In this document: piece after piece, positions 1-62,871 of the stretch | Position numbering within the stretch: the first letter of the stretch is position 1 | How the letters are laid out: the number at the start of each line of letters is the position of its first letter | Source: a virus | Direction: 5' to 3' (one strand) | DNA: 62,871 bases | Virus record (IMG/VR): IMGVR_UViG_3300032516_000020 | Location: 1 to 62,871 of that record | Notes under the pieces: model-generated | What the model was told of the DNA's origin: nothing | Databases searched by the model: none | What the model saw: only the letters and a program-made list of their open reading frames with translations | Position numbers and translations under genes: made by a program

Positions 1-13
1 TGATCCAATAAAA

Positions 14-352
14 ATGCAAAAACTAAGAGCAGATGCTGCTAAAAAATCTTATTATAAAAAAGGTGGCGTTATAAAGAAAACTATGAAAGTAAAGAAGGCT
101 CAAAATGGTGATAGTACAAAGTATTATTATAACCAATCTACAAAAGACATAATGAATGCAACAAAAACAATAAAAGAAAAGGGTTCTTCTAGTAAAGAAG
201 GTGTTGATGCATTTAAAAAACAAACAGAGTCCTTAGGCAATCTTCGTAGACAATCTAAAAAAGGAAAACCTGGATATGATAAAATGGGCAATTCTGTGAA
301 GAAAAACAAAATGGGAGGAAAGACTAAAAAATGTATGACAGGTTGTAAATAA
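14..352 (+). CDS. Lysine-rich basic small protein (function unknown)
   Basis: A 112-residue protein in which roughly a quarter of residues are Lys, with many Ser, Thr, Gly and Tyr and no hydrophobic core, so it is probably disordered and nucleic-acid binding. It ends in a Cys pair (CMTGCK). The reading frame is open back to the window edge, so the ATG at 14 may be internal and the true start may lie outside. It sits 6 nt before a second small basic ORF and upstream of a glycosyltransferase. Small basic proteins are common in the late regions of crAss-like phages; a virion or DNA-condensing role is inference only. Confidence 0.55.
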   Translation: MQKLRADAAKKSYYKKGGVIKKTMKVKKAQNGDSTKYYYNQSTKDIMNATKTIKEKGSSSKEGVDAFKKQTESLGNLRRQSKKGKPGYDKMGNSVKKNKMGGKTKKCMTGCK

Positions 353-358
353 TTAATT

Positions 359-535
359 ATGGCTGCAAGTAATATGACTGCTGGTAAAGCTAAGAAGTCT
401 GGTAAGCCTAGAATGGCTTCAAAGGTTGGTATTCCTAAGAAGGACAAACCTTTTTCTAAGGTGAAGAGTATGGATGATAAAGCAATACGCACTGCTCCTA
501 TGCAACCAATGAAACAAAAAAGACTTTCTAAATAA
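359..535 (+). CDS. 58-residue basic small protein
   Basis: An ATG at 359 opens a 58-codon frame ending TAA at 533-535, two bases before the next gene. The product is rich in Lys, Met and Pro (starts MAASNMTAGKAKK, ends MKQKRLSK) and resembles the preceding ORF in composition, so the two may be diverged paralogues or co-functional. The A/T-rich junctions and tight spacing fit a three-gene operon with 14-352 and 538-1272. No recognisable domain; function unknown. Confidence 0.5.
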   Translation: MAASNMTAGKAKKSGKPRMASKVGIPKKDKPFSKVKSMDDKAIRTAPMQPMKQKRLSK

Positions 536-537
536 TA

Positions 538-1272
538 ATGAACTTACCAAAAGTATCTTGTATATGCCCTACATTTTGTAGGGTATATTTATTAGAGGAG
601 GCTATAGAGTCTTTCCTTAGACAAGATTATGCAGGAGAAAAGGAATTGATTGTATGCAGTGACTTCCTTCCTCAGGAGTTAGTGTATGAACATCCTTCTG
701 TCAAGATAATTAACCTATCTGAAAGAGCTCCTAATCTTGGTGCTAAGAGAAATGCAACATACGCACATGCTACAGGAGATCTTCTACTAACATGGGGAGA
801 TGATGATATACATCTTCCAGGAAGGATATCTAGAATGGTGAACAAACTGCAAGACAAAGAGTTTCTATATGAAGGACAATATTATGTTCTATATGGAGGA
901 AAGCTTTATTGGGAACGTGGTAAAACATCAGGAGCACATATAATTACAAAGAGACTGTTTGATGAGCTAGGAGGTATTCCAGAGATGAACTCTGGAGAAG
1001 ACCAAGCTTTTAACACTCTTGTTAAAAATAAGATGGGAGAGATGCACACATGCACAGAACCTCCTCAATTTCTATATAGATATTCTACAGGTAGAGCACA
1101 TGTTTCTCAGTTTGGGAACGACAAACCTGATAAGAGAAGTGGATATGATCGTGTGTTTGATAGTGCAATGCAATACATCACCACTGGAATAGAACCAAAA
1201 GGTAAAATACAGCTTCAACCAAAATGGTCCAAGGATTGGGTGGAAGAAGTTAAACATGCTATAAAAAAATAA
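538..1272 (+). CDS. Family 2 glycosyltransferase (GT-A fold)
   Basis: A 244-residue protein with a GT-A nucleotide-sugar binding start (VSCICPTFCRVYLLEEAIES, residues about 5-24) and a metal-binding acidic motif GDDDIHLPG near residue 85, which corresponds to the DXD motif. The length fits a single catalytic domain without membrane anchors, so it should act in the cytoplasm. Phage GT2 enzymes modify phage DNA bases, virion proteins or host surface glycans; nothing here selects among these. It is the last gene of the rightward unit, directly before a strong terminator. The family call is secure; the substrate is unknown. Confidence 0.85.
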   Translation: MNLPKVSCICPTFCRVYLLEEAIESFLRQDYAGEKELIVCSDFLPQELVYEHPSVKIINLSERAPNLGAKRNATYAHATGDLLLTWGDDDIHLPGRISRMVNKLQDKEFLYEGQYYVLYGGKLYWERGKTSGAHIITKRLFDELGGIPEMNSGEDQAFNTLVKNKMGEMHTCTEPPQFLYRYSTGRAHVSQFGNDKPDKRSGYDRVFDSAMQYITTGIEPKGKIQLQPKWSKDWVEEVKHAIKK

Positions 1273-1294
1273 AGCCCTCAACTAAGAGGGCTTT
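1271..1294. terminator. Bidirectional intrinsic terminator between convergent arms
   Basis: Perfect 9-bp stem (AAAGCCCTC at 1271-1279, GAGGGCTTT at 1286-1294) with a 6-nt loop, preceded by A-rich and followed by T-rich sequence. The symmetric A/T flanks let it stop both the rightward glycosyltransferase transcript and the leftward transcript ending at 1317. Confidence 0.9.
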
Positions 1295-1316
1295 ATTATT
1301 TGGCATGCAAGAAGTT

Positions 1317-1706
1317 TTATTGAAACAGATTATAGAATCTCTCTGCATCAGCAGGATCTAAATAAATCTCACTCTGGAAAGTGTTACGTTCTCTTTTGTA
1401 ACCTTTCATCTTGTTTGTTTTAATGTCTAGATCAGGCACTTGTTGTACTCTCTCATGAAGATCATCTAATAGAACAAGAAGTCTGCTATCATCTGCTGTA
1501 ATTGTTCTAATCACTTTATCAGGATTAAAACTGTCTCTAAATTCTTTAAATTCTGGGTTCTCAGGAGTTCCTGAGACAAGCTCTTTACGAGTGTAGAAAA
1601 ACTGTTTCATTGTTGGTTTTGTTTTATATGGGCAATTGACACAACCATTGTTGCAACAAAAGCCTCTTGTTAATAAAAATTCTCTGCTTAAAGGTTTATT
1701 TGCCAT
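1317..1706 (-). CDS. DUF5522-like Cys-cluster protein with C-terminal extension
   Basis: A 129-residue protein. Residues 9-27 (EFLLTRGFCCNNGCVNCPY) match the pattern of the small DUF5522 family found in Bacteroidota, where CC-x3-C-x2-C is the hallmark and probably binds metal. The remaining 100 residues are charged with a helical stretch (LLVLLDDLHERVQQVPDLD) and are unassigned, so this looks like a DUF5522 module fused to a phage-specific tail. It overlaps phoH by 11 nt and is the terminal gene of the leftward arm. Function unknown. Confidence 0.65.
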   Translation of the reverse strand: MANKPLSREFLLTRGFCCNNGCVNCPYKTKPTMKQFFYTRKELVSGTPENPEFKEFRDSFNPDKVIRTITADDSRLLVLLDDLHERVQQVPDLDIKTNKMKGYKRERNTFQSEIYLDPADAERFYNLFQ

Positions 1707-2346
1707 ATTCCACCTCTAGGATTTTACCCACTAAATCTGATCTATGGTTGTGTTTAAGCTTAATGTATTTAATCTCTTTAATCTTTTTAGAAAGCTCTAT
1801 AGCATAACTAAGTCCATTGACACCATCTTTAATATCTTTCTGTTCATTATCTCCATTGATGATTATTTTTCCTGATTTCCCCAGTCTGGTGAGAATAGCA
1901 AGCATTTCAGCTTTTGTAAGATTCTGAGCTTCCTCCACCACCAATACATCATCAACAGTCTTACCCCTAATGAACTGAACAGGAAGCGCATTAACTTTTT
2001 TAGAACTAATAAGTTCTTCCACTTTAACTTTGTCATAGCACTTAATTAAGTTTTCTTGAAAGGCTTCTAAATATGGATCAAACTTTTCATTAAGACTTCC
2101 TGGTAAAAAACCTAATGAATGCCCCACTTCCACAGCTGCTCTAGTTACTAATATTTGATCACATTCCTTCTTAAACAGGAAATCAAGAGCACATTGTGCA
2201 GAGACAAGACTCTTACCACAACCTGCTCTTCCTGTAATAATAACTATTTGATTTTCAAGAATGAGTCTTTTCACCTCTTTCTGTTCCTCATTTAGAGTGA
2301 TTTTATACTTAATATCGTTCTTCCTCTCTCTGTTTGGTTCTTTCAT
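1696..2346 (-). CDS. phoH: PhoH-like P-loop ATPase
   Basis: A 216-residue PhoH family protein. Walker A GRAGCGKS at residues 39-46; the family signature TRAAVEVGHSLGFLPGSL follows near residue 69-86; Walker B VLVVEEAQNL near 132-141. PhoH proteins are NTPases with an SF1-like core, common in phages and tied to RNA metabolism or phosphate stress; the biochemical role in phages is not settled. The start overlaps the upstream HNH gene by 38 nt, but no other in-frame Met lies before the Walker A region. Co-transcribed with dUTPase and RecA. Confidence 0.9.
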   Translation of the reverse strand: MKEPNRERKNDIKYKITLNEEQKEVKRLILENQIVIITGRAGCGKSLVSAQCALDFLFKKECDQILVTRAAVEVGHSLGFLPGSLNEKFDPYLEAFQENLIKCYDKVKVEELISSKKVNALPVQFIRGKTVDDVLVVEEAQNLTKAEMLAILTRLGKSGKIIINGDNEQKDIKDGVNGLSYAIELSKKIKEIKYIKLKHNHRSDLVGKILEVEYGK

Positions 2347-2746
2347 ATTTACGTTTTAGATTGTCACGTCTTCTATTTACCTCTTCATACTTATACATGT
2401 TCATCTCCACATTGTTGTGCTCATCGAAGGTAAGTAAAATTATATTATCCTCATCGTATTCAGCCTCAGGAAATTTTTCCTTAGGAAGAATGTGGTGAAA
2501 GAAAATTGAGAGAGGTTCATTTCCCAGGTAGGTCTTACTAATTTCAGAGTAGTGTGTTCTCTTTCTCCAAACTTGTAAGAAAAAATCATTTCTATCGAAT
2601 ATTTTTCGATAATCTATTGATTTTTTTACATTTTTTACAGTTTTGTTGATTTTAGTCAACATCTTTGTCTTAGCAAGAGCTTTCCTGGGTTTATGAATAA
2701 AGCAGAATTCTCCTTCGCAGTTCTTGCCACATGTTTTACATTTCAT
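2309..2746 (-). CDS. HNH-type nuclease with N-terminal zinc motif
   Basis: A 145-residue protein beginning with CKTCGKNCEGEFCFIH, a likely zinc knuckle, followed by a basic linker and an HNH-like core (FFHHILPKEKFPE then NIILLTFDEHNN). The HH-x-LP, Asn and final His positions fit an HNH or NinG/Rap-like recombination nuclease. A charged helical C-terminus ends in Glu/Arg repeats. It lies inside the dut-recA-phoH operon, which suits a recombination or Holliday-junction nuclease, although a free-standing homing endonuclease cannot be excluded. Confidence 0.6.
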   Translation of the reverse strand: MKCKTCGKNCEGEFCFIHKPRKALAKTKMLTKINKTVKNVKKSIDYRKIFDRNDFFLQVWRKRTHYSEISKTYLGNEPLSIFFHHILPKEKFPEAEYDEDNIILLTFDEHNNVEMNMYKYEEVNRRRDNLKRKYERTKQREEERY

Positions 2747-2750
2747 TTCA

Positions 2751-3017
2751 CTAATAGTTACTAGTTATTAATTCATATTCAAAATCATAACTTTCTTTTT
2801 TAAAATCAGATTTATTACCTTCTTTTATAATTTTATATGTAACTTTTGCATCTTCAACAATCTTCTTCCAATTTCCCCCTGTTCTAGAAACTCCAGGTTG
2901 ACTTAGTTCAAATTTTTCTAATTCTTTTTTAGGTAAAGATTTATTTATTTGAACCAATACTGCAATTGGATCATTATATGCAAATCCACAATCATAATCT
3001 AAAAATAGTATTTTCAT
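2751..3017 (-). CDS. Hypothetical protein, 88 residues
   Basis: No family recognised. It begins MKILFLDYDCGFAYNDPI and has a Lys-rich second half. The start overlaps the end of the preceding gene by 4 nt (ATGA arrangement), supporting expression in the recA operon. Composition is that of a soluble cytoplasmic protein. Confidence 0.6.
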   Translation of the reverse strand: MKILFLDYDCGFAYNDPIAVLVQINKSLPKKELEKFELSQPGVSRTGGNWKKIVEDAKVTYKIIKEGNKSDFKKESYDFEYELITSNY

Positions 3018-3241
3018 TTTACTTTGTTGTAGGTTTTAAATGATGCTCTAGAATTATACATATCAATCAAGAAGTTAACCTTCTCTTTCCAGGATTGATA
3101 AATCTTCTTCTTACGTTTATCAAGTTTCTCTCCATCAGCAAATAGTTTCTCTATTTCATCATGAAGATCTGCTTGATTAATGTATTGCTTCTTGAAGATG
3201 TTTAATTCATCATCATCAACTGTTAATATCAATTTTGACAT
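3014..3241 (-). CDS. Hypothetical protein, 75 residues
   Basis: Small acidic-then-basic protein, predicted mainly helical (DLHDEIEKLFADGEKLDKRK). It starts inside the last 26 nt of the dUTPase gene and ends with a 4-nt overlap with the next ORF, a translationally coupled arrangement. No domain recognised; the context suggests a nucleotide or recombination accessory factor, which is inference. Confidence 0.6.
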   Translation of the reverse strand: MSKLILTVDDDELNIFKKQYINQADLHDEIEKLFADGEKLDKRKKKIYQSWKEKVNFLIDMYNSRASFKTYNKVK

Positions 3242-3755
3242 CTGCTGTAGTATTGGTTATAAATTTAGGATCAATATGATAGGTAGTATCTGAAGTGGTA
3301 CCAGAATGAATGTTTATCACTCCTATTCCTGTAGATCCAAATCCTCCTTCACCTCTTACAGTTTGGTCTAGTTCTTCCACCTCTGCAAATGCTACATCTA
3401 CATTCTTCTCAAAATAGATTTGAGCAATACGATCACCCACTTGATAAGGGGCTGCTTCACGTGGATTAATACTAGTAGATTTCATCTTCACCATCCACTC
3501 TCCTCTATAATCAGAATCTACAATTCCTATAGAGTTGGATAGAACCCATCTGTGTTTAGATAGATTGCTACGAGGTATAATAACACCTCTCCAACCTTCA
3601 GGGATTTCTGTTGCAAACCCTAGTCCATAGGTTAACATACCTACATCATCAAGGGCCATAGATGTTGCATACACGTCATAACATGCAGCAGAAGAGCTCC
3701 CCTTAACAGGGAGCTTTGCTGTGCCTTTTAGTTTTTTAAAGTTCACTACTAGCAT
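3216..3755 (-). CDS. dut: dUTPase (trimeric dUTP diphosphatase)
   Basis: Hydrolyses dUTP to dUMP and pyrophosphate, limiting uracil in phage DNA. All five trimeric dUTPase motifs are visible in order: AACYDVYA (residues 23-30), PRSNLSKH, GIVDSDYRGEW (motif 3, with the catalytic Asp), GDRIAQIYF, and the C-terminal RGEGGFGSTG. Length is 179 residues, about 30 more than typical because of a Thr/Asp-rich C-terminal tail after motif 5. It overlaps recA by 20 nt, so it is cotranscribed. The tail may be a phage-specific interaction segment. Confidence 0.95.
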   Translation of the reverse strand: MLVVNFKKLKGTAKLPVKGSSSAACYDVYATSMALDDVGMLTYGLGFATEIPEGWRGVIIPRSNLSKHRWVLSNSIGIVDSDYRGEWMVKMKSTSINPREAAPYQVGDRIAQIYFEKNVDVAFAEVEELDQTVRGEGGFGSTGIGVINIHSGTTSDTTYHIDPKFITNTTADVKIDINS

Positions 3756-4785
3756 TTTCTTCAGTTTTAATTTCTGTTTGATTAATCTTGTTTATGATTT
3801 GTTGCTTAATGGAGAATTGAAACTCTTCATTATCCATAAGCATTGTCTTAAATTCATCAAGTGCATACTTAGTTTCACCTGCAGTTCCTACACCTAGAGT
3901 CATAGTCTTACCATACTTTCTACCAATCTCATGATCGTTGATAAGCTCCATTAATTCTCCAAGTTTATCAATACCCTGACCATATATGATTTCAAACTGA
4001 GACATTCTATATGGAGGACTCATTTTGTTCTTGATAGCTTTGACTTTTGTCAAATTACCATATGTAACATCGCCTTCCTTGGCTAAGCTTCTAGAGACTT
4101 CTATACGAACGTCTGAATAGAATTTAAGAGCATGACCTCCTTGTGTTGTTGTAGGATTACCAAACATAACACCAATCTTTTCTCTATACTGAGAAATAAC
4201 AATAACACAAACATTGTGTTGAGACAGAGCACCTTTAAGTTTTGGATAGGCATTGCTATTTAACAAAGCCTTCTTACCAATAGATGAATCACCCACCTCA
4301 CCATCTAACACCTTCTTAGGAATAAGTGAAGAATCTGAATCGATGATAATAAGATCAATAGTTTCTGTTTCAATCATTTCCATAGCAATGTTAAAACCTT
4401 CTTCACCACAACTAGGCTGAGCAATAAGCATTTTAGTTGTGTCTACACCAAGAGCTTCAAAGTAATGCTTATCAACAGCATGCTCACCATCTATATACAG
4501 AACAACACCACCTTTCTTTTGGCATTCTGCTACAGCATGACCACAAATTGTTGACTTACCTGTACCTTCCCAACCCATGAGTTCGTACATCTTACCTTTT
4601 ACAAATCCTCCTGTTCCTAATGTGAGATGATCAAATCCAACAGACCCTGTAGATATGACATCATAATTGCCACTGGTCTTGGAATCTAGTGTAAGTACAG
4701 TGCCTACACCATAAGTCTTATTAAGTTTCTCCAGAGCTTCCTGGAACTTGCTTTTACCCTCTGTGGGTTCTTTTACTTTCGCCAT
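3736..4785 (-). CDS. recA: RecA-family recombinase
   Basis: DNA strand-exchange ATPase of 349 residues, the length of cellular RecA. Walker A GWEGTGKST at residues 71-79, Walker B LIIIDSDSSL, and the RecA signature NPTTTQGGHALKFYSDVR, which is closer to bacterial RecA than to T4 UvsX. The C-terminus is acidic. First gene of its unit: a promoter (4808-4839) and the terminator of the upstream ribonucleotide reductase gene lie immediately before it. Likely role is recombination-dependent replication and repair. Confidence 0.95.
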   Translation of the reverse strand: MAKVKEPTEGKSKFQEALEKLNKTYGVGTVLTLDSKTSGNYDVISTGSVGFDHLTLGTGGFVKGKMYELMGWEGTGKSTICGHAVAECQKKGGVVLYIDGEHAVDKHYFEALGVDTTKMLIAQPSCGEEGFNIAMEMIETETIDLIIIDSDSSLIPKKVLDGEVGDSSIGKKALLNSNAYPKLKGALSQHNVCVIVISQYREKIGVMFGNPTTTQGGHALKFYSDVRIEVSRSLAKEGDVTYGNLTKVKAIKNKMSPPYRMSQFEIIYGQGIDKLGELMELINDHEIGRKYGKTMTLGVGTAGETKYALDEFKTMLMDNEEFQFSIKQQIINKINQTEIKTEENASSEL

Positions 4786-4807
4786 ATTTTAGTTGATTTT
4801 TTGTATG

Positions 4808-4839
4808 TAAAGTTAATAAAATTCCATGTTTTTAGCAAA
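4808..4839 (-). promoter_or_regulatory. Bacteroidota-type promoter for recA unit
   Basis: On the minus strand: TTTG (4836-4839), 20-nt spacer, TAACTTTA (4808-4815), then about 22 nt to the recA ATG. This fits the Bacteroidota sigma-factor consensus TTTG-N19-21-TAnnTTTG with one change at the last base. Placed directly downstream of a terminator, so recA starts a new transcript. Confidence 0.65.
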
Positions 4840-4847
4840 TAAAATAA

Positions 4848-4873
4848 AGCCCCAATGTAGACACATCAGGGCT
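4848..4873 (-). terminator. Intrinsic terminator of the nrdJ unit (TTCT-loop family)
   Basis: Stem AGCCC/GGGCT (4848-4852, 4869-4873), a two-base mismatch, then ATGT/ACAT closing a 4-nt loop. On the minus strand it is followed by TTTATTTTATTT. Same architecture as the hairpins at 29583 and 32583. Confidence 0.8.
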
Positions 4874-4898
4874 AATCAATCACTAAAACAAAAACGAA

Positions 4899-6770
4899 TT
4901 ATTCTACTGTGCAAGCTCCACCTGCACATGCATTAGTTTGTCCAAACTCTACATGATCTTCTATTTCAGTCACCTTAGTGAGATCTAGAGAATGTAAGTT
5001 AGCAATTCTTTTATTATATTCTTCTTCTGTAATGTCTTCAAAAGGAGGCTGAACATAACTTCCATTATCATATGGTAGTACACTCAATCCATTATACACA
5101 TCTCTGTTCTCCCACATCCACTCTCCTACATTAGGCCATTCTCCTTCTCTAATAGAGATTGTAGCACTTACATTATGTGTATTATCTCCAGACATATGTC
5201 CTGCCATGATCCATTCCTGAGAGAACTTCTTAACACGTTCTAATGTGTCAATAGCTGTCTCTGTTCTAAATATAGAACCTTCAGGTGCCTTGATAGGAAT
5301 TCTTACACAGATGGTGTCATTTGGTCTAAGGATATCATCTTCACATAATTCAGGATGATTTACCATCATGTAAGCAGCAAGATCTTCACTCTTTCCAAAT
5401 CTCATTGTTCTTAGGTAGTATGGTGCATGCCATGCATGAATACCACTAGCTGTTCCTAATACACAAGATGTTGTTCCAGAGGGCTTAATACAAGTCACTC
5501 TAGCTGCTTCATTGATTCCTGTTTGAGAAGATATCATCCTATTTACAACCTTGGCTGTGTTAGCAGCATAATCAAGGTTTAGTTTTAGAATTTCTCCTGA
5601 ACCAATGCCTGTCATACCAATACCTAAAAGAGCATCTTTTTGTGTTGTCTGTCTCCAGATGTTACGAAGGTAATGAAAGTCTGTAAATCCTGCCTGCAGA
5701 GTTCCAAAGAATGAAGCTACAGCTACACGATTATTAAGATCTTCCTGGTTTGTAACATCACTTACATTGATTTCACATAAGTTACAGAACTGATATGGTC
5801 TAAGTCCTATCTCACAACAAGGATTAGTTCCCCAATCTTTATTGTTAGTCCAGTAGATTCCTGGTTCACCTGAACCAGAAGCTTCTATTCTCTTCCATAG
5901 ATTGAAGAATTCCTCAGCTAGTATATCTCCCCTTTCAAGAACAGCAGAGTTGTTAGCCCTACCTCTTTGTTCATTTAGTTCCCACCATGCTCCATACTTA
6001 GATGTAATCATCTCTTCATCATCATGAGAGAACAATGAGATCATTGCACTCCTTCTGATACCACCTGCTAACACAGAGTTTGCAATGTGACACAAGATAT
6101 CATGACATTCTAAAGGAGATAGTTGTTCTCCATCTTGCTTTCTCTCCATAACAGCATCAACATGTGTGAGACATATCTTCAATGGTTCAGGTCCAGGAGC
6201 TTTACCACCAGCTGTAACAAGTCTTGCACCTTTCTGTCTGATAGCTCTGAAATCAAACTTAGGTTTTGCACCACCCTCAAAATAGAATTTCATTAATACT
6301 TTCACTGCATCAGCCCATCCCATGATAGAATCTTCAATGAGCCAAGTTTTTTGTTTGTAGGTTTCTTGCTTTATAATAGCAGGGAGGTTTGCAACGTGAT
6401 GTTTCTGTACAGAATATCCTACACCTGTTCCTCCTAATAAGAGGAACATTGTTTCACTAAAACAGTGTAGACTATCTATAGGAAGGAAACAGCAATTATA
6501 TATTCTTGCATTGTTCACTTCTGCAGCTGTACCAGCAAACTGTAAAGCTCTCATAGAAGGTAACACCTTCTTCTCTCTAATCCATACAGTACTAGCCTTA
6601 ACAGCTTCTTCTAGGTATGGGTATTTCTTGATCATCATATCCTGGTAGCGATCAACTATTTCATCCCAGGTTTCTCTTCTCTTTAGCTCTGGTAGATACT
6701 TTGCATATTTACCAAACACAGTCAGGGAACTTAATGCAGATAGCCCCAAATCTTCTTTTAATTTGTTCAT
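4899..6770 (-). CDS. nrdJ: Class II (adenosylcobalamin-dependent) ribonucleotide reductase
   Basis: Reduces ribonucleotides to deoxyribonucleotides for phage DNA synthesis. 623 residues, a single-chain barrel without an ATP-cone. Visible hallmarks: NCCFLPIDSLHCF (residues 92-104), LLGGTGVGYSV, the finger-loop signature NPCCEI with FCNLCEIN, TCIKPSGTTSCVLG, and a C-terminal thiol pair ACAGGAC. No separate R2 subunit or NrdG-like activase is nearby, consistent with B12 chemistry. The start ATG follows the stop of an endonuclease VII-type gene by overlap, so that gene appears inserted immediately upstream. Family call strong; B12 dependence inferred from family. Confidence 0.9.
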   Translation of the reverse strand: MNKLKEDLGLSALSSLTVFGKYAKYLPELKRRETWDEIVDRYQDMMIKKYPYLEEAVKASTVWIREKKVLPSMRALQFAGTAAEVNNARIYNCCFLPIDSLHCFSETMFLLLGGTGVGYSVQKHHVANLPAIIKQETYKQKTWLIEDSIMGWADAVKVLMKFYFEGGAKPKFDFRAIRQKGARLVTAGGKAPGPEPLKICLTHVDAVMERKQDGEQLSPLECHDILCHIANSVLAGGIRRSAMISLFSHDDEEMITSKYGAWWELNEQRGRANNSAVLERGDILAEEFFNLWKRIEASGSGEPGIYWTNNKDWGTNPCCEIGLRPYQFCNLCEINVSDVTNQEDLNNRVAVASFFGTLQAGFTDFHYLRNIWRQTTQKDALLGIGMTGIGSGEILKLNLDYAANTAKVVNRMISSQTGINEAARVTCIKPSGTTSCVLGTASGIHAWHAPYYLRTMRFGKSEDLAAYMMVNHPELCEDDILRPNDTICVRIPIKAPEGSIFRTETAIDTLERVKKFSQEWIMAGHMSGDNTHNVSATISIREGEWPNVGEWMWENRDVYNGLSVLPYDNGSYVQPPFEDITEEEYNKRIANLHSLDLTKVTEIEDHVEFGQTNACAGGACTVE

Positions 6771-7315
6771 TTGTTTAAATATTTAATTGCATTTGTTAAA
6801 AATTCTACATTATCGTCAAATTGACCAAGTCCTTTATTACACTTTTCGCATAATATCCCTCTCACTTTTCCTGTTTTATGACAGTGATCTATGTGAGATG
6901 AAGATTCATCTATAATAATTTTACAAATTACACAAGCATTATATTGATCAATTAACATTTGATTAAATATTTCTTTTGTAATTCCATATCTATCGAATCT
7001 AAAAACCTCTTTATGATATTGTTTATTATATATTGTTTGACAATCTTTACATCTAGACTTTAACTTATCATCACCATTTGTTCCAAAATCATTAAAGTCT
7101 TTATAAATATTACAATATGAACAAATTTTCTTATTGTTTTTTATCAAACAGCCTTTTCCTCCAAGTTGTATAGAATTAGAACAAGATCTACAAGGTTTAT
7201 TATATTTTCTAGCTTTATAAAAATATGATTTACTTGCAAAATTTCTCATTTCTCCACAAATTGGACATGGAAGTCTATAAATTATTTCTGTTGGCTGTTC
7301 TAATCCTAAATCCAT
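6767..7315 (-). CDS. Endonuclease VII-type HNH endonuclease, probable homing enzyme
   Basis: Using the ATG at 7315 the protein has 182 residues. Three Cys-pair ribbons (CPICG..CRSC, CSYC..CKDC, CVICK..CEKC) are followed by the endonuclease VII core: CVICKIIID, HIDHCHKTGKVRGILC, NKGLGQFDDN. This is the PF02945-like beta-beta-alpha metal nuclease typical of free-standing homing endonucleases. A longer frame to 7399 exists but would need a TTG start. It overlaps the nrdJ start and is more AT-rich than nrdJ, which suggests insertion. The target is probably the neighbouring nrdJ allele (inference). Confidence 0.85.
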   Translation of the reverse strand: MDLGLEQPTEIIYRLPCPICGEMRNFASKSYFYKARKYNKPCRSCSNSIQLGGKGCLIKNNKKICSYCNIYKDFNDFGTNGDDKLKSRCKDCQTIYNKQYHKEVFRFDRYGITKEIFNQMLIDQYNACVICKIIIDESSSHIDHCHKTGKVRGILCEKCNKGLGQFDDNVEFLTNAIKYLNK

Positions 7316-7405
7316 AAATTTTGTTTTTGATTTGGTTAAAAAATGAGGGGATGCAAACTTACACCCCCTACACTTACTAACCAAAAAATGAAGTAACAAT
7401 ATTAA

Positions 7406-7765
7406 TTAAAGTTTCTCATTCAGAAGTTTGAATGCTTCCTCAATAGCACCTTTTTCACATTCTCTTCTTGTGTTGTATTTTGCATCATCGACATCACAAT
7501 TTATAGAGAACCAAAACTTAGGTCCCTGAAAGTATGTAATATCAATAATCACTTTATGATCATCAAATACATCATACAATGCTCTTGGGGAAAGCTCTAT
7601 AAGCTTTCCTATTTTATCATTGTTAATATCTTGTTCTCTAACATATTTCTTGAAGTCTTCAGGAAGATTTTCATCCTTTAGACCATTAAGCAATTGTTCT
7701 AGAAACCATTGTTTAACTACCACTGCTGCTTTAGGATGGGCTTCTAATAATTCTATCCCTGTCAT
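7406..7765 (-). CDS. Hypothetical protein, 119 residues
   Basis: Soluble alpha/beta-looking protein (MTGIELLEAHPKAAVVVKQW at the start; a later segment contains FWFSINCDVDD). No family recognised. Its start follows the end of the next upstream gene by 2 nt, so it belongs to the operon running from the nuclease gene toward nrdJ. Confidence 0.65.
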   Translation of the reverse strand: MTGIELLEAHPKAAVVVKQWFLEQLLNGLKDENLPEDFKKYVREQDINNDKIGKLIELSPRALYDVFDDHKVIIDITYFQGPKFWFSINCDVDDAKYNTRRECEKGAIEEAFKLLNEKL

Positions 7766-7767
7766 AA

Positions 7768-7974
7768 TTAATGTTTTTCTTTTGTTAACAATTCTTCATA
7801 TCTATTATTCCACCAGAACGCATCATAGTCATGATCTCCAGGATCATAACCACTCACACTCTTAATTTCAGCTGTCAAATAATTATTAGCATCAGCTTCC
7901 ATTTGGCAATAAATCTTAAAGCTTTCATTTCCATATTTTTTTTGTAGCATCTCTGCTATTTTTTCATTATACAT
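7768..7974 (-). CDS. Hypothetical protein, 68 residues
   Basis: Short acidic/aromatic protein (contains YDPGDHDYDAFWWNNRYEEL). It overlaps the gene upstream by 8 nt and ends 2 nt before the next start, a compact operon arrangement. No domain recognised. Confidence 0.6.
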   Translation of the reverse strand: MYNEKIAEMLQKKYGNESFKIYCQMEADANNYLTAEIKSVSGYDPGDHDYDAFWWNNRYEELLTKEKH

Positions 7975-8518
7975 ACTCTTTTAGTTTTTCAATGTCAAGA
8001 ATTTCATTTTCTAAAATAAACCCACTCCAAACTTCCATAGATTCATCAAAGTCTACACCAAGCTTTTCTTCCCAATACTTCCTAAGATCATCTGTCTTAT
8101 TAAAGACACGATGTTGCAAGGACACTTCATCTTTGAAATATCCATTACGTTTCATCTTAACAACCTTTGGAAACACTTCTTGAAATGCTGCAGAAGTTTT
8201 AGAATATTTGCCTTGCTTAACAAGCTCAATGTCTCTTTTGAATTTACCATCAAGCTGATATACAATTACAACATATCCATCTTCATAATCATAATCCTCG
8301 ACTACACTTCTAACACTTTCATATTCCTCCTGAAGGAAGTCTCTGAATAGACCTATATCATTTGGTTTAAATAATAAATACACACAGTCGTTATACACTG
8401 TGTCTGTTTTAACATCATCAATATATCCATTGATGTAATTGTGATGCTGTAACTTATCCCTTCCTATCTTTAGTGTGGGGACAATAAATATACTTGTGAT
8501 TGTTTTCTTTATATCCAT
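7967..8518 (-). CDS. Hypothetical protein, 183 residues
   Basis: No family recognised. Alternating beta-rich and helical segments (TITSIFIVPTLKIG near the start; YEDGYVVIVYQLDGKFKRDI mid-way) indicate a folded globular domain. The start ATG overlaps the stop of the upstream PD-(D/E)XK nuclease gene, so the two are probably translated in a coupled way, which hints at a recombination-related role. Confidence 0.65.
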   Translation of the reverse strand: MDIKKTITSIFIVPTLKIGRDKLQHHNYINGYIDDVKTDTVYNDCVYLLFKPNDIGLFRDFLQEEYESVRSVVEDYDYEDGYVVIVYQLDGKFKRDIELVKQGKYSKTSAAFQEVFPKVVKMKRNGYFKDEVSLQHRVFNKTDDLRKYWEEKLGVDFDESMEVWSGFILENEILDIEKLKEYV

Positions 8519-9570
8519 TAATTCTTGAGGTTTACAATTCCATTATTAATATAATTTTCTCTGCTGATGTTCCATACATCATTAGCCAAAGCCCATTTAA
8601 GATCTTCAATGATTTGTTTTACACCAGGATATTTACGTCCTTTATGTTCAAACCCATGATAGGCATTTAACATGTCAGATTGATCTGTTGTATAAATCAA
8701 TGGACTGAAATAGTTAGTGCTGTCACAAACTATGAATCTTGGATATTGTACATCATATCCAGACACCTCACTTTGAGAATCTATTGTCAGGCTTTTTACA
8801 GCATGAAAATACAAATATGCCTGAATATATGCTCTACGATAGAGATAGTATTCTTCTAAGAAGTTCTCAACAGACCATGTGCATTTAAGATCATAAATCC
8901 ATATCTTCTTCTCACTGTGGTCAATTATCATCTTATCAAGCATACTCTTGAACAGATGTGAATCTACAGAATATCCCTCAATCTGAAACTGGTTATGCAC
9001 TGTATAACGTGCACTGTTCAATAGATTAACAACATCTGCAGTGATGGAATTTGTTCTCAGCTCATTTACAATTCTTTCAGCATTTGTAACATCTTCTGTT
9101 GTAATCACTGTAAGCTTTTTAGCTCTCACCTCTCTAATCTCTTTGTAAAATATTTCTGCATCACTTCCTACAAACTTAGCAAGTACAGCTTCATATTTAA
9201 TCTTGAATCCAGAATCTGTATATGCATCCTTAGAAATATCTTCAAACGATCTTGTTACATTGCCCATCTCATCTGTTGCATTAACTGTATGTCTATACAA
9301 AGCCTCAACAAACTCATTCATAAGTCCTGTTGGTGCAGAAAGACATGTAGACATATAAAATCTACCATCAAACTCTTCTGGTTCTAACAATAATGTTTCC
9401 ACCACTCTGCCTGTAACAGCAGCTTTAGAATCTTCATCTTCTACAACCTCACTAAGTATATATTTCTTCTGATACTTTCTCCTGTTCATGGAGAACTCTT
9501 TTAAGCTAGAGGAGCTATCTAATGTCAGAGCTCTATAATTAGCCTCTGTTTTGGTTTTACCTGTAATCAT
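8518..9570 (-). CDS. PD-(D/E)XK superfamily nuclease (RecB/RecE-like)
   Basis: A 350-residue nuclease. Motifs: SSSSLKEFSMNRRKYQ (residues 19-34, substrate-entry helix), TGRVVETLLLEP (53-64, equivalent of G-x-x-x-H in the AddB/RecB family but with Glu), and the metal site DKMIIDHSEKKIWIYDLK (residues 212-229, D plus DLK) followed by a helix with Gln at the expected position (YIQAYLYF). Such enzymes in crAss-like phages pair with RecA or Sak-type ATPases for end processing. Overlaps neighbours at both ends by 1-4 nt. Family firm, substrate inferred. Confidence 0.8.
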   Translation of the reverse strand: MITGKTKTEANYRALTLDSSSSLKEFSMNRRKYQKKYILSEVVEDEDSKAAVTGRVVETLLLEPEEFDGRFYMSTCLSAPTGLMNEFVEALYRHTVNATDEMGNVTRSFEDISKDAYTDSGFKIKYEAVLAKFVGSDAEIFYKEIREVRAKKLTVITTEDVTNAERIVNELRTNSITADVVNLLNSARYTVHNQFQIEGYSVDSHLFKSMLDKMIIDHSEKKIWIYDLKCTWSVENFLEEYYLYRRAYIQAYLYFHAVKSLTIDSQSEVSGYDVQYPRFIVCDSTNYFSPLIYTTDQSDMLNAYHGFEHKGRKYPGVKQIIEDLKWALANDVWNISRENYINNGIVNLKN

Positions 9571-9851
9571 AAATCTTTATTTGTTTTAGTTTTAAAATCC
9601 ATGTTTCTAACAGCTCCTGGAGGAAGCTTCTGAACAATCTCATCTAGCTTTTCACAATCCCACCCTTTGCCATTCATAGGATTGCCCCATACACGAATGT
9701 CATCAGAATAGAAATGTTTCATTACGCCTTTGTCCAGTCTCACCACCCAAATAGTGTTCACATTAACTCCATAGTCTATTATGAACATAGCTTCACCATC
9801 TCCTAATGGAGTGTGCACCTCAATTGTTGGATTAAGTTGTAGCATCATCAT
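9567..9851 (-). CDS. Hypothetical protein, 94 residues
   Basis: Start chosen at the ATG triplet cluster 9845-9851 because the longer frame to 9875 begins with TTG. The product begins MMMLQLNPTIEVHTPLGDGE and contains a likely beta-barrel or KOW/SH3-like stretch (TPLGDGEAMFIIDYG, TIWVVRLDKG), a pattern seen in small phage proteins that track line spacing of loops; no firm family. Overlaps both neighbours. Confidence 0.55.
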   Translation of the reverse strand: MMMLQLNPTIEVHTPLGDGEAMFIIDYGVNVNTIWVVRLDKGVMKHFYSDDIRVWGNPMNGKGWDCEKLDEIVQKLPPGAVRNMDFKTKTNKDL

Positions 9852-10089
9852 AAGCTTTCTGTTTAAATGCGTCAATAATATATGGCACCATAGCCCTTAC
9901 TTCTCTAGGAACTCTCTGAAAGAACCATCTAACGTCCACTTCATACTCATTTCCATGAGGATCTACACCTTGTGGGTATATTATCCAAAACTTGTGTTCT
10001 GCTCCATTGAGCTCAACAGATCCTTCATAACATATCTCTGTGAATGAGGGGTCTCTGTTAATACTGACTTTCAATTGTTGTTCTTCCAT
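9832..10089 (-). CDS. Hypothetical protein, 85 residues
   Basis: The ATG at 10089 (MEEQQLKVSINRDPSFTE) is preferred over the longer frame because of its A-rich leader and position directly after the preceding gene. Contains YEGSVELNGAEHKFWIIYPQ, a beta-sheet-like segment, and an acidic/Arg-rich helix at the end. No family recognised. Confidence 0.55.
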   Translation of the reverse strand: MEEQQLKVSINRDPSFTEICYEGSVELNGAEHKFWIIYPQGVDPHGNEYEVDVRWFFQRVPREVRAMVPYIIDAFKQKAYDDATT

Positions 10090-10093
10090 AATT

Positions 10094-10342
10094 TTATTTT
10101 TTAGGATTCCATTTATAAGATAGGAGTCTATAAGGAGTTTTAAACTTAGCTTCACTTATGATTTTTCTTCCAACACATTCTTTTTGAAGTTGTTCAGAAG
10201 AAAGAGTCATATACTTTCCACTATAAAAAACTGTAAAGTTTTCATTCACATTAACACAATCTCTTACATTGTGATCTATAAGATCTATACAATCGTTGTG
10301 TAATTTTTCAACTGTTCTTTCGTATTTTTCCATTCTTTTCAT
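10094..10342 (-). CDS. Hypothetical protein, 82 residues
   Basis: Start chosen at 10342 (MKRMEKYERTVEKLHNDCID), overlapping the HNH gene end by 35 nt; a second ATG at 10333 is equally possible. The first half is helical and charged, and the second half contains FTVFYSGKYMTLSSEQLQKE. No family recognised. Confidence 0.5.
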   Translation of the reverse strand: MKRMEKYERTVEKLHNDCIDLIDHNVRDCVNVNENFTVFYSGKYMTLSSEQLQKECVGRKIISEAKFKTPYRLLSYKWNPKK

Positions 10343-10712
10343 TTTGAGTTTTAACATTATGGCACTTCTCACATAAAATTTGCAAATTGTCAATTTCACA
10401 GAAGAGTCTTTCAACAAATCCTGGTAGATCATTAGCACAGTTTAATGAACCTGCAGGTCTTATATGATCAACATTAATCTTCTTATCAGGAAACCAACTT
10501 TTACATTCGTTACATTGATATTCAAACTTCTGTCTTTTCAAGGGACCTTTATAAGTTCTTCTGTTAGCCATTTTACATTGCGTAATAGGTTTCCAAAATC
10601 TACTCTTTTGTCTTAGTCCACTCCTGATGAAACTCCAAAACGCACTCTCTGTGAGCGTACCAGCATTTCTAGTTTTAGGTGCTTTAGCAACAGCCTTTTT
10701 CTTCTTTATCAT
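10308..10712 (-). CDS. HNH endonuclease
   Basis: A 134-residue protein with a classical HNH module: YQCNECKSWFP (zinc pair), INVDHIRPAGSL (catalytic DH), and NLQILCEKCHNVKT (Asn, second zinc pair, final His). A basic N-terminal 60 residues (KKKKAVAKAPKTR) precede it. This subclass of small phage HNH proteins is often near packaging or replication genes and some act in packaging; here it heads a unit just after the terminator of the rIIB-like gene. Role uncertain. Confidence 0.85.
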   Translation of the reverse strand: MIKKKKAVAKAPKTRNAGTLTESAFWSFIRSGLRQKSRFWKPITQCKMANRRTYKGPLKRQKFEYQCNECKSWFPDKKINVDHIRPAGSLNCANDLPGFVERLFCEIDNLQILCEKCHNVKTQNEKNGKIRKNS

Positions 10713-10722
10713 AATTAAAAAA

Positions 10723-10756
10723 ATGTCTCACAATTTACTAAAAAACTGTGAGACAT
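10723..10756 (-). terminator. Intrinsic terminator after rIIB-like gene
   Basis: Perfect 10-bp stem ATGTCTCACA/TGTGAGACAT (10723-10732, 10747-10756), on the minus strand followed by a run of seven T. It separates the rII genes from the HNH unit. Confidence 0.85.
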
Positions 10757-10767
10757 AATTTATTTAA

Positions 10768-12279
10768 TTAGTCAATAATATTGATTCTATTGGCAATTTC
10801 ATGCTTCATTTCCTCTAGAGAAGAAACAATGTTCTTGATCTCTGAAACACTGATGTGTGGCAAGTTGAAATCATATTTCTTAGCCTCTGCAACAAAGCCT
10901 GCTTTCACTTTCTCTTCAAGACTTTGAAGTTCGTTGATAGCATATTGCTCGTCCAATTGTAAGAAATCAAAATCACGTGAGTTCATAATTTCATCTGCTT
11001 CCTGAACAGTGGTAGTCATGAATGGAAGATACTCATAGCAACGACCCTTCTCTTCACCAATACCTACAACTTTCATAGGATTGTGTAAAGTGAACACAGT
11101 GGTATCACCACACAATACATAAGGAGCTGTGTGACCAGCAAAGTGTAATCCTGCTGTAGCACAATCCTGTGTAGACCAATTACACTCATCAATAGGCATA
11201 CTTACAACCTGACCAACACGAATGTCAAATGTCTTAGTCCAGTTGTCTGTATATCTATTCTCATGTCTATTAGGAAGATCAAGATAGAGTTCTGTCAAAA
11301 GACCAATCTTCTCTCCATGCTCTATTTCAATCTGATGTGTATATTCACCTTCTCCATCACACACATCACATGCTGTGTATTCATTGTAATCCTCATCCCA
11401 AGATTCACCAGATCCCTCACAATTATCACATTCTGCTACTTTAGCTTCATAAAGATCATCATTGTGAACCAATTTGTATTCTCCATTCTCAAGGAACACA
11501 GTGTAGTTATCAGGACTCTTCTTCCATACAGCTTTCACCTTGTTGTATGCATTGCTTACAAAATCTACAAGAGATGCAGAACCATGTTTAACAACGATGT
11601 TCCTAAGAGCAATAAAGAAACCTTGTTTAGTAATCTTCATACCATTCTTATTAAGGAAGTCATAAAGACTATCTGCAACTTCTGCTCTTGGATTCAGACA
11701 GCACCACATAAAGAATCTCTTGTGAGCTAAGAAGTTTTCATCATCACTGATGCAATATTCTATTTCCTCTTGAGATAAATGAACATTGTTTACATAAGGA
11801 TAGACAATCTCAATAAACTTTTCTACGAGCAACTGAGGAAGACTTCTGTTAATACCCTTTAGATAAACTGTATTACCCTCCACCTTGAAGTGTTGAAGAC
11901 CTTTCAATTGATCAATGCCCTTGTGAAGAGCTCTAAGTTTTGCAACTTCAGCTTCTCTGTCTCTTTTCTCAGAAACCACATCTGATGAAGCAATGATCAA
12001 ATAGATGTCTTCTTCTGTCATTGCTGCTTTAGCCATAACAAAATCCTTTGCTGTTGCATTTGGCTTTGTGAGAATCTCACCATCCTTCATAACAACAGTC
12101 AATACATCATTTACCATTTTGATGTTTAGATAGGGTACTCGCTTATCTACATCATAGTCACTTCCAGGAACATCATTGTCTTCTTGTTCCATTAAACTTT
12201 CGATCTTGTTAGTGATAACTTTTTCTACTGCAAATTCAATTTTACTTTTGAACCATTGCATGCTGAGGAATTTACTCAT
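10768..12279 (-). CDS. rIIB: rIIB-like protein with DnaJ-type zinc motif
   Basis: A 503-residue protein lying directly downstream of rIIA, the same order as in T4. The N-terminal half (residues 50-240) carries the pattern seen in phage rIIB homologues (NDVLTVVMKDGEI, a later HKRFFMWCCLNPRAEV). Residues 284-311 hold two CxxCxGxG-like repeats (CDNCEGSG, CDVCDGEG), a DnaJ central-domain zinc motif absent from the 312-residue T4 protein. The C-terminus is a charged helix. T4 rII proteins affect lysis inhibition and confer growth in lambda lysogens, with the molecular mechanism unclear. Identification relies on synteny plus general similarity. Confidence 0.7.
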   Translation of the reverse strand: MSKFLSMQWFKSKIEFAVEKVITNKIESLMEQEDNDVPGSDYDVDKRVPYLNIKMVNDVLTVVMKDGEILTKPNATAKDFVMAKAAMTEEDIYLIIASSDVVSEKRDREAEVAKLRALHKGIDQLKGLQHFKVEGNTVYLKGINRSLPQLLVEKFIEIVYPYVNNVHLSQEEIEYCISDDENFLAHKRFFMWCCLNPRAEVADSLYDFLNKNGMKITKQGFFIALRNIVVKHGSASLVDFVSNAYNKVKAVWKKSPDNYTVFLENGEYKLVHNDDLYEAKVAECDNCEGSGESWDEDYNEYTACDVCDGEGEYTHQIEIEHGEKIGLLTELYLDLPNRHENRYTDNWTKTFDIRVGQVVSMPIDECNWSTQDCATAGLHFAGHTAPYVLCGDTTVFTLHNPMKVVGIGEEKGRCYEYLPFMTTTVQEADEIMNSRDFDFLQLDEQYAINELQSLEEKVKAGFVAEAKKYDFNLPHISVSEIKNIVSSLEEMKHEIANRINIID

Positions 12280-12306
12280 TTTGTTTTTTGTTTTAAATTT
12301 TAAAAT

Positions 12307-12329
12307 GGGGGAGTGTATATATCTCCCCC
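12307..12329 (-). terminator. Hairpin between rIIA and rIIB (attenuator-like)
   Basis: Perfect 7-bp GC-rich stem GGGGGAG/CTCCCCC (12307-12313, 12323-12329) with a 9-nt loop. On the minus strand it is followed by ATTTTAAAATTT, a weak T-tract, so partial termination between the two rII genes is likely and would set their ratio. Confidence 0.65.
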
Positions 12330-12338
12330 TTATTGTTT

Positions 12339-14687
12339 CTAGTCTTCTAATAATGTTTCAACAATTTCTTCTATTAGTTCTGTAGGAACATCTTCATTCA
12401 TCTTGATGTTGTAGTTCTTCCAGTCAAGTCTTCTTCTATGATATTTAAGCATATCTCTTATGATAGAAATCATAGAGTCTTTTTCCCAATCACCACCACC
12501 ATAATAGGAAGACTTGTCAAGCAAGGTTTCAACAAACCCATATCTGTCTAAGAAAGCTTTCACTTCTTTATAGATAGTATAGATTTCACCATCAAATAAA
12601 TTGTTCTCTTCTGCTAAAGCCACTATAGCTGAATAGAATGTATCACCTGCATATATGAAATGATTATTCCTATACTCTTCAAGGAGCTCAAGTTTGCTAG
12701 TAAGATCTTCTGACAAGCATTTTAATCTTTCACTCTTACTAAAAGTATCATTATACTTATCTATCAATTGCTTAACTAAATATGCAGTGACAATTCTCTT
12801 AAATGGTTTGTTCTTACCTTCCATAAATGTTTCAAGTTTTATCCAGTTATGTAATTCAAATTTCTCCATGTTCTTCATCTCTCTCTCTGAGACAGCTACA
12901 AACTTAATATGTGTCTTTTTAAGACCATGTGTAATCTTAAAGAGATGATCCATAGCTGTTGTGTCAGCTTCAACCTGACGACCATACACTGTGAGATAAC
13001 TTTTCTTATGAAGATCTTCCAATTTATATGTTGTAGGAACCCATTTACAGTTTTTACCATCTACATATCTCTCAAGAGGAGAAGCTTCTTTACCAACAAT
13101 CTCACCCTTAAGTTTGATTCTTCTCACCTTAGGACCAATTGTTCCTCCAGATATGGTGATTTTAGCCTTCTTCTTGGAATCAATCCAATCCTGAGGAACT
13201 TCTATATCCTCAATCTTTGGAAGACTGCCAACATACATAGCTACAATAGATTGAAACTCCTTAATAGCAGCTCTCCATAGATGTCTCTGGATCTTTCTAA
13301 GACCAATTATGTCCATATAAGTTTCATAATCACTTGACTTATTTATATTACCAAGCTTATAAGATTTAACCTTCTTAATTAGAAACTTATTATTTCCATA
13401 TCCTGAGTTCTTACCCATTAGCTCTCTCAAATAATCTTTCTTCTTACCAGATAGTTTATCATCATAAATAAAATGTCTGTCTTTGGTCATGTCACCAATT
13501 CTGATAACACTGTCCCAATGTCTTTTACATTCTCTGAATTTACCATGATCTATCTTAAACCTCACATGATATTCATTAAGAATATAATCTCTATTTCTGT
13601 AAAGAGTTTTGAGATCGAGGATGTTGATACCTTTCAGTTTAGGATGAGCTATTCCTGTTGTAGAAAATTGTTCCAATCCAGAAATATCATACGTTTTGCC
13701 ATTAAAATCAAGGTTTCTTTTATCACTACTATAATAGTTCATGATTTCAATGATGTTAGTTGTTTCAAATATACTTTCGTTATATTTCAACACCATGTAT
13801 TCAGAAACTTGTTCAATCTTCTCCATTATAATGGCTTTAGCTTCCTTAGTATATCTAATAGACTCTCTATTAGGCGTAGGAAATAGTCCATCAGTTAATC
13901 CAAATCTCAATGCTATTGGGAAATATATAGTGTCAGGAATTCCCACCTTATCAAACTCCAAAGGATAGTAGACATTGTCTAAGCATATATGCATTTTACT
14001 ATCTGTAGCAAGAGGAGACTGTTGAAAATGCTCACTTCTGATGATTTTAAAATTGTTATCTACATCACCACCAGGAACATCAAAATACACACTCTCAAAA
14101 TAAGCAAGTTGCTCATTTATCTTACTATAAAAGTCACTTCTGTCATAATACTGAACAGGAACAATCACCTTTACACCATTTCCTTCTTTTGTAGGCTTTT
14201 CATACAAAAGATCAATTGTATTGGTGTCTTCTCCTTCATACATCATATACTTACGTTCCATACCATCCTTACGACATACAAAATAGAAACTAGAACTATA
14301 AGCTAAGGGAGCTTTGAAACCTAGACCCATCATTCCTAACTCTGTTGTACTATTACGCTTTGTACTCTTACCATATTTACTAATGATGTTTCTTACATCA
14401 TCTGCATCTAGACCAATACCAAAATCTTCAACACAGAAATCATAGTTGTTAGATCCATTTGGCTTAAATGATACAACGATTGGTTTGTCAACACCAGCTC
14501 TTCTATGACTATCTAGTGCATTAGATGCACATTCTCTGATAGTGGAGCCTATTGAATCTGAATAGAGATTCTTACTTAACATCTGCATCAATATTTGTGC
14601 AGAATCTAAGTCTAATGACATACCAATTGATTCTTGTGATTGTCCTTCTTGCTGGACAATGGCTTCTGTTTGCTTCTCAAGTATCAT
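12339..14687 (-). CDS. rIIA: rIIA-like GHKL ATPase
   Basis: A 782-residue protein with an N-terminal Hsp90/GyrB/MutL-type ATPase domain: N-box IRECASNALDS (E52, N56), Mg/ATP motif VEDFGIGLD (residues 86-94), and GMMGLGFKAP (118-127). This domain layout followed by a long unassigned C-terminal region matches T4 rIIA (725 residues). T4 rIIA associates with the membrane with rIIB and protects the infection against host exclusion systems; the mechanism is not settled. It begins MILEKQ, the same six residues as the HNH gene just upstream. Confidence 0.85.
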   Translation of the reverse strand: MILEKQTEAIVQQEGQSQESIGMSLDLDSAQILMQMLSKNLYSDSIGSTIRECASNALDSHRRAGVDKPIVVSFKPNGSNNYDFCVEDFGIGLDADDVRNIISKYGKSTKRNSTTELGMMGLGFKAPLAYSSSFYFVCRKDGMERKYMMYEGEDTNTIDLLYEKPTKEGNGVKVIVPVQYYDRSDFYSKINEQLAYFESVYFDVPGGDVDNNFKIIRSEHFQQSPLATDSKMHICLDNVYYPLEFDKVGIPDTIYFPIALRFGLTDGLFPTPNRESIRYTKEAKAIIMEKIEQVSEYMVLKYNESIFETTNIIEIMNYYSSDKRNLDFNGKTYDISGLEQFSTTGIAHPKLKGINILDLKTLYRNRDYILNEYHVRFKIDHGKFRECKRHWDSVIRIGDMTKDRHFIYDDKLSGKKKDYLRELMGKNSGYGNNKFLIKKVKSYKLGNINKSSDYETYMDIIGLRKIQRHLWRAAIKEFQSIVAMYVGSLPKIEDIEVPQDWIDSKKKAKITISGGTIGPKVRRIKLKGEIVGKEASPLERYVDGKNCKWVPTTYKLEDLHKKSYLTVYGRQVEADTTAMDHLFKITHGLKKTHIKFVAVSEREMKNMEKFELHNWIKLETFMEGKNKPFKRIVTAYLVKQLIDKYNDTFSKSERLKCLSEDLTSKLELLEEYRNNHFIYAGDTFYSAIVALAEENNLFDGEIYTIYKEVKAFLDRYGFVETLLDKSSYYGGGDWEKDSMISIIRDMLKYHRRRLDWKNYNIKMNEDVPTELIEEIVETLLED

Positions 14688-15118
14688 ATTTTATTTTTTA
14701 GTTTTTTATATTGGTTACCTTTAAATTGTTTTTTGCCTTTTTGTAAGGCATGATTTTCATTTTCTTCTTTGCTTACCCATTCTAAATTCCAAATTTCATT
14801 ACATTCTTTATTACAGTTTATGTGATTTACTTCTGGTTTATTTTCTGGATTACATAGAAAATGTAGAGCAACAAGTCTGTGTACTGAAAATTTATAAGAC
14901 TTATCAGAATGTAACTGTACAACTAGATAACCTCTTGAGGTTTTAAAAGGTTTTTTAATTTTTTCATTAACTTTTCTAATTCCTTTTTCTCCAGTTTTAC
15001 TTGTATGTATTGCAGTTCTCTCTAATGAAAGTATATTTCCTTTACTAGATATTTTATACAAACCTTCAAATCCTGTTACATCTTTCCAGACTTCTAAGTC
15101 TTGTTTTTCTAAAATCAT
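14684..15118 (-). CDS. NUMOD4-HNH homing endonuclease
   Basis: Start at ATG 15118 (144 residues); the longer frame is an artefact over the preceding gene. Residues 10-28 (WKDVTGFEGLYKISSKGNI) are a NUMOD4 DNA-binding module, and HRLVALHF with VNHINCNKECNEIWNLEW is the HNH core. A C-terminal basic stretch (KGKKQFKGNQYKKLKN) resembles a partial NUMOD3. It lies between a hypothetical gene and rIIA, overlapping both by 4 nt, the expected position for a free-standing homing gene targeting rIIA. Confidence 0.9.
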   Translation of the reverse strand: MILEKQDLEVWKDVTGFEGLYKISSKGNILSLERTAIHTSKTGEKGIRKVNEKIKKPFKTSRGYLVVQLHSDKSYKFSVHRLVALHFLCNPENKPEVNHINCNKECNEIWNLEWVSKEENENHALQKGKKQFKGNQYKKLKNKI

Positions 15119-15501
15119 TTTTGAATAAAGTTTAATGTTAATAATGCTTCTCTTGATTTTTCGTATATTTCTCTGTCTTCTTGCTCTGTAAATATGTCTT
15201 CTATGTTTGTTATTTTCATCACTCTTGTCGTATGTACAACATTTATGTATGATTTCCATAAACACTTTGTAGTAAACCCTTTCTCAAACTTTTTAGTTCT
15301 CCAACTTTTCTTTTTTTTTTCATCAGATTCTAATAGCCATTCTTGGTAAGTGTTATATACACTACTAGGGCTTCCCCAATAATAATATTGTAATGTACCA
15401 CGACCATCTCCTGTATACCATCCAAAGCTTATATGATTTCCATTGCTAATAGCAATAAAGTCTCCAGGGTGTAACACACCTCCATATTTTATTTTTCTCA
15501 T
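15115..15501 (-). CDS. Hypothetical protein, 128 residues
   Basis: Begins MRKIKYGGVLHPGDFIAIS and has an aromatic-rich beta segment (GWYTGDGRGTLQYYYWG), then a Lys-rich helical half. The KYGG..HPGD..AI pattern is plausible for a small SH3-like fold. Overlaps the homing nuclease start by 4 nt. No family recognised. Confidence 0.6.
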   Translation of the reverse strand: MRKIKYGGVLHPGDFIAISNGNHISFGWYTGDGRGTLQYYYWGSPSSVYNTYQEWLLESDEKKKKSWRTKKFEKGFTTKCLWKSYINVVHTTRVMKITNIEDIFTEQEDREIYEKSREALLTLNFIQK

Positions 15502-15512
15502 GTTTTAGTGTT

Positions 15513-16229
15513 TTAGAATGGTGGGAGTTCATCCAACCAATCGATTGTAAAATTGTTGTTGTCTTTCAAAACTTTATTCACCTTACCAAACACACCCTCT
15601 GTATCCCATTCTGTTTGCTTATAAGAAGCAGATGCTGGATGTGATAAGACAAATGTCCATTTGAAAGGACCAACAAGCTTTTTGTATTTAGCAGCGTCCT
15701 TACCTAAGAATATTACAGGAGCTCCTTCTGTCTCTATACAATCAAAGAAATGTTTGACAAAAGGTTCCCAGAGTGCTATATGTGAACCTGCTTTATTTAT
15801 TTCTGTAGTGAGAGCTGCGTTAATCATCAGAACACCTTGTTTAGCTAAATAGCTAACATCTGATGGGAATAGAGCATTAAGATTAAGCCCTTCAAACAGC
15901 TCATCTTCTACACCATGATAGAACTTCTCAAGGGAAGGTTGTATCTCTTTAGTTATAGAACATCCCATAAGAAGACCATCTGCTACATAGCTTCCACTCT
16001 TTTCTGAGTGATAGGGACACATACCCATCATCACCACCTTAAGATCTGTGAGAGGTGTTTCTTTAAATGCTCTAAATACATTAGAAGAAAGAGGGGCAAT
16101 CTTCTTGCCCCTTCCACTCTCCTTCTTTAAATATGCATAAATCTCATCACACGCTGCACTCTCAATGAATGGCTTCATTTTCTCATGCCAGCTCTCATGA
16201 AAGCAATCTTTAAATTTATCCCAAAGCAT
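15513..16229 (-). CDS. ung: Uracil-DNA glycosylase family 1 homologue lacking the catalytic Asp
   Basis: 238 residues, normal UDG length. Family 1 landmarks are present: VVMMGMCPYH (residues 65-74, equivalent of GQDPYH), ADGLLMGCS (83-91), QGVLMINAALT (131-141, with the uracil-binding Asn137), and LSHPASASY (195-203, with His197). However the catalytic Asp of GQDPYH is Cys71 here, and Gln is Met. In E. coli Asp64 activates water and its loss strongly reduces activity. The product may be a weak enzyme, a uracil-binding protein or an inhibitor/decoy. Overlaps DUF932 by 14 nt. Confidence 0.85.
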   Translation of the reverse strand: MLWDKFKDCFHESWHEKMKPFIESAACDEIYAYLKKESGRGKKIAPLSSNVFRAFKETPLTDLKVVMMGMCPYHSEKSGSYVADGLLMGCSITKEIQPSLEKFYHGVEDELFEGLNLNALFPSDVSYLAKQGVLMINAALTTEINKAGSHIALWEPFVKHFFDCIETEGAPVIFLGKDAAKYKKLVGPFKWTFVLSHPASASYKQTEWDTEGVFGKVNKVLKDNNNFTIDWLDELPPF

Positions 16230-17028
16230 AATTTATATCATTTATATCATTACCAAAAAGATCTAATTGTACAAAAGGAGTTTCAGCCACCTGAATAGTC
16301 ATTGGATTAACCAATATACCACTCTCATTCACAAAGAACTTGTGAGCATCCATATGCTTATCCATCCACAATGCTGGATGTGATTCCTTCATAGCAAATG
16401 TTGTGAAGTTGTACAACTCCCACATGCTATCCTTAGCACCATAATCGTGTGTAGGAGACTTTAACTCTCTACTGATTATATTCAATTGTGTAGATGTGAT
16501 GATTTGGTTCTCCAGGAACATTCTACCAATAAGTTCTGCTTTAACTCTAGCAGTTATTTCCACCTGCTTCATCTCTTCTCTCTCTTTCTGCATTCTATTA
16601 AATGCTTCTGCTGCAGATTTGATGTATTCTGATATAGCTGATGGTGTGAAATCTTGTATCTCTCCTACATGCTTCTTCTTGAACGCACCCATGTCACCAG
16701 ACACACAACCATTCTGACAAATAAAAATCTTTGTACCAATAGCAAACTTTAATGTTAAGCTCTTGTCATAAGAATTCTGCCATCCAATTTGTAATTGCAT
16801 TTCTGAATCTGCTACATTAGCAATAGAAAATCTACCATTGGCTATATTGCCACCTCTAGCTGCAGCGTATGATTCACTATCTAATTTGAATCCTGCATTG
16901 TGAATACCATTTAACGTAAGATCGATAAGCTGTCTGTGAGAAACAGGCTTATAGGTCTTTGTCTGTTGTGGGATTTGAGCATTAACTAAAATGTCTTTTG
17001 CTGATACGTAGCTTGTACTAGTTTCCAT
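16216..17028 (-). CDS. DUF932-like phage/plasmid protein
   Basis: A 270-residue protein resembling the DUF932 family common to phages and plasmids. Visible pattern: YKPVSHRQLIDLTLNGIHNAG near the start, a central KFAIGTKIFICQNGCVSGD, and a helical half with LIGRMFLENQIITSTQLNII. Ends NDINDINYALG. The family is usually near replication and ssDNA-related genes, with no established activity. Located just before the UDG homologue and after two tiny ORFs. Confidence 0.65.
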   Translation of the reverse strand: METSTSYVSAKDILVNAQIPQQTKTYKPVSHRQLIDLTLNGIHNAGFKLDSESYAAARGGNIANGRFSIANVADSEMQLQIGWQNSYDKSLTLKFAIGTKIFICQNGCVSGDMGAFKKKHVGEIQDFTPSAISEYIKSAAEAFNRMQKEREEMKQVEITARVKAELIGRMFLENQIITSTQLNIISRELKSPTHDYGAKDSMWELYNFTTFAMKESHPALWMDKHMDAHKFFVNESGILVNPMTIQVAETPFVQLDLFGNDINDINYALG

Positions 17029-17173
17029 TTTCTAATTTGATTGTTTGGTTAAAATATCTGGTTAAAATTCCTTCTAGGTTTTCTAATGTGATGCACCCAT
17101 ACACATCACCTTCTGTAGATTCTAAATATTCAGCCTCTAGCTGAATTGCTGAAACAAGATTTTCTATTGTCAT
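17018..17173 (-). CDS. 51-residue hypothetical protein
   Basis: An ATG at 17173 opens a 51-codon frame with stop TAG at 17018-17020, overlapping the DUF932 gene start by 11 nt and the next upstream gene by 4 nt. The product starts MTIENLVSAIQLEAEYLEST and has an acidic helix with regular hydrophobic spacing. Overlap at both ends and codon pattern like its neighbours support coding. Function unknown. Confidence 0.6.
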   Translation of the reverse strand: MTIENLVSAIQLEAEYLESTEGDVYGCITLENLEGILTRYFNQTIKLENGN

Positions 17174-17391
17174 GCTATTTGTTTTAATCTTTCACTAAAA
17201 TAATTAACCACTTCAGGGATGTGCTTCTTGTAATATGGCTGTTGATCCATGCACCACTTCTTTAATTCATCTTTAGAATTAAATGGTTTTTGCCAAGAAT
17301 TACCATCCATAATTTGATTAAATGATGGTTCTAGTTCATCTATAAAGGATTGAACTGTCCATCCTTCCCATACATGTCTTTCTAGATTCAT
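17170..17391 (-). CDS. Hypothetical protein, 73 residues
   Basis: Aromatic-rich small protein starting MNLERHVWEGWTVQSFIDEL and containing MDGNSWQKPFNSKDELKKWC. Resembles the small proteins that accompany phage primases in tone only; no family recognised. Followed at its 3' end by the 51-residue ORF with a 4-nt overlap. Confidence 0.6.
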   Translation of the reverse strand: MNLERHVWEGWTVQSFIDELEPSFNQIMDGNSWQKPFNSKDELKKWCMDQQPYYKKHIPEVVNYFSERLKQIA

Positions 17392-17394
17392 AAT

Positions 17395-17490
17395 TTAGAA
17401 TTTTAATATTTGTAAATAATTTTGATAGGCTTCATCGTATGTATAAGCCCAAATTCTGTAACCATCGATTTCAAATAGTTTCTTTTCCAT
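17395..17490 (-). CDS. 31-residue micro-protein
   Basis: ATG at 17490 overlaps the primase stop (TAATG), then 31 codons to TAA at 17395-17397. Product starts MEKKLFEIDGYRIWAYTYDE. The EIDGYRIWAYTYDEA pattern is compact and amphipathic with no frame disruption, and translational coupling argues for expression. It is too short for a fold assignment. Confidence 0.5.
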   Translation of the reverse strand: MEKKLFEIDGYRIWAYTYDEAYQNYLQILKF

Positions 17491-18494
17491 TACAATAAGT
17501 TTTTTTCTGTTAAATAATTCTCAATAGCCTGTAGGCCATGAGTTTTTGCTAAGTCAGCCCAATCCTTTATTCCTTCTACTAGGAACTTCCTTGGGACGTT
17601 ACAATAACCAAAGTCAAATAGCTTAGTGATTTGTTGTGAATTTTGAACACCTGTAACATCTGCATCAAACGATAGGATTTGTATGTCAGAATTGTCTTTA
17701 AGGAATTGTACATTCTCTGTAGAGAAGCATCCTAAGCCCTCATTCTGTACAGCACAACAGTTGGGATAGAGTTTCTTCATCACCATATAATCCTTCTTGC
17801 TTTTGTTAATAAAAGCAAGCCTGCAGTGTTCTACATCCTTCATACCATCCATTGTTGTAATGGGAACATTGTTGGGCATCCATTTGTTTTTCTTATCAGC
17901 AAATGGTCTATATATTTTCCAATGCCCATCATAGAAATAACCAAACCTCAATTCATTGTCCTTTAGAGTGAATCTAGACTTGTTAAGAAACACCTTGTCG
18001 ATAGAATAAATGTTATTATCTCTGAGATCTTGTATGTCCTGGTGATACTGATTCCAGTATTCTAGTTCTTCATTAGTAAACTTTCTTGTCTTCACTTGAA
18101 TCATAGAATATCTTTTACCAAGATCTTCAGGTTGTTTATACTCAGATATAATCTTCTTATATTCCTGTGTAGGTTTTCCATTAACTATTCCCATATTGAA
18201 ATCTCTGTCAATAACTTTGAGAACATCATCCATGTTTTGTAGATTGTACAATGTCTTCACAAATGTGAAACAATCTCCACGAAGACTTGTATCTGCAAAA
18301 TCTATAAAATTCAATCCTCCATGTTTATTTCCTATAAGGAAAGAAGGATTGTTTTCATATCTAAAGGGAGAATAAGTCACTTGGTTTATTTTCCATGATT
18401 TGTCAGGCATGTACCATCTGAAAATGTCATATTCTGATATTCTGTCTAAGACTGCATCTATTGTAAGTTTTGTCTTTTTTCTGCCTGAAATCAT
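17490..18494 (-). CDS. DnaG-like primase (TOPRIM)
   Basis: A 334-residue protein starting at the ATG at 18494 (MISGRKKTKL); the longer GTG frame runs into the terminator hairpin and is rejected. N-terminal region contains ISEYDIFRWYMPDKSWK then TYSPFRYENNPSFLI and GGLNFIDFADTSLRGDCFTF, equivalent to the primase zinc-domain fold, although the zinc Cys residues are not conserved. The TOPRIM acidic motif ILSFDADVTGVQN lies near residue 280 of the ORF. Makes RNA primers for replication with the DnaB-like helicase. Fits Crassvirales primases. Confidence 0.8.
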   Translation of the reverse strand: MISGRKKTKLTIDAVLDRISEYDIFRWYMPDKSWKINQVTYSPFRYENNPSFLIGNKHGGLNFIDFADTSLRGDCFTFVKTLYNLQNMDDVLKVIDRDFNMGIVNGKPTQEYKKIISEYKQPEDLGKRYSMIQVKTRKFTNEELEYWNQYHQDIQDLRDNNIYSIDKVFLNKSRFTLKDNELRFGYFYDGHWKIYRPFADKKNKWMPNNVPITTMDGMKDVEHCRLAFINKSKKDYMVMKKLYPNCCAVQNEGLGCFSTENVQFLKDNSDIQILSFDADVTGVQNSQQITKLFDFGYCNVPRKFLVEGIKDWADLAKTHGLQAIENYLTEKNLL

Positions 18495-18513
18495 ATAGTA
18501 AAGATAAAAAAAA

Positions 18514-18535
18514 TCCCCCACATTTCTGTGAGGGA
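18514..18535 (-). terminator. Intrinsic terminator between SSB-like gene and primase
   Basis: Stem of nine pairs (18514-18522 with 18527-18535), loop TTTC on the plus strand (GAAA on the minus strand, a GNRA tetraloop). One pair is G-U only in the minus-strand RNA, and eight T follow on that strand, so it terminates leftward transcription. Confidence 0.85.
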
Positions 18536-18561
18536 CTTCTTATTTAACAAACAAAACGAGT

Positions 18562-19428
18562 TTAATAATCACTACCATCAGTAGACATTGGTTCATCTGA
18601 TGCAACCAGATTATCGTTTGGATTATAGTCTTTTAAATCCTTCAAGATATAAAAGTCTTTACAACCATACTCACCTGTTACATTGAGAACAAATCTCTCG
18701 TGAGGTTTCAAGTCTTTAGACTTCTTACCCTTAAGACCACTTATGATGTTAGGGCTAGAAAAGTCTACAAGTCTGAATTGTTTAATGGTGTACGCAGGAA
18801 GAAATGCTCTGTTATAAACACCCTGATATTCCTTTGTATCATCTTCTTTGATTACAGTTTTAATAGTTGCAAGAGCAACAACATTTGTGCAATACTCACC
18901 ATTTACTTGACTCTTAAGATCTTTAAGATTACCTTTTATCAACTTCTTCCAGTCTAACTGCAGAGTGGTTTCAGCATCACGATAATCTAATTCACCTAAC
19001 CATGTCTTGATAAAGCTATAAAAATCTTCCTCTCCAACATATGCTACACGATAATCTCTTTCAGAAAACCATTTAGGAAGATTGTTTGGATCATCAGCCC
19101 AAGAGCACGTACCAACATTGTTGATGTATTGCTTCTTAGTTTGATCTTTGTTCTCTTTCTCTTTGTTCTCTAAGAAGAATGTCACTTTAAACTTATCTTG
19201 ATTTTTAACTTCTTCAAGCCAAAAATCAACTCTAAGTGTTGTGTCACCATCCTTACTTTCGCCAAGATACTCTGTGGCTTTACTTTCTTCTTTTAATTCC
19301 ATACCAAGGATTTCTTTATATTCCTCAATAGATGGATTAATTGCAATCACTTTGCCTTCAAACAGACCTACTTTCTTCTGTGTTTCTGTAAATTGTGATG
19401 TTTCTCTTTTTTTACCTCCAATGTTCAT
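18562..19428 (-). CDS. Single-stranded DNA-binding protein-like
   Basis: A 288-residue protein between the AAA ATPase and the primase. Starts with a basic segment (MNIGGKKRETSQFTETQKK), contains a possible OB-like beta region (TTLRVDFWLEEVKNQDKFKV, VTFFLENKEK), and ends in an acidic tail (EPMSTDGSDY), a hallmark of phage SSBs. Position, length and tail fit the SSB of crAss-like phages. No direct motif proves ssDNA binding. Confidence 0.6.
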   Translation of the reverse strand: MNIGGKKRETSQFTETQKKVGLFEGKVIAINPSIEEYKEILGMELKEESKATEYLGESKDGDTTLRVDFWLEEVKNQDKFKVTFFLENKEKENKDQTKKQYINNVGTCSWADDPNNLPKWFSERDYRVAYVGEEDFYSFIKTWLGELDYRDAETTLQLDWKKLIKGNLKDLKSQVNGEYCTNVVALATIKTVIKEDDTKEYQGVYNRAFLPAYTIKQFRLVDFSSPNIISGLKGKKSKDLKPHERFVLNVTGEYGCKDFYILKDLKDYNPNDNLVASDEPMSTDGSDY

Positions 19429-19451
19429 GATTTCATTGTTTTAAATTGTTA

Positions 19452-20123
19452 TTAATTATAATATTCATCAATAGTACTCACTACAAGCTGCAAATTGTTA
19501 GGAATCTTTAGTTCACTAAACATTCCATCAGGACTCTTTGCAGGATATTTCTTGAATCTATTAGTTATAAAATTATAACTAGCAGACCCATCTTTGTTCT
19601 CTTCAATATGTGTATATAAACATATTGTGAAGAGACCTTCTAAATTAATTTGATTATCTAACATCTTACCTGATGTCTTAATTCTATATCCAACAATCTC
19701 ACCACCATCCTCTATTATCTCAGGATGTGTAAAGTAGAACACTTTGAGATCATCACGAAGCTTACGAGCTTCTCTAAATAATTCAACCATGTCTTTAGCA
19801 AGAATGGTAAACTTTGTAAAACCAACCTCAGCTGCTTTCTCAGCCATTCTGAAGCTCATCATGTAATTACTGTCTTCTATAACTACAGTTTTAATGTGTG
19901 GGGCTTTATCAGAAATCGTTTTAAGCAAACGTGTTATTTCTGTAATGTCATCCACCTCTTTGTAATTTTTGCTTTCTGCGTTGTAAAGTTTTTCTGCTCC
20001 TTTGAATGGTAGTTCTTTCTTCGCTGTGTTAATAATGTAAGTTTCTTTTGAATCTAAGTGTTTGATTGAAGTGCTTTTACCTGTACCAGTGAAGCCAACA
20101 ATCCCAATTAATTTGCTTGCCAT
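19452..20123 (-). CDS. AAA-type P-loop ATPase (Sak4-like)
   Basis: A 223-residue ATPase with Walker A GFTGTGKST (residues 10-18), a Walker B-like TVVIEDSNYMM, and a compact RecA-like core ending near TRFKKYPAK. It resembles AAA_24/Sak4 single-strand annealing ATPases rather than a full recombinase. Sak4-type proteins work with an SSB, encoded immediately downstream here. A promoter with TTTG and TATCTTTA lies just upstream (20154-20184), so it opens its own unit. Confidence 0.75.
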   Translation of the reverse strand: MASKLIGIVGFTGTGKSTSIKHLDSKETYIINTAKKELPFKGAEKLYNAESKNYKEVDDITEITRLLKTISDKAPHIKTVVIEDSNYMMSFRMAEKAAEVGFTKFTILAKDMVELFREARKLRDDLKVFYFTHPEIIEDGGEIVGYRIKTSGKMLDNQINLEGLFTICLYTHIEENKDGSASYNFITNRFKKYPAKSPDGMFSELKIPNNLQLVVSTIDEYYN

Positions 20124-20153
20124 GTTTGTAATTTATTTAGTTAGAAATGTCTG

Positions 20154-20184
20154 TAAAGATAATCAAATTTGTTGAGATTTCAAA
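20154..20184 (-). promoter_or_regulatory. Bacteroidota-type promoter for the ATPase/SSB unit
   Basis: Minus strand TTTG (20181-20184), 19-nt spacer, TATCTTTA (20154-20161), 30 nt before the ATPase ATG. The -33 box lies inside the 3' end of the upstream ORF. Confidence 0.6.
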
Positions 20185-20348
20185 ACAGTTTTTGTTTCTT
20201 TTACAATTTCAGGATTTTCAATAATATCATTATACATCCCTTCTATTTCTTCTAACTTTTTTGAGCATTGTATTGCTAAACCATCAAGTTTTAATATATA
20301 CCATGTAGGCTCATTAAATCTTTTGTCTTCTATGATTTCTAGTGTCAT
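20163..20348 (-). CDS. Hypothetical protein, 61 residues
   Basis: Begins MTLEIIEDKRFNEPTWYILK and has an acidic helical second half (EEIEGMYNDIIENPEIVKE). ATGA overlap with the helicase gene stop. No family recognised. Confidence 0.6.
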   Translation of the reverse strand: MTLEIIEDKRFNEPTWYILKLDGLAIQCSKKLEEIEGMYNDIIENPEIVKETKTVLKSQQI

Positions 20349-21421
20349 AAATAATTGATTTTAGTTTGGTCTAACATTGAAAGACTTTCTTTAATCTTCT
20401 TTATCTCTGCTGTCTCATTCAGACAGATGATGTGGAGATCAGCCACTTTGCCTTGGTAGTCTAGCTTGATAGCTCTATTGAGGATTTGTGAACTCTCTTC
20501 TGCATTGTATGTAAAGTTTAGCAGAATAACAGAGTCCAACTCTTTATATGTCACACCCATCTTACCCATGGCAGCTAATGCAAGATGGTTGTGTTGTTTG
20601 TTCTGGAAGCCTAAGTAAGCAGATTCATCTTTAGATTTACTGTGATAGGAAGGAACACCAAGATTATCAGCTGCTATTGTTTGTCCTGTAAATATCAATA
20701 CTCTTTTGTCTGATAGTACACTAAGCAACTTTCTTACATGATTCATCTTTCCTAACGATGATAATGATAATCTGTTCCTGGAGAGAGCTAAATGCATAAA
20801 GTTTGATCCCTGCCTTTTGAGATTCTCAATCACCCATGTATATCCATCATATCTCTGCTTCTCTGTCTTAAGCTTTCCTTTTTTGTCAGCTGTCTTAACT
20901 GTATTGTCAAGATGGACCATGTGCACTGTAATCTTATAATCAGCAAGGATACCATCTTGTATTCCTTGGTCTGTAGTGTAGGATGCTATTTCTTCAAGAT
21001 CCCATTGAGATTTAGTTTCTTCACTAATAGTTCCAGACAGGCCTAATGTGTAATTGCTATTGTCCATAATAAAATGGCAAATAGCATTCTCATTGTCAGA
21101 AGCTGAATGAAACTCATCAATGATGAAGAAATCAAAACATGAATCTTCATACTTTCCTAAGGAGGTAAAGTTTACAAATGTGATATTAGGATTGTCATAT
21201 TCCCACAGTCTACACTCATCATGCCATGTTTCTTTTAACTTATTATCTGGATAGGCTATCAGTATATTGCAATCATATCCAAACATCCTACCAAGGAGGT
21301 CAATTGTAGTTTTACACTTACCAAATCTCATTGCGAGGTTATAATACCCCCTGTCATGTAACTTGAAGAAATGTTCTCCCTTATCTACAAACTCCTTTTG
21401 TAAATCATCTTGTTTTGTCAT
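20345..21421 (-). CDS. SF2 helicase (SNF2/DEAD-like)
   Basis: A 358-residue superfamily 2 helicase. Motif I is degenerate (AMRFGKCKTTIDLL); motif II is DEFH within FDFFIIDEFHSAS; motif III is LGLSGTI; motif VI includes SSQILNRAIK. About 350 residues is short, so accessory domains are minimal. Such proteins in crAss-like phages are annotated as SNF2 or DEAD helicases and are thought to unwind or remodel DNA during replication. Gene order places it between two short ORFs and directly after DnaB. Confidence 0.8.
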   Translation of the reverse strand: MTKQDDLQKEFVDKGEHFFKLHDRGYYNLAMRFGKCKTTIDLLGRMFGYDCNILIAYPDNKLKETWHDECRLWEYDNPNITFVNFTSLGKYEDSCFDFFIIDEFHSASDNENAICHFIMDNSNYTLGLSGTISEETKSQWDLEEIASYTTDQGIQDGILADYKITVHMVHLDNTVKTADKKGKLKTEKQRYDGYTWVIENLKRQGSNFMHLALSRNRLSLSSLGKMNHVRKLLSVLSDKRVLIFTGQTIAADNLGVPSYHSKSKDESAYLGFQNKQHNHLALAAMGKMGVTYKELDSVILLNFTYNAEESSQILNRAIKLDYQGKVADLHIICLNETAEIKKIKESLSMLDQTKINYL

Positions 21422-21590
21422 GTCTAAAAGTTAATGATAAAGACCAATACAACCATTCAAAATTCACTGCTATATAAGGATCATATTCATCTACGCTGCT
21501 CAAGATTGAGCATGTAGGGATTAACACAATCTGCCAAAAGCTATCGTTAGCCCTGGGCACAGTGTTATAGGTAAAACTTTGTACTTTCAT
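21405..21590 (-). CDS. Hypothetical protein, 61 residues
   Basis: Aromatic-rich (begins MKVQSFTYNTVPRANDSFWQ, later VNFEWLYWSLSLTF). It fills the gap between the DnaB-like helicase and the SF2 helicase, overlapping the latter by 17 nt. The W/F-rich segment could be a short membrane-interacting or protein-binding strand. No family recognised. Confidence 0.55.
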   Translation of the reverse strand: MKVQSFTYNTVPRANDSFWQIVLIPTCSILSSVDEYDPYIAVNFEWLYWSLSLTFRHDKTR

Positions 21591-21592
21591 AA

Positions 21593-22657
21593 TTATTTGT
21601 TTAGGAAATATGTTTTATTTACAACTGCTTCATAATCTGCATCTGACATATCTTTCTTTCTAGGCAATTCTTTAAACATACCAATTTGACCAAGAAAACC
21701 AAGACCCACTCTGACATCATCTTCACCATAGCTATTCTTTAATAATCTTAGGCTTCTGAAATACTTAGCACCATACTGATCGACTAACTTGTTTACATTA
21801 TAGCCTGAAGAATCTGGTACCTTATATCTCATAGGATCAAATAACGCTAAAACTACATCAGCATCATTTTGTGTACTTGAACTATCTGCAAAATCCTCCA
21901 ATTGAGGTTCTACATCACCATTCTTAATCCTCATAGGATTAGAAATAGATCTATTGAACTGACTAACAACAACAGGTGTATACCCAAAGAAGTCTCTTGC
22001 ATATCTGAGCTCATCGCTCATCTTATCAATAGCTTCTTTCTTAGTGAGTTGATCCTTTGTTGTCTTTAACAGGCCAACATGATCTATAACAACAATGGTT
22101 AGTGTGTTCTCATCCTCAGGAATATAAATCTTGTTATACTTATCTAGTTGTTCAATCCTACCATTAGCTTCAGCATGTGCTTTTAGCTCTTTAGCAATAC
22201 CTACAGGATTCTCTGGACCATCAATGATTGTAATGATTTCTGACATCCCTTCCATATAATCTTCATACATAAGAAATAGATCGTGCTCATCTTTAGTCAT
22301 CTTTTGATCATTCCAACCTAATAGCTTTGCAACAGGAATAATAGTGCCCTGATCTAGAAAGATTTTACGAGAAACCCATTTAGCAAGTTTGTATGTTCTG
22401 CTCCTCTCCATTGATCTATATATTATACGTAACTTGATCTTTGGATCTTTTTGCATAATATACCAGTCAAATGGATTGAGAACAAATGCATCATCTATGA
22501 AGGATGTCTTACCTGAACCTGTGTTACCACCTATCAAGAAATACATGCTCTTCCTCAGACCTACATATCTATTCAGTCTATTAAAGCCCATAGGAATACC
22601 ACTATTCCTACCATCCATACCCATTTGCACTTCATTCTTTAATTGTTCAAAACTCAT
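21593..22657 (-). CDS. DnaB-like replicative helicase
   Basis: A 354-residue SF4 helicase. N-terminal part is short; the core begins with GIPMGFNRLNRYVGL, then Walker A GGNTGSGKTS (residues 43-52), a Walker B TIVVIDHVGLL, and the DnaB motif VVVSQFNRSIS. Residues resembling the arginine-finger region follow (DADVVLALFDPMRY). It lacks the usual N-terminal collar domain, so a separate loader such as the next gene is plausible. Hexameric fork helicase by family. Confidence 0.85.
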   Translation of the reverse strand: MSFEQLKNEVQMGMDGRNSGIPMGFNRLNRYVGLRKSMYFLIGGNTGSGKTSFIDDAFVLNPFDWYIMQKDPKIKLRIIYRSMERSRTYKLAKWVSRKIFLDQGTIIPVAKLLGWNDQKMTKDEHDLFLMYEDYMEGMSEIITIIDGPENPVGIAKELKAHAEANGRIEQLDKYNKIYIPEDENTLTIVVIDHVGLLKTTKDQLTKKEAIDKMSDELRYARDFFGYTPVVVSQFNRSISNPMRIKNGDVEPQLEDFADSSSTQNDADVVLALFDPMRYKVPDSSGYNVNKLVDQYGAKYFRSLRLLKNSYGEDDVRVGLGFLGQIGMFKELPRKKDMSDADYEAVVNKTYFLNK

Positions 22658-23274
22658 ATATCTGTACCTCCTCCTATAGGATTTGATTCTTCAATAGTGT
22701 TACCATCTCTGAGGAGCTCAATAAATGGTTCAAAGCTTCTTTGATTTAGATAGGTGAGACTGTTCTGCATAAAGGAAAGCTTATTAGTCTTCTCTTTAAC
22801 AGAAACCTCTTTCTTCTGCATCACTTCAAACTCTACAGCACTGATTAGCTCATCACATGTATAAGTTCCTTCTGCTAAGATTTTATTGAACTTAGCCTTA
22901 CACTCATCTTTCTTCTGTCTAAGACTTCTAGTACCTGTGAACTTCTTGTTATGATGTGTGAAGGTGTCTGTGCCTGGATAGGCCTTCCACCAATCATCAA
23001 AACAAGAATCAGGAATCAAGATTTTATCAATCTTTGTTTTAGATTCTTCCTTCAGAAAGTCAAGCATAGATTTGCCTAATAGGGTTATACCACCCTCTTC
23101 TGTTATAAGTCCCTTTCTATATAACCCATGATGAAGCACCTCTAGTTTAAGAGACCCTTTAACAAAGGATTTAACATCATTGTTGCTCTCCACTTGGCTC
23201 AAAAGGAACATCTGATCCAAATTGTAGCCCTTTTGGTGTAAGTCTGAAAACTTTTGCCACTTGTTTATCTGCAT
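22654..23274 (-). CDS. Replication initiation/helicase-loader-like protein
   Basis: A 206-residue protein directly upstream of DnaB (4-nt overlap). The N-terminal part (FSDLHQKGYNLDQMFLLSQVE) and the second half (DDWWKAYPGTDTFTHHNKKF then LSFMQNSLTYLNQRSFEPF) resemble replisome-organiser and loader proteins, where an F/W-x-x-YP segment precedes a helical C-terminus. The overlap with the upstream gene is 98 nt; an internal start at 23211 would shorten it. Call is by position and pattern, not a firm domain match. Confidence 0.55.
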   Translation of the reverse strand: MQINKWQKFSDLHQKGYNLDQMFLLSQVESNNDVKSFVKGSLKLEVLHHGLYRKGLITEEGGITLLGKSMLDFLKEESKTKIDKILIPDSCFDDWWKAYPGTDTFTHHNKKFTGTRSLRQKKDECKAKFNKILAEGTYTCDELISAVEFEVMQKKEVSVKEKTNKLSFMQNSLTYLNQRSFEPFIELLRDGNTIEESNPIGGGTDI

Positions 23275-23404
23275 TTTCTGGGGTTTTTTCTAGTGAGGAG
23301 TATATAATTGCTTCCTGACGAAGCTCTTGTCTGATGAGTTCTAATTCTTCTTGCAAATATACAAAATCTCTTAAAGCTTCATGTTCATAATCTTGATGTA
23401 TCAT
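23177..23404 (-). CDS. Hypothetical protein, 75 residues
   Basis: Strongly helical, Glu/Leu-rich (YLQEELELIRQELRQE, consistent with a short coiled coil). Long overlap (98 nt) with the loader-like gene. Coding is supported by the good helical pattern, but it could be shorter than drawn. No family recognised. Confidence 0.5.
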   Translation of the reverse strand: MIHQDYEHEALRDFVYLQEELELIRQELRQEAIIYSSLEKTPENADKQVAKVFRLTPKGLQFGSDVPFEPSGEQQ

Positions 23405-23419
23405 AAATATTTATTTTTA

Positions 23420-23965
23420 TTATTCAGCAGCATAACCAAAGAAAATCCACTGACCATCTTTTTCTTCTGATGATGTTTTGTATGTGATTTTAGCCACCTG
23501 TGTATTGCCTTTCTCAAGTGTTTTTGTCATATGTATTGTACTAGGACTTAAATACTTTTCTGTATAAATTCTAGCAGCATTAACTGCAGCACCTTTTGTT
23601 GGATGACTACTGATAACACCATCATAAGTCTGTACAGTGTATTTCAAGACCCACTTCTTTGTACCAGCAGTTATATTGTGCTCCACTTGTGTTTTAATCT
23701 TGTTCCTGTTGATAACAGGTTGATGTGTACAAATAGCAAAACAATCACGCTTACAAGCATCATCTAACTTCATTTCAATGAATACATCAAGACTCTTCTT
23801 GCTTGCTTTCCATTCATTAGTGAGATCTCTGAAGCTTGGTACAGTGCTAATAGTTCCATTGTATGAATCATCACCATATTCTCTTTCAGCACTCTCTTGT
23901 AATCTTGTAAATACAGCAGCTGCAGATCTTCCTCTTCCTGAGTTTTTAAATTGACATGCTCCCAT
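23420..23965 (-). CDS. Hypothetical protein, 181 residues
   Basis: No family recognised. Starts MGACQFKNSGRGRSAAAVF and has a Thr/Lys-rich beta-strand segment mid-protein (WVLKYTVQTYDGVISSHPTK). Lies between replication genes and a membrane protein. Confidence 0.6.
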   Translation of the reverse strand: MGACQFKNSGRGRSAAAVFTRLQESAEREYGDDSYNGTISTVPSFRDLTNEWKASKKSLDVFIEMKLDDACKRDCFAICTHQPVINRNKIKTQVEHNITAGTKKWVLKYTVQTYDGVISSHPTKGAAVNAARIYTEKYLSPSTIHMTKTLEKGNTQVAKITYKTSSEEKDGQWIFFGYAAE

Positions 23966-23967
23966 TG

Positions 23968-24285
23968 TTATTTGTTTTTAATGTTAAAAAATTGTAATGT
24001 ATCTCCTTCTTCTGTTTCTCCTATGTAAGGAATGTAGATGTAATTGCTACGATAGGTTTTTTGTTTGATGTACTGACTACCATATTCATCAGCAACCAAT
24101 TCAACAGAATCACCATCGCTCATGTGTATCCATATTCTTTCTTTCTGAGGAACAGAATGAGATGATGTGTTGCAGGAACATAAACCTGCTAAAATCATTA
24201 ATATAAGACTTATAATAATTAGTGCTATAAAAGCAAAAGCCCCAGAATCTTCAATCTGGGACTTCTTTTTGCCTTGGTTTTCCAT
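23968..24285 (-). CDS. Membrane protein, single transmembrane segment
   Basis: 105 residues. A hydrophobic segment at residues 15-36 (FAFIALIIISLILMILAG) is followed by CSC, then a charged soluble domain (ERIWIHMSDGDSVELVADEY). It may be a lipoprotein, since a Cys pair follows the hydrophobic stretch, or a bitopic inner-membrane protein. No family recognised. Confidence 0.65.
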   Translation of the reverse strand: MENQGKKKSQIEDSGAFAFIALIIISLILMILAGLCSCNTSSHSVPQKERIWIHMSDGDSVELVADEYGSQYIKQKTYRSNYIYIPYIGETEEGDTLQFFNIKNK

Positions 24286-24286
24286 A

Positions 24287-24568
24287 TTACAAAGTTGCTA
24301 TTAATTCAAACACTTCATAGTGATCAAATAGGTTATTGTCAAACTGATCTATTAAATCTAGAAAAAGTTTAAGATCTGATATTTGTAAATAATCAAAATC
24401 TTTATTAATGTTCTTTTTAAATCTTATACCATCTCCATAATCTTCAGCATAGAAGACATCTTCATCATCCTTGTCTATTAGTCTATAGTTTCTAACAGGA
24501 TTGTCTGACACAATAAATGTGTACTCTGATAGCTTGTCAGAGCTCAAGATCTTGTAAATCTGCATCAT
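24287..24568 (-). CDS. Hypothetical protein, 93 residues
   Basis: Acidic protein, with VSDNPVRNYRLIDKDDEDVF and a Leu-rich C-terminus (LKLFLDLIDQFDNNLFDHYE). Overlaps the upstream gene by 32 nt; alternative ATG at 24565. No family recognised. Confidence 0.55.
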   Translation of the reverse strand: MMQIYKILSSDKLSEYTFIVSDNPVRNYRLIDKDDEDVFYAEDYGDGIRFKKNINKDFDYLQISDLKLFLDLIDQFDNNLFDHYEVFELIATL

Positions 24569-24836
24569 TTGTTATTTTAGAGTTGTCAATACGTAATCCA
24601 AATTGAAGATTAAACCAGCCAAATATACCTTCAGCCCTCTTCTTGTTACACTTAAATACTTTTTTAATTAGAGGAATAGCATAACCTTTGAATTGTTCAT
24701 GCTGCTCGTCTGTCATAGTCCACTCACTGTACCATTTATCTGTCCTGAGAGCTTCTGCTACAGTTTTACCTACCATGTTTAATTGGTAATCAACTAAATG
24801 ATCACCAACATTAGTACGATTTACTTTACTACTCAT
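24537..24836 (-). CDS. Hypothetical protein, 99 residues
   Basis: Begins MSSKVNRTNVGDHLVDYQLN and contains CNKKRAEGIFGWFNLQFGLR. The pattern resembles no family I can name. First gene after PolB in the leftward unit. Confidence 0.55.
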   Translation of the reverse strand: MSSKVNRTNVGDHLVDYQLNMVGKTVAEALRTDKWYSEWTMTDEQHEQFKGYAIPLIKKVFKCNKKRAEGIFGWFNLQFGLRIDNSKITNDADLQDLEL

Positions 24837-24876
24837 AATATTTTAAATTTGTTTTATTTTGTTCTGTTAATAGCCA

Positions 24877-26835
24877 TTAGAATAAATTTAATTGATTAGG
24901 GTTAATTGTGACCTTTCTTCTTTTTCCTTCATATAGGATTTTGTAAATGATTCTATTTGCACGCTCTATGTAATAATCATAGTTGATATTATCTAAAGGA
25001 TGATCTGGTGTTAGATGATTGCACACATGCATCACCCACTCACCTGCTTCAACCTGAGAAACATCTGCAGCATTAGTATCACACTCTTCATTCTTTACCT
25101 TCAGAAGCTTCTCTCCCTTCTTAGATACATAATAACGAATCAACTTATTATATATTGTCTTCTCACCTGTGCTTTTATTAACTCCTTCATAATGGAAGTC
25201 TTTAGAAGCTTTTTGTCTCAGGCAAAAATCATATACATTAGTGTGATTACAAATAGTATCAGTGGGATCAATGTTATGAACATAATAAGATTCAAGAGCA
25301 AGATTAACGACTCTAGCTGATTTGTTTTTATGAAGTTCAAAATCTGTGAGAAAATCTCCCTTCTTTTTAATTTCTCCATCTGTTTTTATAGCAATATAAT
25401 CATTTACTGTTGAAAATATAATCTTTTGGTAGTCTGTTCTCTCAAGCTCATACTTAGTTGCATCACACCACCATTGATTAATCTCAAACATCTTATCCAT
25501 CTTATCCTTAGAAATCTTAACAGTGACACCATCTGTATTAGCAGAGATGATGTTAATACCATTCAATTCATATTGCTCAATAAGCATTAGAAGAGATAGT
25601 TCACCTGTAATAGTGGTGAACATTGTGAGCTGTCTGTCATAAATCCAGGATTGCATATCAGAAGACTTACCATACACAGAGTTAACTGCAAGCTTTAATG
25701 CGCCCACTATTCCTTTGATGCGTTTATCTTTCTTAGCAAGAGGCTTTAATTCGAGTCTTTTCTCAAACATTGCTTTATAGCCACGTAGAAATTCCTTACC
25801 CAAATGATAGGGATAACGATTATTATTAATAATAATTGCAGGATAGTAAGAGCTAACATCCCAATCAATGATATCATGGTCTTCATCAGATTCAAATATT
25901 CTAGGAGAATTCTCTGTATGAAGCCCACCCTTTGCAAATGTATATGAGTTATCATAAAATCTAATTGTTTCTTTAAAATCATCCTGTAGACCAAGAGTTG
26001 TATCCTTAATCATCTTAAGGAATGTTTTGAGCTCTTTTGTTTCAAATGTAACATATGGAGCAACACATTCTTTCAGTTTGATTTGCTTTCTAAAGAATCC
26101 TTTCTTTGGAAGGTCACTGTAAGTTATGTTTTTCTCCTGGCAATAAAACTTTTTAATCATCTCATCACCAATCTTGGAATCAGAATAGTTCAAGCATGGA
26201 ATGCCAAACTCTTCCTCTATATCCTGTCTCAGCTCAATCTGATTATTTCCACGATACAAAGGATGATCACAGTCACCAATAGTGATCTTATAAAAAGCAT
26301 GAGTAGCCATAACATCATTTCTACAATAATCTTTAGTAACTCGAATTTCTTCATCAGTCATATCAATTTTAGTGTGGTGAATAGGCATCTCTTCAATGTT
26401 CTCAAGATCCATTTCAAACTCCAGTCTCTTCAATGATACACGTCTGTTCTTATTATCATAGTGATTCACTCTAAATACATCTATCTGTTTTAGAGATAGT
26501 TTGTCCTCACTATACTCAGGTAAGACTTCAAAGTTTGCATCATGTATTACATCTGCTGCTTTCTGTGCTATCCTACTGCAGATATCAAGAGCACTGAGCT
26601 GTTGTAATGTTTCAAAGTTCCTTAGGATCCATTCTAAGACTTGACTATCAAATCGTAGATTATTATAACCCACCCAAAAATAGTGCCCAAATAACTGCGT
26701 AAACTCAACAAACTTACCAAGCTCATCCTTGTTCTTGCTCACCTCAAACTCTCTATATACGTCCTCCTGAGGATCATATATTCCTACAAGAAATAGTTCT
26801 TGCATGGTTTCAATGTCATAGATTAGTACATTCAT
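24877..26835 (-). CDS. Family B DNA polymerase with 3'-5' exonuclease
   Basis: A 652-residue replicative polymerase. Exo I IYDIETM (residues 5-11), Exo II GYNNLRFD (56-63, D63), Exo III YCRND (170-174, D174); Pol motif A DWDVSSYYPAIIINN (about 324-338), motif B KLAVNSVYGK (381-390), and motif C SANTDGVT (431-438, D435, with the usual DTD weakened to NTD). The size is short for phage PolB because of a compact palm-thumb. No terminal-protein gene or protein-priming signal seen, so primase-dependent synthesis is likely. The active site and exonuclease residues appear intact. Confidence 0.9.
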   Translation of the reverse strand: MNVLIYDIETMQELFLVGIYDPQEDVYREFEVSKNKDELGKFVEFTQLFGHYFWVGYNNLRFDSQVLEWILRNFETLQQLSALDICSRIAQKAADVIHDANFEVLPEYSEDKLSLKQIDVFRVNHYDNKNRRVSLKRLEFEMDLENIEEMPIHHTKIDMTDEEIRVTKDYCRNDVMATHAFYKITIGDCDHPLYRGNNQIELRQDIEEEFGIPCLNYSDSKIGDEMIKKFYCQEKNITYSDLPKKGFFRKQIKLKECVAPYVTFETKELKTFLKMIKDTTLGLQDDFKETIRFYDNSYTFAKGGLHTENSPRIFESDEDHDIIDWDVSSYYPAIIINNNRYPYHLGKEFLRGYKAMFEKRLELKPLAKKDKRIKGIVGALKLAVNSVYGKSSDMQSWIYDRQLTMFTTITGELSLLMLIEQYELNGINIISANTDGVTVKISKDKMDKMFEINQWWCDATKYELERTDYQKIIFSTVNDYIAIKTDGEIKKKGDFLTDFELHKNKSARVVNLALESYYVHNIDPTDTICNHTNVYDFCLRQKASKDFHYEGVNKSTGEKTIYNKLIRYYVSKKGEKLLKVKNEECDTNAADVSQVEAGEWVMHVCNHLTPDHPLDNINYDYYIERANRIIYKILYEGKRRKVTINPNQLNLF

Positions 26836-27077
26836 TTGTATTTTCTTATAAGTTTAAAAATCTCACCAATATCAGTGAATTCAAATACCTGGTCTGGTCT
26901 AATAGGATGAAAACCTATAGTGAACCCATGGTTACCTTCAAAGTAATCTTCTCTTTTTATTCTATTACCATTTACAGAGTCTATATATATCCAAGGGTAG
27001 TTAGATGACATCTGAAGCTCTATACCAAGCTTCAGCATTCTTTTCCTAAAGATGTCTAGTTTAGTTAAATCACTCAT
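26832..27077 (-). CDS. Hypothetical protein, 81 residues
   Basis: Start at ATG 27077 (MSDLTKLDIFRKRMLKLGIE), overlapping the upstream gene stop; a longer reading to 27104 would extend back into that gene. Contains YPWIYIDSVNGNRIKREDYF and FTIGFHPI, a beta-rich fold. No family recognised. Confidence 0.6.
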   Translation of the reverse strand: MSDLTKLDIFRKRMLKLGIELQMSSNYPWIYIDSVNGNRIKREDYFEGNHGFTIGFHPIRPDQVFEFTDIGEIFKLIRKYK

Positions 27078-27300
27078 CTGGTACGTTTTTATCACCCTGT
27101 TCATTTTGGTAATAGTTATCTATAGCTTCATCTGGTTTTTCCCAGTAACGACAGTAGAAATGCTCTCCTAATGCATCTATTTCTGATTGAGGATATCCTT
27201 GTTCTACTAGCCATGTTAAAGAATCATATCTTCTGTCTTCAGGAATAGGTTTAGGAAAACCATACTTCCATCCTGATGGTGGGTCAATAATTAGTGCCAT
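27070..27300 (-). CDS. Hypothetical protein, 76 residues
   Basis: Contains Gly/Pro-Tyr-rich PPSGWKYGFPKPIPEDRRYD, then YPQSEIDALGEHFYCRYWEK. The W-x-x-G..PEDRRYD pattern is seen in small phage proteins of unknown function. It sits just upstream of the PolB-adjacent ORF and next to the duplicated micro-ORF region. Confidence 0.55.
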   Translation of the reverse strand: MALIIDPPSGWKYGFPKPIPEDRRYDSLTWLVEQGYPQSEIDALGEHFYCRYWEKPDEAIDNYYQNEQGDKNVPDE

Positions 27301-27322
27301 AATCTAAAATTTTCTTTGTTTT

Positions 27323-27415
27323 TTAGCTTTTAGTGGAAAATATTCTTACTAATTCTTTTTTAGTGGAAAAATATCTTGATTTTAATTGTTCTCTATAAAA
27401 TGGCACTAAACTCAT
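27323..27415 (-). CDS. 30-residue micro-ORF with a tandem repeat
   Basis: ATG at 27415 opens 30 codons to TAA at 27323-27325. The product (MSLVPFYREQLKSRYFSTKK... continuing to ...IFSTKS) ends in a tandem repeat of an FSTK motif, encoded by two 13-base copies 30 bases apart. FYREQLK repeats the C-terminus of the next upstream gene (WYREQLKQ). It may be a duplicated remnant rather than an expressed gene. Confidence 0.3.
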   Translation of the reverse strand: MSLVPFYREQLKSRYFSTKKELVRIFSTKS

Positions 27416-27454
27416 TTTACTGCCAAGTTATAGTTGTTTTAATTGTTCTCTATA
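27328..27454 (-). repeat. Direct repeats and partial gene duplication
   Basis: Two 13-base copies of TTTTAGTGGAAAA (27328-27340, 27358-27370) and two 18-base copies of TTTTAATTGTTCTCTATA (27380-27397, 27437-27454). The second pair duplicates the last codons of the gene ending at 27428 in the same frame. Confidence 0.75.
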
Positions 27455-27814
27455 CCATTTAGCACAATCCATAAATCCACTATTATAATGTGGTGTTTCA
27501 TATCTACTTTTTATTTCTTTCTCTATTTCTTCATCTGATATTTCTGTTTGGGAAGATGTAGGTATCTCTACGAGGTTATCCTCGTGGTGTTCATCACTTC
27601 CCTTACTTACAAATGTTTCTTGTTGGGGAAGTGAGTCACAATTTTCTATACCTTTAAGATACATTTCTTTCATTTGTTCTTCTTCCTTTTTTAATTTACT
27701 TAGACATCTTAATCTAATAGTTTCATAAGTAATTCTTGAGTCTTCACTTAATTTATCATCATAAGTAAGATGTTCAACTATTTCATCAATTAATTCTTGG
27801 ATTATTAATTTCAT
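27428..27814 (-). CDS. Hypothetical protein, 128 residues, helical
   Basis: An acidic/Lys helical protein (IQELIDEIVEHLTYDD, LKKEEEQMKEMYLKG), with a disordered linker (SQTEISDEEIEK) and a conserved-looking C-terminal WYREQLKQL that recurs in many phage small proteins. No domain recognised. Confidence 0.6.
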   Translation of the reverse strand: MKLIIQELIDEIVEHLTYDDKLSEDSRITYETIRLRCLSKLKKEEEQMKEMYLKGIENCDSLPQQETFVSKGSDEHHEDNLVEIPTSSQTEISDEEIEKEIKSRYETPHYNSGFMDCAKWYREQLKQL

Positions 27815-27816
27815 AA

Positions 27817-28017
27817 TTAATCTTTTTTAAATGTTTCTTGATAGTATTGTTCTGCATCTTTTATATTACCATAAACATCATTCCAAGCATCTATTATCTC
27901 TTGCTTGTGCAGTATTTCTGCTTTATATTGTAAGTGGTCTATATTAGTCAATGTTACTGACTCTTTAAAAAACCCTTTACTTAGCATTTCTTCTATTAAC
28001 CATTCTATTGATGTCAT
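27817..28017 (-). CDS. Hypothetical protein, 66 residues
   Basis: Mostly helical (MTSIEWLIEEMLSKGFFKES, ending AEQYYQETFKKD). Typical of small phage DUF proteins such as those with an EWLI..LEMLSKG start. Lies tightly before the 128-residue gene. No family recognised. Confidence 0.6.
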   Translation of the reverse strand: MTSIEWLIEEMLSKGFFKESVTLTNIDHLQYKAEILHKQEIIDAWNDVYGNIKDAEQYYQETFKKD

Positions 28018-28028
28018 TTGTTTAAGTT

Positions 28029-28295
28029 TTAATGGTTTAAAAGTTTAGCATATTCTTTACCCTTGCCATCAGGTTGTACTATAACACACCAGTCAAATTC
28101 TACATCAGGATAGGCAGCTATTCTAGCCTCTATATTATCAAACACTTGTGCATCTTTGTTTATTTGTTTGACATCATCTGGATGTAATGAATATTGGGTT
28201 CCATGTTCCACTATTGTGTCACACTCTGGTGTCTCTTCTGAGACAACTCTAACTACCCATTCTCCACTAATTGTTTTATGTATTTTACCTTTCAT
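28029..28295 (-). CDS. Hypothetical protein, 88 residues
   Basis: Contains ISGEWVVRVVSEETPECDTI and AYPDVEFDWCVIVQPDGKGK, a beta-rich fold. It is the first gene downstream of the hairpin/iteron region at 28338-28503. No family recognised. Confidence 0.6.
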   Translation of the reverse strand: MKGKIHKTISGEWVVRVVSEETPECDTIVEHGTQYSLHPDDVKQINKDAQVFDNIEARIAAYPDVEFDWCVIVQPDGKGKEYAKLLNH

Positions 28296-28337
28296 AGTTT
28301 AAATTTATTTGATTATTAGTACTTATAGTACCATTTT

Positions 28338-28503
28338 GTTTACTTTTTTAAACTGTTTACGTTTTTGTAAACATTTTTACTGGGTAGTTTTCTGTGCAGG
28401 TTTCTGTGTAGTTTTTTGCACAAAGTGCTGTTTTTCGACACCTTGTGCAAAATGTTGATTATTTTCAACATTCCTTTGTATAATGTGTATTATATTACAC
28501 ATT
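28338..28503 (-). repeat. Hairpin and 12-bp iteron cluster
   Basis: Three tandem 12-mers with period exactly 12 (28376-28387, 28388-28399, 28400-28411; consensus TTTTCTGKGYAG) are flanked by dyads: 28354-28360/28367-28373 (TGTTTAC/GTAAACA), 28414-28427/28439-28452 (13 pairs around one A-C mismatch), 28451-28458/28465-28472 (AATGTTGA/TCAACATT), and 28482-28489/28496-28503 (AATGTGTA/TACACATT), the last covering the stop codon of the next gene. GTTTAC also occurs at 28338-28343. No T-tract follows, so these are not standard terminators. Candidate replication origin or regulatory region. Confidence 0.65.
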
Positions 28504-28690
28504 TTCCTTTGAATAATGTGTCCTTTAAGGTACACTGGTCACAAAATTGAACTGGTAGGTGGTCTATTTCTCCTCTAATGTATTGTATTTCCTCAGGAGT
28601 GGACTCATGTCCTTCCTTTATTATCTTTCTACATTTAGAGCAAAGAATAGCACCTCTACCACCATTGAATTTTACGATTGCTTTTTTCAT
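28490..28690 (-). CDS. Small double zinc-ribbon-like protein, 66 residues
   Basis: Two Cys pairs: CSKC (residues 17-20) and CDQC (50-53), spaced as in a zinc ribbon with the sequence IIKEGHESTPEEIQYI between. Lys/Arg-rich start. Many phages carry such small zinc proteins as transcription or host factors, but the family is not identified. The 3' end overlaps the hairpin cluster. Confidence 0.65.
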   Translation of the reverse strand: MKKAIVKFNGGRGAILCSKCRKIIKEGHESTPEEIQYIRGEIDHLPVQFCDQCTLKDTLFKGKCVI

Positions 28691-28691
28691 G

Positions 28692-29237
28692 TTATTCTAT
28701 TTTAGCTGTTGAATCAGCAGCTTTTAATGAATCAAGTCTTTGGTTATATGAATTTATAATGCTGTCCAACTGTTCCTGTGTAAGTAATGGAATCATTGGG
28801 GCTATTGTATCTTTCTTTACCTGGTATATAGTGTCAGGCTTTGCTATAATAGGACCATATTTCCATTCATCATACTTTCCTAGAACATAATCCATCCCTT
28901 TATCAAAGAATGTTTCACGATCATTATCTTCATTTGATGCAGATGTTGTAACAAGAGAAGAATGAAACAACATGTAAGTTAGGCACGACATAAAGAATAT
29001 AGTCATTAATATTGTTTTAAGTTCATGCAGCCAACCATCATATCTCATTAAGTATTTAGGTTCTATATCCTCTCTACCTCTCCACACATCTCTTATAATC
29101 ATCCACCATTTCATTTTAAACTCCTTTGGGTTGATTATTGGAAGAGTTTTTTTCTTATCCCATCCTTCAGGCTTACCATATTCAAATTTCTTTGTTGTGG
29201 TTTCCTCTGTTGTGTATATATTCTCTGGCTTGTTCAT
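28692..29237 (-). CDS. Membrane protein, one transmembrane helix
   Basis: 181 residues. A Lys/Arg-rich cytoplasmic N-terminus (about residues 1-75) is followed by TILMTIFFMSCLTYMLFH (about 75-93), then a long acidic, helical domain (PLLTQEQLDSIINSYNQRLD). Similar N-in bitopic proteins with an extracytoplasmic coiled segment occur near phage lysis or superinfection genes, but no family assignment is possible. Confidence 0.65.
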   Translation of the reverse strand: MNKPENIYTTEETTTKKFEYGKPEGWDKKKTLPIINPKEFKMKWWMIIRDVWRGREDIEPKYLMRYDGWLHELKTILMTIFFMSCLTYMLFHSSLVTTSASNEDNDRETFFDKGMDYVLGKYDEWKYGPIIAKPDTIYQVKKDTIAPMIPLLTQEQLDSIINSYNQRLDSLKAADSTAKIE

Positions 29238-29248
29238 AATTGTAATGT

Positions 29249-29557
29249 TTAAACTTCTTCTAATTGTGTTTGTTTTAGTAATTCATCCATAGAGAACGCT
29301 GTGTTATTACAATCTTTAATCATTTGCATTAGCAGTAATAAGTTTTCATGTGTGAATGCAAATCTACTTGCTGCAAAATACTCATAAGGAAGACAGCAAT
29401 CATCTAGTGCTATCTCATCAAGATGAACTCCTAGTGCTTGTGAAGGAATGCTCCACACTGTATATATAATGTAATAGGTTTCTCCCTTCTTCACCCATTT
29501 ATCAACAGGAATCTCTTTAGGTCTTTTAGTGTCATCAATACATATTGCTTCTATCAT
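29249..29557 (-). CDS. Hypothetical protein, 102 residues
   Basis: Start chosen at 29557 (MIEAICIDDTKRPKEIPVDK), because the longer frame starts inside the terminator hairpin. Contains YYIIYTVWSIPSQALGVHLD and a helical C-terminus (ENLLLLMQMIKDCN). A TAAATTTG box lies just upstream of the ATG but without a clear TTTG partner. No family recognised. Confidence 0.65.
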   Translation of the reverse strand: MIEAICIDDTKRPKEIPVDKWVKKGETYYIIYTVWSIPSQALGVHLDEIALDDCCLPYEYFAASRFAFTHENLLLLMQMIKDCNNTAFSMDELLKQTQLEEV

Positions 29558-29582
29558 AATGTGCAAATTTAAGAAATAAAAA

Positions 29583-29606
29583 CCCCTCATGTAGAAACAT
29601 AAGGGG
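29583..29606 (-). terminator. Intrinsic terminator of the beta-barrel gene (TTCT-loop family)
   Basis: CCCCT/AGGGG outer stem (29583-29587, 29602-29606) with a C-A mismatch and inner ATGT/ACAT closing the loop AGAA (TTCT on the minus strand). A T-run follows on the minus strand. Confidence 0.85.
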
Positions 29607-29655
29607 AATCAAAAAAAAATGAATATAAAAATCTATTACAAATATAATATAAATA

Positions 29656-30135
29656 TTACAAAGTGTATGCCACTACTAATGCAATGGTTTTAACAGGGTT
29701 TGTTTTCTCAACAATACTAATATAACGTGCATCAACATTAACATGATTCATTTTAACTCCTATGAATGGAGCAAATGAGAATGATGTTGTACCATTGTCT
29801 TTCTTGTTATAAAATGATAATCCTGCTGAAGAACCAAAATAGGCACTCTCATTAACAAAATACTTTAGTCCAACCATCATTGGTACTGTAGCAAAGTTTG
29901 TCTCAGGATCAGCCTTGAAACGTACATAACCAAAGTCTACAATACCTGTAAACTTGTTATTATACTTTGTACTCACTTGAAACCATGTAGAACCAAGATT
30001 TACATGTACTTTCTCACTGTTAGCGTCTGTAGGAAGTGCTGTTACAAGACCTACACTAAGGTTTGGCTTTTGTAATTTCTGTGCGTATGATGCAAATGAT
30101 GCAAATGATGCAATAATAAGAACTAATTTCTTCAT
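29656..30135 (-). CDS. Outer-membrane beta-barrel protein with signal peptide
   Basis: 159 residues. N-terminal signal peptide MKKLVLIIASFASFASYAQ, with cleavage after AQ as in many Bacteroidota exported proteins. The mature part has alternating strand-like segments (GSTWFQVSTKYNNKFTGIVD, YFGSSAGLSFYNKKDN, SFAPFIGVKMNHVNVDARY) ending IALVVAYTL, consistent with an OmpX/OmpA-type small barrel. It would be exported to the host outer membrane. A 9-base tandem repeat in the signal region (30080-30113) may vary in length. It has its own promoter and terminator, giving a moron-like unit. Likely roles are superinfection exclusion or host surface change; untested. Confidence 0.8.
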   Translation of the reverse strand: MKKLVLIIASFASFASYAQKLQKPNLSVGLVTALPTDANSEKVHVNLGSTWFQVSTKYNNKFTGIVDFGYVRFKADPETNFATVPMMVGLKYFVNESAYFGSSAGLSFYNKKDNGTTSFSFAPFIGVKMNHVNVDARYISIVEKTNPVKTIALVVAYTL

Positions 30136-30154
30136 GTTTTAAAATTTTAGATGA

Positions 30155-30187
30155 CAAATTTAATATTTTTCTTTGATTTCAAGCAAA
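30155..30187 (-). promoter_or_regulatory. Bacteroidota-type promoter of the beta-barrel gene
   Basis: Minus strand TTTG (30184-30187), 21-nt spacer, TAAATTTG (30155-30162), 19 nt before the ATG at 30135. Exact match to TAnnTTTG. Confidence 0.7.
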
Positions 30188-30378
30188 ATAACATTCCTAT
30201 TTATAACTTGGAGTGCTTTTCCTTCTTTCTCTGTATATATGAGCTGTCTAGCTCTTTTGGCTGTTAAGCCTCTAAAACCATAATCAAATGGTGTATCTTC
30301 AAGCCTTACAGGCTCTTCTGTAAGAAGAGAGATGTAATTAACATACACATCTCTCTCCATTGCATAGAATCTTCTCAT
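30160..30378 (-). CDS. Hypothetical protein, 72 residues
   Basis: Arg/Leu-rich small protein (TEEPVRLEDTPFDYGFRGLT, AKRARQLIYTEKEGKALQV). Overlaps the upstream gene stop (TAATG). Function unknown. Confidence 0.55.
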   Translation of the reverse strand: MRRFYAMERDVYVNYISLLTEEPVRLEDTPFDYGFRGLTAKRARQLIYTEKEGKALQVINRNVILLEIKEKY

Positions 30379-30599
30379 TATTTTGTTCTTTTAAACCTAA
30401 CAACAAATTGTTTATACTCTTCTGAAGGAGCATAAAAGTATTTATGTTTGGTGATTGTCAATCTATTAGACTTTCTGCCTGTATGAGCAAATATTCTATC
30501 TATAAGACAAAATGAATTAGCAGTGTTGTCTAGGACTAAAATGTTGTCTCTAGAATGGTCTCTACTACACCATTCTAAACGTGTGCTTTTAATACGCAT
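30378..30599 (-). CDS. Hypothetical protein, 73 residues
   Basis: Basic (MRIKSTRLEWCSRDHSRDNI; ends YKQFVVRFKRTK), with two Cys. The end overlaps the next start as TAATG. No family recognised. Confidence 0.55.
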   Translation of the reverse strand: MRIKSTRLEWCSRDHSRDNILVLDNTANSFCLIDRIFAHTGRKSNRLTITKHKYFYAPSEEYKQFVVRFKRTK

Positions 30600-30619
30600 G
30601 GTTGTGGGGTTTTAATTGT

Positions 30620-31378
30620 TTACATTGTTTTGAACATTTCAAATAGTCTACCTGATTCTTGTGTAGCAAGAGCAAACCTGGTTTTATTTCTTTTTATCTT
30701 CTTGATGAATAGATCATGATCATATGAACTTATAGATCTTCTAAATTTAACATACTCACTACACAAATATCTATTCTCAAATCTGCTCATACGATTAACA
30801 ATCTTTAAAAGATCTGTTAATTGCTTAACTATTTCTACGTTTTGTTTCTCATCTATAATTCTGAATTCTCCTCTTTTTATCTTTCTTGAGGTTGATCCAC
30901 CAGATCCTGCCATTCCTCCAGATAGGATATCAGCAAGGATACTGAACTCAAAATCATAAGTAGATTGATATTCGTTTAGCTTTATATAATCCTCAATCAA
31001 AGATGCCCATGCTGTAACATAATCTTGTATAGACCAATTCTTAGAACTTGCATTTAATAAAGCAAGAACCTCAATTAATTCTTTAGGATCTTTAATAGGA
31101 ATAAGTACGTATGGAATATCTACGTTGTTCCTAAGGCATGCAGTGAACATGTGCTGACCATCAATTATATACTTGGTCATTCTTCCTGTAATAAAACTTA
31201 GTTCAGCAACAATTACAGGTCTCAATATATCTATTTTGCTAATAGACTCAGCAATAGGATTTACATGAGATGAAACGATTGGTCTGTTTATACCAGACAA
31301 AATACTTAACGCTTTTTTAGAACCTGCTTTCAACCATTTAATGTTTCTTAATGGTGATTTACTTAATAATGCTTTCAT
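30620..31378 (-). CDS. ParB-like (ParB/Srx superfamily) protein
   Basis: A 252-residue protein with the ParB N-terminal signature around residues 50-110: VIVAELSFITGRMTKYIIDG, then IDGQHMFTACLRNNVDIPYV. The DGQH motif matches the ParB/DndB type DGQHR site. The rest is helical, with KIKRGEFRIIDE and a basic C-terminus. Free-standing ParB-like proteins in phages may bind DNA, act as CTP switches or carry nuclease activity; no partner ParA is present here. Confidence 0.75.
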   Translation of the reverse strand: MKALLSKSPLRNIKWLKAGSKKALSILSGINRPIVSSHVNPIAESISKIDILRPVIVAELSFITGRMTKYIIDGQHMFTACLRNNVDIPYVLIPIKDPKELIEVLALLNASSKNWSIQDYVTAWASLIEDYIKLNEYQSTYDFEFSILADILSGGMAGSGGSTSRKIKRGEFRIIDEKQNVEIVKQLTDLLKIVNRMSRFENRYLCSEYVKFRRSISSYDHDLFIKKIKRNKTRFALATQESGRLFEMFKTM

Positions 31379-31426
31379 TGTTTTAATTTTTGATTTCTAT
31401 GTTTATAAAATTGTTTAAAAAGAAAA

Positions 31427-31448
31427 TGTGCCCAGTTTCCCAGGCACA
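31427..31448 (-). terminator. Intrinsic terminator
   Basis: TGTGCCCAG (31427-31435) pairs with 31440-31448 across a TTTC loop. Two pairs are G-U in the minus-strand RNA, and the loop reads GAAA on that strand; TTTTCTTTTT follows. It lies between the 55-residue gene and the ParB-like gene. Confidence 0.8.
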
Positions 31449-31474
31449 TAATTCTCATCCATCCCCATAATATT

Positions 31475-31642
31475 TTATCTATGGTGTATTCTTGAACTTA
31501 CATTAAACTGTCTACACCATTGGTTATACTCTCGTACATTGAATGGTCTTTCAGTTGGTGTTAATTTGTTTAGCTGTAGGTCATTGTTCTTTGGCTTAAT
31601 GCCAAATAGTCTCATCAAAAGACTTTGTTTAATCTTGGTCAT
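31475..31642 (-). CDS. Hypothetical protein, 55 residues
   Basis: Start at ATG 31642 (MTKIKQSLLMRLFGIKPKNN); the longer frame, with many Met, is out of frame over the preceding gene. Basic N-terminus and PTERPFNVREYNQWCRQF near the end. Overlaps the upstream gene by 14 nt. No family recognised. Confidence 0.5.
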   Translation of the reverse strand: MTKIKQSLLMRLFGIKPKNNDLQLNKLTPTERPFNVREYNQWCRQFNVSSRIHHR

Positions 31643-32174
31643 AAAGATTGTTTTTTGGATTAGTAAATTGATTTTCCCATTCATCATTAGAACTTGGTGG
31701 TAAGTATTCTTCATCATCATCAAAGAAATATTCAACATCATCATCATCATTCTCTTCCTCTAGAGGATGACTTAGGATTGCTTTGTCTTGTATGAATAGA
31801 GGAATAGGAAATCCTCTAACATCATATTCATCATCTTCCACCTCTATATCAACACGACAATCATTGTCTAAGATTTGATTTATCTCTTTAGATGTAATAT
31901 CATATAGCTCATCAGACTGTTCTCCTACATCCCACCATCCTATTTGATGTGGATAGGCAATTATATAATCCTCATCAAGATTTTTATTACCTTCTAGTAT
32001 TATATATGGATCTACAGGATAACCATTGAGTTGTAGATATGCATCTACATCAATTGGCATAACAGTCAATTGGAATATAACCATGTCTTTATTCTGTCTA
32101 ACAAGGAACAACATACCTCTTTCAAGTCTTAGAGGCTTGTATGATTTAAATATTAGCTTACCTGTGATGTGCAT
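31629..32174 (-). CDS. Hypothetical acidic-tailed protein, 181 residues
   Basis: The first 110 residues look folded (LERGMLFLVRQNKDMVIFQL, AYLQLNGYPVDPYIILEG). The C-terminal 60 are highly acidic (DDDDVEYFFDDDEEYLPPSS), a DNA-mimic-like composition. Such acidic tails occur in phage inhibitors of host enzymes, but no family is recognised. Confidence 0.65.
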   Translation of the reverse strand: MHITGKLIFKSYKPLRLERGMLFLVRQNKDMVIFQLTVMPIDVDAYLQLNGYPVDPYIILEGNKNLDEDYIIAYPHQIGWWDVGEQSDELYDITSKEINQILDNDCRVDIEVEDDEYDVRGFPIPLFIQDKAILSHPLEEENDDDDVEYFFDDDEEYLPPSSNDEWENQFTNPKNNLYDQD

Positions 32175-32175
32175 A

Positions 32176-32310
32176 TTAATGTGTTTTAATTGATGGCTGT
32201 GCGTACAATGATGTACTATATCTCATAGCCTTTTTAATTTCTCTGTGTGTAGGCTTATGAGCAATTTGTCTTGTACAGCTGAGCATTGTTAAAAATAATA
32301 GATATTTCAT
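32176..32310 (-). CDS. 44-residue putative lipopeptide
   Basis: ATG at 32310 opens 44 codons to TAA at 32176-32178, two bases before the next gene. N-terminal MKYLLFLTMLSCTRQIAHKP has a short hydrophobic core and a Cys after LS, compatible with a lipobox (weaker than consensus). The rest is basic. Coding is plausible given position between two genes, but not proven. Confidence 0.45.
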   Translation of the reverse strand: MKYLLFLTMLSCTRQIAHKPTHREIKKAMRYSTSLYAQPSIKTH

Positions 32311-32330
32311 TGATTTCAAAATTTTAATGA

Positions 32331-32374
32331 TGTGGAATCCCCTACGCTCATAAGAGTTTCAGGGATGACCCACA
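32331..32374 (-). other. Small structured element between two signal-peptide genes
   Basis: Nested pairs: TGTGG/CCACA (32331-32335, 32370-32374), TCCC/GGGA (32338-32341, 32362-32365) and CTC/GAG (32347-32349, 32354-32356) around a 4-base loop. In the minus-strand RNA an extra G-U pair extends the outer helix. No T-run follows, so a simple terminator is unlikely. Confidence 0.4.
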
Positions 32375-32385
32375 CACATAATTAT

Positions 32386-32547
32386 TTATTGTGAATTAAT
32401 ACGTTTAACCATTTTGTTCCATGTCTGTTTAGGTGCTCCATGTCCACAACCATATTTATTAGCTGAGCATGAAGATAGAATGCAACAAACAATTAGTCCT
32501 ATGACTAATGATAGCATAATTAATAACTTTTTTAATGAATCTGTCAT
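32386..32547 (-). CDS. 53-residue small lipoprotein
   Basis: ATG at 32547 to TAA at 32386-32388. After a Lys-rich start, the hydrophobic stretch LLIMLSLVIGLIVCCIL precedes LSSC, a good lipobox for Cys27, then a mature part with a YGCGHGAPKQTWNKM motif. Conserved-looking Cys/Gly content suggests a small surface or periplasmic lipoprotein. It would be lipidated and moved to the inner or outer membrane, possibly affecting superinfection. Confidence 0.55.
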   Translation of the reverse strand: MTDSLKKLLIMLSLVIGLIVCCILSSCSANKYGCGHGAPKQTWNKMVKRINSQ

Positions 32548-32582
32548 TTTAATTGATTTAAATTGTTTAATAAATGAAAAAA

Positions 32583-32604
32583 GCCCAGTGTAGAAACACC
32601 AGGC
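32583..32604 (-). terminator. Intrinsic terminator (TTCT-loop family)
   Basis: GCC/GGC outer pairs and GTGT/ACAC inner stem around loop AGAA on the plus strand (TTCT on the minus strand), then six or more T on the minus strand. It ends the transcript of the 62-residue membrane gene. Confidence 0.85.
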
Positions 32605-32633
32605 GATTATTTATATCCATACCTATTAAAACT

Positions 32634-32822
32634 CTATTTTTTAGCCTTGGTGAACGAATCAAACCAAGCTATTGTTATCAAGGAACCAAATATGCAAACT
32701 GTTAATACAATAATTGCATTAGTTCTTGTACATGGCATAACGCATGTTAATGCCAAAGATACAGCAATAAAGAAGAAGAATGATGCTGCTGTCATTAATA
32801 AATAAAATGATTTCTTTCCCAT
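32634..32822 (-). CDS. Small membrane protein, two transmembrane helices
   Basis: 62 residues with two hydrophobic helices (SFYLLMTAASFFFFIAVSLA and AIIVLTVCIFGSLITIAWF) joined by a short Cys/Arg loop. It probably sits in the inner membrane with short cytoplasmic ends. Comparable tiny two-helix proteins occur in phage early regions. Confidence 0.65.
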   Translation of the reverse strand: MGKKSFYLLMTAASFFFFIAVSLALTCVMPCTRTNAIIVLTVCIFGSLITIAWFDSFTKAKK

Positions 32823-32842
32823 GTTATGTGAGTTTTTAGGGA

Positions 32843-33340
32843 TTAATTAATTTGTTTTCTTTTGTATATGACAAAATAACCTTTTTCGTTAGGTGTTACT
32901 TCTGATATTCTTTCAAACACACCCTCACCAAATACTTTTGTAACAGCAAGGTCAGAATCTGTCCAATCTAATTCTGGGTTATATCTACAAGATATTCCTC
33001 CATAATCACATTCAAGAAGAAGGCCATCTGCATCAGATTCAAATATAAGTGTTTCTTCTAATGCTCTAGATGTACTTGCAATGATGTATTCAGGATTGTC
33101 AGAACGAGATTGTTCCATCTCTTGATCTGCAGACATCATTGCATCACGTAACTGTCTCTCTTCATCTATTGTATCCTGACAATCCTCAGGCCATTGATTC
33201 TGTCCATATTCAACATCGTAATACTTGTTAATTTGAGCATCATTAAATGCATCCATTGCTCTTTGATATGTCTCTGCATATTCAAGAACTTCTTCGATGG
33301 TAACTACACCATCAGTGAGGAGTTTTTTAATTGTTTCCAT
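32843..33340 (-). CDS. Hypothetical protein, 165 residues
   Basis: An acidic protein with a helical first half (EEVLEYAETYQRAMDAFNDA; QLRDAMMSADQEMEQSRSD) and a beta-like C-terminus (GGISCRYNPELDWTDSD). No family recognised. Overlaps the upstream gene by 14 nt. Confidence 0.6.
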   Translation of the reverse strand: METIKKLLTDGVVTIEEVLEYAETYQRAMDAFNDAQINKYYDVEYGQNQWPEDCQDTIDEERQLRDAMMSADQEMEQSRSDNPEYIIASTSRALEETLIFESDADGLLLECDYGGISCRYNPELDWTDSDLAVTKVFGEGVFERISEVTPNEKGYFVIYKRKQIN

Positions 33341-33593
33341 TTTCGTGTATGATTTTTACTTGTTCTATTGGAATATTCCTGATATTAAGCCAAGATAATA
33401 TTCTGCTTAATCTATCCACCTTGATAACATCATCTACATCTCTATCATATAGAGAATATATTTCTGTGCTATTACCAAAATGGTGTTCGTATTTCACTAC
33501 ATATCTATATTTCTCTGCTTCTATAGATTGTTCTAATTCCTTGAGAAGCTCTAATTGCTTCTCAAGTTTCTCTTTAATAAGATTAATAGCCAT
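33327..33593 (-). CDS. Hypothetical protein, 88 residues
   Basis: Helical N-terminus (INLIKEKLEKQLELLKELEQ, likely coiled coil) followed by a beta segment (YRYVVKYEHHFGNSTEIYSL). Overlaps both neighbours. No family recognised. Confidence 0.6.
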   Translation of the reverse strand: MAINLIKEKLEKQLELLKELEQSIEAEKYRYVVKYEHHFGNSTEIYSLYDRDVDDVIKVDRLSRILSWLNIRNIPIEQVKIIHENGNN

Positions 33594-33819
33594 TGTTATT
33601 AGTTTTATTGTGATTTAATTTAATATCCTCATCTACCATTTCTATTATAAAGCCTATTAGGCATACATACATAAACCAATAGATGATGGAAACACCCCAG
33701 AAATTACCATTCTGAAATACCTCATAAGGATTAAATGCAAATCCTGTCAATATAAAACCCATCCACACTAATAGGAAGGGTAATGCTGCAAATGTTATTG
33801 CTATATACAACTTTCTCAT
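33583..33819 (-). CDS. Membrane protein, two transmembrane helices
   Basis: 78 residues: LYIAITFAALPFLLVWMGFI and SIIYWFMYVCLIGFIIEMV are separated by a short Asn/Phe loop, with an acidic then His-rich tail. Inner-membrane location likely. Overlaps the next gene by 11 nt. Confidence 0.65.
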   Translation of the reverse strand: MRKLYIAITFAALPFLLVWMGFILTGFAFNPYEVFQNGNFWGVSIIYWFMYVCLIGFIIEMVDEDIKLNHNKTNNNGY

Positions 33820-33833
33820 TGTTTAAAATTTAT

Positions 33834-33863
33834 GACAACCCAATATATTTCAATTGGGCTGTC
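33834..33863 (-). terminator. Intrinsic terminator
   Basis: Eleven-pair stem GACAACCCAAT/ATTGGGCTGTC (33834-33844, 33853-33863); one pair is G-U only in the minus-strand RNA. ATAAATTTTAAA follows. It separates the 97-residue gene from the membrane-protein pair. Confidence 0.75.
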
Positions 33864-33876
33864 TTATTAGTTAATA

Positions 33877-34170
33877 TTAATACCTTTTGAAGTTTATGTA
33901 TTTTGTAACACTATTATTACATTGCTCCTTCCAAGCCTTGTTAACAAGATATTCTTCCTTCATCCTTGGTGTAGCAAGAATAACAATAGGACAATATTCT
34001 GTTTCCATCAATGCATAGTCTTCAGGATTGAATGTTTCAGACATTTGTGGTGTAAACCTACCTGGATTATACGTTGTGTATTTACCTTCTGAAAGGTTAA
34101 GAACAACAACTTTACCATTTACTAATTTGTTTAAGCAGTTTAGTTCTGCTAACAGTGTAATCTTTTTCAT
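33877..34170 (-). CDS. Hypothetical protein, 97 residues
   Basis: Contains NCLNKLVNGKVVVLNLSEGK and CPIVILATPRMKEEYLVNKA, plausible small alpha/beta fold. No family recognised. Expressed from the unit that also includes the pseudoknot region. Confidence 0.55.
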   Translation of the reverse strand: MKKITLLAELNCLNKLVNGKVVVLNLSEGKYTTYNPGRFTPQMSETFNPEDYALMETEYCPIVILATPRMKEEYLVNKAWKEQCNNSVTKYINFKRY

Positions 34171-34188
34171 GTGTGTGTGAATTTGATT

Positions 34189-34422
34189 TTATAAAAATTG
34201 ATTAATTACTTGCATTATGCACAAGACAAACTTACTATCAACAGGAACAAGAAATGTATTTGCTATACTATGAGCAATTACAGCAGGTTTAATTCCTTCT
34301 CTAAGCATTAGTTTTCTATGTGCTTTATATTCTCCTTCATATGTACAATCAAGGAATATCTTTCTATTGTCTATAGATAGATATGGTTTGTCATACGTAT
34401 CAATGAATATTGTTGTCTCCAT
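34189..34422 (-). CDS. Hypothetical protein, 77 residues
   Basis: Starts METTIFIDTYDKPYLSIDNR and has a hydrophobic C-terminus (NTFLVPVDSKFVLCIMQVIN). Immediately downstream (3') of the structured RNA region in the leftward direction. No family recognised. Confidence 0.55.
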   Translation of the reverse strand: METTIFIDTYDKPYLSIDNRKIFLDCTYEGEYKAHRKLMLREGIKPAVIAHSIANTFLVPVDSKFVLCIMQVINQFL

Positions 34423-34463
34423 TTTATTTAAATTTAATTGATTTCAATGTTTGTTTGTCCCCT

Positions 34464-34599
34464 CTGCACTCAGATGTAATATGGTTCTCACTCGTAAACT
34501 ATAGACCTAAGCCCATAGACCCTATATTACATCTGTCCACCCTTGGGAAACTGATAGTGTAGGTGGACGTTTTCATCTCCTAATTGACTATCAGTGCAG
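34464..34599 (-). ncRNA. Pseudoknotted structured RNA candidate
   Basis: Four perfect helices, written in plus-strand coordinates. P1: CTGCACT 34464-34470 with 34593-34599. P4: CAGATGTAATAT 34471-34482 with 34524-34535 (12 bp). P3: GTCCACC 34535-34541 with GGTGGAC 34562-34568. P2: CTGATAGT 34551-34558 with ACTATCAG 34587-34594. P3 and P2 interleave (open-open-close-close), an H-type pseudoknot, and P1 encloses all. P1 and P2 compete for two bases. No long coding frame spans it. The leftward unit would carry it 5' of the 77-residue gene. A new cis-regulatory or trans-acting RNA is possible; no class recognised. Confidence 0.65.
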
Positions 34600-34637
34600 T
34601 TTTATATATATCTGCGTGGAATTGGTGCATTAAACAA

Positions 34638-34656
34638 AAGGACTATAATAGTCCTT
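34638..34656 (-). terminator. Palindromic hairpin at the end of a small zinc protein gene
   Basis: AAGGACTAT/ATAGTCCTT (34638-34646, 34648-34656) around a single base. TTTTGTTTAA follows on the minus strand, giving a modest T-tract. It overlaps the stop of the gene ending at 34655 and lies just before the structured RNA. Confidence 0.6.
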
Positions 34657-34921
34657 AATAACAATATCTCATCCAATCTGGTGTACCATCAAACATACTA
34701 GATGGTTCATAGTCTCCAAACAACTCATCAGCACAAACATCACATATCATTCTCTCTTCTTTTCTACCATCTGTCCACTCTGCTGTAGTTACTAAATGTC
34801 TTGGATCACCACAAGAATCATCTAATACATCACCACAATCATGACATACACATTTGTGCTTTTTAGGAGCATCAGGAAGTGTAATCTTTCCTATAACTTT
34901 AATACTATCCATAACAAACAT
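34655..34921 (-). CDS. Small protein with Cys-pair zinc motif, 88 residues
   Basis: CVCHDCGDVLDDSC and MICDVCADELF provide paired Cys clusters for a zinc fold. The C-terminus is acidic/aromatic (PSSMFDGTPDWMRYCY). Resembles phage small zinc-finger early proteins; no family recognised. Start could be 34912 (second Met). Confidence 0.6.
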   Translation of the reverse strand: MFVMDSIKVIGKITLPDAPKKHKCVCHDCGDVLDDSCGDPRHLVTTAEWTDGRKEERMICDVCADELFGDYEPSSMFDGTPDWMRYCY

Positions 34922-34965
34922 TGTCTTTTATAGAGGACATACTCTTTATGTGTGTAAAAAAACAA

Positions 34966-34985
34966 ATGGGCCTATTACAGCCCAT
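34966..34985 (-). terminator. Intrinsic terminator
   Basis: ATGGGC/GCCCAT (34966-34971, 34980-34985), with seven or more T following on the minus strand. It lies at the 3' end of the 63-residue gene. Confidence 0.8.
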
Positions 34986-35166
34986 ATATTATCGACTCTA
35001 AACCTAAATCATTACATATGTTAAAAGTATTCCTACTAGTCATAATTGTTTCTGTATTACCACTAGGCTGTATAAGTATAACCTTTACATCCTTAATGTC
35101 AGAACCTTTCATTAATGATATGTCATTGTATGAGAAACTAGTTCCCTTTACTACTAATGTTTCCAT
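34975..35166 (-). CDS. Hypothetical protein, 63 residues
   Basis: Starts METLVVKGTSFSYNDISLMK. A short beta/alpha protein without a recognisable family; the stop codon lies within the terminator stem, a common economy in phages. Confidence 0.5.
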   Translation of the reverse strand: METLVVKGTSFSYNDISLMKGSDIKDVKVILIQPSGNTETIMTSRNTFNICNDLGLESIIYGL

Positions 35167-35326
35167 GTTATTGCTATATATTTTGTTTGAATAATTGTTT
35201 CTGAGTATTGTAATTTATTGGTCTTAAGGGCTAAGTGAGTATACTGCACTCTGTTTATCAATGAGTTATGAATATTCCCACCCAAATGAGCCACGTACAT
35301 TGCTCCCACCCTTATATACGAAAAAG
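35167..35326 (-). promoter_or_regulatory. Paired intergenic leader with AAGGGTGG elements
   Basis: Contains TAAGGG/CCCTTA (35225-35230, 35309-35314), GAGC/GCTC (35288-35291, 35302-35305) and GAGT/ACTC (35237-35240, 35248-35251). On the minus strand it carries AAGGGTGG and GGGTGGGAATA, also found upstream of the gene at 36027. CTGCACTC and CCACCCTT occur in the same order as in the structured RNA at 34464-34599. Likely leader of the 63-residue gene. Confidence 0.45.
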
Positions 35327-35349
35327 AAAGAGGGACAAAGTCCCCCTTT
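35327..35349 (-). terminator. Intrinsic terminator of the first leftward gene
   Basis: Ten-pair stem (35327-35336 with 35340-35349, one G-U in the minus-strand RNA) and CTTTTTCG after it. It ends a short early transcript carrying only the 145-residue gene. Confidence 0.85.
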
Positions 35350-35367
35350 CGAGAATTGCGTCAGCAA

Positions 35368-35805
35368 TTAGACAGAAGCATTAGCCAATGTGCTGACATC
35401 ACTTGTGGTTAAGCCACGAGAAGATGCAATCTTAGTGGTCTCGTGTTGAATCTCTTGTTCCAAGAGGTTCTCTTCAACGTGAGCACCAATAAGTTGTGTC
35501 TTCTTAGTGAAGACAGACAAGGCAGTAAGACGTGTCATTGTGTTAGAGCCATCAGCAAAAGGAATAGAATTCCCTTGGTCGTCTTTTCTTGCATTGAAGG
35601 TTTTAATTTCAGCAATGCAGAAAAGAGGATTGTCAACTGTGATAGGGTTTGTGCCCTTCACTTTGTCTGTGCCAATCATTTCATTGGTCAGACCAAGTGA
35701 TGTTAGTTGACGAGAGTAGATGTGAATTCTTTCGCCTTTTGATGTGTAGGCAGACACGTTACCCTTGTCTGTGCAAGTGGCAGAAGTGATGATGTAATTT
35801 TTCAT
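35368..35805 (-). CDS. First leftward gene, 145-residue protein of unknown function
   Basis: Starts MKNYIITSATCTDKGNVSAY and contains YTSKGERIHIYSRQLTSLGL and ITVDNPLFCIAEIKTFNARK, a beta-rich sequence that could be an OB-like fold. Codon choice is more GC-rich than its neighbours. It is the promoter-proximal gene of the leftward arm with its own terminator, which suggests high early expression. Function unknown; a transcription or host-takeover role would be inference. Confidence 0.65.
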   Translation of the reverse strand: MKNYIITSATCTDKGNVSAYTSKGERIHIYSRQLTSLGLTNEMIGTDKVKGTNPITVDNPLFCIAEIKTFNARKDDQGNSIPFADGSNTMTRLTALSVFTKKTQLIGAHVEENLLEQEIQHETTKIASSRGLTTSDVSTLANASV

Positions 35806-36026
35806 CTTTTTGAATGTTTTAGTGAAAAAATGATTAAAAATGTAGCGTGGTGGGGGATTACCCCAACACCCTTTGCGTAGGCTGGGGTGCCAATATGGAG
35901 TAGTCTCTTCTCCTATAGATATAGTATGCCTACCATTTTAGAAAAAATTTTATTTTTTTGTGAAAAGAATTTTCATGACCTTTGAAGGGTGGAGGGTGGG
36001 AATAGATCTTCCTTAATACATAAACG
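35806..36026. promoter_or_regulatory. Divergent control region between leftward and rightward arms
   Basis: 221 bp between divergent genes. GC-rich dyads: GGTGGGGG-ATTA-CCCC-AA-CACC (35849-35870), and ACCCCA/TGGGGT (35860-35865, 35883-35888), which compete for the same bases. A minus-strand candidate with TACATTTT and GTTG 19 bases upstream surrounds the first dyad. CTATAGATATAG near 35913 is a near palindrome. On the plus side AAGGGTGGAGGGTGGGAATA (about 35984-36003) precedes the first rightward ATG. No single promoter is certain. Confidence 0.5.
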
Positions 36027-36278
36027 ATGATTATACCTTTATTGCTTATTACATTGATTACTTTTATAGCCTATCCTATTATATTTGGATTAAGGGATGC
36101 TATGTTTGTTGATTTTATATTAGAGGTGAAAGTCTTATCTAGTCCTTATTATACATTTGGTGTATGGTTTATAGAACATACAACAGAAGATCCTGAATAT
36201 ATAGAGCAAGAATTTACAATTGCTCTGTTTTTATTCTCTATGTCCCTAGTGTTTTATAAGCATAAAGACGATGCATAA
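36027..36278 (+). CDS. Small membrane protein, first rightward gene
   Basis: 83 residues: N-terminal helix MIIPLLLITLITFIAYPIIF and a C-terminal helix (FTIALFLFSMSLVFYKHKD) flank a polar segment with EHTTEDPEYIEQ. Likely two-pass inner-membrane protein. First gene of the rightward arm, just after the paired AAGGGTGG elements. Confidence 0.65.
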   Translation: MIIPLLLITLITFIAYPIIFGLRDAMFVDFILEVKVLSSPYYTFGVWFIEHTTEDPEYIEQEFTIALFLFSMSLVFYKHKDDA

Positions 36279-36303
36279 TATAGCTATGTAGAAAACAATT
36301 GTA

Positions 36304-36334
36304 TTTGGAAGTATAACAAGTTTGATTATATTTG
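36304..36334 (+). promoter_or_regulatory. Bacteroidota-type promoter, exact consensus
   Basis: TTTG (36304-36307), 19-nt spacer, TATATTTG (36327-36334), with the ATG 12 nt downstream, giving a very short leader. The best consensus match in the window. Confidence 0.75.
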
Positions 36335-36346
36335 TATAAACTAAAT

Positions 36347-36700
36347 ATGGAACCAACAAAAGGAATATTACAGAAGCTCAGAAGGAAGGAAGACAATGAT
36401 CTCCTAATAGCAGAGAAATATTACACCATCCTTTCAGCTGTTAACAATCTCCATTTGACAAATAGAGAGATACAGCTTATAGCGTTTACAGCTGTTAAGG
36501 GGAACATTTCTTATTCTAATATTAGGCAGGAGTTTTGTGACATTTACAAGACAACAAGTCCAACGATTAATAATATAATCAGTAAGCTTAAGAAGATTAA
36601 AGTGCTAGTGAAGGATGGGACAAAAGTGAAGGTGAATAATATGATTGTTCTGGATTTTGCAAAGGACATAACATTAGAAATTAAGCTGACGCATGGATAA
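36347..36700 (+). CDS. Helix-turn-helix-like DNA-binding protein
   Basis: Start at ATG 36347 (117 residues); a TTG-based longer start at 36332 is rejected. LTNREIQLIAFTAVKGNISYSN then TTSPTINNIISKLKKIKVLV resemble a winged or LuxR-like helix-turn-helix, with the recognition helix near SPTINNIISKL. It has its own strong promoter at the head of the virion arm, so a late-gene regulator is a reasonable inference. Confidence 0.6.
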   Translation: MEPTKGILQKLRRKEDNDLLIAEKYYTILSAVNNLHLTNREIQLIAFTAVKGNISYSNIRQEFCDIYKTTSPTINNIISKLKKIKVLVKDGTKVKVNNMIVLDFAKDITLEIKLTHG

Positions 36701-37106
36701 GCCCATTTCACTATCTATGAAGGAATATCTTGTCAGGACACAAGCTGTCAAGATGATGATTTCTGAAAAAACAATTGAGGCTGTAATAAACCACCAGTTT
36801 AATACAGCAAATGAGGCGTTGAAGACAAATAATAGTGTAGAAATCTCAGGATTTGGAAAGTTTACGTTCAACTACAAGAAGGCCCTGAAGAAGATGGAGA
36901 AGATGTTGTCTCAACAGCAGCTCTTTCAAAGTAGGATAGATAATCCTGCATTGTCAGAACAGAGAAGAGCAACAGAAACAGTGAAACTAAATAATGTCAT
37001 TCATAATATAAACATTTTAAAACCAAAGCTTTATGAATTTCAAACAAATCCTGGAGGGCTGGAGGAACAACACCCTGCCACCAACGCATCTGAAGGAACT
37101 GATTAG
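36693..37106 (+). CDS. HU/IHF-like DNA-binding protein
   Basis: 137 residues. An HU-family dimerisation and saddle region: EKTIEAVINHQFNTANEALK, then VEISGFGKFTFNYKK, where GFGKF is the HU beta-arm start. A helical, Gln-rich C-terminal extension exceeds normal HU length (about 90). crAss-like phages encode IHF-like subunits in their virion arm, and another candidate is at 56934-57407. May bend DNA for packaging or transcription. Confidence 0.8.
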   Translation: MDKPISLSMKEYLVRTQAVKMMISEKTIEAVINHQFNTANEALKTNNSVEISGFGKFTFNYKKALKKMEKMLSQQQLFQSRIDNPALSEQRRATETVKLNNVIHNINILKPKLYEFQTNPGGLEEQHPATNASEGTD

Positions 37107-37335
37107 TGAAACAGCTAAGAAAAGAATAAATATATGTTTAGACTGTGCATACCATTCTAAATATCATAAGACATTACGACCTGATGCACATTGTACAAAC
37201 TGTGGATGTACATTAGCAGCCAAAACTAAATGTCTTTCCTGTGAATGTCCAATAGATAAATGGACAGCTGTACTCACAGATGATCAAGAGGAACAACTTA
37301 AAAACATGATCAATGGAGAACAACAATCAAATTAG
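37033..37335 (+). CDS. Zinc-ribbon small protein
   Basis: 100 residues. Two zinc sets: NICLDCAYH and CTNCGCTLAAKTKCLSCECP, a pattern (CxxC...RPDxHCxxCGC...KTKCLSC) widespread in tailed phages. Overlaps the HU-like gene by 74 nt in another frame, an unusually long overlap for a real gene. The cysteine pattern is strong evidence of coding. Confidence 0.7.
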   Translation: MNFKQILEGWRNNTLPPTHLKELISETAKKRINICLDCAYHSKYHKTLRPDAHCTNCGCTLAAKTKCLSCECPIDKWTAVLTDDQEEQLKNMINGEQQSN

Positions 37336-37609
37336 GCTGCACAAGATTCCTCTAGAAACATTCCTGGATGCTCTATTAGAATTGTACAATGAAGGACTTG
37401 ATTATATAGATATTGTAGCCACTCCTGACAAGGAACAGGATACAATAGGAATTATGTTCACACAGGATTATATGTCCAAAGAAATGAGAGACAAGTATGG
37501 TGATATTGTAGATGAAATAGCTGATGAGCTAATTAATAATATTGAAAAAGAAGAGAAGTCTAAAAAGATTGACCTCTCAAATAATGACGATTTAAACCAA
37601 ATAATATGA
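37313..37609 (+). CDS. Conserved hypothetical protein, 98 residues
   Basis: Acidic protein with LPLETFLDALLELY-like helix near the start (IPLETFLDALLELYNEGL) and a helical Lys/Glu second half. Contains YIDIVATPDKEQDTIGIMFT. Lies in the conserved small-gene run before terminase in this phage type. No function known. Confidence 0.6.
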   Translation: MENNNQIRLHKIPLETFLDALLELYNEGLDYIDIVATPDKEQDTIGIMFTQDYMSKEMRDKYGDIVDEIADELINNIEKEEKSKKIDLSNNDDLNQII

Positions 37610-37785
37610 ACCCAATACACGAAGCATGGATTGTAATTGAGAAGCTAGGAGCATTATGTGCAACACCAGGCATCTCAGAAGAAACGCAAAAGATTGCAAA
37701 TGATAACATTCAAAAGCTGTTGAAGAGTGTTGTTGAACCAAGTTTAACAAAGTTGACAGCTACAAGTGCAGGAATATTAATATGA
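37606..37785 (+). CDS. 59-residue hypothetical protein
   Basis: ATG at 37606 overlaps the previous stop (ATGA) and the frame ends TGA at 37783-37785, overlapping the next start by 4 nt. Starts MNPIHEAWIVIEKLGALCAT. Overlaps on both sides and absence of another frame argue for coding. No family recognised. Confidence 0.6.
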   Translation: MNPIHEAWIVIEKLGALCATPGISEETQKIANDNIQKLLKSVVEPSLTKLTATSAGILI

Positions 37786-38063
37786 GACGAGCAAGTGCAT
37801 ATAATCAAATCCTAGGAGTTCTTCATGAGCTACAGAAAGAATATCCTCAGTATAACATAGGGAGACATTTGGCCACAGCACTAGATGTGTATGGAGATGT
37901 GTGGGGAGTTCCTGATACAGAAATCCTATTTGCTTTGTTTAAATACAGATCACAATTAGGAATGGACTTCAAACACTCTGAAGTGTATGATATTGAAAGG
38001 ATTATAGAAGATGGGATAGATCTTGATAACATATTAAAAGAAGAAGATAATGGCAACAGTTAA
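37782..38063 (+). CDS. Hypothetical protein, 93 residues
   Basis: Mainly helical (SAYNQILGVLHELQKEYPQY; TEILFALFKYRSQLGMDFKH). ATGA overlap with the preceding small ORF. No family recognised; conserved-looking neighbourhood before DUF6321 and terminase. Confidence 0.6.
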   Translation: MRRASAYNQILGVLHELQKEYPQYNIGRHLATALDVYGDVWGVPDTEILFALFKYRSQLGMDFKHSEVYDIERIIEDGIDLDNILKEEDNGNS

Positions 38064-38427
38064 AAAACAAATGATTAAACGTAAGGATGGTTCTACATCT
38101 CAACGTGGATTGTGGGATAACATAAGAGCTAATGCAGGCTCTGGTAAAAAGCCTACACCTGAAATGCTTAAGCAGGAAAAGAAAATAAAGCAAGCTAAAA
38201 CAGGAGCATGGCAGAGAAAGGAAGGAAAGAGTCCTTCTGGTGGTCTCAATGCTAAGGGTAGAGCATCATTAAAAGCTGAGGGGCATAATATCAAACCTCC
38301 TCAGCCAGAAGGTGGTCCTAGGAAAAAGTCATTCTGTGCTAGGATGGGTGGAGTAAAAGGACCTATGAAAAAACCTGATGGATCACCAACAAGAAAAGCT
38401 TTAGCTTTAAGAAAATGGAAATGTTAA
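38050..38427 (+). CDS. DUF6321-like basic virion-arm protein
   Basis: 125 residues, basic, with the hallmark pattern SPSGGLNAKGRASLKAEGHN followed by KKSFCARMGGVKGPMKKPDG and RKALALRKWKC. The same motif series is recurrent in tailed-phage and environmental virus proteins grouped as DUF6321. Basic and Gly/Lys-rich; may bind DNA or be packaged. Overlaps the next genes' context tightly. Confidence 0.75.
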   Translation: MATVKKQMIKRKDGSTSQRGLWDNIRANAGSGKKPTPEMLKQEKKIKQAKTGAWQRKEGKSPSGGLNAKGRASLKAEGHNIKPPQPEGGPRKKSFCARMGGVKGPMKKPDGSPTRKALALRKWKC

Positions 38428-38428
38428 T

Positions 38429-38761
38429 ATGGCAGCAGTAAAAAAAACTACATACATCAACACAGAGCTCGAATGGGCTGAGACACAACTCAAATCATGG
38501 AAGCAATATGTTGATGCCAATCCACTTCACGAACTGAAGGATAGGATTGAATGGAAACCTACATCTAAAGGAGGACTACTTCCTATGGTGATAGCCTCTA
38601 TAGAAGCTCAAGGTAAGTTTGTCCAAGAGACAATGAAGAACTATCTTGCACTGGTAGAAGTGGTGGACAAGCTGAGAAGCTTAGAAGAAGCAAAAGTTGA
38701 GGTGAGAGGGAAGGGAGATCTTTCAGGAATAGCTGAAGACTTCCTTAAAAACAGAAGATAA
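38429..38761 (+). CDS. Putative small terminase-like protein
   Basis: 110 residues immediately upstream of the large terminase with a 1-nt overlap. Helical: NTELEWAETQLKSWKQYVDA and KNYLALVEVVDKLRSLEEAK. Position suggests a small terminase or packaging accessory subunit, but a helix-turn-helix is not evident, so this is by context only. Confidence 0.45.
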   Translation: MAAVKKTTYINTELEWAETQLKSWKQYVDANPLHELKDRIEWKPTSKGGLLPMVIASIEAQGKFVQETMKNYLALVEVVDKLRSLEEAKVEVRGKGDLSGIAEDFLKNRR

Positions 38762-40782
38762 TGAAACTACAAAGCATAGATTACAAAGATTGGTTTATGA
38801 ACCAGAAAAGACTTCCTGATAAGGGGTCTTCTGAATATAAATCATTCTTTGATTTTCATAAGGAGCTTTGTTTAAATGGAGCTATGATGGGGGATGTTTA
38901 CATCAACCCATTTTTGTATTGGCACTTAAACATCTGGCATACAGAGGTGGATATAATAGATGACTATGGAAGAATAAACCAGAAATATGCCAATCCTCTT
39001 CTTAGGGACAATGAGTGGTTGGTGAGTAATGAGATAGATAGAGCTCAAAAAGACAAGAAAGGTTTAGTCATACTTGGTATACGAAGGTTTGCTAAGTCTG
39101 TTTTGGAAGCAAGTTATATAGGCTGGGGAGCAACATTTGATGAGAACTCTCAGAACATTATTGCAGGACTGAATGCTCCAGATATAAAGTTGATTACAGA
39201 TAAGCTTGACAAAGGCTTAAACTTTCTTCCTGAGTATTGGAGATGGCAGAGAATTGAGGACAACTGGAAGAATCAGGTGACATTAGGTATAAAGACAAAG
39301 GCAGGAGAAAGAATACCATTCTCACAAATCCTCATCAGGAACTTAGATGAAGGTAATAATGAAGAAGCTATTGCAGGTACAAAACCTCGTAAGCTAATTA
39401 TAGATGAGATTGGTAAAGGAAGTTTCTTAAGAGGTTTCCAAGCAGCTGTGCCTGGTTTCACTACACCATTTGGTTGGGGTTGTTCTCCAATCTTGACAGG
39501 AACAGGTGGTGATATGAAACGATTCATGGATGCCAAGAGTCTTATGTTTGACGTGGACAACTTTAACTTCCTTACATATAACAATGAAAAGGATGAGAGA
39601 AGAATCCATGGCTTATTCATTTCTCACAAGTATAGAATGGAGGCAAAGGAAGATTCTACATTAGGAGCTTTCTTAAATCAGCCTGCAGGTTCAGACTTGT
39701 ACAACGTAAAAATGCTTGTGTCTAATGAGGAAAAAGCTAAGCTAATAACAGACACAAACCTAGAACGTCTCAAGAAAGCTGGTGATAGGATTGCATATTT
39801 GAAAGAGAAGATGTACTATCCTCAGGAAGTGGATGACATATTCCTGAATGAAGACACAAACATCTTTGATATTGAGGCTGCCAAGAGACAGAAGACAAGA
39901 CTATTGAATCAGGAGAGAACAGGAATACCTGTAGTGTTATTTAATGATGGAGAGAAGATTTGCCATGAGTTTACAGACAAGCAACCCATATCAAACTTCC
40001 CCCTTAAGAATAGCGATCTGAAGGATGCTCCAATTGTTATATATGAATTCCCTGTGGAGAATCCTCCATATGGATTGTATGTAGCAGGAGTGGATCCCTA
40101 TAGACAAGGAAAGTCTGAATACAGTTCCTCATTGGGAGCTGTGTACATATATAAGAGAATGCATGAGCTGACAGGCGAGAAGTATCAAGATATGTTTGTA
40201 GCTAGTTACTGTGCAAGACCTGATAAGAAGGAAGTGTGGGAAGAACAAGCACGTCTGCTCATAAAGTATTTTAATGCTAGAACACTTTGTGAGAATGATG
40301 ACATCTCCTTCATAGAATATATGAAAAGCAAGGGAGATGCTCACTACTTAGAGAAACAACCTGGATGGTTATTGGAAGTAGTTCCAAATACTACTGTCAA
40401 ACGTGAGTATGGCGTGCATCGTTCTTCAGATAAGATTAGAGACTATCTACATAACTGTCTTAAGAAGTATCTAGAGGAAGTGGTGTATAAAGAAACAAAC
40501 GAGGATGGAGATACAATACGAGAACTAACAGGTGTCACTAAAATATTTGATCCTGTTTTGCTTGAGGAGATTATACAGTATAATGATGTAAGTAACTTTG
40601 ATAGAATCATTGCAGCAGAACTAGCAATTGCACAGGCACTCAAGATGGATCCCATAATGGGAAAGGTTAGTGGTTCAGGAGATGAAAGAGTAAAAGCCAT
40701 GTTCTCAGCACAAAAGAAAAACACACTGTTCTCTGAATCAAGAGGACTATTTAATAGTAAAAAACGTAAACTGTTTACATAA
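38761..40782 (+). CDS. terL: Large terminase subunit (packaging ATPase-nuclease)
   Basis: 673 residues. ATPase: Walker A-like LVILGIRRFAKSVLEASY (about residues 100-117) and Walker B RKLIIDEIGKGSF. Nuclease: YVAGVDPYRQGKSEYSSSLG (catalytic Asp, RNase H-like), TLCENDDISFIEYMK, and SDKIRDYL at the third acidic position. It pumps DNA into proheads through the portal encoded next. Starts as an ATG overlapping the preceding stop; ends overlapping the portal ATG. Confidence 0.9.
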   Translation: MKLQSIDYKDWFMNQKRLPDKGSSEYKSFFDFHKELCLNGAMMGDVYINPFLYWHLNIWHTEVDIIDDYGRINQKYANPLLRDNEWLVSNEIDRAQKDKKGLVILGIRRFAKSVLEASYIGWGATFDENSQNIIAGLNAPDIKLITDKLDKGLNFLPEYWRWQRIEDNWKNQVTLGIKTKAGERIPFSQILIRNLDEGNNEEAIAGTKPRKLIIDEIGKGSFLRGFQAAVPGFTTPFGWGCSPILTGTGGDMKRFMDAKSLMFDVDNFNFLTYNNEKDERRIHGLFISHKYRMEAKEDSTLGAFLNQPAGSDLYNVKMLVSNEEKAKLITDTNLERLKKAGDRIAYLKEKMYYPQEVDDIFLNEDTNIFDIEAAKRQKTRLLNQERTGIPVVLFNDGEKICHEFTDKQPISNFPLKNSDLKDAPIVIYEFPVENPPYGLYVAGVDPYRQGKSEYSSSLGAVYIYKRMHELTGEKYQDMFVASYCARPDKKEVWEEQARLLIKYFNARTLCENDDISFIEYMKSKGDAHYLEKQPGWLLEVVPNTTVKREYGVHRSSDKIRDYLHNCLKKYLEEVVYKETNEDGDTIRELTGVTKIFDPVLLEEIIQYNDVSNFDRIIAAELAIAQALKMDPIMGKVSGSGDERVKAMFSAQKKNTLFSESRGLFNSKKRKLFT

Positions 40783-43376
40783 TGGCAATTATAAGGTATA
40801 CCAAAGATGCTACAATACGTTATGCGTATCTAAACATATTTCCTGATCAGTTCAAAACTGATAAAGAAAAACAAGATGAAAGCTGGATGAAGAATACAAT
40901 GGACTATTTTGCAAACAAAGCTTATGCTGAGTATGTAAAGAATAGAGACACATTTGTAAAGAACTATGACTTGGTAAAAGGTATTCTAAGAATGGAAGAC
41001 TTCTATCAGGAACCACAGGTGAAGAGCTTCACTGATATGCTCACTACAGATCTTCATCTTCCTGCGTACGTGAAGCACTATTCAATCATCACCACACCAA
41101 TAAATGAACTTGTAGGAGAGATATCAAAGCGTCCTGATGCATTTAGAGTGAAAGCTTTTGATGAGGATAGTCAGGCTGAAGAGCTACAATTTAAAACAGA
41201 ACTCTTACAAAAGTTTGTAATAGGAACTGCAAAGCAAAAGATATTAGAGAAGGCAGCAATGAATGGTCAAGAGTTGGGTGAGGAAGAAATGCAACAGATT
41301 GATCAGATGTCCATGGAACAAGTGAAAGATGAACTTGATACATACACATCTGTAGCTGAGAAGTGGGCCAATCATATTCTTACATGTCAGAAGGCTGAAT
41401 TTAATATGAAAGAAAAGAGTGAAGATGCTTTCAGAGACATGCTCATTTCTGCAAGAGAATTTTATCATATATATGAAGACAATAGTAAACTTGGGTTTAA
41501 CATTGAGGTGGCGAATCCTAAGAACACATGGTTCCTCACTACGCCTGATAGAAAATATATCTCTGATCCCACAGGAAGAGCTCAGGGGGCTTACGCTGCT
41601 GGTACAGTACAAGTTATGGAGCTTTCTGAAATTATTGAGTCAATTACTGATCTAACAAAAGATGAGATCGATCACTTACGTTCATCTCTCCAGGATTATG
41701 GATTGATTAATGTGAGAGAATCAAACCTTGGTAATCCTAATGCAATTCCTGGTCAAGACTCTGTGCAATACGATACATTTGATCCACTGGTCCTTCAGAC
41801 AAGAATGATTATTGAATCTGAAATGAAGAATAATGATGATGGGTTACAGGATTTCTTAGGACTTACATCTAATGTATCTTCGTTTGGATATAAGTATGTA
41901 GTGGTTAGAGCTTATTGGATTTCTAAAAAGAAGATTGGTAAGCTAATCTATATAGATGAAATGGGCAATGAGCAATCTATGCTTGTTGATGAAACGTATA
42001 AGAGTGGAGCTATACCTACACAACAATCTTTAGATTGGGGATGGGTGAATCAATGGTATCAAGGAATTAAGATTGGTCCAGATATCTATCATATTAAGCC
42101 ATACAAACTTTTGAGCTATTGTCCAATCATAGGACTCACTCATGAGGTTAAGAATACAGAAGCAAGATCTTTAGTAGACTTAATGAAACCATTTCAAGTT
42201 CTTTATAATGTCTGCATGAACCAGCTTTACAAACTCCTTGAGAAAGAAGTTGGTAAGGTGTATTTAACATCCATCAGACACATTCCTATTCCTAAGGATG
42301 GTGATGCTCAAGATGCTCTTGACATATGGGAAATGGAAGCACGTAATAGAGGGGTGATGTTTATAGATGACTCTCCAGAGAATCTAAAATCTCCAAGCTC
42401 ATTTAATCAGTTCAGAGACATTGATCTTACACGTACACAGGAAATACAGTCTCGTTATCAACTAGCTATACAGTTAAAGAATGAGTGTTGGGAACTAATT
42501 GGTATGTCTAAGCAAAGGATGGGATCTGTATCAGCATCAGAATCAGCAACAGGAACTAACACAGCTATACAACAATCTTATTCTCAGACAGAACCTATAT
42601 TTGTAGCACATGAATATGTTCTTGGTCAATTATACCAAGCAATTATAGATGCTGCTTTATATGTAGAGGCTAAGAAACCACAATCAACACTATCATACAT
42701 TACATCTGAAGGAGAATCTGCCTTCGTTCAAGTGAATGGTGCAGATCTTAGATTTAGGGATCTTAAAGTGTTCTTGACTAACAGACCAGAAGACAAACAA
42801 ATGTTCCAAGAGATTAGACAACTGTCTCAAGCTGTTCTACAAAATGGTGGTTCATTACATGATGTAATTGAGTTGTATTCTACAAACTCTATGAGAGAAA
42901 TGAAGAAGGTGTTCAAGACTCTTAAAGAAAGACAAGAGTCTATGCAAGATCAACAGATGCAACAACAACAGCAACAAATGGAGCAACAGCAACAACAGTC
43001 TCAAGCTCAATTGCAACAAGCAGCTCAGTTACAACAAGAGAAGCAAGCACACGATGATTATCAAAAAGAACTTGATAGACTATCTAAGGAAAAGATTGCA
43101 ATTATACAAGCTACAGGATTTGGTAAAGTTCCAGGAGAAGATATTGATCAAAATGCAATTCCTGATGTTCTAGAGATGAGCAAGCTTTCTCACGAGCAAG
43201 AAAAAGCTGCTAAGGATTATCAAATGAAACTTGCTGAGATTAATTCTAAAAACAAACAAGCTTCAGATAAGATGGCTATTGAGAGAGAGAAACTTCAGGT
43301 GGCTAGAGAGAATCAAGCAAACGATCTTGCTGTGGCTAAGGAGAATGCAAAAGGTAGAAACAAAAAATCTAAATAA
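40782..43376 (+). CDS. Portal protein
   Basis: 864 residues, next to TerL as in other crAss-like phages. N-terminal region is mixed; the clip/stem region includes WISKKKIGKLIYIDEMGNEQ and a long helical stretch from about residue 600. A Gln-rich low-complexity segment (residues about 720-750) is followed by a charged coiled coil (AAKDYQMKLAEINSKNKQAS). The portal is a dodecameric DNA channel. Identification rests on size, position and composition, so I rate it moderately high. Confidence 0.75.
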   Translation: MAIIRYTKDATIRYAYLNIFPDQFKTDKEKQDESWMKNTMDYFANKAYAEYVKNRDTFVKNYDLVKGILRMEDFYQEPQVKSFTDMLTTDLHLPAYVKHYSIITTPINELVGEISKRPDAFRVKAFDEDSQAEELQFKTELLQKFVIGTAKQKILEKAAMNGQELGEEEMQQIDQMSMEQVKDELDTYTSVAEKWANHILTCQKAEFNMKEKSEDAFRDMLISAREFYHIYEDNSKLGFNIEVANPKNTWFLTTPDRKYISDPTGRAQGAYAAGTVQVMELSEIIESITDLTKDEIDHLRSSLQDYGLINVRESNLGNPNAIPGQDSVQYDTFDPLVLQTRMIIESEMKNNDDGLQDFLGLTSNVSSFGYKYVVVRAYWISKKKIGKLIYIDEMGNEQSMLVDETYKSGAIPTQQSLDWGWVNQWYQGIKIGPDIYHIKPYKLLSYCPIIGLTHEVKNTEARSLVDLMKPFQVLYNVCMNQLYKLLEKEVGKVYLTSIRHIPIPKDGDAQDALDIWEMEARNRGVMFIDDSPENLKSPSSFNQFRDIDLTRTQEIQSRYQLAIQLKNECWELIGMSKQRMGSVSASESATGTNTAIQQSYSQTEPIFVAHEYVLGQLYQAIIDAALYVEAKKPQSTLSYITSEGESAFVQVNGADLRFRDLKVFLTNRPEDKQMFQEIRQLSQAVLQNGGSLHDVIELYSTNSMREMKKVFKTLKERQESMQDQQMQQQQQQMEQQQQQSQAQLQQAAQLQQEKQAHDDYQKELDRLSKEKIAIIQATGFGKVPGEDIDQNAIPDVLEMSKLSHEQEKAAKDYQMKLAEINSKNKQASDKMAIEREKLQVARENQANDLAVAKENAKGRNKKSK

Positions 43377-43906
43377 TGTTTGATAAACTAATAGATCTTA
43401 TTGTACAATGGATTTCAGACATCCTTCCTGTAGTGATTATTCCATCATACGAGGAGGGTGTTCATCTTAGCTTTGGAAAATATAAGAGAACTATTAAACC
43501 AGGAATGCATTTTAAGATTCCATTTGTTGATGAAATCCTTCACCAGCACGTAGTGGTAACAACACTCAGTCTTCCAGCACAATCTTTATACACTCTAGAT
43601 AAACAAAACTTTGTAGTGAAGGGTGTTGTAAAATATAAGATAGCTGATGTGAAAACATTTCTTCTAGAAGTATATGATGCTAAAGATGCATTGTCAGACA
43701 TGACTATGAGTATAATAAAAAACATCGTTATATCTATTCCTGCAGAGATGTGTATAGATCCTGAATTAGATTCACTTCTTACAAAGAAAGCAAGAGTAGA
43801 AGCTAAAAAATGGGGAGTTGAGATACAACAAGTTACACTAACAGACGTTGCTCCTATTAAGAGTTATAGGTTGATAAATGATATAGCTACAAATAGAATT
43901 GATTAG
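43376..43906 (+). CDS. SPFH/band-7 (stomatin/prohibitin-like) protein
   Basis: 176 residues. N-terminal hydrophobic anchor (LIDLIVQWISDILPVVIIP), then the band-7 start YEEGVHLSFGKYKRTIKPGM, HFKIPFVDEI and the beta strand series (VVVTTLSLPAQSLYTLDKQN, VVKGVVKYKIADVK). The C-terminal helix (DSLLTKKARVEAKKWGVEIQ) is also typical. SPFH proteins form membrane microdomain rings and scaffold proteases. Translationally coupled to the portal by TAATG and upstream of the scaffold, an unusual place for this family. Role unknown. Confidence 0.8.
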   Translation: MFDKLIDLIVQWISDILPVVIIPSYEEGVHLSFGKYKRTIKPGMHFKIPFVDEILHQHVVVTTLSLPAQSLYTLDKQNFVVKGVVKYKIADVKTFLLEVYDAKDALSDMTMSIIKNIVISIPAEMCIDPELDSLLTKKARVEAKKWGVEIQQVTLTDVAPIKSYRLINDIATNRID

Positions 43907-44024
43907 AGTGAAAAACATTAATGCTATATTATCGTGCAAATTCATACATAAAATGTTCTAACTCTTTGATATTAAATACGTAAAATCTAGATTTACAATA
44001 ACAAACCAATAAAAACAACTACAT
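43907..44024 (+). promoter_or_regulatory. Scaffold leader with shared AACAACTACATATGG element
   Basis: An AT-rich 118-bp intergenic region. The last 28 bases (44001-44028) include AACAACTACATATGG (44014-44028), which recurs exactly at the start of the 46990 gene (46979-46993), along with a similar CCAAATAAA stretch. TTTG at 43959 is present without a matching TAnnTTTG box, so a promoter is uncertain; a translation enhancer is possible. Confidence 0.45.
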
Positions 44025-45263
44025 ATGGCAGAGAACTTAGATAACAACTTTGGCAATTTTAGTATTGAAAACACTATGGATATGGGAATGGGAAGTGCTG
44101 AATTATTAAATGATCTTATTGCTCCAGAAACTTCAACAGGAAATCCTGATGATGTTAAAGATATTAAAGATGAACCAAAGCAAGAAGCTCCTAAATCAGA
44201 ACCTAAAAAGGAAGAACCTAAAGAAGATCCTTCAAAAAGCATTCAAGACTTTTTACTAGGTGGAGATGATGATGAGGAAACAGAAGAAGATGAACCAGCA
44301 GCACCTGCAAAGAAGGCTGCTCCTGTAGAGGGTACTAAAGAAGAACCAATTGCTGAAGGAGAGGAAGAACAAGAAGTGAGTAGATTTGAAGCATTAGCAA
44401 ATGATCTTTTTAAACTTGGTGTTTTTTCAAAAGATGAAGATGAAGATGATTCTCCAATATCTACTCCTGAGGAATTCCTTGAGAGATTTGAAGCAGAGAA
44501 GAAAAAAGGTGCACTTGAGGTAGTAAATAACTTCATTGGTCAGTTTGGAGATGATTATCAAAAAGCTTTTGATGCCATATTTGTAAAAGGAGTTAATCCT
44601 AAAGAATACTTTGGTGCATATGAGTCTGTTGCAAACTTTGCAGAAATGGACTTAGCTGATGAAGCAAACCAAGTAAGAGTAATTAAACAAGCATTAGCTG
44701 ATCAAGGGTTTGAAGCTGATGATGTAAATAGTGAGGTTGAGAGGTTAAAAAATTATGGAGATTTAGAAAGCGTTGCTACAAAACACCACAAGGTGCTAGT
44801 AAAGAAAGAAGCTGCTAAGTTGCAACAGATGGAGCAAAGTGCTCAGCAAGAGCTTCAACAGAAGCAAGCAATTAAGCAACAGTATTTCACCAACGTACAG
44901 TCTGTTCTCCAGGAAAAACTAAAAACTAAGGAATTTGATGGTATTCCATTAAATCCCAAATTAGTAAACGAACTACAAGATTTTCTGCTAGTAGACAAGT
45001 ATAAGACCAATTCTGGAGAGACACTTACAGACTTTGATCGTACGATACTTGAACTAAAAAGACCTGAGAACCATGCTATGAAGGTTAAAGTTGGATTGCT
45101 TCTAAAGATATTAGAAAAAGATCCATCATTATCAACAATTCAAAAGTCAGGTGTTTCAAAGAAGTCCAACGAGCTTTTCAGCGAAGTTGCTAGACAGGTT
45201 AGTAAAGGTGGAAAATCATCAAGTGGTAGTGGTGCTCAAAAAGCAAATTCTTGGTTCTTATAA
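44025..45263 (+). CDS. Capsid scaffolding protein
   Basis: 412 residues, acidic N-terminal half rich in Glu/Pro/Lys (DEPKQEAPKSEPKKEEPKED, EEETEEDEPAAP-like repeats) and a helical, Gln-rich second half (LQQMEQSAQQELQQKQAIKQ), ending in Ser/Gly. Located directly before the major capsid gene, the normal place for scaffold. The acidic low-complexity to coiled-coil plan is typical of phage scaffolds. No separate protease domain is visible. Confidence 0.75.
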   Translation: MAENLDNNFGNFSIENTMDMGMGSAELLNDLIAPETSTGNPDDVKDIKDEPKQEAPKSEPKKEEPKEDPSKSIQDFLLGGDDDEETEEDEPAAPAKKAAPVEGTKEEPIAEGEEEQEVSRFEALANDLFKLGVFSKDEDEDDSPISTPEEFLERFEAEKKKGALEVVNNFIGQFGDDYQKAFDAIFVKGVNPKEYFGAYESVANFAEMDLADEANQVRVIKQALADQGFEADDVNSEVERLKNYGDLESVATKHHKVLVKKEAAKLQQMEQSAQQELQQKQAIKQQYFTNVQSVLQEKLKTKEFDGIPLNPKLVNELQDFLLVDKYKTNSGETLTDFDRTILELKRPENHAMKVKVGLLLKILEKDPSLSTIQKSGVSKKSNELFSEVARQVSKGGKSSSGSGAQKANSWFL

Positions 45264-45292
45264 ACATTTGTAATAATTAAACAACAATTAAA

Positions 45293-46852
45293 ATGGCAAT
45301 TCAAACAATCCCAGGCTTAACTGGTTTTACGTATGCGAGAGTAGCCTCTATGGATAAGCGTGCTGTGGGTAAGCTCACTGACTCGAATCACTTAGAGAGC
45401 TTTCACAGCACTGAACCTGCTGACTATGACAAAAAGATCATTAGTCTTTACACTCAGAGCTCATTGTATAGCAATGACTTCTTAGACATGATTAACAAAA
45501 GCACACCTTATTACATCGATAATAATAGTGATGCTTGGAAATGGCAAGTAGCTGTTCCCTACAAATTCCCTAAGATTATCAATGTTCCAGAAGCAACTGC
45601 TGCTTTGGATAAAATTGGTATCGATGGTCAAGAGTTCACTCTTGTTTTGGACACTAATGAATTCTCTAAGAACGCAATCGTTTCTGTGGGTTCTCGTCAG
45701 TATGGTCCTCGTTTCTATGTAATCAAAGATCCAGTTCCTTGGAACATGGGTTACTTGTATTCTTTCAATTTGGTGACTGACAATCCAACTGTTGACTACA
45801 TTTCTTCAGGTTCTCAATTCTTACAAGTAGGTGTTGAGCTTGAATTAGTTGATGCTGCAATTGGTGAGTTTGATCAAGACTTATTAGGTCTTCCTCGTTT
45901 GGGTGAGCAAATCACAATGTTTGAATCTTTAGGTTCTGCATATGGTTATGAGCACAAAATCACTGAGTGGGCTGATGACAAGATGATGGTTGATTCAAAA
46001 GGAAATCCTTTAGATATTTTGGTATATGCTCCTCAGCGTAGAAACCAACTTCCTTTAACTCGTAATGATGTTAAGTGGGAACCATTCATTGAGTTCTGGA
46101 TGCGTAAAAGCATGTTGGAATTGAAAGTTAAGCGTATGATCTGGTCTAAACCAGGTACAGTTAAAACTGGTGGTGGCAAGCAAGAATTAAAGCGTACATC
46201 TGCTGGTGTTTACCACAGAATGCGTAACAATGGTAACTTGGTACAATACAATCGTGGTGAATTCTCTGCTAACTTGATCAGAAGCGTGTTTGGAGATTTG
46301 TTCTACAGACGTGTGGATGTTAAAGATCGTAAGGTTAAAATGTACACAAATGAAGCTGGATTTGACGTATTCCAACAAGCTTTGAAGGCTGACGCTTTAA
46401 ACAGTGGCTTGACTTTCATGGCTGATTCTGGAAATCGTTACATGCAGGGAGAAGGTCAACACATCACTTATAACTTTGCATTCGATGCAATGGTTACACG
46501 TGAAACAGGTCGTGTTGAACTTATTCACTTGAAAGAACTTGATTTGCCACAATCTAACTTAGAGTTTGGTCAAAACAAGAAAAGCACTCCAGTGTTTATG
46601 GTATTTGATGTTAGTCCTATGAGCGATGGTTCAATGGTTAACAACATCAGAGAAGTGAGAATGAAAGGTGCTCCTTCTATGACTTGGGGTTATATCGATG
46701 GTACTCGTCACCACTTAGGTTTTGCTAAGTCTCAAGGTATGAGTTCTGCGAACAAATTCCCAGGTTATGAAATCTGGATGAAAGATCGTTGTGATGTATT
46801 CATTGAAGATTTGTCTCGTACAGTCTTGATTGAAGAGATTCCACAATTGTAA
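45293..46852 (+). CDS. Major capsid protein
   Basis: 519 residues, the size and place of the crAss-like MCP (HK97-fold family). It contains LTGFTYARVASMDKR near the start, a typical N-arm, and long strands/helices (SYLYSFN-type, GAPSMTWGYIDGTRHH). Codon use is visibly shifted: CGT, TTG, AAC, ATC and GAC are common, unlike the neighbours, as expected of the most highly translated gene. A strong terminator follows at 46870-46896. Fold assignment is by context. Confidence 0.85.
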   Translation: MAIQTIPGLTGFTYARVASMDKRAVGKLTDSNHLESFHSTEPADYDKKIISLYTQSSLYSNDFLDMINKSTPYYIDNNSDAWKWQVAVPYKFPKIINVPEATAALDKIGIDGQEFTLVLDTNEFSKNAIVSVGSRQYGPRFYVIKDPVPWNMGYLYSFNLVTDNPTVDYISSGSQFLQVGVELELVDAAIGEFDQDLLGLPRLGEQITMFESLGSAYGYEHKITEWADDKMMVDSKGNPLDILVYAPQRRNQLPLTRNDVKWEPFIEFWMRKSMLELKVKRMIWSKPGTVKTGGGKQELKRTSAGVYHRMRNNGNLVQYNRGEFSANLIRSVFGDLFYRRVDVKDRKVKMYTNEAGFDVFQQALKADALNSGLTFMADSGNRYMQGEGQHITYNFAFDAMVTRETGRVELIHLKELDLPQSNLEFGQNKKSTPVFMVFDVSPMSDGSMVNNIREVRMKGAPSMTWGYIDGTRHHLGFAKSQGMSSANKFPGYEIWMKDRCDVFIEDLSRTVLIEEIPQL

Positions 46853-46869
46853 TCTTAAAATAAATAAGA

Positions 46870-46896
46870 GAAGGGCCTCAAACTCTGGGGCTCTTC
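46870..46896 (+). terminator. Intrinsic terminator after the major capsid gene
   Basis: Ten-pair stem (46870-46879 with 46887-46896, two G-T wobbles) and TTTAAATA after it. It would yield a very abundant capsid-end transcript. Confidence 0.85.
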
Positions 46897-46916
46897 TTTA
46901 AATACACAGAGATTTG

Positions 46917-46989
46917 AATTGGGTAATAACCAATTGCTAGAACTTCGATGTTCACTTCTCTGCAAACAAAACCAAATAAACAACTACAT
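46917..46989 (+). promoter_or_regulatory. Leader with AATTGG/CCAATT dyad before the 46990 gene
   Basis: AATTGG (46917-46922) and CCAATT (46930-46935) form a 6-bp inverted repeat with 7-nt loop. TTTG at 46913 and TAGAACTT at about 46938 give a degraded promoter. The shared AACAACTACATATGG ends at the ATG. Likely a restart point for transcription after the capsid terminator. Confidence 0.4.
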
Positions 46990-47958
46990 ATGGGAAAGAT
47001 AGGAAAAATCTCTACGATTAAAAAAGACTATAACAATAGTCAGTTACAAACAATGCAAGGTGGACTATCGTTGAAAGGTCTAACAAGAATTCCTGGTACA
47101 GGTGTTTTCAAGTATCCTTACAAAGAACTTGATGGACAGTATAGAACAGGACTTGATCCAAAGGCATCCTATATCAGAAGGATCCAAGATCCTCTTGAAA
47201 AAGAAATGGAAATTGAACGTGTAATAAATCTTAAAGCAAAACTTGAGGAAGCTCTTGGAGATGTTGATCTTGGACCTCGCTCTTCTTTTTGGAACTATGG
47301 ACTTTCAACATCTAATGATGACATGATGCATGTTCAACCTGTTAAATTGATAGATGGAGATAACTTCTTTGATCTTAGCGTTCCTTTTCAAGAATTAGCA
47401 TTTTCATGGTTGCGTGTGCATCCTACAATTGCAAGTTCTTATCAAGCTTGGGAGCGTGGTGAGTTCTCTGCAGAAACTCAGTTTTATGTAGCAGATGAAG
47501 AGATAGAAAATGCAGTGATGTTTAAGAAAAAACAACTTATTAATAAAGCTATTGTTAAGTTTGATTCTATGACTCCTGAGAGAAAAAAGAAAGTTGCAAG
47601 ATTACTTGGTCTTCCAGTAACTGATGATAGCAAGGAAGAGGTGGTATATAATCTAGTAGATAATGTCCTAAAACAAACTGAATTCAAGAATGGCAAATAT
47701 GCAGGATTAAGTCCTGTTGAGATTTTTAATAGATTTGCAGACATGAAGGAAAACTTACTCCATATTAAAGACTTGGTTAAACAAGCAATTGCACATTCTG
47801 TATATAGAGCAAAACCAAATGGTAAAATCTATGAAGGAGAATATGAAGTTGCAAAGGATGAAGATGACCTAGTTAAATTTTTAGCTGATGATGATAATCA
47901 AGAGGAGTTAATTACTCTTGAACAAAAATTGAAAACAAAGAAACTTGCTTCTGTATGA
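46990..47958 (+). CDS. Structural protein downstream of capsid, 322 residues
   Basis: Start at 46990 (MGKIGKISTIKKDYNN), marked by the shared leader; the 14-residue longer N-terminus (from 46948) is rejected. Contains TGLDPKASYIRRIQDPLEKE, SSFWNYGLST and a helical Lys/Asp C-terminus (DNQEELITLEQKLKTKKLAS). In crAss-like genomes the genes between MCP and the tail are virion proteins or head-completion factors. Exact role unknown. Confidence 0.6.
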   Translation: MGKIGKISTIKKDYNNSQLQTMQGGLSLKGLTRIPGTGVFKYPYKELDGQYRTGLDPKASYIRRIQDPLEKEMEIERVINLKAKLEEALGDVDLGPRSSFWNYGLSTSNDDMMHVQPVKLIDGDNFFDLSVPFQELAFSWLRVHPTIASSYQAWERGEFSAETQFYVADEEIENAVMFKKKQLINKAIVKFDSMTPERKKKVARLLGLPVTDDSKEEVVYNLVDNVLKQTEFKNGKYAGLSPVEIFNRFADMKENLLHIKDLVKQAIAHSVYRAKPNGKIYEGEYEVAKDEDDLVKFLADDDNQEELITLEQKLKTKKLASV

Positions 47959-48686
47959 TACCAATAGATAGTTTATTATATAAGATCGACCAAAGGTTAA
48001 ATAAACTATCTACTAATGATCACCAACAGATTCAGTTAGAAGATAAAATCTTAGCCTTGAATGAGGCTCAGATTAAATTGATAAAGCAAAAGATTGATGG
48101 AATAAGTGTTGTTGCAGGTCTTGGGTTTGACGCATTTAAAAAGCGTTATGAAGATTTACAAAGCCTAGTTGTAACATATAATAATCAACCTCTTAGTTTA
48201 GCAATTAAAAACCCACAACTAAATCAATGGACTGCAGGACTACATCAACTGTCTCCAAAATATATGTTCTATGTAGATGCATATGTTTTGGCTGATAAAG
48301 GAAGATGTAAAGACAGAAAGATTTGGATTAATAAGGAACTATCTAAACATGGTGATCTTACCCTCCTCTTGACAAACGATCATTACAAACCTTCGTTTGA
48401 ATATCAGGAAACATTCAACTTTCTATCCTCAGATGAGATCTCTATATTTACAGATGGTACATTTACACCATCTAATATATACATCTCATACATGAGATAT
48501 CCTGTTTACATCGATAAGTTTGGTTATATAAGGTTTGATGGAACACCCTCGATAGATCAAGACTGTGAACTTGAAACCTATCTAGAGGATGAACTCCTAG
48601 ATCTAACAGTTGAGAACTTAGCAATGTACACTGAAAATGCTTCAGCTGTACAAAGTGCTCAGGCAAGGATTCAAACAAATGAATAA
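47955..48686 (+). CDS. Putative virion protein, 243 residues
   Basis: Starts with ATGA overlap to the previous stop. Helical first third (LEDKILALNEAQIKLIKQKI, repeated charged heptads) and a beta-rich middle (SLAIKNPQLNQWTAGLHQLS, YMFYVDAYVLADKGRC). No family recognised; the operon position implies a head or neck role. Confidence 0.55.
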   Translation: MIPIDSLLYKIDQRLNKLSTNDHQQIQLEDKILALNEAQIKLIKQKIDGISVVAGLGFDAFKKRYEDLQSLVVTYNNQPLSLAIKNPQLNQWTAGLHQLSPKYMFYVDAYVLADKGRCKDRKIWINKELSKHGDLTLLLTNDHYKPSFEYQETFNFLSSDEISIFTDGTFTPSNIYISYMRYPVYIDKFGYIRFDGTPSIDQDCELETYLEDELLDLTVENLAMYTENASAVQSAQARIQTNE

Positions 48687-48713
48687 GTTTTTTCACAATT
48701 AAATATAAACAAA

Positions 48714-49814
48714 ATGGCAGATTTTTCATTAACTACGCTCTTCGTAGTGCCAGTAGGACAAACAACGTTTCCTAGCACTGACTCTACGCAAGATTTGACA
48801 GCTGGCCAAGTTGGAGTATTCTCTAACGCCTATGCTGCAACAAACACACCTGGATCATTTCCTTATTTCTACATTGCACAAGGTAGGACAAACACGTATT
48901 TACAAGGTTCTAAAAGATCTGACAAGATCTCTGGTGTTGATAGCACTGGTAGTAAGAACGTGAATGTTACTGAGTGGTATGCAACTGCAGGTAATGCAAC
49001 AGCTGTAAATCAAATTACTCAAGTTACAGATTGGAACGTAAAATGTGGTGACATTGTTACATTGACTTTACGTGCTCATTCTAGCTACTTGGATACTTTG
49101 TATTTCAATGGCTTAACTCGTTCAGTAACTGTTCAAGCTCCTTGCTGCGATTGTGGTGGAGATCCTTGTACTACTGTTGACACAGATGCATTGATTGATG
49201 CGTTCATTGCTAAATTAGAAGCTGCTGCTCCTAGCTTTATCGATGGTGATCCAAACACTGGTACAAACCCTGACAACATCAGATTGAGCCAATTCTTTAC
49301 ATTCACAAACGTTGGTGGAACTATTCTTGAGATTGAAGGTAAGCCTTTAACTAAGTATGGTCAACCTTGTGATGTTGCTGCATTCCCTTTTGAGTATGAC
49401 AGAATGTATTTCAGAACATTTGTTTACAGTGGTCCTGCAACTACAGCTGACTTTATTGTTGCTGATAATTGTAACATTGTAGCAGTTGCAACTGTAACAC
49501 AAACTTCTGGTTATCCTTCAGGTACTTCAGAAGAAATCATCCAATTAGAAAAGAACTTCTACAGCTACCAAGCTGGTTACTTGAAGCATCTTTACAGAAT
49601 GGCTGGTTACAATGAGAACTTTGAGTCTTGGGTAACTGCTGGTACTGTGTATGATGTATTCTACATCAAGTTCAATGAGTATGAGAAATCAGCATACCAA
49701 TGGGGTGATTATATCTATGAAGATTCAATGGTAATTGTTGCTGTTCCAGCAGCTGCTTCTGCAACTCTTCAAGCAATTCTTGAAGATGCATTAGGAACTG
49801 TAAGCTTTACCTAA
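48714..49814 (+). CDS. Abundant structural protein, 366 residues
   Basis: Starts MADFSLTTLFVVPVGQTTFP and is beta-rich throughout. Its codon use (CGT, GCT, AAC, TTG frequent) mirrors that of the major capsid gene and not the flanking genes, implying very high translation. Contains CCDCGGDPC, a metal- or disulfide-like Cys cluster. Candidate for a capsid auxiliary, decoration or major tail protein. A very large terminator follows. Confidence 0.65.
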   Translation: MADFSLTTLFVVPVGQTTFPSTDSTQDLTAGQVGVFSNAYAATNTPGSFPYFYIAQGRTNTYLQGSKRSDKISGVDSTGSKNVNVTEWYATAGNATAVNQITQVTDWNVKCGDIVTLTLRAHSSYLDTLYFNGLTRSVTVQAPCCDCGGDPCTTVDTDALIDAFIAKLEAAAPSFIDGDPNTGTNPDNIRLSQFFTFTNVGGTILEIEGKPLTKYGQPCDVAAFPFEYDRMYFRTFVYSGPATTADFIVADNCNIVAVATVTQTSGYPSGTSEEIIQLEKNFYSYQAGYLKHLYRMAGYNENFESWVTAGTVYDVFYIKFNEYEKSAYQWGDYIYEDSMVIVAVPAAASATLQAILEDALGTVSFT

Positions 49815-49845
49815 TCTGAAGAGTTAGTAATAATATCATATAACC

Positions 49846-49886
49846 TATGCCAGAGGTGAGAGGATCAAACTCAATCCTCTGGCATA
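49846..49886 (+). terminator. Intrinsic terminator after the abundant structural gene
   Basis: Perfect 11-bp stem TATGCCAGAGG/CCTCTGGCATA (49846-49856, 49876-49886), 19-nt loop which can itself partly pair (GAGGAT/ATCCTC), then ATTATTTTAAA. Confidence 0.85.
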
Positions 49887-49901
49887 ATTATTTTAAACAA
49901 C

Positions 49902-50453
49902 ATGGCAACAAAGCTTGATTTTTTAGTAGTTCCTACATACAACACATTAACGCTGGGTATTGCTGATGCCTCTATATATGTTGGTGTTCCAGCATCTCCC
50001 TCAATTGAGATAAGCGTTCCAGGTTTTTCAAAAGTGAATCTTCCATTCGTTCCAAACGATTTCAATATATTCAATTCTGCTTCTTTAGGATTAAGTGATC
50101 CTGGAGTTAATAATCCCATACCTGATGGTGTTTATTATTTAAAATATTCAATTGCTCCATCGTTTGAAAACTATGTAGAGAAATCTATAATAAGAGTGGA
50201 GCAGTTACAAGAAAGATTTGATGCAGCATTTATGCAACTTGATATGATGGAGTGTGATCTTGCTATCAAGACACAATCAAAAGTTGAACTAAATAGTATA
50301 TATTTCTTTATCCAAGGAGCTGTTGCTGCTGCAAACAATTGTGCTGTTGATACAGCAAACAAGTTATATGCTCAGGCAAGTAAAATGTTAACTAACTTTA
50401 CAAGAGGTGACTGTGGCTGCTCAGGAAATAATTATATAACCAACTTTTACTAA
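49902..50453 (+). CDS. Structural-region hypothetical protein, 183 residues
   Basis: Contains an Ig-like or beta-sandwich start (TYNTLTLGIADASIYVGVPA, PGVNNPIPDGVYYLKYSIAP) and a helical middle (VEQLQERFDAAFMQLDMMEC), then a Cys/Gly tail (RGDCGCSGNNY). Typical of conserved structural genes in this phage group. Function unknown. Confidence 0.6.
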   Translation: MATKLDFLVVPTYNTLTLGIADASIYVGVPASPSIEISVPGFSKVNLPFVPNDFNIFNSASLGLSDPGVNNPIPDGVYYLKYSIAPSFENYVEKSIIRVEQLQERFDAAFMQLDMMECDLAIKTQSKVELNSIYFFIQGAVAAANNCAVDTANKLYAQASKMLTNFTRGDCGCSGNNYITNFY

Positions 50454-50454
50454 T

Positions 50455-50598
50455 ATGGCTAAGTGTTCAAAGTGTGGAGCTAATGTAGGATGTGGATGTC
50501 AATTAATTAATGGTCTCTGTGCATATTGTCATGGACAGTTGCAAAAGGGAATAAACAGTTTAAAAAATGTTATCACCCAGATTAACCAATTGTATTGA
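50455..50598 (+). CDS. 47-residue zinc-binding small protein
   Basis: ATG at 50455 opens 47 codons to TGA at 50596-50598. Cys spacing MAKCSKCGANVGCGC and LCAYCHG makes a zinc ribbon of two CxxC pairs. It starts 2 nt after the previous stop and overlaps the next gene's start by 32 nt. Small Cys-rich proteins sit in the same place in related phages; function unknown. Confidence 0.65.
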   Translation: MAKCSKCGANVGCGCQLINGLCAYCHGQLQKGINSLKNVITQINQLY

Positions 50599-50833
50599 GT
50601 GTACAACCATCTCAGCCCTTCTATCTGATATAGATTGTAAGCTTACTGAGATGGCAAACAATTATTATAACAATATTGTATTTTCATTGAATCTTCCTGC
50701 TAAAGGTGTTGTAATGCTTGACCTTCTTAACTACAAAAGAATACTTACGTATAAGCTTTGTAATGAGAATTATGCATCACCTTTTACAGTGCAGATGATA
50801 GCTAGTAGAGTTAAACTTTTAAAATTTAAATAA
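50567..50833 (+). CDS. Hypothetical protein, 88 residues
   Basis: Starts MLSPRLTNCIECTTISALLS, contains DIDCKLTEMANNYYNNIVFS. The NCIECTTI-x-LL..DIDCK pattern recurs in Bacteroidota phage tail regions. It stops directly before the tail-collar gene (TAA ATG with no gap). Function unknown. Confidence 0.6.
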   Translation: MLSPRLTNCIECTTISALLSDIDCKLTEMANNYYNNIVFSLNLPAKGVVMLDLLNYKRILTYKLCNENYASPFTVQMIASRVKLLKFK

Positions 50834-51961
50834 ATGAGTTGTTCAAATTGCTTCAATGGTTGTGCTGAGATTGTCTCAGACCAATGTGTAAAATATACAG
50901 GAATAGACATTCCTGTTTTAGGAATAAAGAATGGAGACTCTCTATCATTCGTAGAGCAAGCTCTTATAACATTCCTCACCTCAACATTAGATGGATCAGG
51001 AATTAAACCTGACATCAGTTCCACTATTATATGTAACCTTGTTAAAGACTATCTTCCTACATGTGGAGATCTTACAGTGGTAGACTTCTTAACAGCCCTT
51101 ATAAAAGCTGCATGCGATCTTCAGGAACAAGTAGATCTTATAGTTGCAGACATAGTAGTAATCAATAATCAATTAGATATAATTGAAGGTGATTATGATG
51201 TAAACTGTCTCACAGGCGTAACTGCAGGTAGTGGCACACATGCTGTTCTCCAGGCAACAATAGATGCATTATGTGCATTTATTGTAGATGTAGAAACAAA
51301 CTATGTATTGCTTGCTGATTTTAATACATTAGTTGCTGATTATTTAGCAGGTCTTCCTTCAAGCACATTAGTAAGTCAAAAGATGGTTCCATATGTTGCT
51401 TATGAATATTATGGCTCATTAACACAGTTTGATGCTACAGGTAAGGGAATAGGAGATTGGGATAAAATCTATTTATGTAATGGATTAAATAGCACTCCTG
51501 ATAGAAGAGGTGTTGTTGCTGTAGGTGCTATATCAAGTGTTCCTGGTGGACCTCTTCCATCAGCAACAAATCCTGCATCTTCTCCTTTTAATCCAAACTA
51601 TGCGTTTGCAGGCCCAATTGTAGGAAGTAATAGTGTTACATTAAACACTAACCAAATTCCTTCACATGTCCATGTGAATACATTAACTTTTACTAATCCT
51701 GACCACACACACTTTACAGTTGGTGGTAATACTAGTGATAGCTCTATTACAGCTGCAACATCAATTGCAAATGGAGCAGCTCTTGGAGGAAATACAAGTT
51801 ATTCATTAGCACAAGGTAGTGTTCCTGCTACACTTGGTTTAACTAGTCCTAGTAAGTCAGCTCTTACAATAGATCTTACAAACGTTACTGCTGGTGGAAA
51901 CCAAGCACATGCTAACAATCAACCAGCAATTGCTGCTTATTACATAATGTATCGTCCATAA
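50834..51961 (+). CDS. Tail fibre protein with tail-collar domain
   Basis: 375 residues. N-terminal attachment region (Cys-rich), a helical/beta middle, and a tail-collar domain at about residues 190-235 with the hallmark GDWDKIYLCNG, PDRRG and later NQIPSHVH. The collar family is found in receptor-binding fibres. The C-terminus (HANNQPAIAAYYIMYRP) matches the typical end of collar proteins. A surface receptor-binding or fibre-joint role is likely. Confidence 0.85.
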   Translation: MSCSNCFNGCAEIVSDQCVKYTGIDIPVLGIKNGDSLSFVEQALITFLTSTLDGSGIKPDISSTIICNLVKDYLPTCGDLTVVDFLTALIKAACDLQEQVDLIVADIVVINNQLDIIEGDYDVNCLTGVTAGSGTHAVLQATIDALCAFIVDVETNYVLLADFNTLVADYLAGLPSSTLVSQKMVPYVAYEYYGSLTQFDATGKGIGDWDKIYLCNGLNSTPDRRGVVAVGAISSVPGGPLPSATNPASSPFNPNYAFAGPIVGSNSVTLNTNQIPSHVHVNTLTFTNPDHTHFTVGGNTSDSSITAATSIANGAALGGNTSYSLAQGSVPATLGLTSPSKSALTIDLTNVTAGGNQAHANNQPAIAAYYIMYRP

Positions 51962-51977
51962 TTTAAACTTAATATAA

Positions 51978-53597
51978 ATGTCTTGTTTACCAGGTACACC
52001 TTGCTACACTAGCACAATACATACCACAGGAGGATTAACAGGAGGTTGTAATATCGATCCTTGTATAACCCTCAAACTATCATCTGATTCTGTGTTGTAC
52101 ACAGGACCAAATCTTCCTTGTTCAGGAATAAATCCATGTGATAACATGTCATTAGCTCTTCAGAAAATAGATGCTGTGATTTGTAATCCTCCAGCTCTTT
52201 CTGTAACAGCAGACAATGGACTAACTAAAACTGCAAATAACATACAACTTGGTGGACCACTAATTCAACAAACTGTTATTACAACAAGTCATGCAAACAC
52301 ATTCTCCTTACTAGGACTAGATGATGACTTAACTCCTACATACGTACTTTCTCAAACAAGTGGTGGTGTAACTAAAAGAACAACAATAGCAAGTATTATT
52401 TCTACAATCATTGTTAATAATGGTCTTACTAATACAGCAGGAACTTTACAATTAAGTGGTCCATTAATTAAACCAACCACTGTAACAACAGATGTTACAA
52501 ACACATTATCTTTAGCAGGCCTTCAGGCAGATGCAAATCCTGATTTCATTGTTACAGAAACAACAGCAGGTGTTGTAAGAAGAATCTCTACATCAGCTCT
52601 TGCTACATTGATTGTTCCACCTCCAGTAGTTATTACAGCAGACAATGGTCTTACAAAGACAGTGAACAATATTCAACTTGGTGGACCATTACTTAAAAAT
52701 ACATCAATAGATCTTGCTACATATAATTTAACATTAAGCGATTCAACCTCTCCTCAAAAACTTTCAAAAATAACATTAGGAGTAAAGACTCTTGATGTAT
52801 ATTCTGAATATACACAAATTGGTAATAATTCTATTCCTCTACAAAAATTTGGAACAGCTATTGGTAGAGCTAATAGTTTATTAGGAACTGGACAAAATGG
52901 ATTTGCTGCAGGTGTAGCCAATACTATATATACAGGATCAAGCAGTTATGCAATAGGTGAAAGTAATTCAATTTACACTAGTCAATGTGGTGCTCTTGGA
53001 TATGCTCAAATAGTTCGAGGATCCTATTGTCATTCTATTGGATATGATAATGAAACGCCTATAGGGGCTTTAGGAACATTCCAAGTTGGTATATTTAATG
53101 ATAGCACTGCTGTAGATTATATTACTAAATTCTCAGATCCTGGTTTACCAGCATTTAGTGTTGCTCATGGTAAACAATCAGGCAATAATCCTGCAGAGCG
53201 TCTTAATGTATTTCATGTAATGACCAATGGTCTTGTAAAGTCAAAAGATGGACATGATGCAAGAGCAGGAGAAAGAGGAATTGTTCCTGCTCATTGGAGC
53301 ACAACAGGATGGACTGATACAGTGGTACGTACATTTGATACTGGTGCAAAGTATATAATTATGCAGATTGTAGCAGGAGATGACTTTTCAAATATTGTAG
53401 ATGAAGTATTATGGGGATCAACAAATAAAACAGGATTTACATTTATCTCTATTGGTGGTTTTCCTACAACCTGGACAAATGGATCTACAGTACGTAAGGT
53501 GGGAAGACCAGGAACACCTGCAATAGGAGAATTAGGATTTAATCTTGACTTAAGTCAAATGGAATACTGGAATGGCAGTGCGTGGACACAGTTTTAA
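51978..53597 (+). CDS. Large repetitive tail fibre/spike-like protein
   Basis: 539 residues. Three diverged repeats of about 60 residues share NGLT(K)T-x-NNIQLGGPL-like cores (residues about 75-95, 145-165, 215-240), separated by TVTTDVTNTLSLAGL-type strands. The C-terminal third has a globular receptor-binding-like region (YAIGESNSIYTSQCGALGYA, ending MEYWNGSAWTQF). Repeats plus the collar gene before it indicate a virion fibre. No enzymatic motif recognised. Confidence 0.7.
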   Translation: MSCLPGTPCYTSTIHTTGGLTGGCNIDPCITLKLSSDSVLYTGPNLPCSGINPCDNMSLALQKIDAVICNPPALSVTADNGLTKTANNIQLGGPLIQQTVITTSHANTFSLLGLDDDLTPTYVLSQTSGGVTKRTTIASIISTIIVNNGLTNTAGTLQLSGPLIKPTTVTTDVTNTLSLAGLQADANPDFIVTETTAGVVRRISTSALATLIVPPPVVITADNGLTKTVNNIQLGGPLLKNTSIDLATYNLTLSDSTSPQKLSKITLGVKTLDVYSEYTQIGNNSIPLQKFGTAIGRANSLLGTGQNGFAAGVANTIYTGSSSYAIGESNSIYTSQCGALGYAQIVRGSYCHSIGYDNETPIGALGTFQVGIFNDSTAVDYITKFSDPGLPAFSVAHGKQSGNNPAERLNVFHVMTNGLVKSKDGHDARAGERGIVPAHWSTTGWTDTVVRTFDTGAKYIIMQIVAGDDFSNIVDEVLWGSTNKTGFTFISIGGFPTTWTNGSTVRKVGRPGTPAIGELGFNLDLSQMEYWNGSAWTQF

Positions 53598-53608
53598 ACC
53601 AAACATAA

Positions 53609-54778
53609 ATGACAGTAACAATAACATTAACTATTGCTGGTGCTGATACAGGTCCTTTTCTTTTATTCTCTGATGCAGATGGATATTCTTCTGCATTTGA
53701 GGTGGGGGTAACTAAAGCTGCTCTTGAGGCAGGATATACAACAATTCTTGTTCCTCCATTTACAACAACAATTAGAGTGATGTCAGCAGGAATATGTACA
53801 AACTATATTGATATTCCTATAGACCTTGCTAATTACTGTTACACTGCAAACGTGACAGGAGGAGGAGGACAATGTACAATTAGTTGGACTAATCCTGATG
53901 GAACTGCTAGTAGTGAGATTATTAATGATAAAGTTACAAGTATAACTTTCTGTGCTGAGGAAGGAAGTGTTAATTCTTTATGTATAGGTGGTGAAGTTTC
54001 TACAATTACAGGAGGTACACTTGTTTGTTCAGTTGATGGAGATTGTCCAACAACAACAACTACAACTACACAAAATCCATATCTTTTAATAGATATGTGT
54101 TTTACTGTTGTTGGTAGAAGTCAAAATTTGTTATGTACTATAACTGGTGTTGGGGGTGTTGCAACAGGACTATATAACAATCATCCCTACTATGAATTAC
54201 TATGTAACTTTAATTGTCCTTTAGGACCAAGTTCAAGAACAGTGTATGTTATATATAGTGTACTTAATACTAGATGGGAATCATGGGATACTTTTGATCC
54301 TATATTAGGACCTTCAGGAATTTTATTAGCATCTTTAGTTACTACGCAACCATACCCTGAAATGCTAACATCTTATTGGGATAATTACACTACAGGTTTT
54401 AGATTCTATTCATCTGTTGATGTTAGTAAGGTGGGTGGTGTTTGTGAAACAAATATAAATAGAACTGATGTATTTTATGAAGTGGATACATGTTCTTCAG
54501 GTGGAGTGTTTGAAATAGATATTGTTGATACTAATTTATTTACTCAAGCTACACCTTATGTTGGTTCAGGATCTCTTCCAATAACTGTATACCCTGGTTA
54601 TTTATTGCAAGTTTTTGGAACTACAGGAAGTGGTGGAACTACAACAATAACAATATTAGAAGGTGCAACTATTGTATTTACAAATACATATCCTCCAAGT
54701 ACAGTAATTCCACAGTTTGCTGCATCTGTTGTATTAGGATATGATAGTTACACAGTTCAAATTATAGAAACTTGTTAA
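53609..54778 (+). CDS. Ig/BACON-like modular virion protein with Thr linker
   Basis: 389 residues. N-terminal beta-sandwich (TITLTIAGADTGPFLLFSDA), a second module with Cys pairs, then a CPTTTTTTT linker at about residue 150 and a C-terminal beta-rich domain (TNLFTQATPYVGSGSLPITV). Poly-Thr linkers between domains are common in Bacteroidota phage fibres. It is the last gene before terminator 54824, so it ends the fibre unit. Confidence 0.6.
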   Translation: MTVTITLTIAGADTGPFLLFSDADGYSSAFEVGVTKAALEAGYTTILVPPFTTTIRVMSAGICTNYIDIPIDLANYCYTANVTGGGGQCTISWTNPDGTASSEIINDKVTSITFCAEEGSVNSLCIGGEVSTITGGTLVCSVDGDCPTTTTTTTQNPYLLIDMCFTVVGRSQNLLCTITGVGGVATGLYNNHPYYELLCNFNCPLGPSSRTVYVIYSVLNTRWESWDTFDPILGPSGILLASLVTTQPYPEMLTSYWDNYTTGFRFYSSVDVSKVGGVCETNINRTDVFYEVDTCSSGGVFEIDIVDTNLFTQATPYVGSGSLPITVYPGYLLQVFGTTGSGGTTTITILEGATIVFTNTYPPSTVIPQFAASVVLGYDSYTVQIIETC

Positions 54779-54823
54779 TAATTTATATAAAAACTCCTGC
54801 TTTGTTGGTTTTGTAGGAATGTT

Positions 54824-54847
54824 CTCCTAGCATCTCTATGCTGGGAG
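54824..54847 (+). terminator. Intrinsic terminator after the fibre unit
   Basis: Ten pairs CTCCTAGCAT/ATGCTGGGAG (54824-54833, 54838-54847, one G-T) with loop CTCT and TTTCTTTTT following. Confidence 0.9.
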
Positions 54848-54898
54848 TTTCTTTTTAACTAATCTAATTATATACAATAATTATCTCTGTTAATTTAA

Positions 54899-54931
54899 TT
54901 TGGACAATTACAAAAAAAATAATTATCTTTA
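54899..54931 (+). promoter_or_regulatory. Promoter for the phosphoesterase/tail unit
   Basis: TTTG (54899-54902), 21-nt spacer, TATCTTTA (54924-54931), then 27 nt to the ATG at 54959. Follows the fibre-unit terminator, giving a promoter-terminator boundary. Confidence 0.65.
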
Positions 54932-54958
54932 AAAAGTTTTAATCAAACTTACCTCTAT

Positions 54959-56206
54959 ATGAATAACAATCAACAGATGATTGAACGATTGAAGGAAATG
55001 TTGTATAAGAAAAAAAGTAAAGCATATTATGCAGAAGCTTTAGGGGTAAGTGAAGAAAAGATCTCAGAACTTTATAAGGAGATGGGTAGACGACAAACAA
55101 TCAACAGAGCACCAAAGAAGTTACATAGTGCTGCTAATAAATCAGTTAAGTATGAGGAGGATATTGTAAGTGGTACAGGTGAGCTAGTTTTTAATACAGA
55201 TGAGGAAATAAAAAGTCTTGATGATCTTATAAAGAAGTCAAAGATTGATACAGATAAGTGGAATATAACTAAATACATACAGAACTATTGGGGGAATACA
55301 AACAATCCCTGTTGGCAGGTAAAAGCTTGGTTAAGTAAGAAAGGTGATGAACAGCTCTTTCAGGATTATTTTGTTGAGTTTCTAACTACCTATAAACCAG
55401 TAGCAAAGAAAACATCTGCTCCTAAGGAAACAGATAAATCAGAAGCTTGTCTAATAATAAATAAACAAGATTCTCATTTAAACAAACATGACATTAATGG
55501 TGACAATAAGATTGAATGGAGAGGTGCTGATATTGAAACAAGAGTTAGCACTATACTTGCTCAGGCAAAACTATCCAATGATCTTACAACAGTCACTTAC
55601 ATAATAGGATCTGATGAGTTTAATAGTGAGTGGACAGGCATGACCACTAAAGGAACTCCTCAACAGAACACAGACGATTATCAGAAGTCTTTTGAAGAAA
55701 TATGTAATCATGAGATAGATATGATTACACTTCTTTTAAGAAATGCCAAGTATGTAGAGGTTATATATGTTCCTGGGAACCATGATGAGTATGTAGGGTG
55801 GCATTTGATAAAGTGGTTAGATGCATACTTTAGACATGATGTGCAAGATGAAAGAGTGGTGTTTAATACAGAACCAAGCTATAGGAAGTATATATCCTAT
55901 GGAACTACAGCAATGATGTTTAATCATGGAGATGCTATAAAGCCTTCAAAGCTTGCAAGTATATTTCCAATGGAATTTAGAGATGAGTGGTCATATTATG
56001 ATCACTTTTATATTTTTACAGGAGATAAACACCATGAGGTTTCACAAGACTTTAATGGTATTAAGTTCTACCAGATTCCTGCCTTTTCAAAGGCAAAAAG
56101 TAAATGGGATGATAAACATGGCTACACTTGCTCTAAAGGAGAGATTACAGCTTTCCTAATAGAAAAAGGACAAGGCATGACAAACATATTTAAACAGTAT
56201 TTATAA
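54959..56206 (+). CDS. Calcineurin-like metallophosphoesterase with N-terminal HTH
   Basis: 415 residues. N-terminal helix-turn-helix-like segment (AYYAEALGVSEEKISELYKE), a Lys/Ser linker, then a metal phosphoesterase: LIINKQDSHLNKHD (motif I, D-x-H), IIGSDEFNSEWTG (motif II), IYVPGNHDEYVG (GNHD, motif III), MFNHGDAIKP and FTGDKHHEV (final His motif). The motif I-III spacing is normal. The gene lies in the virion arm with its own promoter. Possible target is DNA, RNA or a nucleotide second messenger; not determined. Confidence 0.85.
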   Translation: MNNNQQMIERLKEMLYKKKSKAYYAEALGVSEEKISELYKEMGRRQTINRAPKKLHSAANKSVKYEEDIVSGTGELVFNTDEEIKSLDDLIKKSKIDTDKWNITKYIQNYWGNTNNPCWQVKAWLSKKGDEQLFQDYFVEFLTTYKPVAKKTSAPKETDKSEACLIINKQDSHLNKHDINGDNKIEWRGADIETRVSTILAQAKLSNDLTTVTYIIGSDEFNSEWTGMTTKGTPQQNTDDYQKSFEEICNHEIDMITLLLRNAKYVEVIYVPGNHDEYVGWHLIKWLDAYFRHDVQDERVVFNTEPSYRKYISYGTTAMMFNHGDAIKPSKLASIFPMEFRDEWSYYDHFYIFTGDKHHEVSQDFNGIKFYQIPAFSKAKSKWDDKHGYTCSKGEITAFLIEKGQGMTNIFKQYL

Positions 56207-56934
56207 TGTCAACATTAAGAAAACTAGTTTCAGATGTACGATCAATGCATAAGCTTCTATCTACAGATAGCTTAATAACAGATCGTGTTATAGCTTCTGA
56301 AATCAAAAATAATGCTCAGCTTCTTATAAAGAGAGAAACAAATCTTAGAAAGCTTTGGGCTACATCAACTCTCTTCACTACCATTCCTTGTTTAGAGATG
56401 ATGGAAGTTTCTATTTCAGAGTGTTGTAATTATGTAGACCCCTGTACAGTGGCAAGAACTAGATTCAAGCTCCCAAGAATAGGAGAAGGTAATTACCAAT
56501 ATCTTATACAGGGTGTGTATTCAATTAACGCAATGAGTGGTTCTGGAAAGAAGCTTAAAGAAATTACTATCAATAGGTATATAAATCTATTGAAGCTTCC
56601 TATTATAAAGAATGAAGAATACTACTGGATTGTGAATGACTACTTGTATGTAAGCAATCCTCTTCTTCAAGCTATAAGAATAGCTGCATTCTTTGAACAG
56701 GATGTTCCTAATGAGATTATGTATCCTGAATGTGATTGTGGAGATGCAAGACCTACAGATGAAGAGTGGTGTAAAAACCCTTTGGACAAACCTTATGGTC
56801 TTCCAGGATACCTAGAGAGTCAAGTTTTACAATTAACATCGCAGAAACTTTTAACTACATATTTTGCATTGAAAACAGATTTCACAGATAATCAGTTAGA
56901 TGGACAAGCACCAAACGCACCAGCAGGAAAATAA
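56206..56934 (+). CDS. Ring/neck protein, 242 residues
   Basis: Starts on the previous stop (TAATG). Contains ISECCNYVDPCTVARTRFKL and RYINLLKLPIIKNEEYYWIV, beta-rich and helical; two C-rich spots. The order (this gene, IHF-like, adaptor, giant tail ORF) resembles the ring and tail adaptor region of crAss-like phages. The assignment is positional. Confidence 0.55.
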   Translation: MSTLRKLVSDVRSMHKLLSTDSLITDRVIASEIKNNAQLLIKRETNLRKLWATSTLFTTIPCLEMMEVSISECCNYVDPCTVARTRFKLPRIGEGNYQYLIQGVYSINAMSGSGKKLKEITINRYINLLKLPIIKNEEYYWIVNDYLYVSNPLLQAIRIAAFFEQDVPNEIMYPECDCGDARPTDEEWCKNPLDKPYGLPGYLESQVLQLTSQKLLTTYFALKTDFTDNQLDGQAPNAPAGK

Positions 56935-57407
56935 TGAGAGTAAAAGTAGATTGGAGAAGTGCTAGTAGAGATAATTACAATAGTTTTTGTAAATTACACC
57001 CATCAATAAAACTTACATTTGATGAGTGGAGAAATATTGTCTACTCATTCAATGATTCTTTTAAAAACTACATATTAGAGACAGGAGAAAAAGCAAGACT
57101 TCCTTTTGGGTTTGGAGAGTTTTCAATTAATAAAAAGAAGAGAAAAAAGAGGAAAGGGTTGAGTGATGAGTTTGTAAATCTTCCTATTGATTGGCAAAAG
57201 ACTAAAGAGAAAGGAAAACGTATTTACAATTTCAATTTTCACACAGAAGGGTTTTTCTTTGGATGGATGTGGTTTAAAAATTCAGCCAGAATAAAGAATG
57301 TTGACCTTTGGTATTTCAAAGCATCGAGGGTTACATCAAGACTCTTGTCTCATTATATAAAGACTAATGAGAAATATCAACATATGTATAACGAGTGGAA
57401 AAAATAA
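56934..57407 (+). CDS. IHF/HU-like DNA-binding protein, 157 residues
   Basis: Helix then a Gly-Phe-Gly hairpin start: TFDEWRNIVYSFNDSFKNYI followed by LPFGFGEFSINKKKRKKRKG. The GFGEF motif and basic arm resemble HU/IHF, as at 36693-37106. The rest is basic and aromatic. crAss-like phages carry two IHF-like genes in their virion arms. May assist DNA bending at packaging. Confidence 0.65.
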   Translation: MRVKVDWRSASRDNYNSFCKLHPSIKLTFDEWRNIVYSFNDSFKNYILETGEKARLPFGFGEFSINKKKRKKRKGLSDEFVNLPIDWQKTKEKGKRIYNFNFHTEGFFFGWMWFKNSARIKNVDLWYFKASRVTSRLLSHYIKTNEKYQHMYNEWKK

Positions 57408-57413
57408 AATAAT

Positions 57414-58379
57414 ATGAGCTACTACTATAAATATAATTTCACAACGCCTGAGATAGTTTATTCCACAGTAAAAGAGGAATTAAAAAGCTATTTTGATACA
57501 GGAGCAATTGATGATCTTTTGTTCCCAACCTATCTTGACAAGTGTCTCAGGAAGTTAGGAAGAACAACGTATGTCATAGCTGAAACTGCTCTGTTTATAG
57601 AAGACTTTCAATGTAGGCTTCCAGATAACTTTTATGCTGTAAGAGAAGCATGGATGTGTTCTGAAATTCCAGGCAATCCATATCAAGGTGCAAGTTCATT
57701 CTATTCCCAAGCTCTTACACAGACAACTATACAAGTGAGTCCTGTAATATCAAACCAAGTGGCTTGTAATAGTAATTGTCCTCCTAATAATTGTACATGT
57801 ATGCCAGAACTTATTCAGGCTGTGTATAAAACAAATCAACAGATCCCAAGGTCTTACAAAAAACAATATCTCCTGAAACCAGGAAATATTTCTGTTAGAC
57901 AACATTGTAATGTAGATTATACAAATAATTGGAGCTTTGCACAACAAGGTGTTCCTGTTAATGAGTTTACACCAGGATCAGCATCTCTTGACTCATTTGA
58001 TATTAGAGATAATAAGTTTGTTACAAATTTTAGAAATGGTATAGTTCATTTAGTTTTCTATGCTACAGAGTATGATAATGGTGGGAATCAAATGATTCCA
58101 GATAACTATCGTATCAGAGAATATATTGAAGCTTTCATTAAGTTTAAAATGTTTGAAACACTAACAAACCAAACAAATGATGAAACCTTTCAACAGCTAC
58201 AACAAAAGCTTGTATATCACAAGCAATTGTCTGAAGAAGCATTCATCATGGCAGATATTGAAATTAAGAAACAAGACGCATATGCTAAACAGAGAAGGAT
58301 CAAGAATGATCTAAACAGATTTAACATGTACGAATTACCAAATAGAACAAACAGATATGGCTGGAGAAGAAACAACTAA
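57414..58379 (+). CDS. Head-tail adaptor (tail tubular A-like) candidate
   Basis: 321 residues. Contains IETALFIEDFQCRLPDNFYA-like segment (VIAETALFIEDFQCRLPDNF), in which a helix then LPDNF is typical of tail-adaptor/tubular proteins; CPPNNCTCMP makes a Cys loop. Ends in a long charged helix (IKKQDAYAKQRRIKNDLNRF). It overlaps the giant tail ORF start by 23 nt. Family call is by pattern and context. Confidence 0.55.
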   Translation: MSYYYKYNFTTPEIVYSTVKEELKSYFDTGAIDDLLFPTYLDKCLRKLGRTTYVIAETALFIEDFQCRLPDNFYAVREAWMCSEIPGNPYQGASSFYSQALTQTTIQVSPVISNQVACNSNCPPNNCTCMPELIQAVYKTNQQIPRSYKKQYLLKPGNISVRQHCNVDYTNNWSFAQQGVPVNEFTPGSASLDSFDIRDNKFVTNFRNGIVHLVFYATEYDNGGNQMIPDNYRIREYIEAFIKFKMFETLTNQTNDETFQQLQQKLVYHKQLSEEAFIMADIEIKKQDAYAKQRRIKNDLNRFNMYELPNRTNRYGWRRNN

Positions 58380-61300
58380 TCAGGGAAATAACATAAACCC
58401 AGAGTATAACGTAGGTAGACTTGGCCTTAATATGGATCAATCTGTTAATCAGATTCCAAAGGGCACGTTATCTTATGCACTGAACGCTGCTGTTGAGAAC
58501 TTTGATGCTAATTCTGTCAACTATCAGAATGAGCCAGGTAATGAGTTTTGTCTAAACTTTCCTACAGGGTATCATCTTATAGGAGAGCATTTTATAAATG
58601 AAAAGAGTAAGCATGTATTCTTCTTAGCAAATCCTGATTCAGAAGAATCTGAGATTGGTTATATGGATAATACTGATTGTGTCTATCGCACATTTGTAAA
58701 TGCTAAGTGTTTAAACTTTAATATAAAAAATCCAATACATAAAGTTGTTCATAAAATATCAAACTGTACTACAGAGATATATTGGACAGATGGATTAAAT
58801 CCTAGAAGATATGTTGATCTTGAGGACATAACAAAAATATATACAGTTACTCCTGGTACAGATGTTTGTGATAATCAGCGACTACCTATAATTGATTGTA
58901 ATAAATTTAAAATACAACCCAACTTTGAAATCCCTGAACTTAGTATTGTAGATGTTAGAAATGGTGGAGACCTAACAGCAGGAACCTATCAGTTTGCAAT
59001 ACAATATTGTGATTCCTTAGGAACAGGATATACATCATATTATTCTGTAACAAACCCTACACCAATATTTGATCCTAATAAAGTAACACTTGATTTTAAT
59101 TATCAAGTGGGTAAGTCTATTGTGGTGAACATCAATAACATAGACATAACAGGATATTTTCAATTTTTTAATGTTGCTGTAATTAAAACAGTGAATAATA
59201 TAAGTTCTGTAGAACTAGTTGGAACATATTTTATAGACAGAGTTACAAAAGAAATCATCTACACAGGTCAGAATGTAACACAGATAAGGCTTACAATAGA
59301 TGATATATTTGAAAAGTTTCCTTACTATGATGTAGCTCAAGATATTACAGCTGTACAGGATATTCTTGTATGGGATAATCTTACATCTGCTGAAAGAATA
59401 AATTATCAACAAATAGCAAATAGAATAACTCTTCAATGGCAGAGTTATAGAATTCCAAATACAGAAACATACGCTGATGAATTAAACGCAACTAATCTTC
59501 GTGGGTACATGCGTGATGAGGTTTATGCATTTGAAATAGTCTTTCTCCTAAGGAATGGTAAACAAACAGATGGCTTTCATATTCCTAGTAGAGCAGTAAA
59601 TCCTCAAGATGTTGTTCTTGTTGATGAGACAAATCAAGACTTTATAGGAGAACCTGAAACAACAGTTGGTAACTTAGGCTATAGTCCTTATTGGAAAATA
59701 TATAACACAGCATACAAAGTTGCAGATGCTCCAGGTAAAACAGGACTATCTTCTTACAAAGGAGACTGGGAATATGGTGAGTTTGCATATTGGGAATCAA
59801 CAGAAACCTATCCTTGCAATGAGGAAGTTTGGGGTGATCTTTCAAACCAACCAATCAGACATCACAAGTTTCCTGATGTTCTCGTAAGTCCTATATTTGA
59901 AAGTCCTACAATAGCAATTGATGGTAATGGAAAGTATGCTCCTGTAACACAAAAAGATGCCATCTATCCACTTGGTGTAAAACTTGACGTTGCTCAAGTG
60001 CTTACATTAATACAGCAATCAAATCTAACAGCTGATCAAAAGGCAGAAGTTGTAGCATTTAAAATAGTGAGAGGTGATCGTGGCACAAACAAGTCTGTAA
60101 TTGCAAAAGGTATATTGAGGAATGTAGGAAAGTATAGTAGAGAAGGAACAGACTATTACTATCCAAACTATCCATACAATGATCTTAGACCAGATCCATT
60201 TATCAATGATGCAAGTAATGCGTACACCACTGCATTCATCTCAGGACTAAATGCAAGCATTACGTGTAGAAGTTTTACAATCACAGCTAAGACAGACTCT
60301 GTAATTGAATATCAAAGTTGTGCAACAACATTAACAGATACAATAGAAGTTAAAGCTGGTGAGGTAAAAGAAGTGTGTTCTTTTGATTTTCCAAAACCAA
60401 AAATTATATCAGGACAAGCTTTTATAACATGCAATACATATAAAAGATATAGTATCTATGCACGGGGAGGAGAGTTTAATATTACATGGCCTCATATTCC
60501 TGGAGTTAACAACTGGCCTTATTTTAGACCAATAGGAACGAATCAAGCAGATCCTGATAATTATCCTTATGGGGCACCACCATTAGGATACTCTTCTTGG
60601 GAGTTATATTGTATTGATAATCCAGGTAACACTGCTTGTGCATCTTGTTTAAATCCAAATGCTACATGGAATCCTGGATGGCCTACAGAGTTTTGGTATT
60701 CTCATTATTGTGGAAGATATGATGCTAGAGATTGTGGGTATACTTGGTATGTAGATTCTATTGTTCCTCCTGTATGGAATGGTGTAGGCTATACTAGTTT
60801 TATAATAAAAGAAGTAGCATCCTTTAATAAAGGTAATTGTACACCAAACCCTTTAGATGGGTTTAAATTTCCTGAGGCTGCATATAGACTTGTATTTAAT
60901 TCTCCTGAAACATCATTTGGACAACCATTCCTTGGAAATATTCTAAGACTTGAGAATGTAATGTATGGAGCTGGTCATGCTCATTTTGTACAAGTAAAAG
61001 GTAATGCAAACTATAAACTTCTTACAGCTGAGGCTCAAGGAGATGCTCTTGATTCATCACTTAATCTTGCAAATATTACAGGAACATTTGATCCTGCAGC
61101 TATGTTTGTTGCCTACCAAGCATATCTAACAATATATGTAAATGGTATCACAAGAAGAAACTATGCATATTCATTCAACTCTATTGCTGGGTATGATTAT
61201 TCTTCAATTATAGCAAATGGTCTTGGTGTAAAACAAAGAGAGATAGATCTTACACAATATCTTATTCCTGTTGTACAAAATGTTGGAGATGATCATAGTA

Positions 61301-62871
61301 TAAATAACTGGTATAGAGAATCCTCTGTATACATTAAAACTAATAGTAACACAGATACATATGATGTTCCATATATAGTTTATGAGATTTGTAACAATTC
61401 AATATTCCCTCTTAATAATTTAAGAGTTCAAATAACAGATCCAGCTACAGGAGTGACAATAGTTACTATTCCTGGTGCAAGCACTTGTATAAATTATAAC
61501 TCAACAACCTACCCTGTTCGTATTTCTGGTCCTTCAACCTATACAATTACAGCATTAGGTAATGGTGTACAGCCTGTAGCTTTAACAAGATCAGCTCTAC
61601 CTTTTCCAAGTAATACACCAAGTCTTTCTCCTGGAGGAGTTAGTCTTATAGAGGATGATACAAGATTTATTCTTTCTGATGCCACAAGAGGTGGTGATTG
61701 TAATAAGCCTCAGAAGGAACTAGATACAAAAGTGGTTGCATACTATGCATCTATGAAGAATGATTTTGTTAATCAGTGGGGACAGATGTATTCATATGAT
61801 ACTATCGACACAGGATTTCAAAGAAATATTGATCTTCAAAAAGCATTAAATCCATATGCTCAAGGAACTGTAACAGTGTTTGGTGGAGATACATTTATTA
61901 ATAAGTTTGCATTCAAAACAAAGCTTCCATTCTTTATAGATAACAGAGTGAATGCTCCTGATGATTCAGATATATTCTACGATGAGATTGGTAATGTTGC
62001 CTATCCTACATACTGGCACTCTGCAAGATCTGTACTAGGAAATTACTTTGCTGGAAATGTAGTTGGTACTAGTGATGTAGACATGACAAATATGATCTCT
62101 ATAAAAGCTCATAATTTTGATTGTCCTAATAGCCAAACTCCTAAAGCAAACAATCCTGGAAGAACTTATTATGATGGTAAGTTTTATCTATTTGCTTATG
62201 GTGTTCCATCATTCTATTGTGAGAGTGTAGTGAACGTAGATCTTCGTCAAGCATTTAATAATAGAGAAGGAGAATTCTGGCCTCATGTAAGCACAAGTAT
62301 TCCTGATGATTGGTTCCAAGAGAATTTTGTAACTATTGCTCAGGATAATACATACTATTATAATGTTACATTCTCTAAACAGAATAGAGAAAACTATTTC
62401 TCACATCTACCTGTAGATTGGGAAAAGAAACTTTGTTACACTTATTATCCATTCAGAGCTATATATTCTGATATGCAAATAGACATTGTAACAAATCAAA
62501 CAAACAACTGGTTGATTTATCGTCCAGTGTCTTATTTTGATTTTCCTCAGAACTATGGTAAGCTTACATCATTAGATGGTGTTCAGAATAAAGAGATTCT
62601 TGCAAGGTTTGAGAACAAGACACTTCTATACAATCAGTTGATAACAATTGATACAAGTAATCCAAAAGCTGCATACATAGGAAACAGTAAATTATTTGAA
62701 GGAGCTCCTCCTGTAGATTTTGCAGATACAGACCTTGGCTACATAGGATGTCAGAACAAGATGTTATTAAAGATTCCACAAGGACAAGTTACAGTTGATG
62801 CTAAAAGAGGACAAATATTTCTTTTAACAGGACAAGGTGCAAAAGATCTTTCTGCATTTGGTTCAGGATTG
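58357..62871 (+). CDS. Giant tail protein (tail stabilisation/hub type), incomplete at window end
   Basis: ATG at 58357 opens an uninterrupted frame of 1505 codons to the window edge, without a stop; codon positions 58381, 58441 and so on are in phase. Contains NVGRLGLNMDQSVNQI near the start, then WTDGLNPRRYVDLE and Ig-like strands (TAGTYQFAIQYCDSLG). Long beta-rich modules with Asn/Tyr/Thr suggest a large virion protein. crAss-like phages have a very large tail stabilisation or hub protein next to the adaptor gene; identity is inferred from size and place. Stop lies outside. Confidence 0.75.
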   Translation, partial: MAGEETTNQGNNINPEYNVGRLGLNMDQSVNQIPKGTLSYALNAAVENFDANSVNYQNEPGNEFCLNFPTGYHLIGEHFINEKSKHVFFLANPDSEESEIGYMDNTDCVYRTFVNAKCLNFNIKNPIHKVVHKISNCTTEIYWTDGLNPRRYVDLEDITKIYTVTPGTDVCDNQRLPIIDCNKFKIQPNFEIPELSIVDVRNGGDLTAGTYQFAIQYCDSLGTGYTSYYSVTNPTPIFDPNKVTLDFNYQVGKSIVVNINNIDITGYFQFFNVAVIKTVNNISSVELVGTYFIDRVTKEIIYTGQNVTQIRLTIDDIFEKFPYYDVAQDITAVQDILVWDNLTSAERINYQQIANRITLQWQSYRIPNTETYADELNATNLRGYMRDEVYAFEIVFLLRNGKQTDGFHIPSRAVNPQDVVLVDETNQDFIGEPETTVGNLGYSPYWKIYNTAYKVADAPGKTGLSSYKGDWEYGEFAYWESTETYPCNEEVWGDLSNQPIRHHKFPDVLVSPIFESPTIAIDGNGKYAPVTQKDAIYPLGVKLDVAQVLTLIQQSNLTADQKAEVVAFKIVRGDRGTNKSVIAKGILRNVGKYSREGTDYYYPNYPYNDLRPDPFINDASNAYTTAFISGLNASITCRSFTITAKTDSVIEYQSCATTLTDTIEVKAGEVKEVCSFDFPKPKIISGQAFITCNTYKRYSIYARGGEFNITWPHIPGVNNWPYFRPIGTNQADPDNYPYGAPPLGYSSWELYCIDNPGNTACASCLNPNATWNPGWPTEFWYSHYCGRYDARDCGYTWYVDSIVPPVWNGVGYTSFIIKEVASFNKGNCTPNPLDGFKFPEAAYRLVFNSPETSFGQPFLGNILRLENVMYGAGHAHFVQVKGNANYKLLTAEAQGDALDSSLNLANITGTFDPAAMFVAYQAYLTIYVNGITRRNYAYSFNSIAGYDYSSIIANGLGVKQREIDLTQYLIPVVQNVGDDHSINNWYRESSVYIKTNSNTDTYDVPYIVYEICNNSIFPLNNLRVQITDPATGVTIVTIPGASTCINYNSTTYPVRISGPSTYTITALGNGVQPVALTRSALPFPSNTPSLSPGGVSLIEDDTRFILSDATRGGDCNKPQKELDTKVVAYYASMKNDFVNQWGQMYSYDTIDTGFQRNIDLQKALNPYAQGTVTVFGGDTFINKFAFKTKLPFFIDNRVNAPDDSDIFYDEIGNVAYPTYWHSARSVLGNYFAGNVVGTSDVDMTNMISIKAHNFDCPNSQTPKANNPGRTYYDGKFYLFAYGVPSFYCESVVNVDLRQAFNNREGEFWPHVSTSIPDDWFQENFVTIAQDNTYYYNVTFSKQNRENYFSHLPVDWEKKLCYTYYPFRAIYSDMQIDIVTNQTNNWLIYRPVSYFDFPQNYGKLTSLDGVQNKEILARFENKTLLYNQLITIDTSNPKAAYIGNSKLFEGAPPVDFADTDLGYIGCQNKMLLKIPQGQVTVDAKRGQIFLLTGQGAKDLSAFGSGL

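Follow-up and report, generated by a model that had tools for sequence, protein, structure and literature searches.

Structured RNA in the leftward gene arm

The window (the whole 62,871-nt stretch of viral DNA analysed here, IMG/VR record IMGVR_UViG_3300032516_000020) encodes a Crassvirus capsid protein (PF23898), in agreement with an earlier note, made from the sequence alone, that took it for a crAss-like phage. Between 33834 and 35350 its minus strand carries several small leftward genes, each followed by a terminator-like hairpin, and the terminator-like hairpin sites in the 3-kb region, counted on both strands, number 8 against 1.3 expected. The element described here occupies 34638-34454 of the minus strand, which is the sense strand for the flanking leftward genes, and its parts are located in Table 1. 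The earlier note had drawn a pseudoknotted non-coding RNA at 34464-34599 from four inverted repeats; all four repeats are present and the element is real, but it is not the RNA that was drawn: the 5' end at 34638-34616 (P1, putative cut site, P2 and P4a) was missed, and the element begins about 40 nt further 5'. The minus strand is predicted to fold at -48.1 kcal/mol versus -33.05 kcal/mol for shuffled sequences (z -4.24, with 0 of 200 shuffles as good), which implies structure beyond chance, in line with the note's remark that a random AT-rich spacer would rarely form such helices; the plus-strand fold of the region is weaker (z -1.93).

Table 1. Parts of the element and its immediate flanks in the window
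Feature	Coordinates	Strand	Evidence or remark
Terminator-like hairpin AAGGACTATTATAGTCCTT, directly upstream of the element	34638-34656	-	Hairpin scan
P1 5' strand UUGUU (UUUGUU including U34638)	34633-34637	-	Pairs with 34455-34459; register z 8.4; 5/5 pairs co-vary
Putative cleavage site U34632/A34631 (A1 of twister), then A34630	34631-34632	-	AA in 189/196 readable rows
P2 5' strand UGCAC	34625-34629	-	100% of cells paired; UGCG/CGCA double changes
P4 5' strand UCCAC	34616-34620	-	Pairs with 34536-34540; 5/5 pairs co-vary, 99.5% paired
P5-like hairpin GCAG-AUAUAUAUAAAA-CUGC, an optional insertion separating P4 from L4	34596-34615	-	Co-variation in 25 members
P6 hairpin ACUGAUAG...CUAUCAGU, loop with conserved CAATTAGGAGATGAAAACGTCCACCTAC	34550-34595	-	6-8 of 8 positions paired in 25 members
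Loop L4 UUCCCAAGG	34541-34549	-	CCC 34547-34545 is T1 strand; nearly invariant
P4 3' strand GUGGA	34536-34540	-	Covariation analysis
PX 5' strand CAGAUGUAAUAU	34524-34535	-	Covariation analysis
Hypervariable PX loop domain	34483-34523	-	127 modules compared, few alike
PX 3' strand AUAUUACAUCUG	34471-34482	-	Covariation analysis
P2 3' strand GUGCA	34465-34469	-	Covariation of P2
GAGGG: putative general-base G (34464), A, T1 strand GGG (34462-34460)	34460-34464	-	G-A in 170/173 readable rows
P1 3' strand GACAA, one U-G pair	34455-34459	-	Pairs with 34633-34637
Downstream small gene, 77 aa, no family match	34189-34422	-	Start codon 37 nt past GAGGG

Relatives of the element

Relatives were reached through a neighbouring gene, which led to contig L001. 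Both flanks of the element are about 99.5% identical between this contig and the window, but the element between them has diverged, and L001 lacks the gene at 34655-34921. The wider family was found via CCCAAGGGTGGACAGATGTA, common to the window and L001, and then via the 3' end CATCTGAGTGCAGAGGG; two more patterns had at least 120 matches each in the viral collection. Pattern scans of viral contigs together with a covariance model gave, in the loci collected, 224 matches at E<=0.001, a count in which a few loci overlap and some copies are perhaps included twice, and for which the E-values of the model are rough; as an estimate of family size it is a lower bound, because the pattern listings were capped. 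The window element scores 50.9 bits with this model (E 4.4e-12), its insert being misaligned; a second match in the window, at 36419-36531 (E 0.033), was rejected because the core letters are missing from it.

The 3' half played no part in the selection of members that were found through the 5' half, which makes the co-occurrence of the two halves independent evidence. The motif TGCAGAGGG lies within 350 nt in 122 of the 131 listed 5'-half members, and three more run off the contig; counted among the 128 with enough flank, the 122 compare with 9 of 5769 control windows, and five of the remaining six carry a small variant of the motif. For members found by the 3' end, the L4 loop lies upstream in 112 of the 130 listed.

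Among 84,980 species genomes of bacteria and archaea the 5' pattern was matched four times, and only one match is real, a contig-edge copy in a lake MAG (L228); the others, in Staphylococcus, Bacilli and Parabacteroides genomes (L225-L227), were set aside as chance-like, the rest of the core being absent. Neither the element nor either of two compact members had a relevant BLAST match among 50,697 GenBank phage records, and one compact member compared with plasmids had none there. Rfam 15 yielded no relevant family for the window element in a gathering scan of the window or, for the element itself, even at E 10, nor in an E-value scan of a compact relative. Because compact members have no BLAST match in GenBank isolate phages and are missed by Rfam, this family of RNAs upstream of phage genes appears to be previously uncatalogued; a survey of the open-access literature found no description of it.

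Conserved architecture and covariation

From 5' to 3' the family consists of P1, U/AA, P2 (UGCAC), a short joint, P4, an optional P5 and P6, the loop UUCCCAAGG, the second strand of P4 and the hairpin PX, followed by an A, the second strand of P2 (GUGCA), GA, GGG and the second strand of P1. PX reads CAGAUGUAAUA.../...UAUUACAUCUG and has a hypervariable tip. Across 39 members, 92.5% of cells hold standard pairs versus 31-53% for slid partners, and double changes occur at 16 pairs in 137 cells, which 0 of 500 shuffles reach; the shuffles and z-scores of this analysis take no account of phylogeny. The covariation in relatives that the earlier note had proposed as a check on its structure is thus strong.

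Twister ribozymes have a U-A scissile step, a general-base G and an A at the cut, a pseudoknot T1 between L4 and L1, and an optional P3 and P5 (PMC5408937). The putative cut site of the family aligns with the U-A step at which twister cuts (PMC5408937; RF03160 alignment), the AA after it and the G-A ahead of the T1 strand are nearly constant (Table 1), the nucleotide before A1 is variable as in twister, and the GAGGG segment corresponds to L1 of RF03160. The consensus of the Rfam twister-P1 family (RF03160, clan CL00120) is ccuuUAAcgCcGCC[P3]GcCGGUCCCAAGCCCGggUAAAgGcgGAGGGaagg, a natural twister of a Bacillota genome detected with that model (L229) reads CCUUAAUGCAGCC...GGUCACAAGCC...AUGCAGAGUGAGG, and the phage family reads UUAAUGCAC...UUCCCAAGG...GUGCAGAGGG. 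The AA, the letters of P2, the G-A, the UNNNAAG loop and the alternative CAC/GUG or CCC/GGG forms of T1 coincide between family and twister, and L229 shares UUAAUGCA and UGCAGAG exactly with the phage family, as well as the U-NNN-AAG of L4. These coinciding letters predicted that P1 should leave a single nucleotide free ahead of AA and resume directly after GAGGG. A comparison of 16 registers with shuffled flanks in 90 members agreed: complementarity was found only in that register and its extension (z 8.4, 8.4 and 4.2 on one diagonal), the other registers lying within about ±2.

The T1 pseudoknot, which was left outside the covariance model, joins the CCC inside the L4 loop (UU-CCC-AAGG) to GGG. 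Its forms among 173 readable members are CCC/GGG (162), CCA/UGG (3), CAC/GUG (3), UCC/GGA (1) and a UCC/GGG wobble (3), with compensatory changes at 3 of 3 pairs, and the lone apparent misfit, L111, is an inserted A. Three members (L092, L137 and L175) read TGCAAAGGG, with A in place of the putative general-base G, and are natural candidates for inactive ribozymes.

Two of the four helices in the earlier note are conserved. The 12-bp helix CAGATGTAATAT/ATATTACATCTG (P4 of the note) is the PX of the family, with 95.6% of cells paired and compensatory changes, and the 8-bp helix CTGATAGT/ACTATCAG is P6, which is kept with diverse sequences in 25 insert-bearing members (22 at 8/8 and three at 6-7/8). 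The variable P5/P6 insert is present in a minority of members, including the window copy, and P5 co-varies in the same 25 (GCAG/CTGC in 4, GTGG/CCAC in 17, GTAG/CTAC in 4); the sequence ATGGGTTCAATTCCCAT within the P6 loop of L024 and L214 resembles a tRNA T-arm. The two 7-bp helices are coincidental. For GTCCACC/GGTGGAC, the first arm is the conserved loop of P6, which is partnerless in L007 and L022, where GTGAG replaces GTGGA and the arms are not complementary, and L001 and L029 have GTGGA without the GTCCACC arm; the P6 hairpin of the window, its loop common to L007 and L022, corresponds to the note's P2 plus its false P3 arm. For the wrapping CTGCACT/AGTGCAG (P1 of the note), CTGC pairs with the upstream GCAG in P5, and the nearly constant AGTGCAG belongs mostly to P2. 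With these two helices coincidental, neither the H-type pseudoknot nor the coaxial stack of P1 and P4 that had been drawn is conserved among relatives; the pseudoknot that is conserved is T1 (CCC 34547-34545 with GGG 34462-34460), and the broader proposal of a conserved pseudoknotted non-coding RNA directly before a small gene is borne out.

The earlier note could name no RNA class for the element, which in fact resembles the twister ribozyme; its suggestions of a riboswitch, a trans-acting RNA or a decoy have no specific support. The leader position and the high conservation of the core would suit a new riboswitch that senses a metabolite or a protein, or a small RNA acting in trans, but the conserved letters are those of twister rather than of a new pocket, and such a role is rated as very unlikely. 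An attC-like site, a retron RNA, a group I intron and a guide RNA were abandoned as candidates after the twister letters, the T1 covariation and the P1 register had been found. Sequence comparison shows P1, P2, P4, PX, P5, P6 and T1, the retention of the twister catalytic letters and the placement of the element relative to genes, as well as an upstream hairpin in many members. The intergenic RNA of the window phage is therefore read, with good though incomplete confidence, as a self-cleaving ribozyme of the twister type, structurally variant and located in the 5' leader of a small early gene, and the family to which it belongs, of more than 200 members, is twister-like and probably self-cutting.

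Genomic context and predicted transcript processing

The carriers examined are mostly crAss-like phages, 18 of 20 sharing the terminase family of the window phage, and the element lies on the strand opposite terL in the window and in the carriers with both positions listed. From the usual crAss-like genome layout, and from the replication genes on the same strand here, we infer that the arm of the element is the early arm. The downstream gene is co-directional with the element in 104 cases versus 3 (104/107), and the position of the first start codon has a peak at 20-60 nt after GAGGG (36% versus 17%; 37 nt in the window). In 46 of 117 members (39%) the putative cut is preceded, at a distance of 3-10 nt, by the end of a perfect hairpin of at least 6 bp, versus 101 of 1101 control positions (9%).

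If the element is active, the transcript would cut itself between U34632 and A34631. The hairpin directly upstream (Table 1) would become the hairpin at the 3' end of the transcript lying upstream, and that message would then end a few nucleotides past its hairpin with a cyclic phosphate, while the mRNA of the downstream gene would carry a 5'-OH followed by a leader in a tight fold. A long early operon transcript would in this way be split into separate mRNAs with protected ends. PX, P5 and P6, which are hypervariable, are predicted to be peripheral, either as neutral spacers or as modulators of cutting. A wider scheme can be offered tentatively, in which crAss-like phages process mRNA by RNA alone: twister-like ribozymes with exchangeable domains would cut at early-operon junctions after protective hairpins, PX, P5 and P6 would tune or sense timing, and homing endonucleases would spread via the sites. 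With twister-like RNAs placed before their genes, uncultured phages may possess built-in scissors, made of RNA, for their own messages.

Twister ribozymes are widespread, and their physiological function has been described as unknown (PMC5052635). The phage family offers more than 200 copies in one setting, namely 5' leaders in the arm opposite terL of crAss-like phages, often after hairpins, and because this setting is single and defined, a function in operon processing is directly testable.

Sequence exchange, mobile DNA and neighbouring RNAs

The window (34478-34959) and L001 (3757-3951) differ sharply at this spot, and the 88-aa gene at 34655-34921, a weak match to phrog_2834, is present only in the window, whose version of the ribozyme also differs from that of L001. 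Among 127 PX modules compared, some recur in otherwise different cores. Genes for GIY-YIG homing endonucleases lie inside the twister-like element in L055 (1100-1891), L181 (3877-4461) and L207 (1324-1863 and 2022-2630), inserted at the L4 or P5 position and with NUMOD1 in two; the P4 strands in the two halves of the L181 element are mismatched, as if chimeric.

These three kinds of observation (very different versions at the same spot in phages that are about 99.5% identical, a few PX modules recurring in different cores, and GIY-YIG insertions) would also be expected if the element were mainly a DNA-level site of recombination or homing, its RNA fold being a host structure exploited by genes and endonucleases. 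The compensation of RNA pairing, including G-U pairs, the 104:3 orientation, the leader spacing and the placement of hairpins point instead to function at the level of the transcript, and the recombination-site reading is considered very unlikely. Under the preferred reading as a twister-like ribozyme, mobile DNA would act on top of ribozyme function, in keeping with the version differences, recurring modules and GIY-YIG insertions.

Clusters of three or four twister-like elements occur within 0.6-2.2 kb in L180 (4907-6160), L168 (9875-10476), L148 and L102, where cutting would release the short fragments lying between. The same phages carry a second RNA cassette, TACTCTCATCCAAGCAGG-[hypervariable stem]-CAAGGGTTGCAACCTTGTGAGAGTAC, in 35 copies (for example L095 7975-8090, with others in L097, L114, L145, L205 and some 20 further loci), often followed by a twister-like element after 100-300 nt. 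It has no Rfam match, and this second uncatalogued cassette could be another ribozyme class.

Comparison with known ribozymes

The phage family has the order of twister type P1 (P1, U/AA, P2, a P4 hairpin with a U-NNN-A-A-G loop, P2', G-A-NNN, P1'), with the same exact P1 register and the T1 pseudoknot. The UGCA of P2 is identical in the natural twister L229, and the L4 loop, GGUCCCAAGC in RF03160, is the nearly invariant UUCCCAAGG in the phage family, where P4 co-varies in all pairs. Unlike twister, the family has no P3, has P2 of 5 bp rather than 4, carries the P5/P6 insert in a minority of members, and in all members examined replaces the UAAA of J4/2 by the hypervariable hairpin PX. The pseudoknot T2 of twister (L2-L4) has no clear counterpart: its canonical GC/GC dinucleotides are not seen, and an alternative pair of C with the G of AAGG is invariant and thus can give no covariation signal. 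The carriers of the family are mostly crAss-like phages.

At E<=10, stretches from the window and from L062 had no match to the Rfam twister models, and RF03160 gave no match at a useful score over 15 carrier records. A model from which PX was deleted (R2) ranks two natural twisters near the top and in the right register, at E-values of 0.73 and 1.7 at which decoy loci score equally high. The replacement of J4/2, the other real differences and the non-significant R2 matches are the reasons for the name "twister-like variant" rather than plain twister.

The same differences bear on whether the RNA cuts at all. A twister-derived fold that had ceased to cut could serve as a structural 5' leader, stabilizing the mRNA, binding a protein or ligand, or controlling translation; the 5'-leader position and co-directionality would suit such a role, the hairpin in place of J4/2 and the lack of a clear T2 could have cost the RNA its activity, and three members have A for the putative general-base G. 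Against loss of cutting, conservation is among the highest at the letters of twister chemistry (A1, A2 and the G-A preceding T1) and other parts drift freely, while the nucleotide before A1 varies as it does in twister; an inactive leader is accordingly regarded as unlikely. The family also suggests that twister can tolerate a large hairpin in J4/2, and the GIY-YIG insertions suggest that a ribozyme gene can harbour genes for homing endonucleases.

Other self-cleaving classes (hatchet, pistol, hammerhead and twister-sister) are often found near phage genes (PMC10085705), but their conserved letters and topology differ from those of the phage family, and none matches the element in Rfam scans. 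One carrier, L045, has a hatchet ribozyme above the Rfam cut-off (191-325), about 1 kb upstream of its twister-like element. Rfam scans also gave no HDV-like match for the element. Theta ribozymes, which are HDV-like, abundant in uncultured gut phages, located next to tRNAs and proposed to process phage transcripts (PMC10879173), are a close parallel, being likewise abundant small ribozymes of uncultured gut phages with a proposed function in transcript processing; whereas theta ribozymes adjoin tRNAs, the phage family described here has a twister-like core and precedes protein genes.
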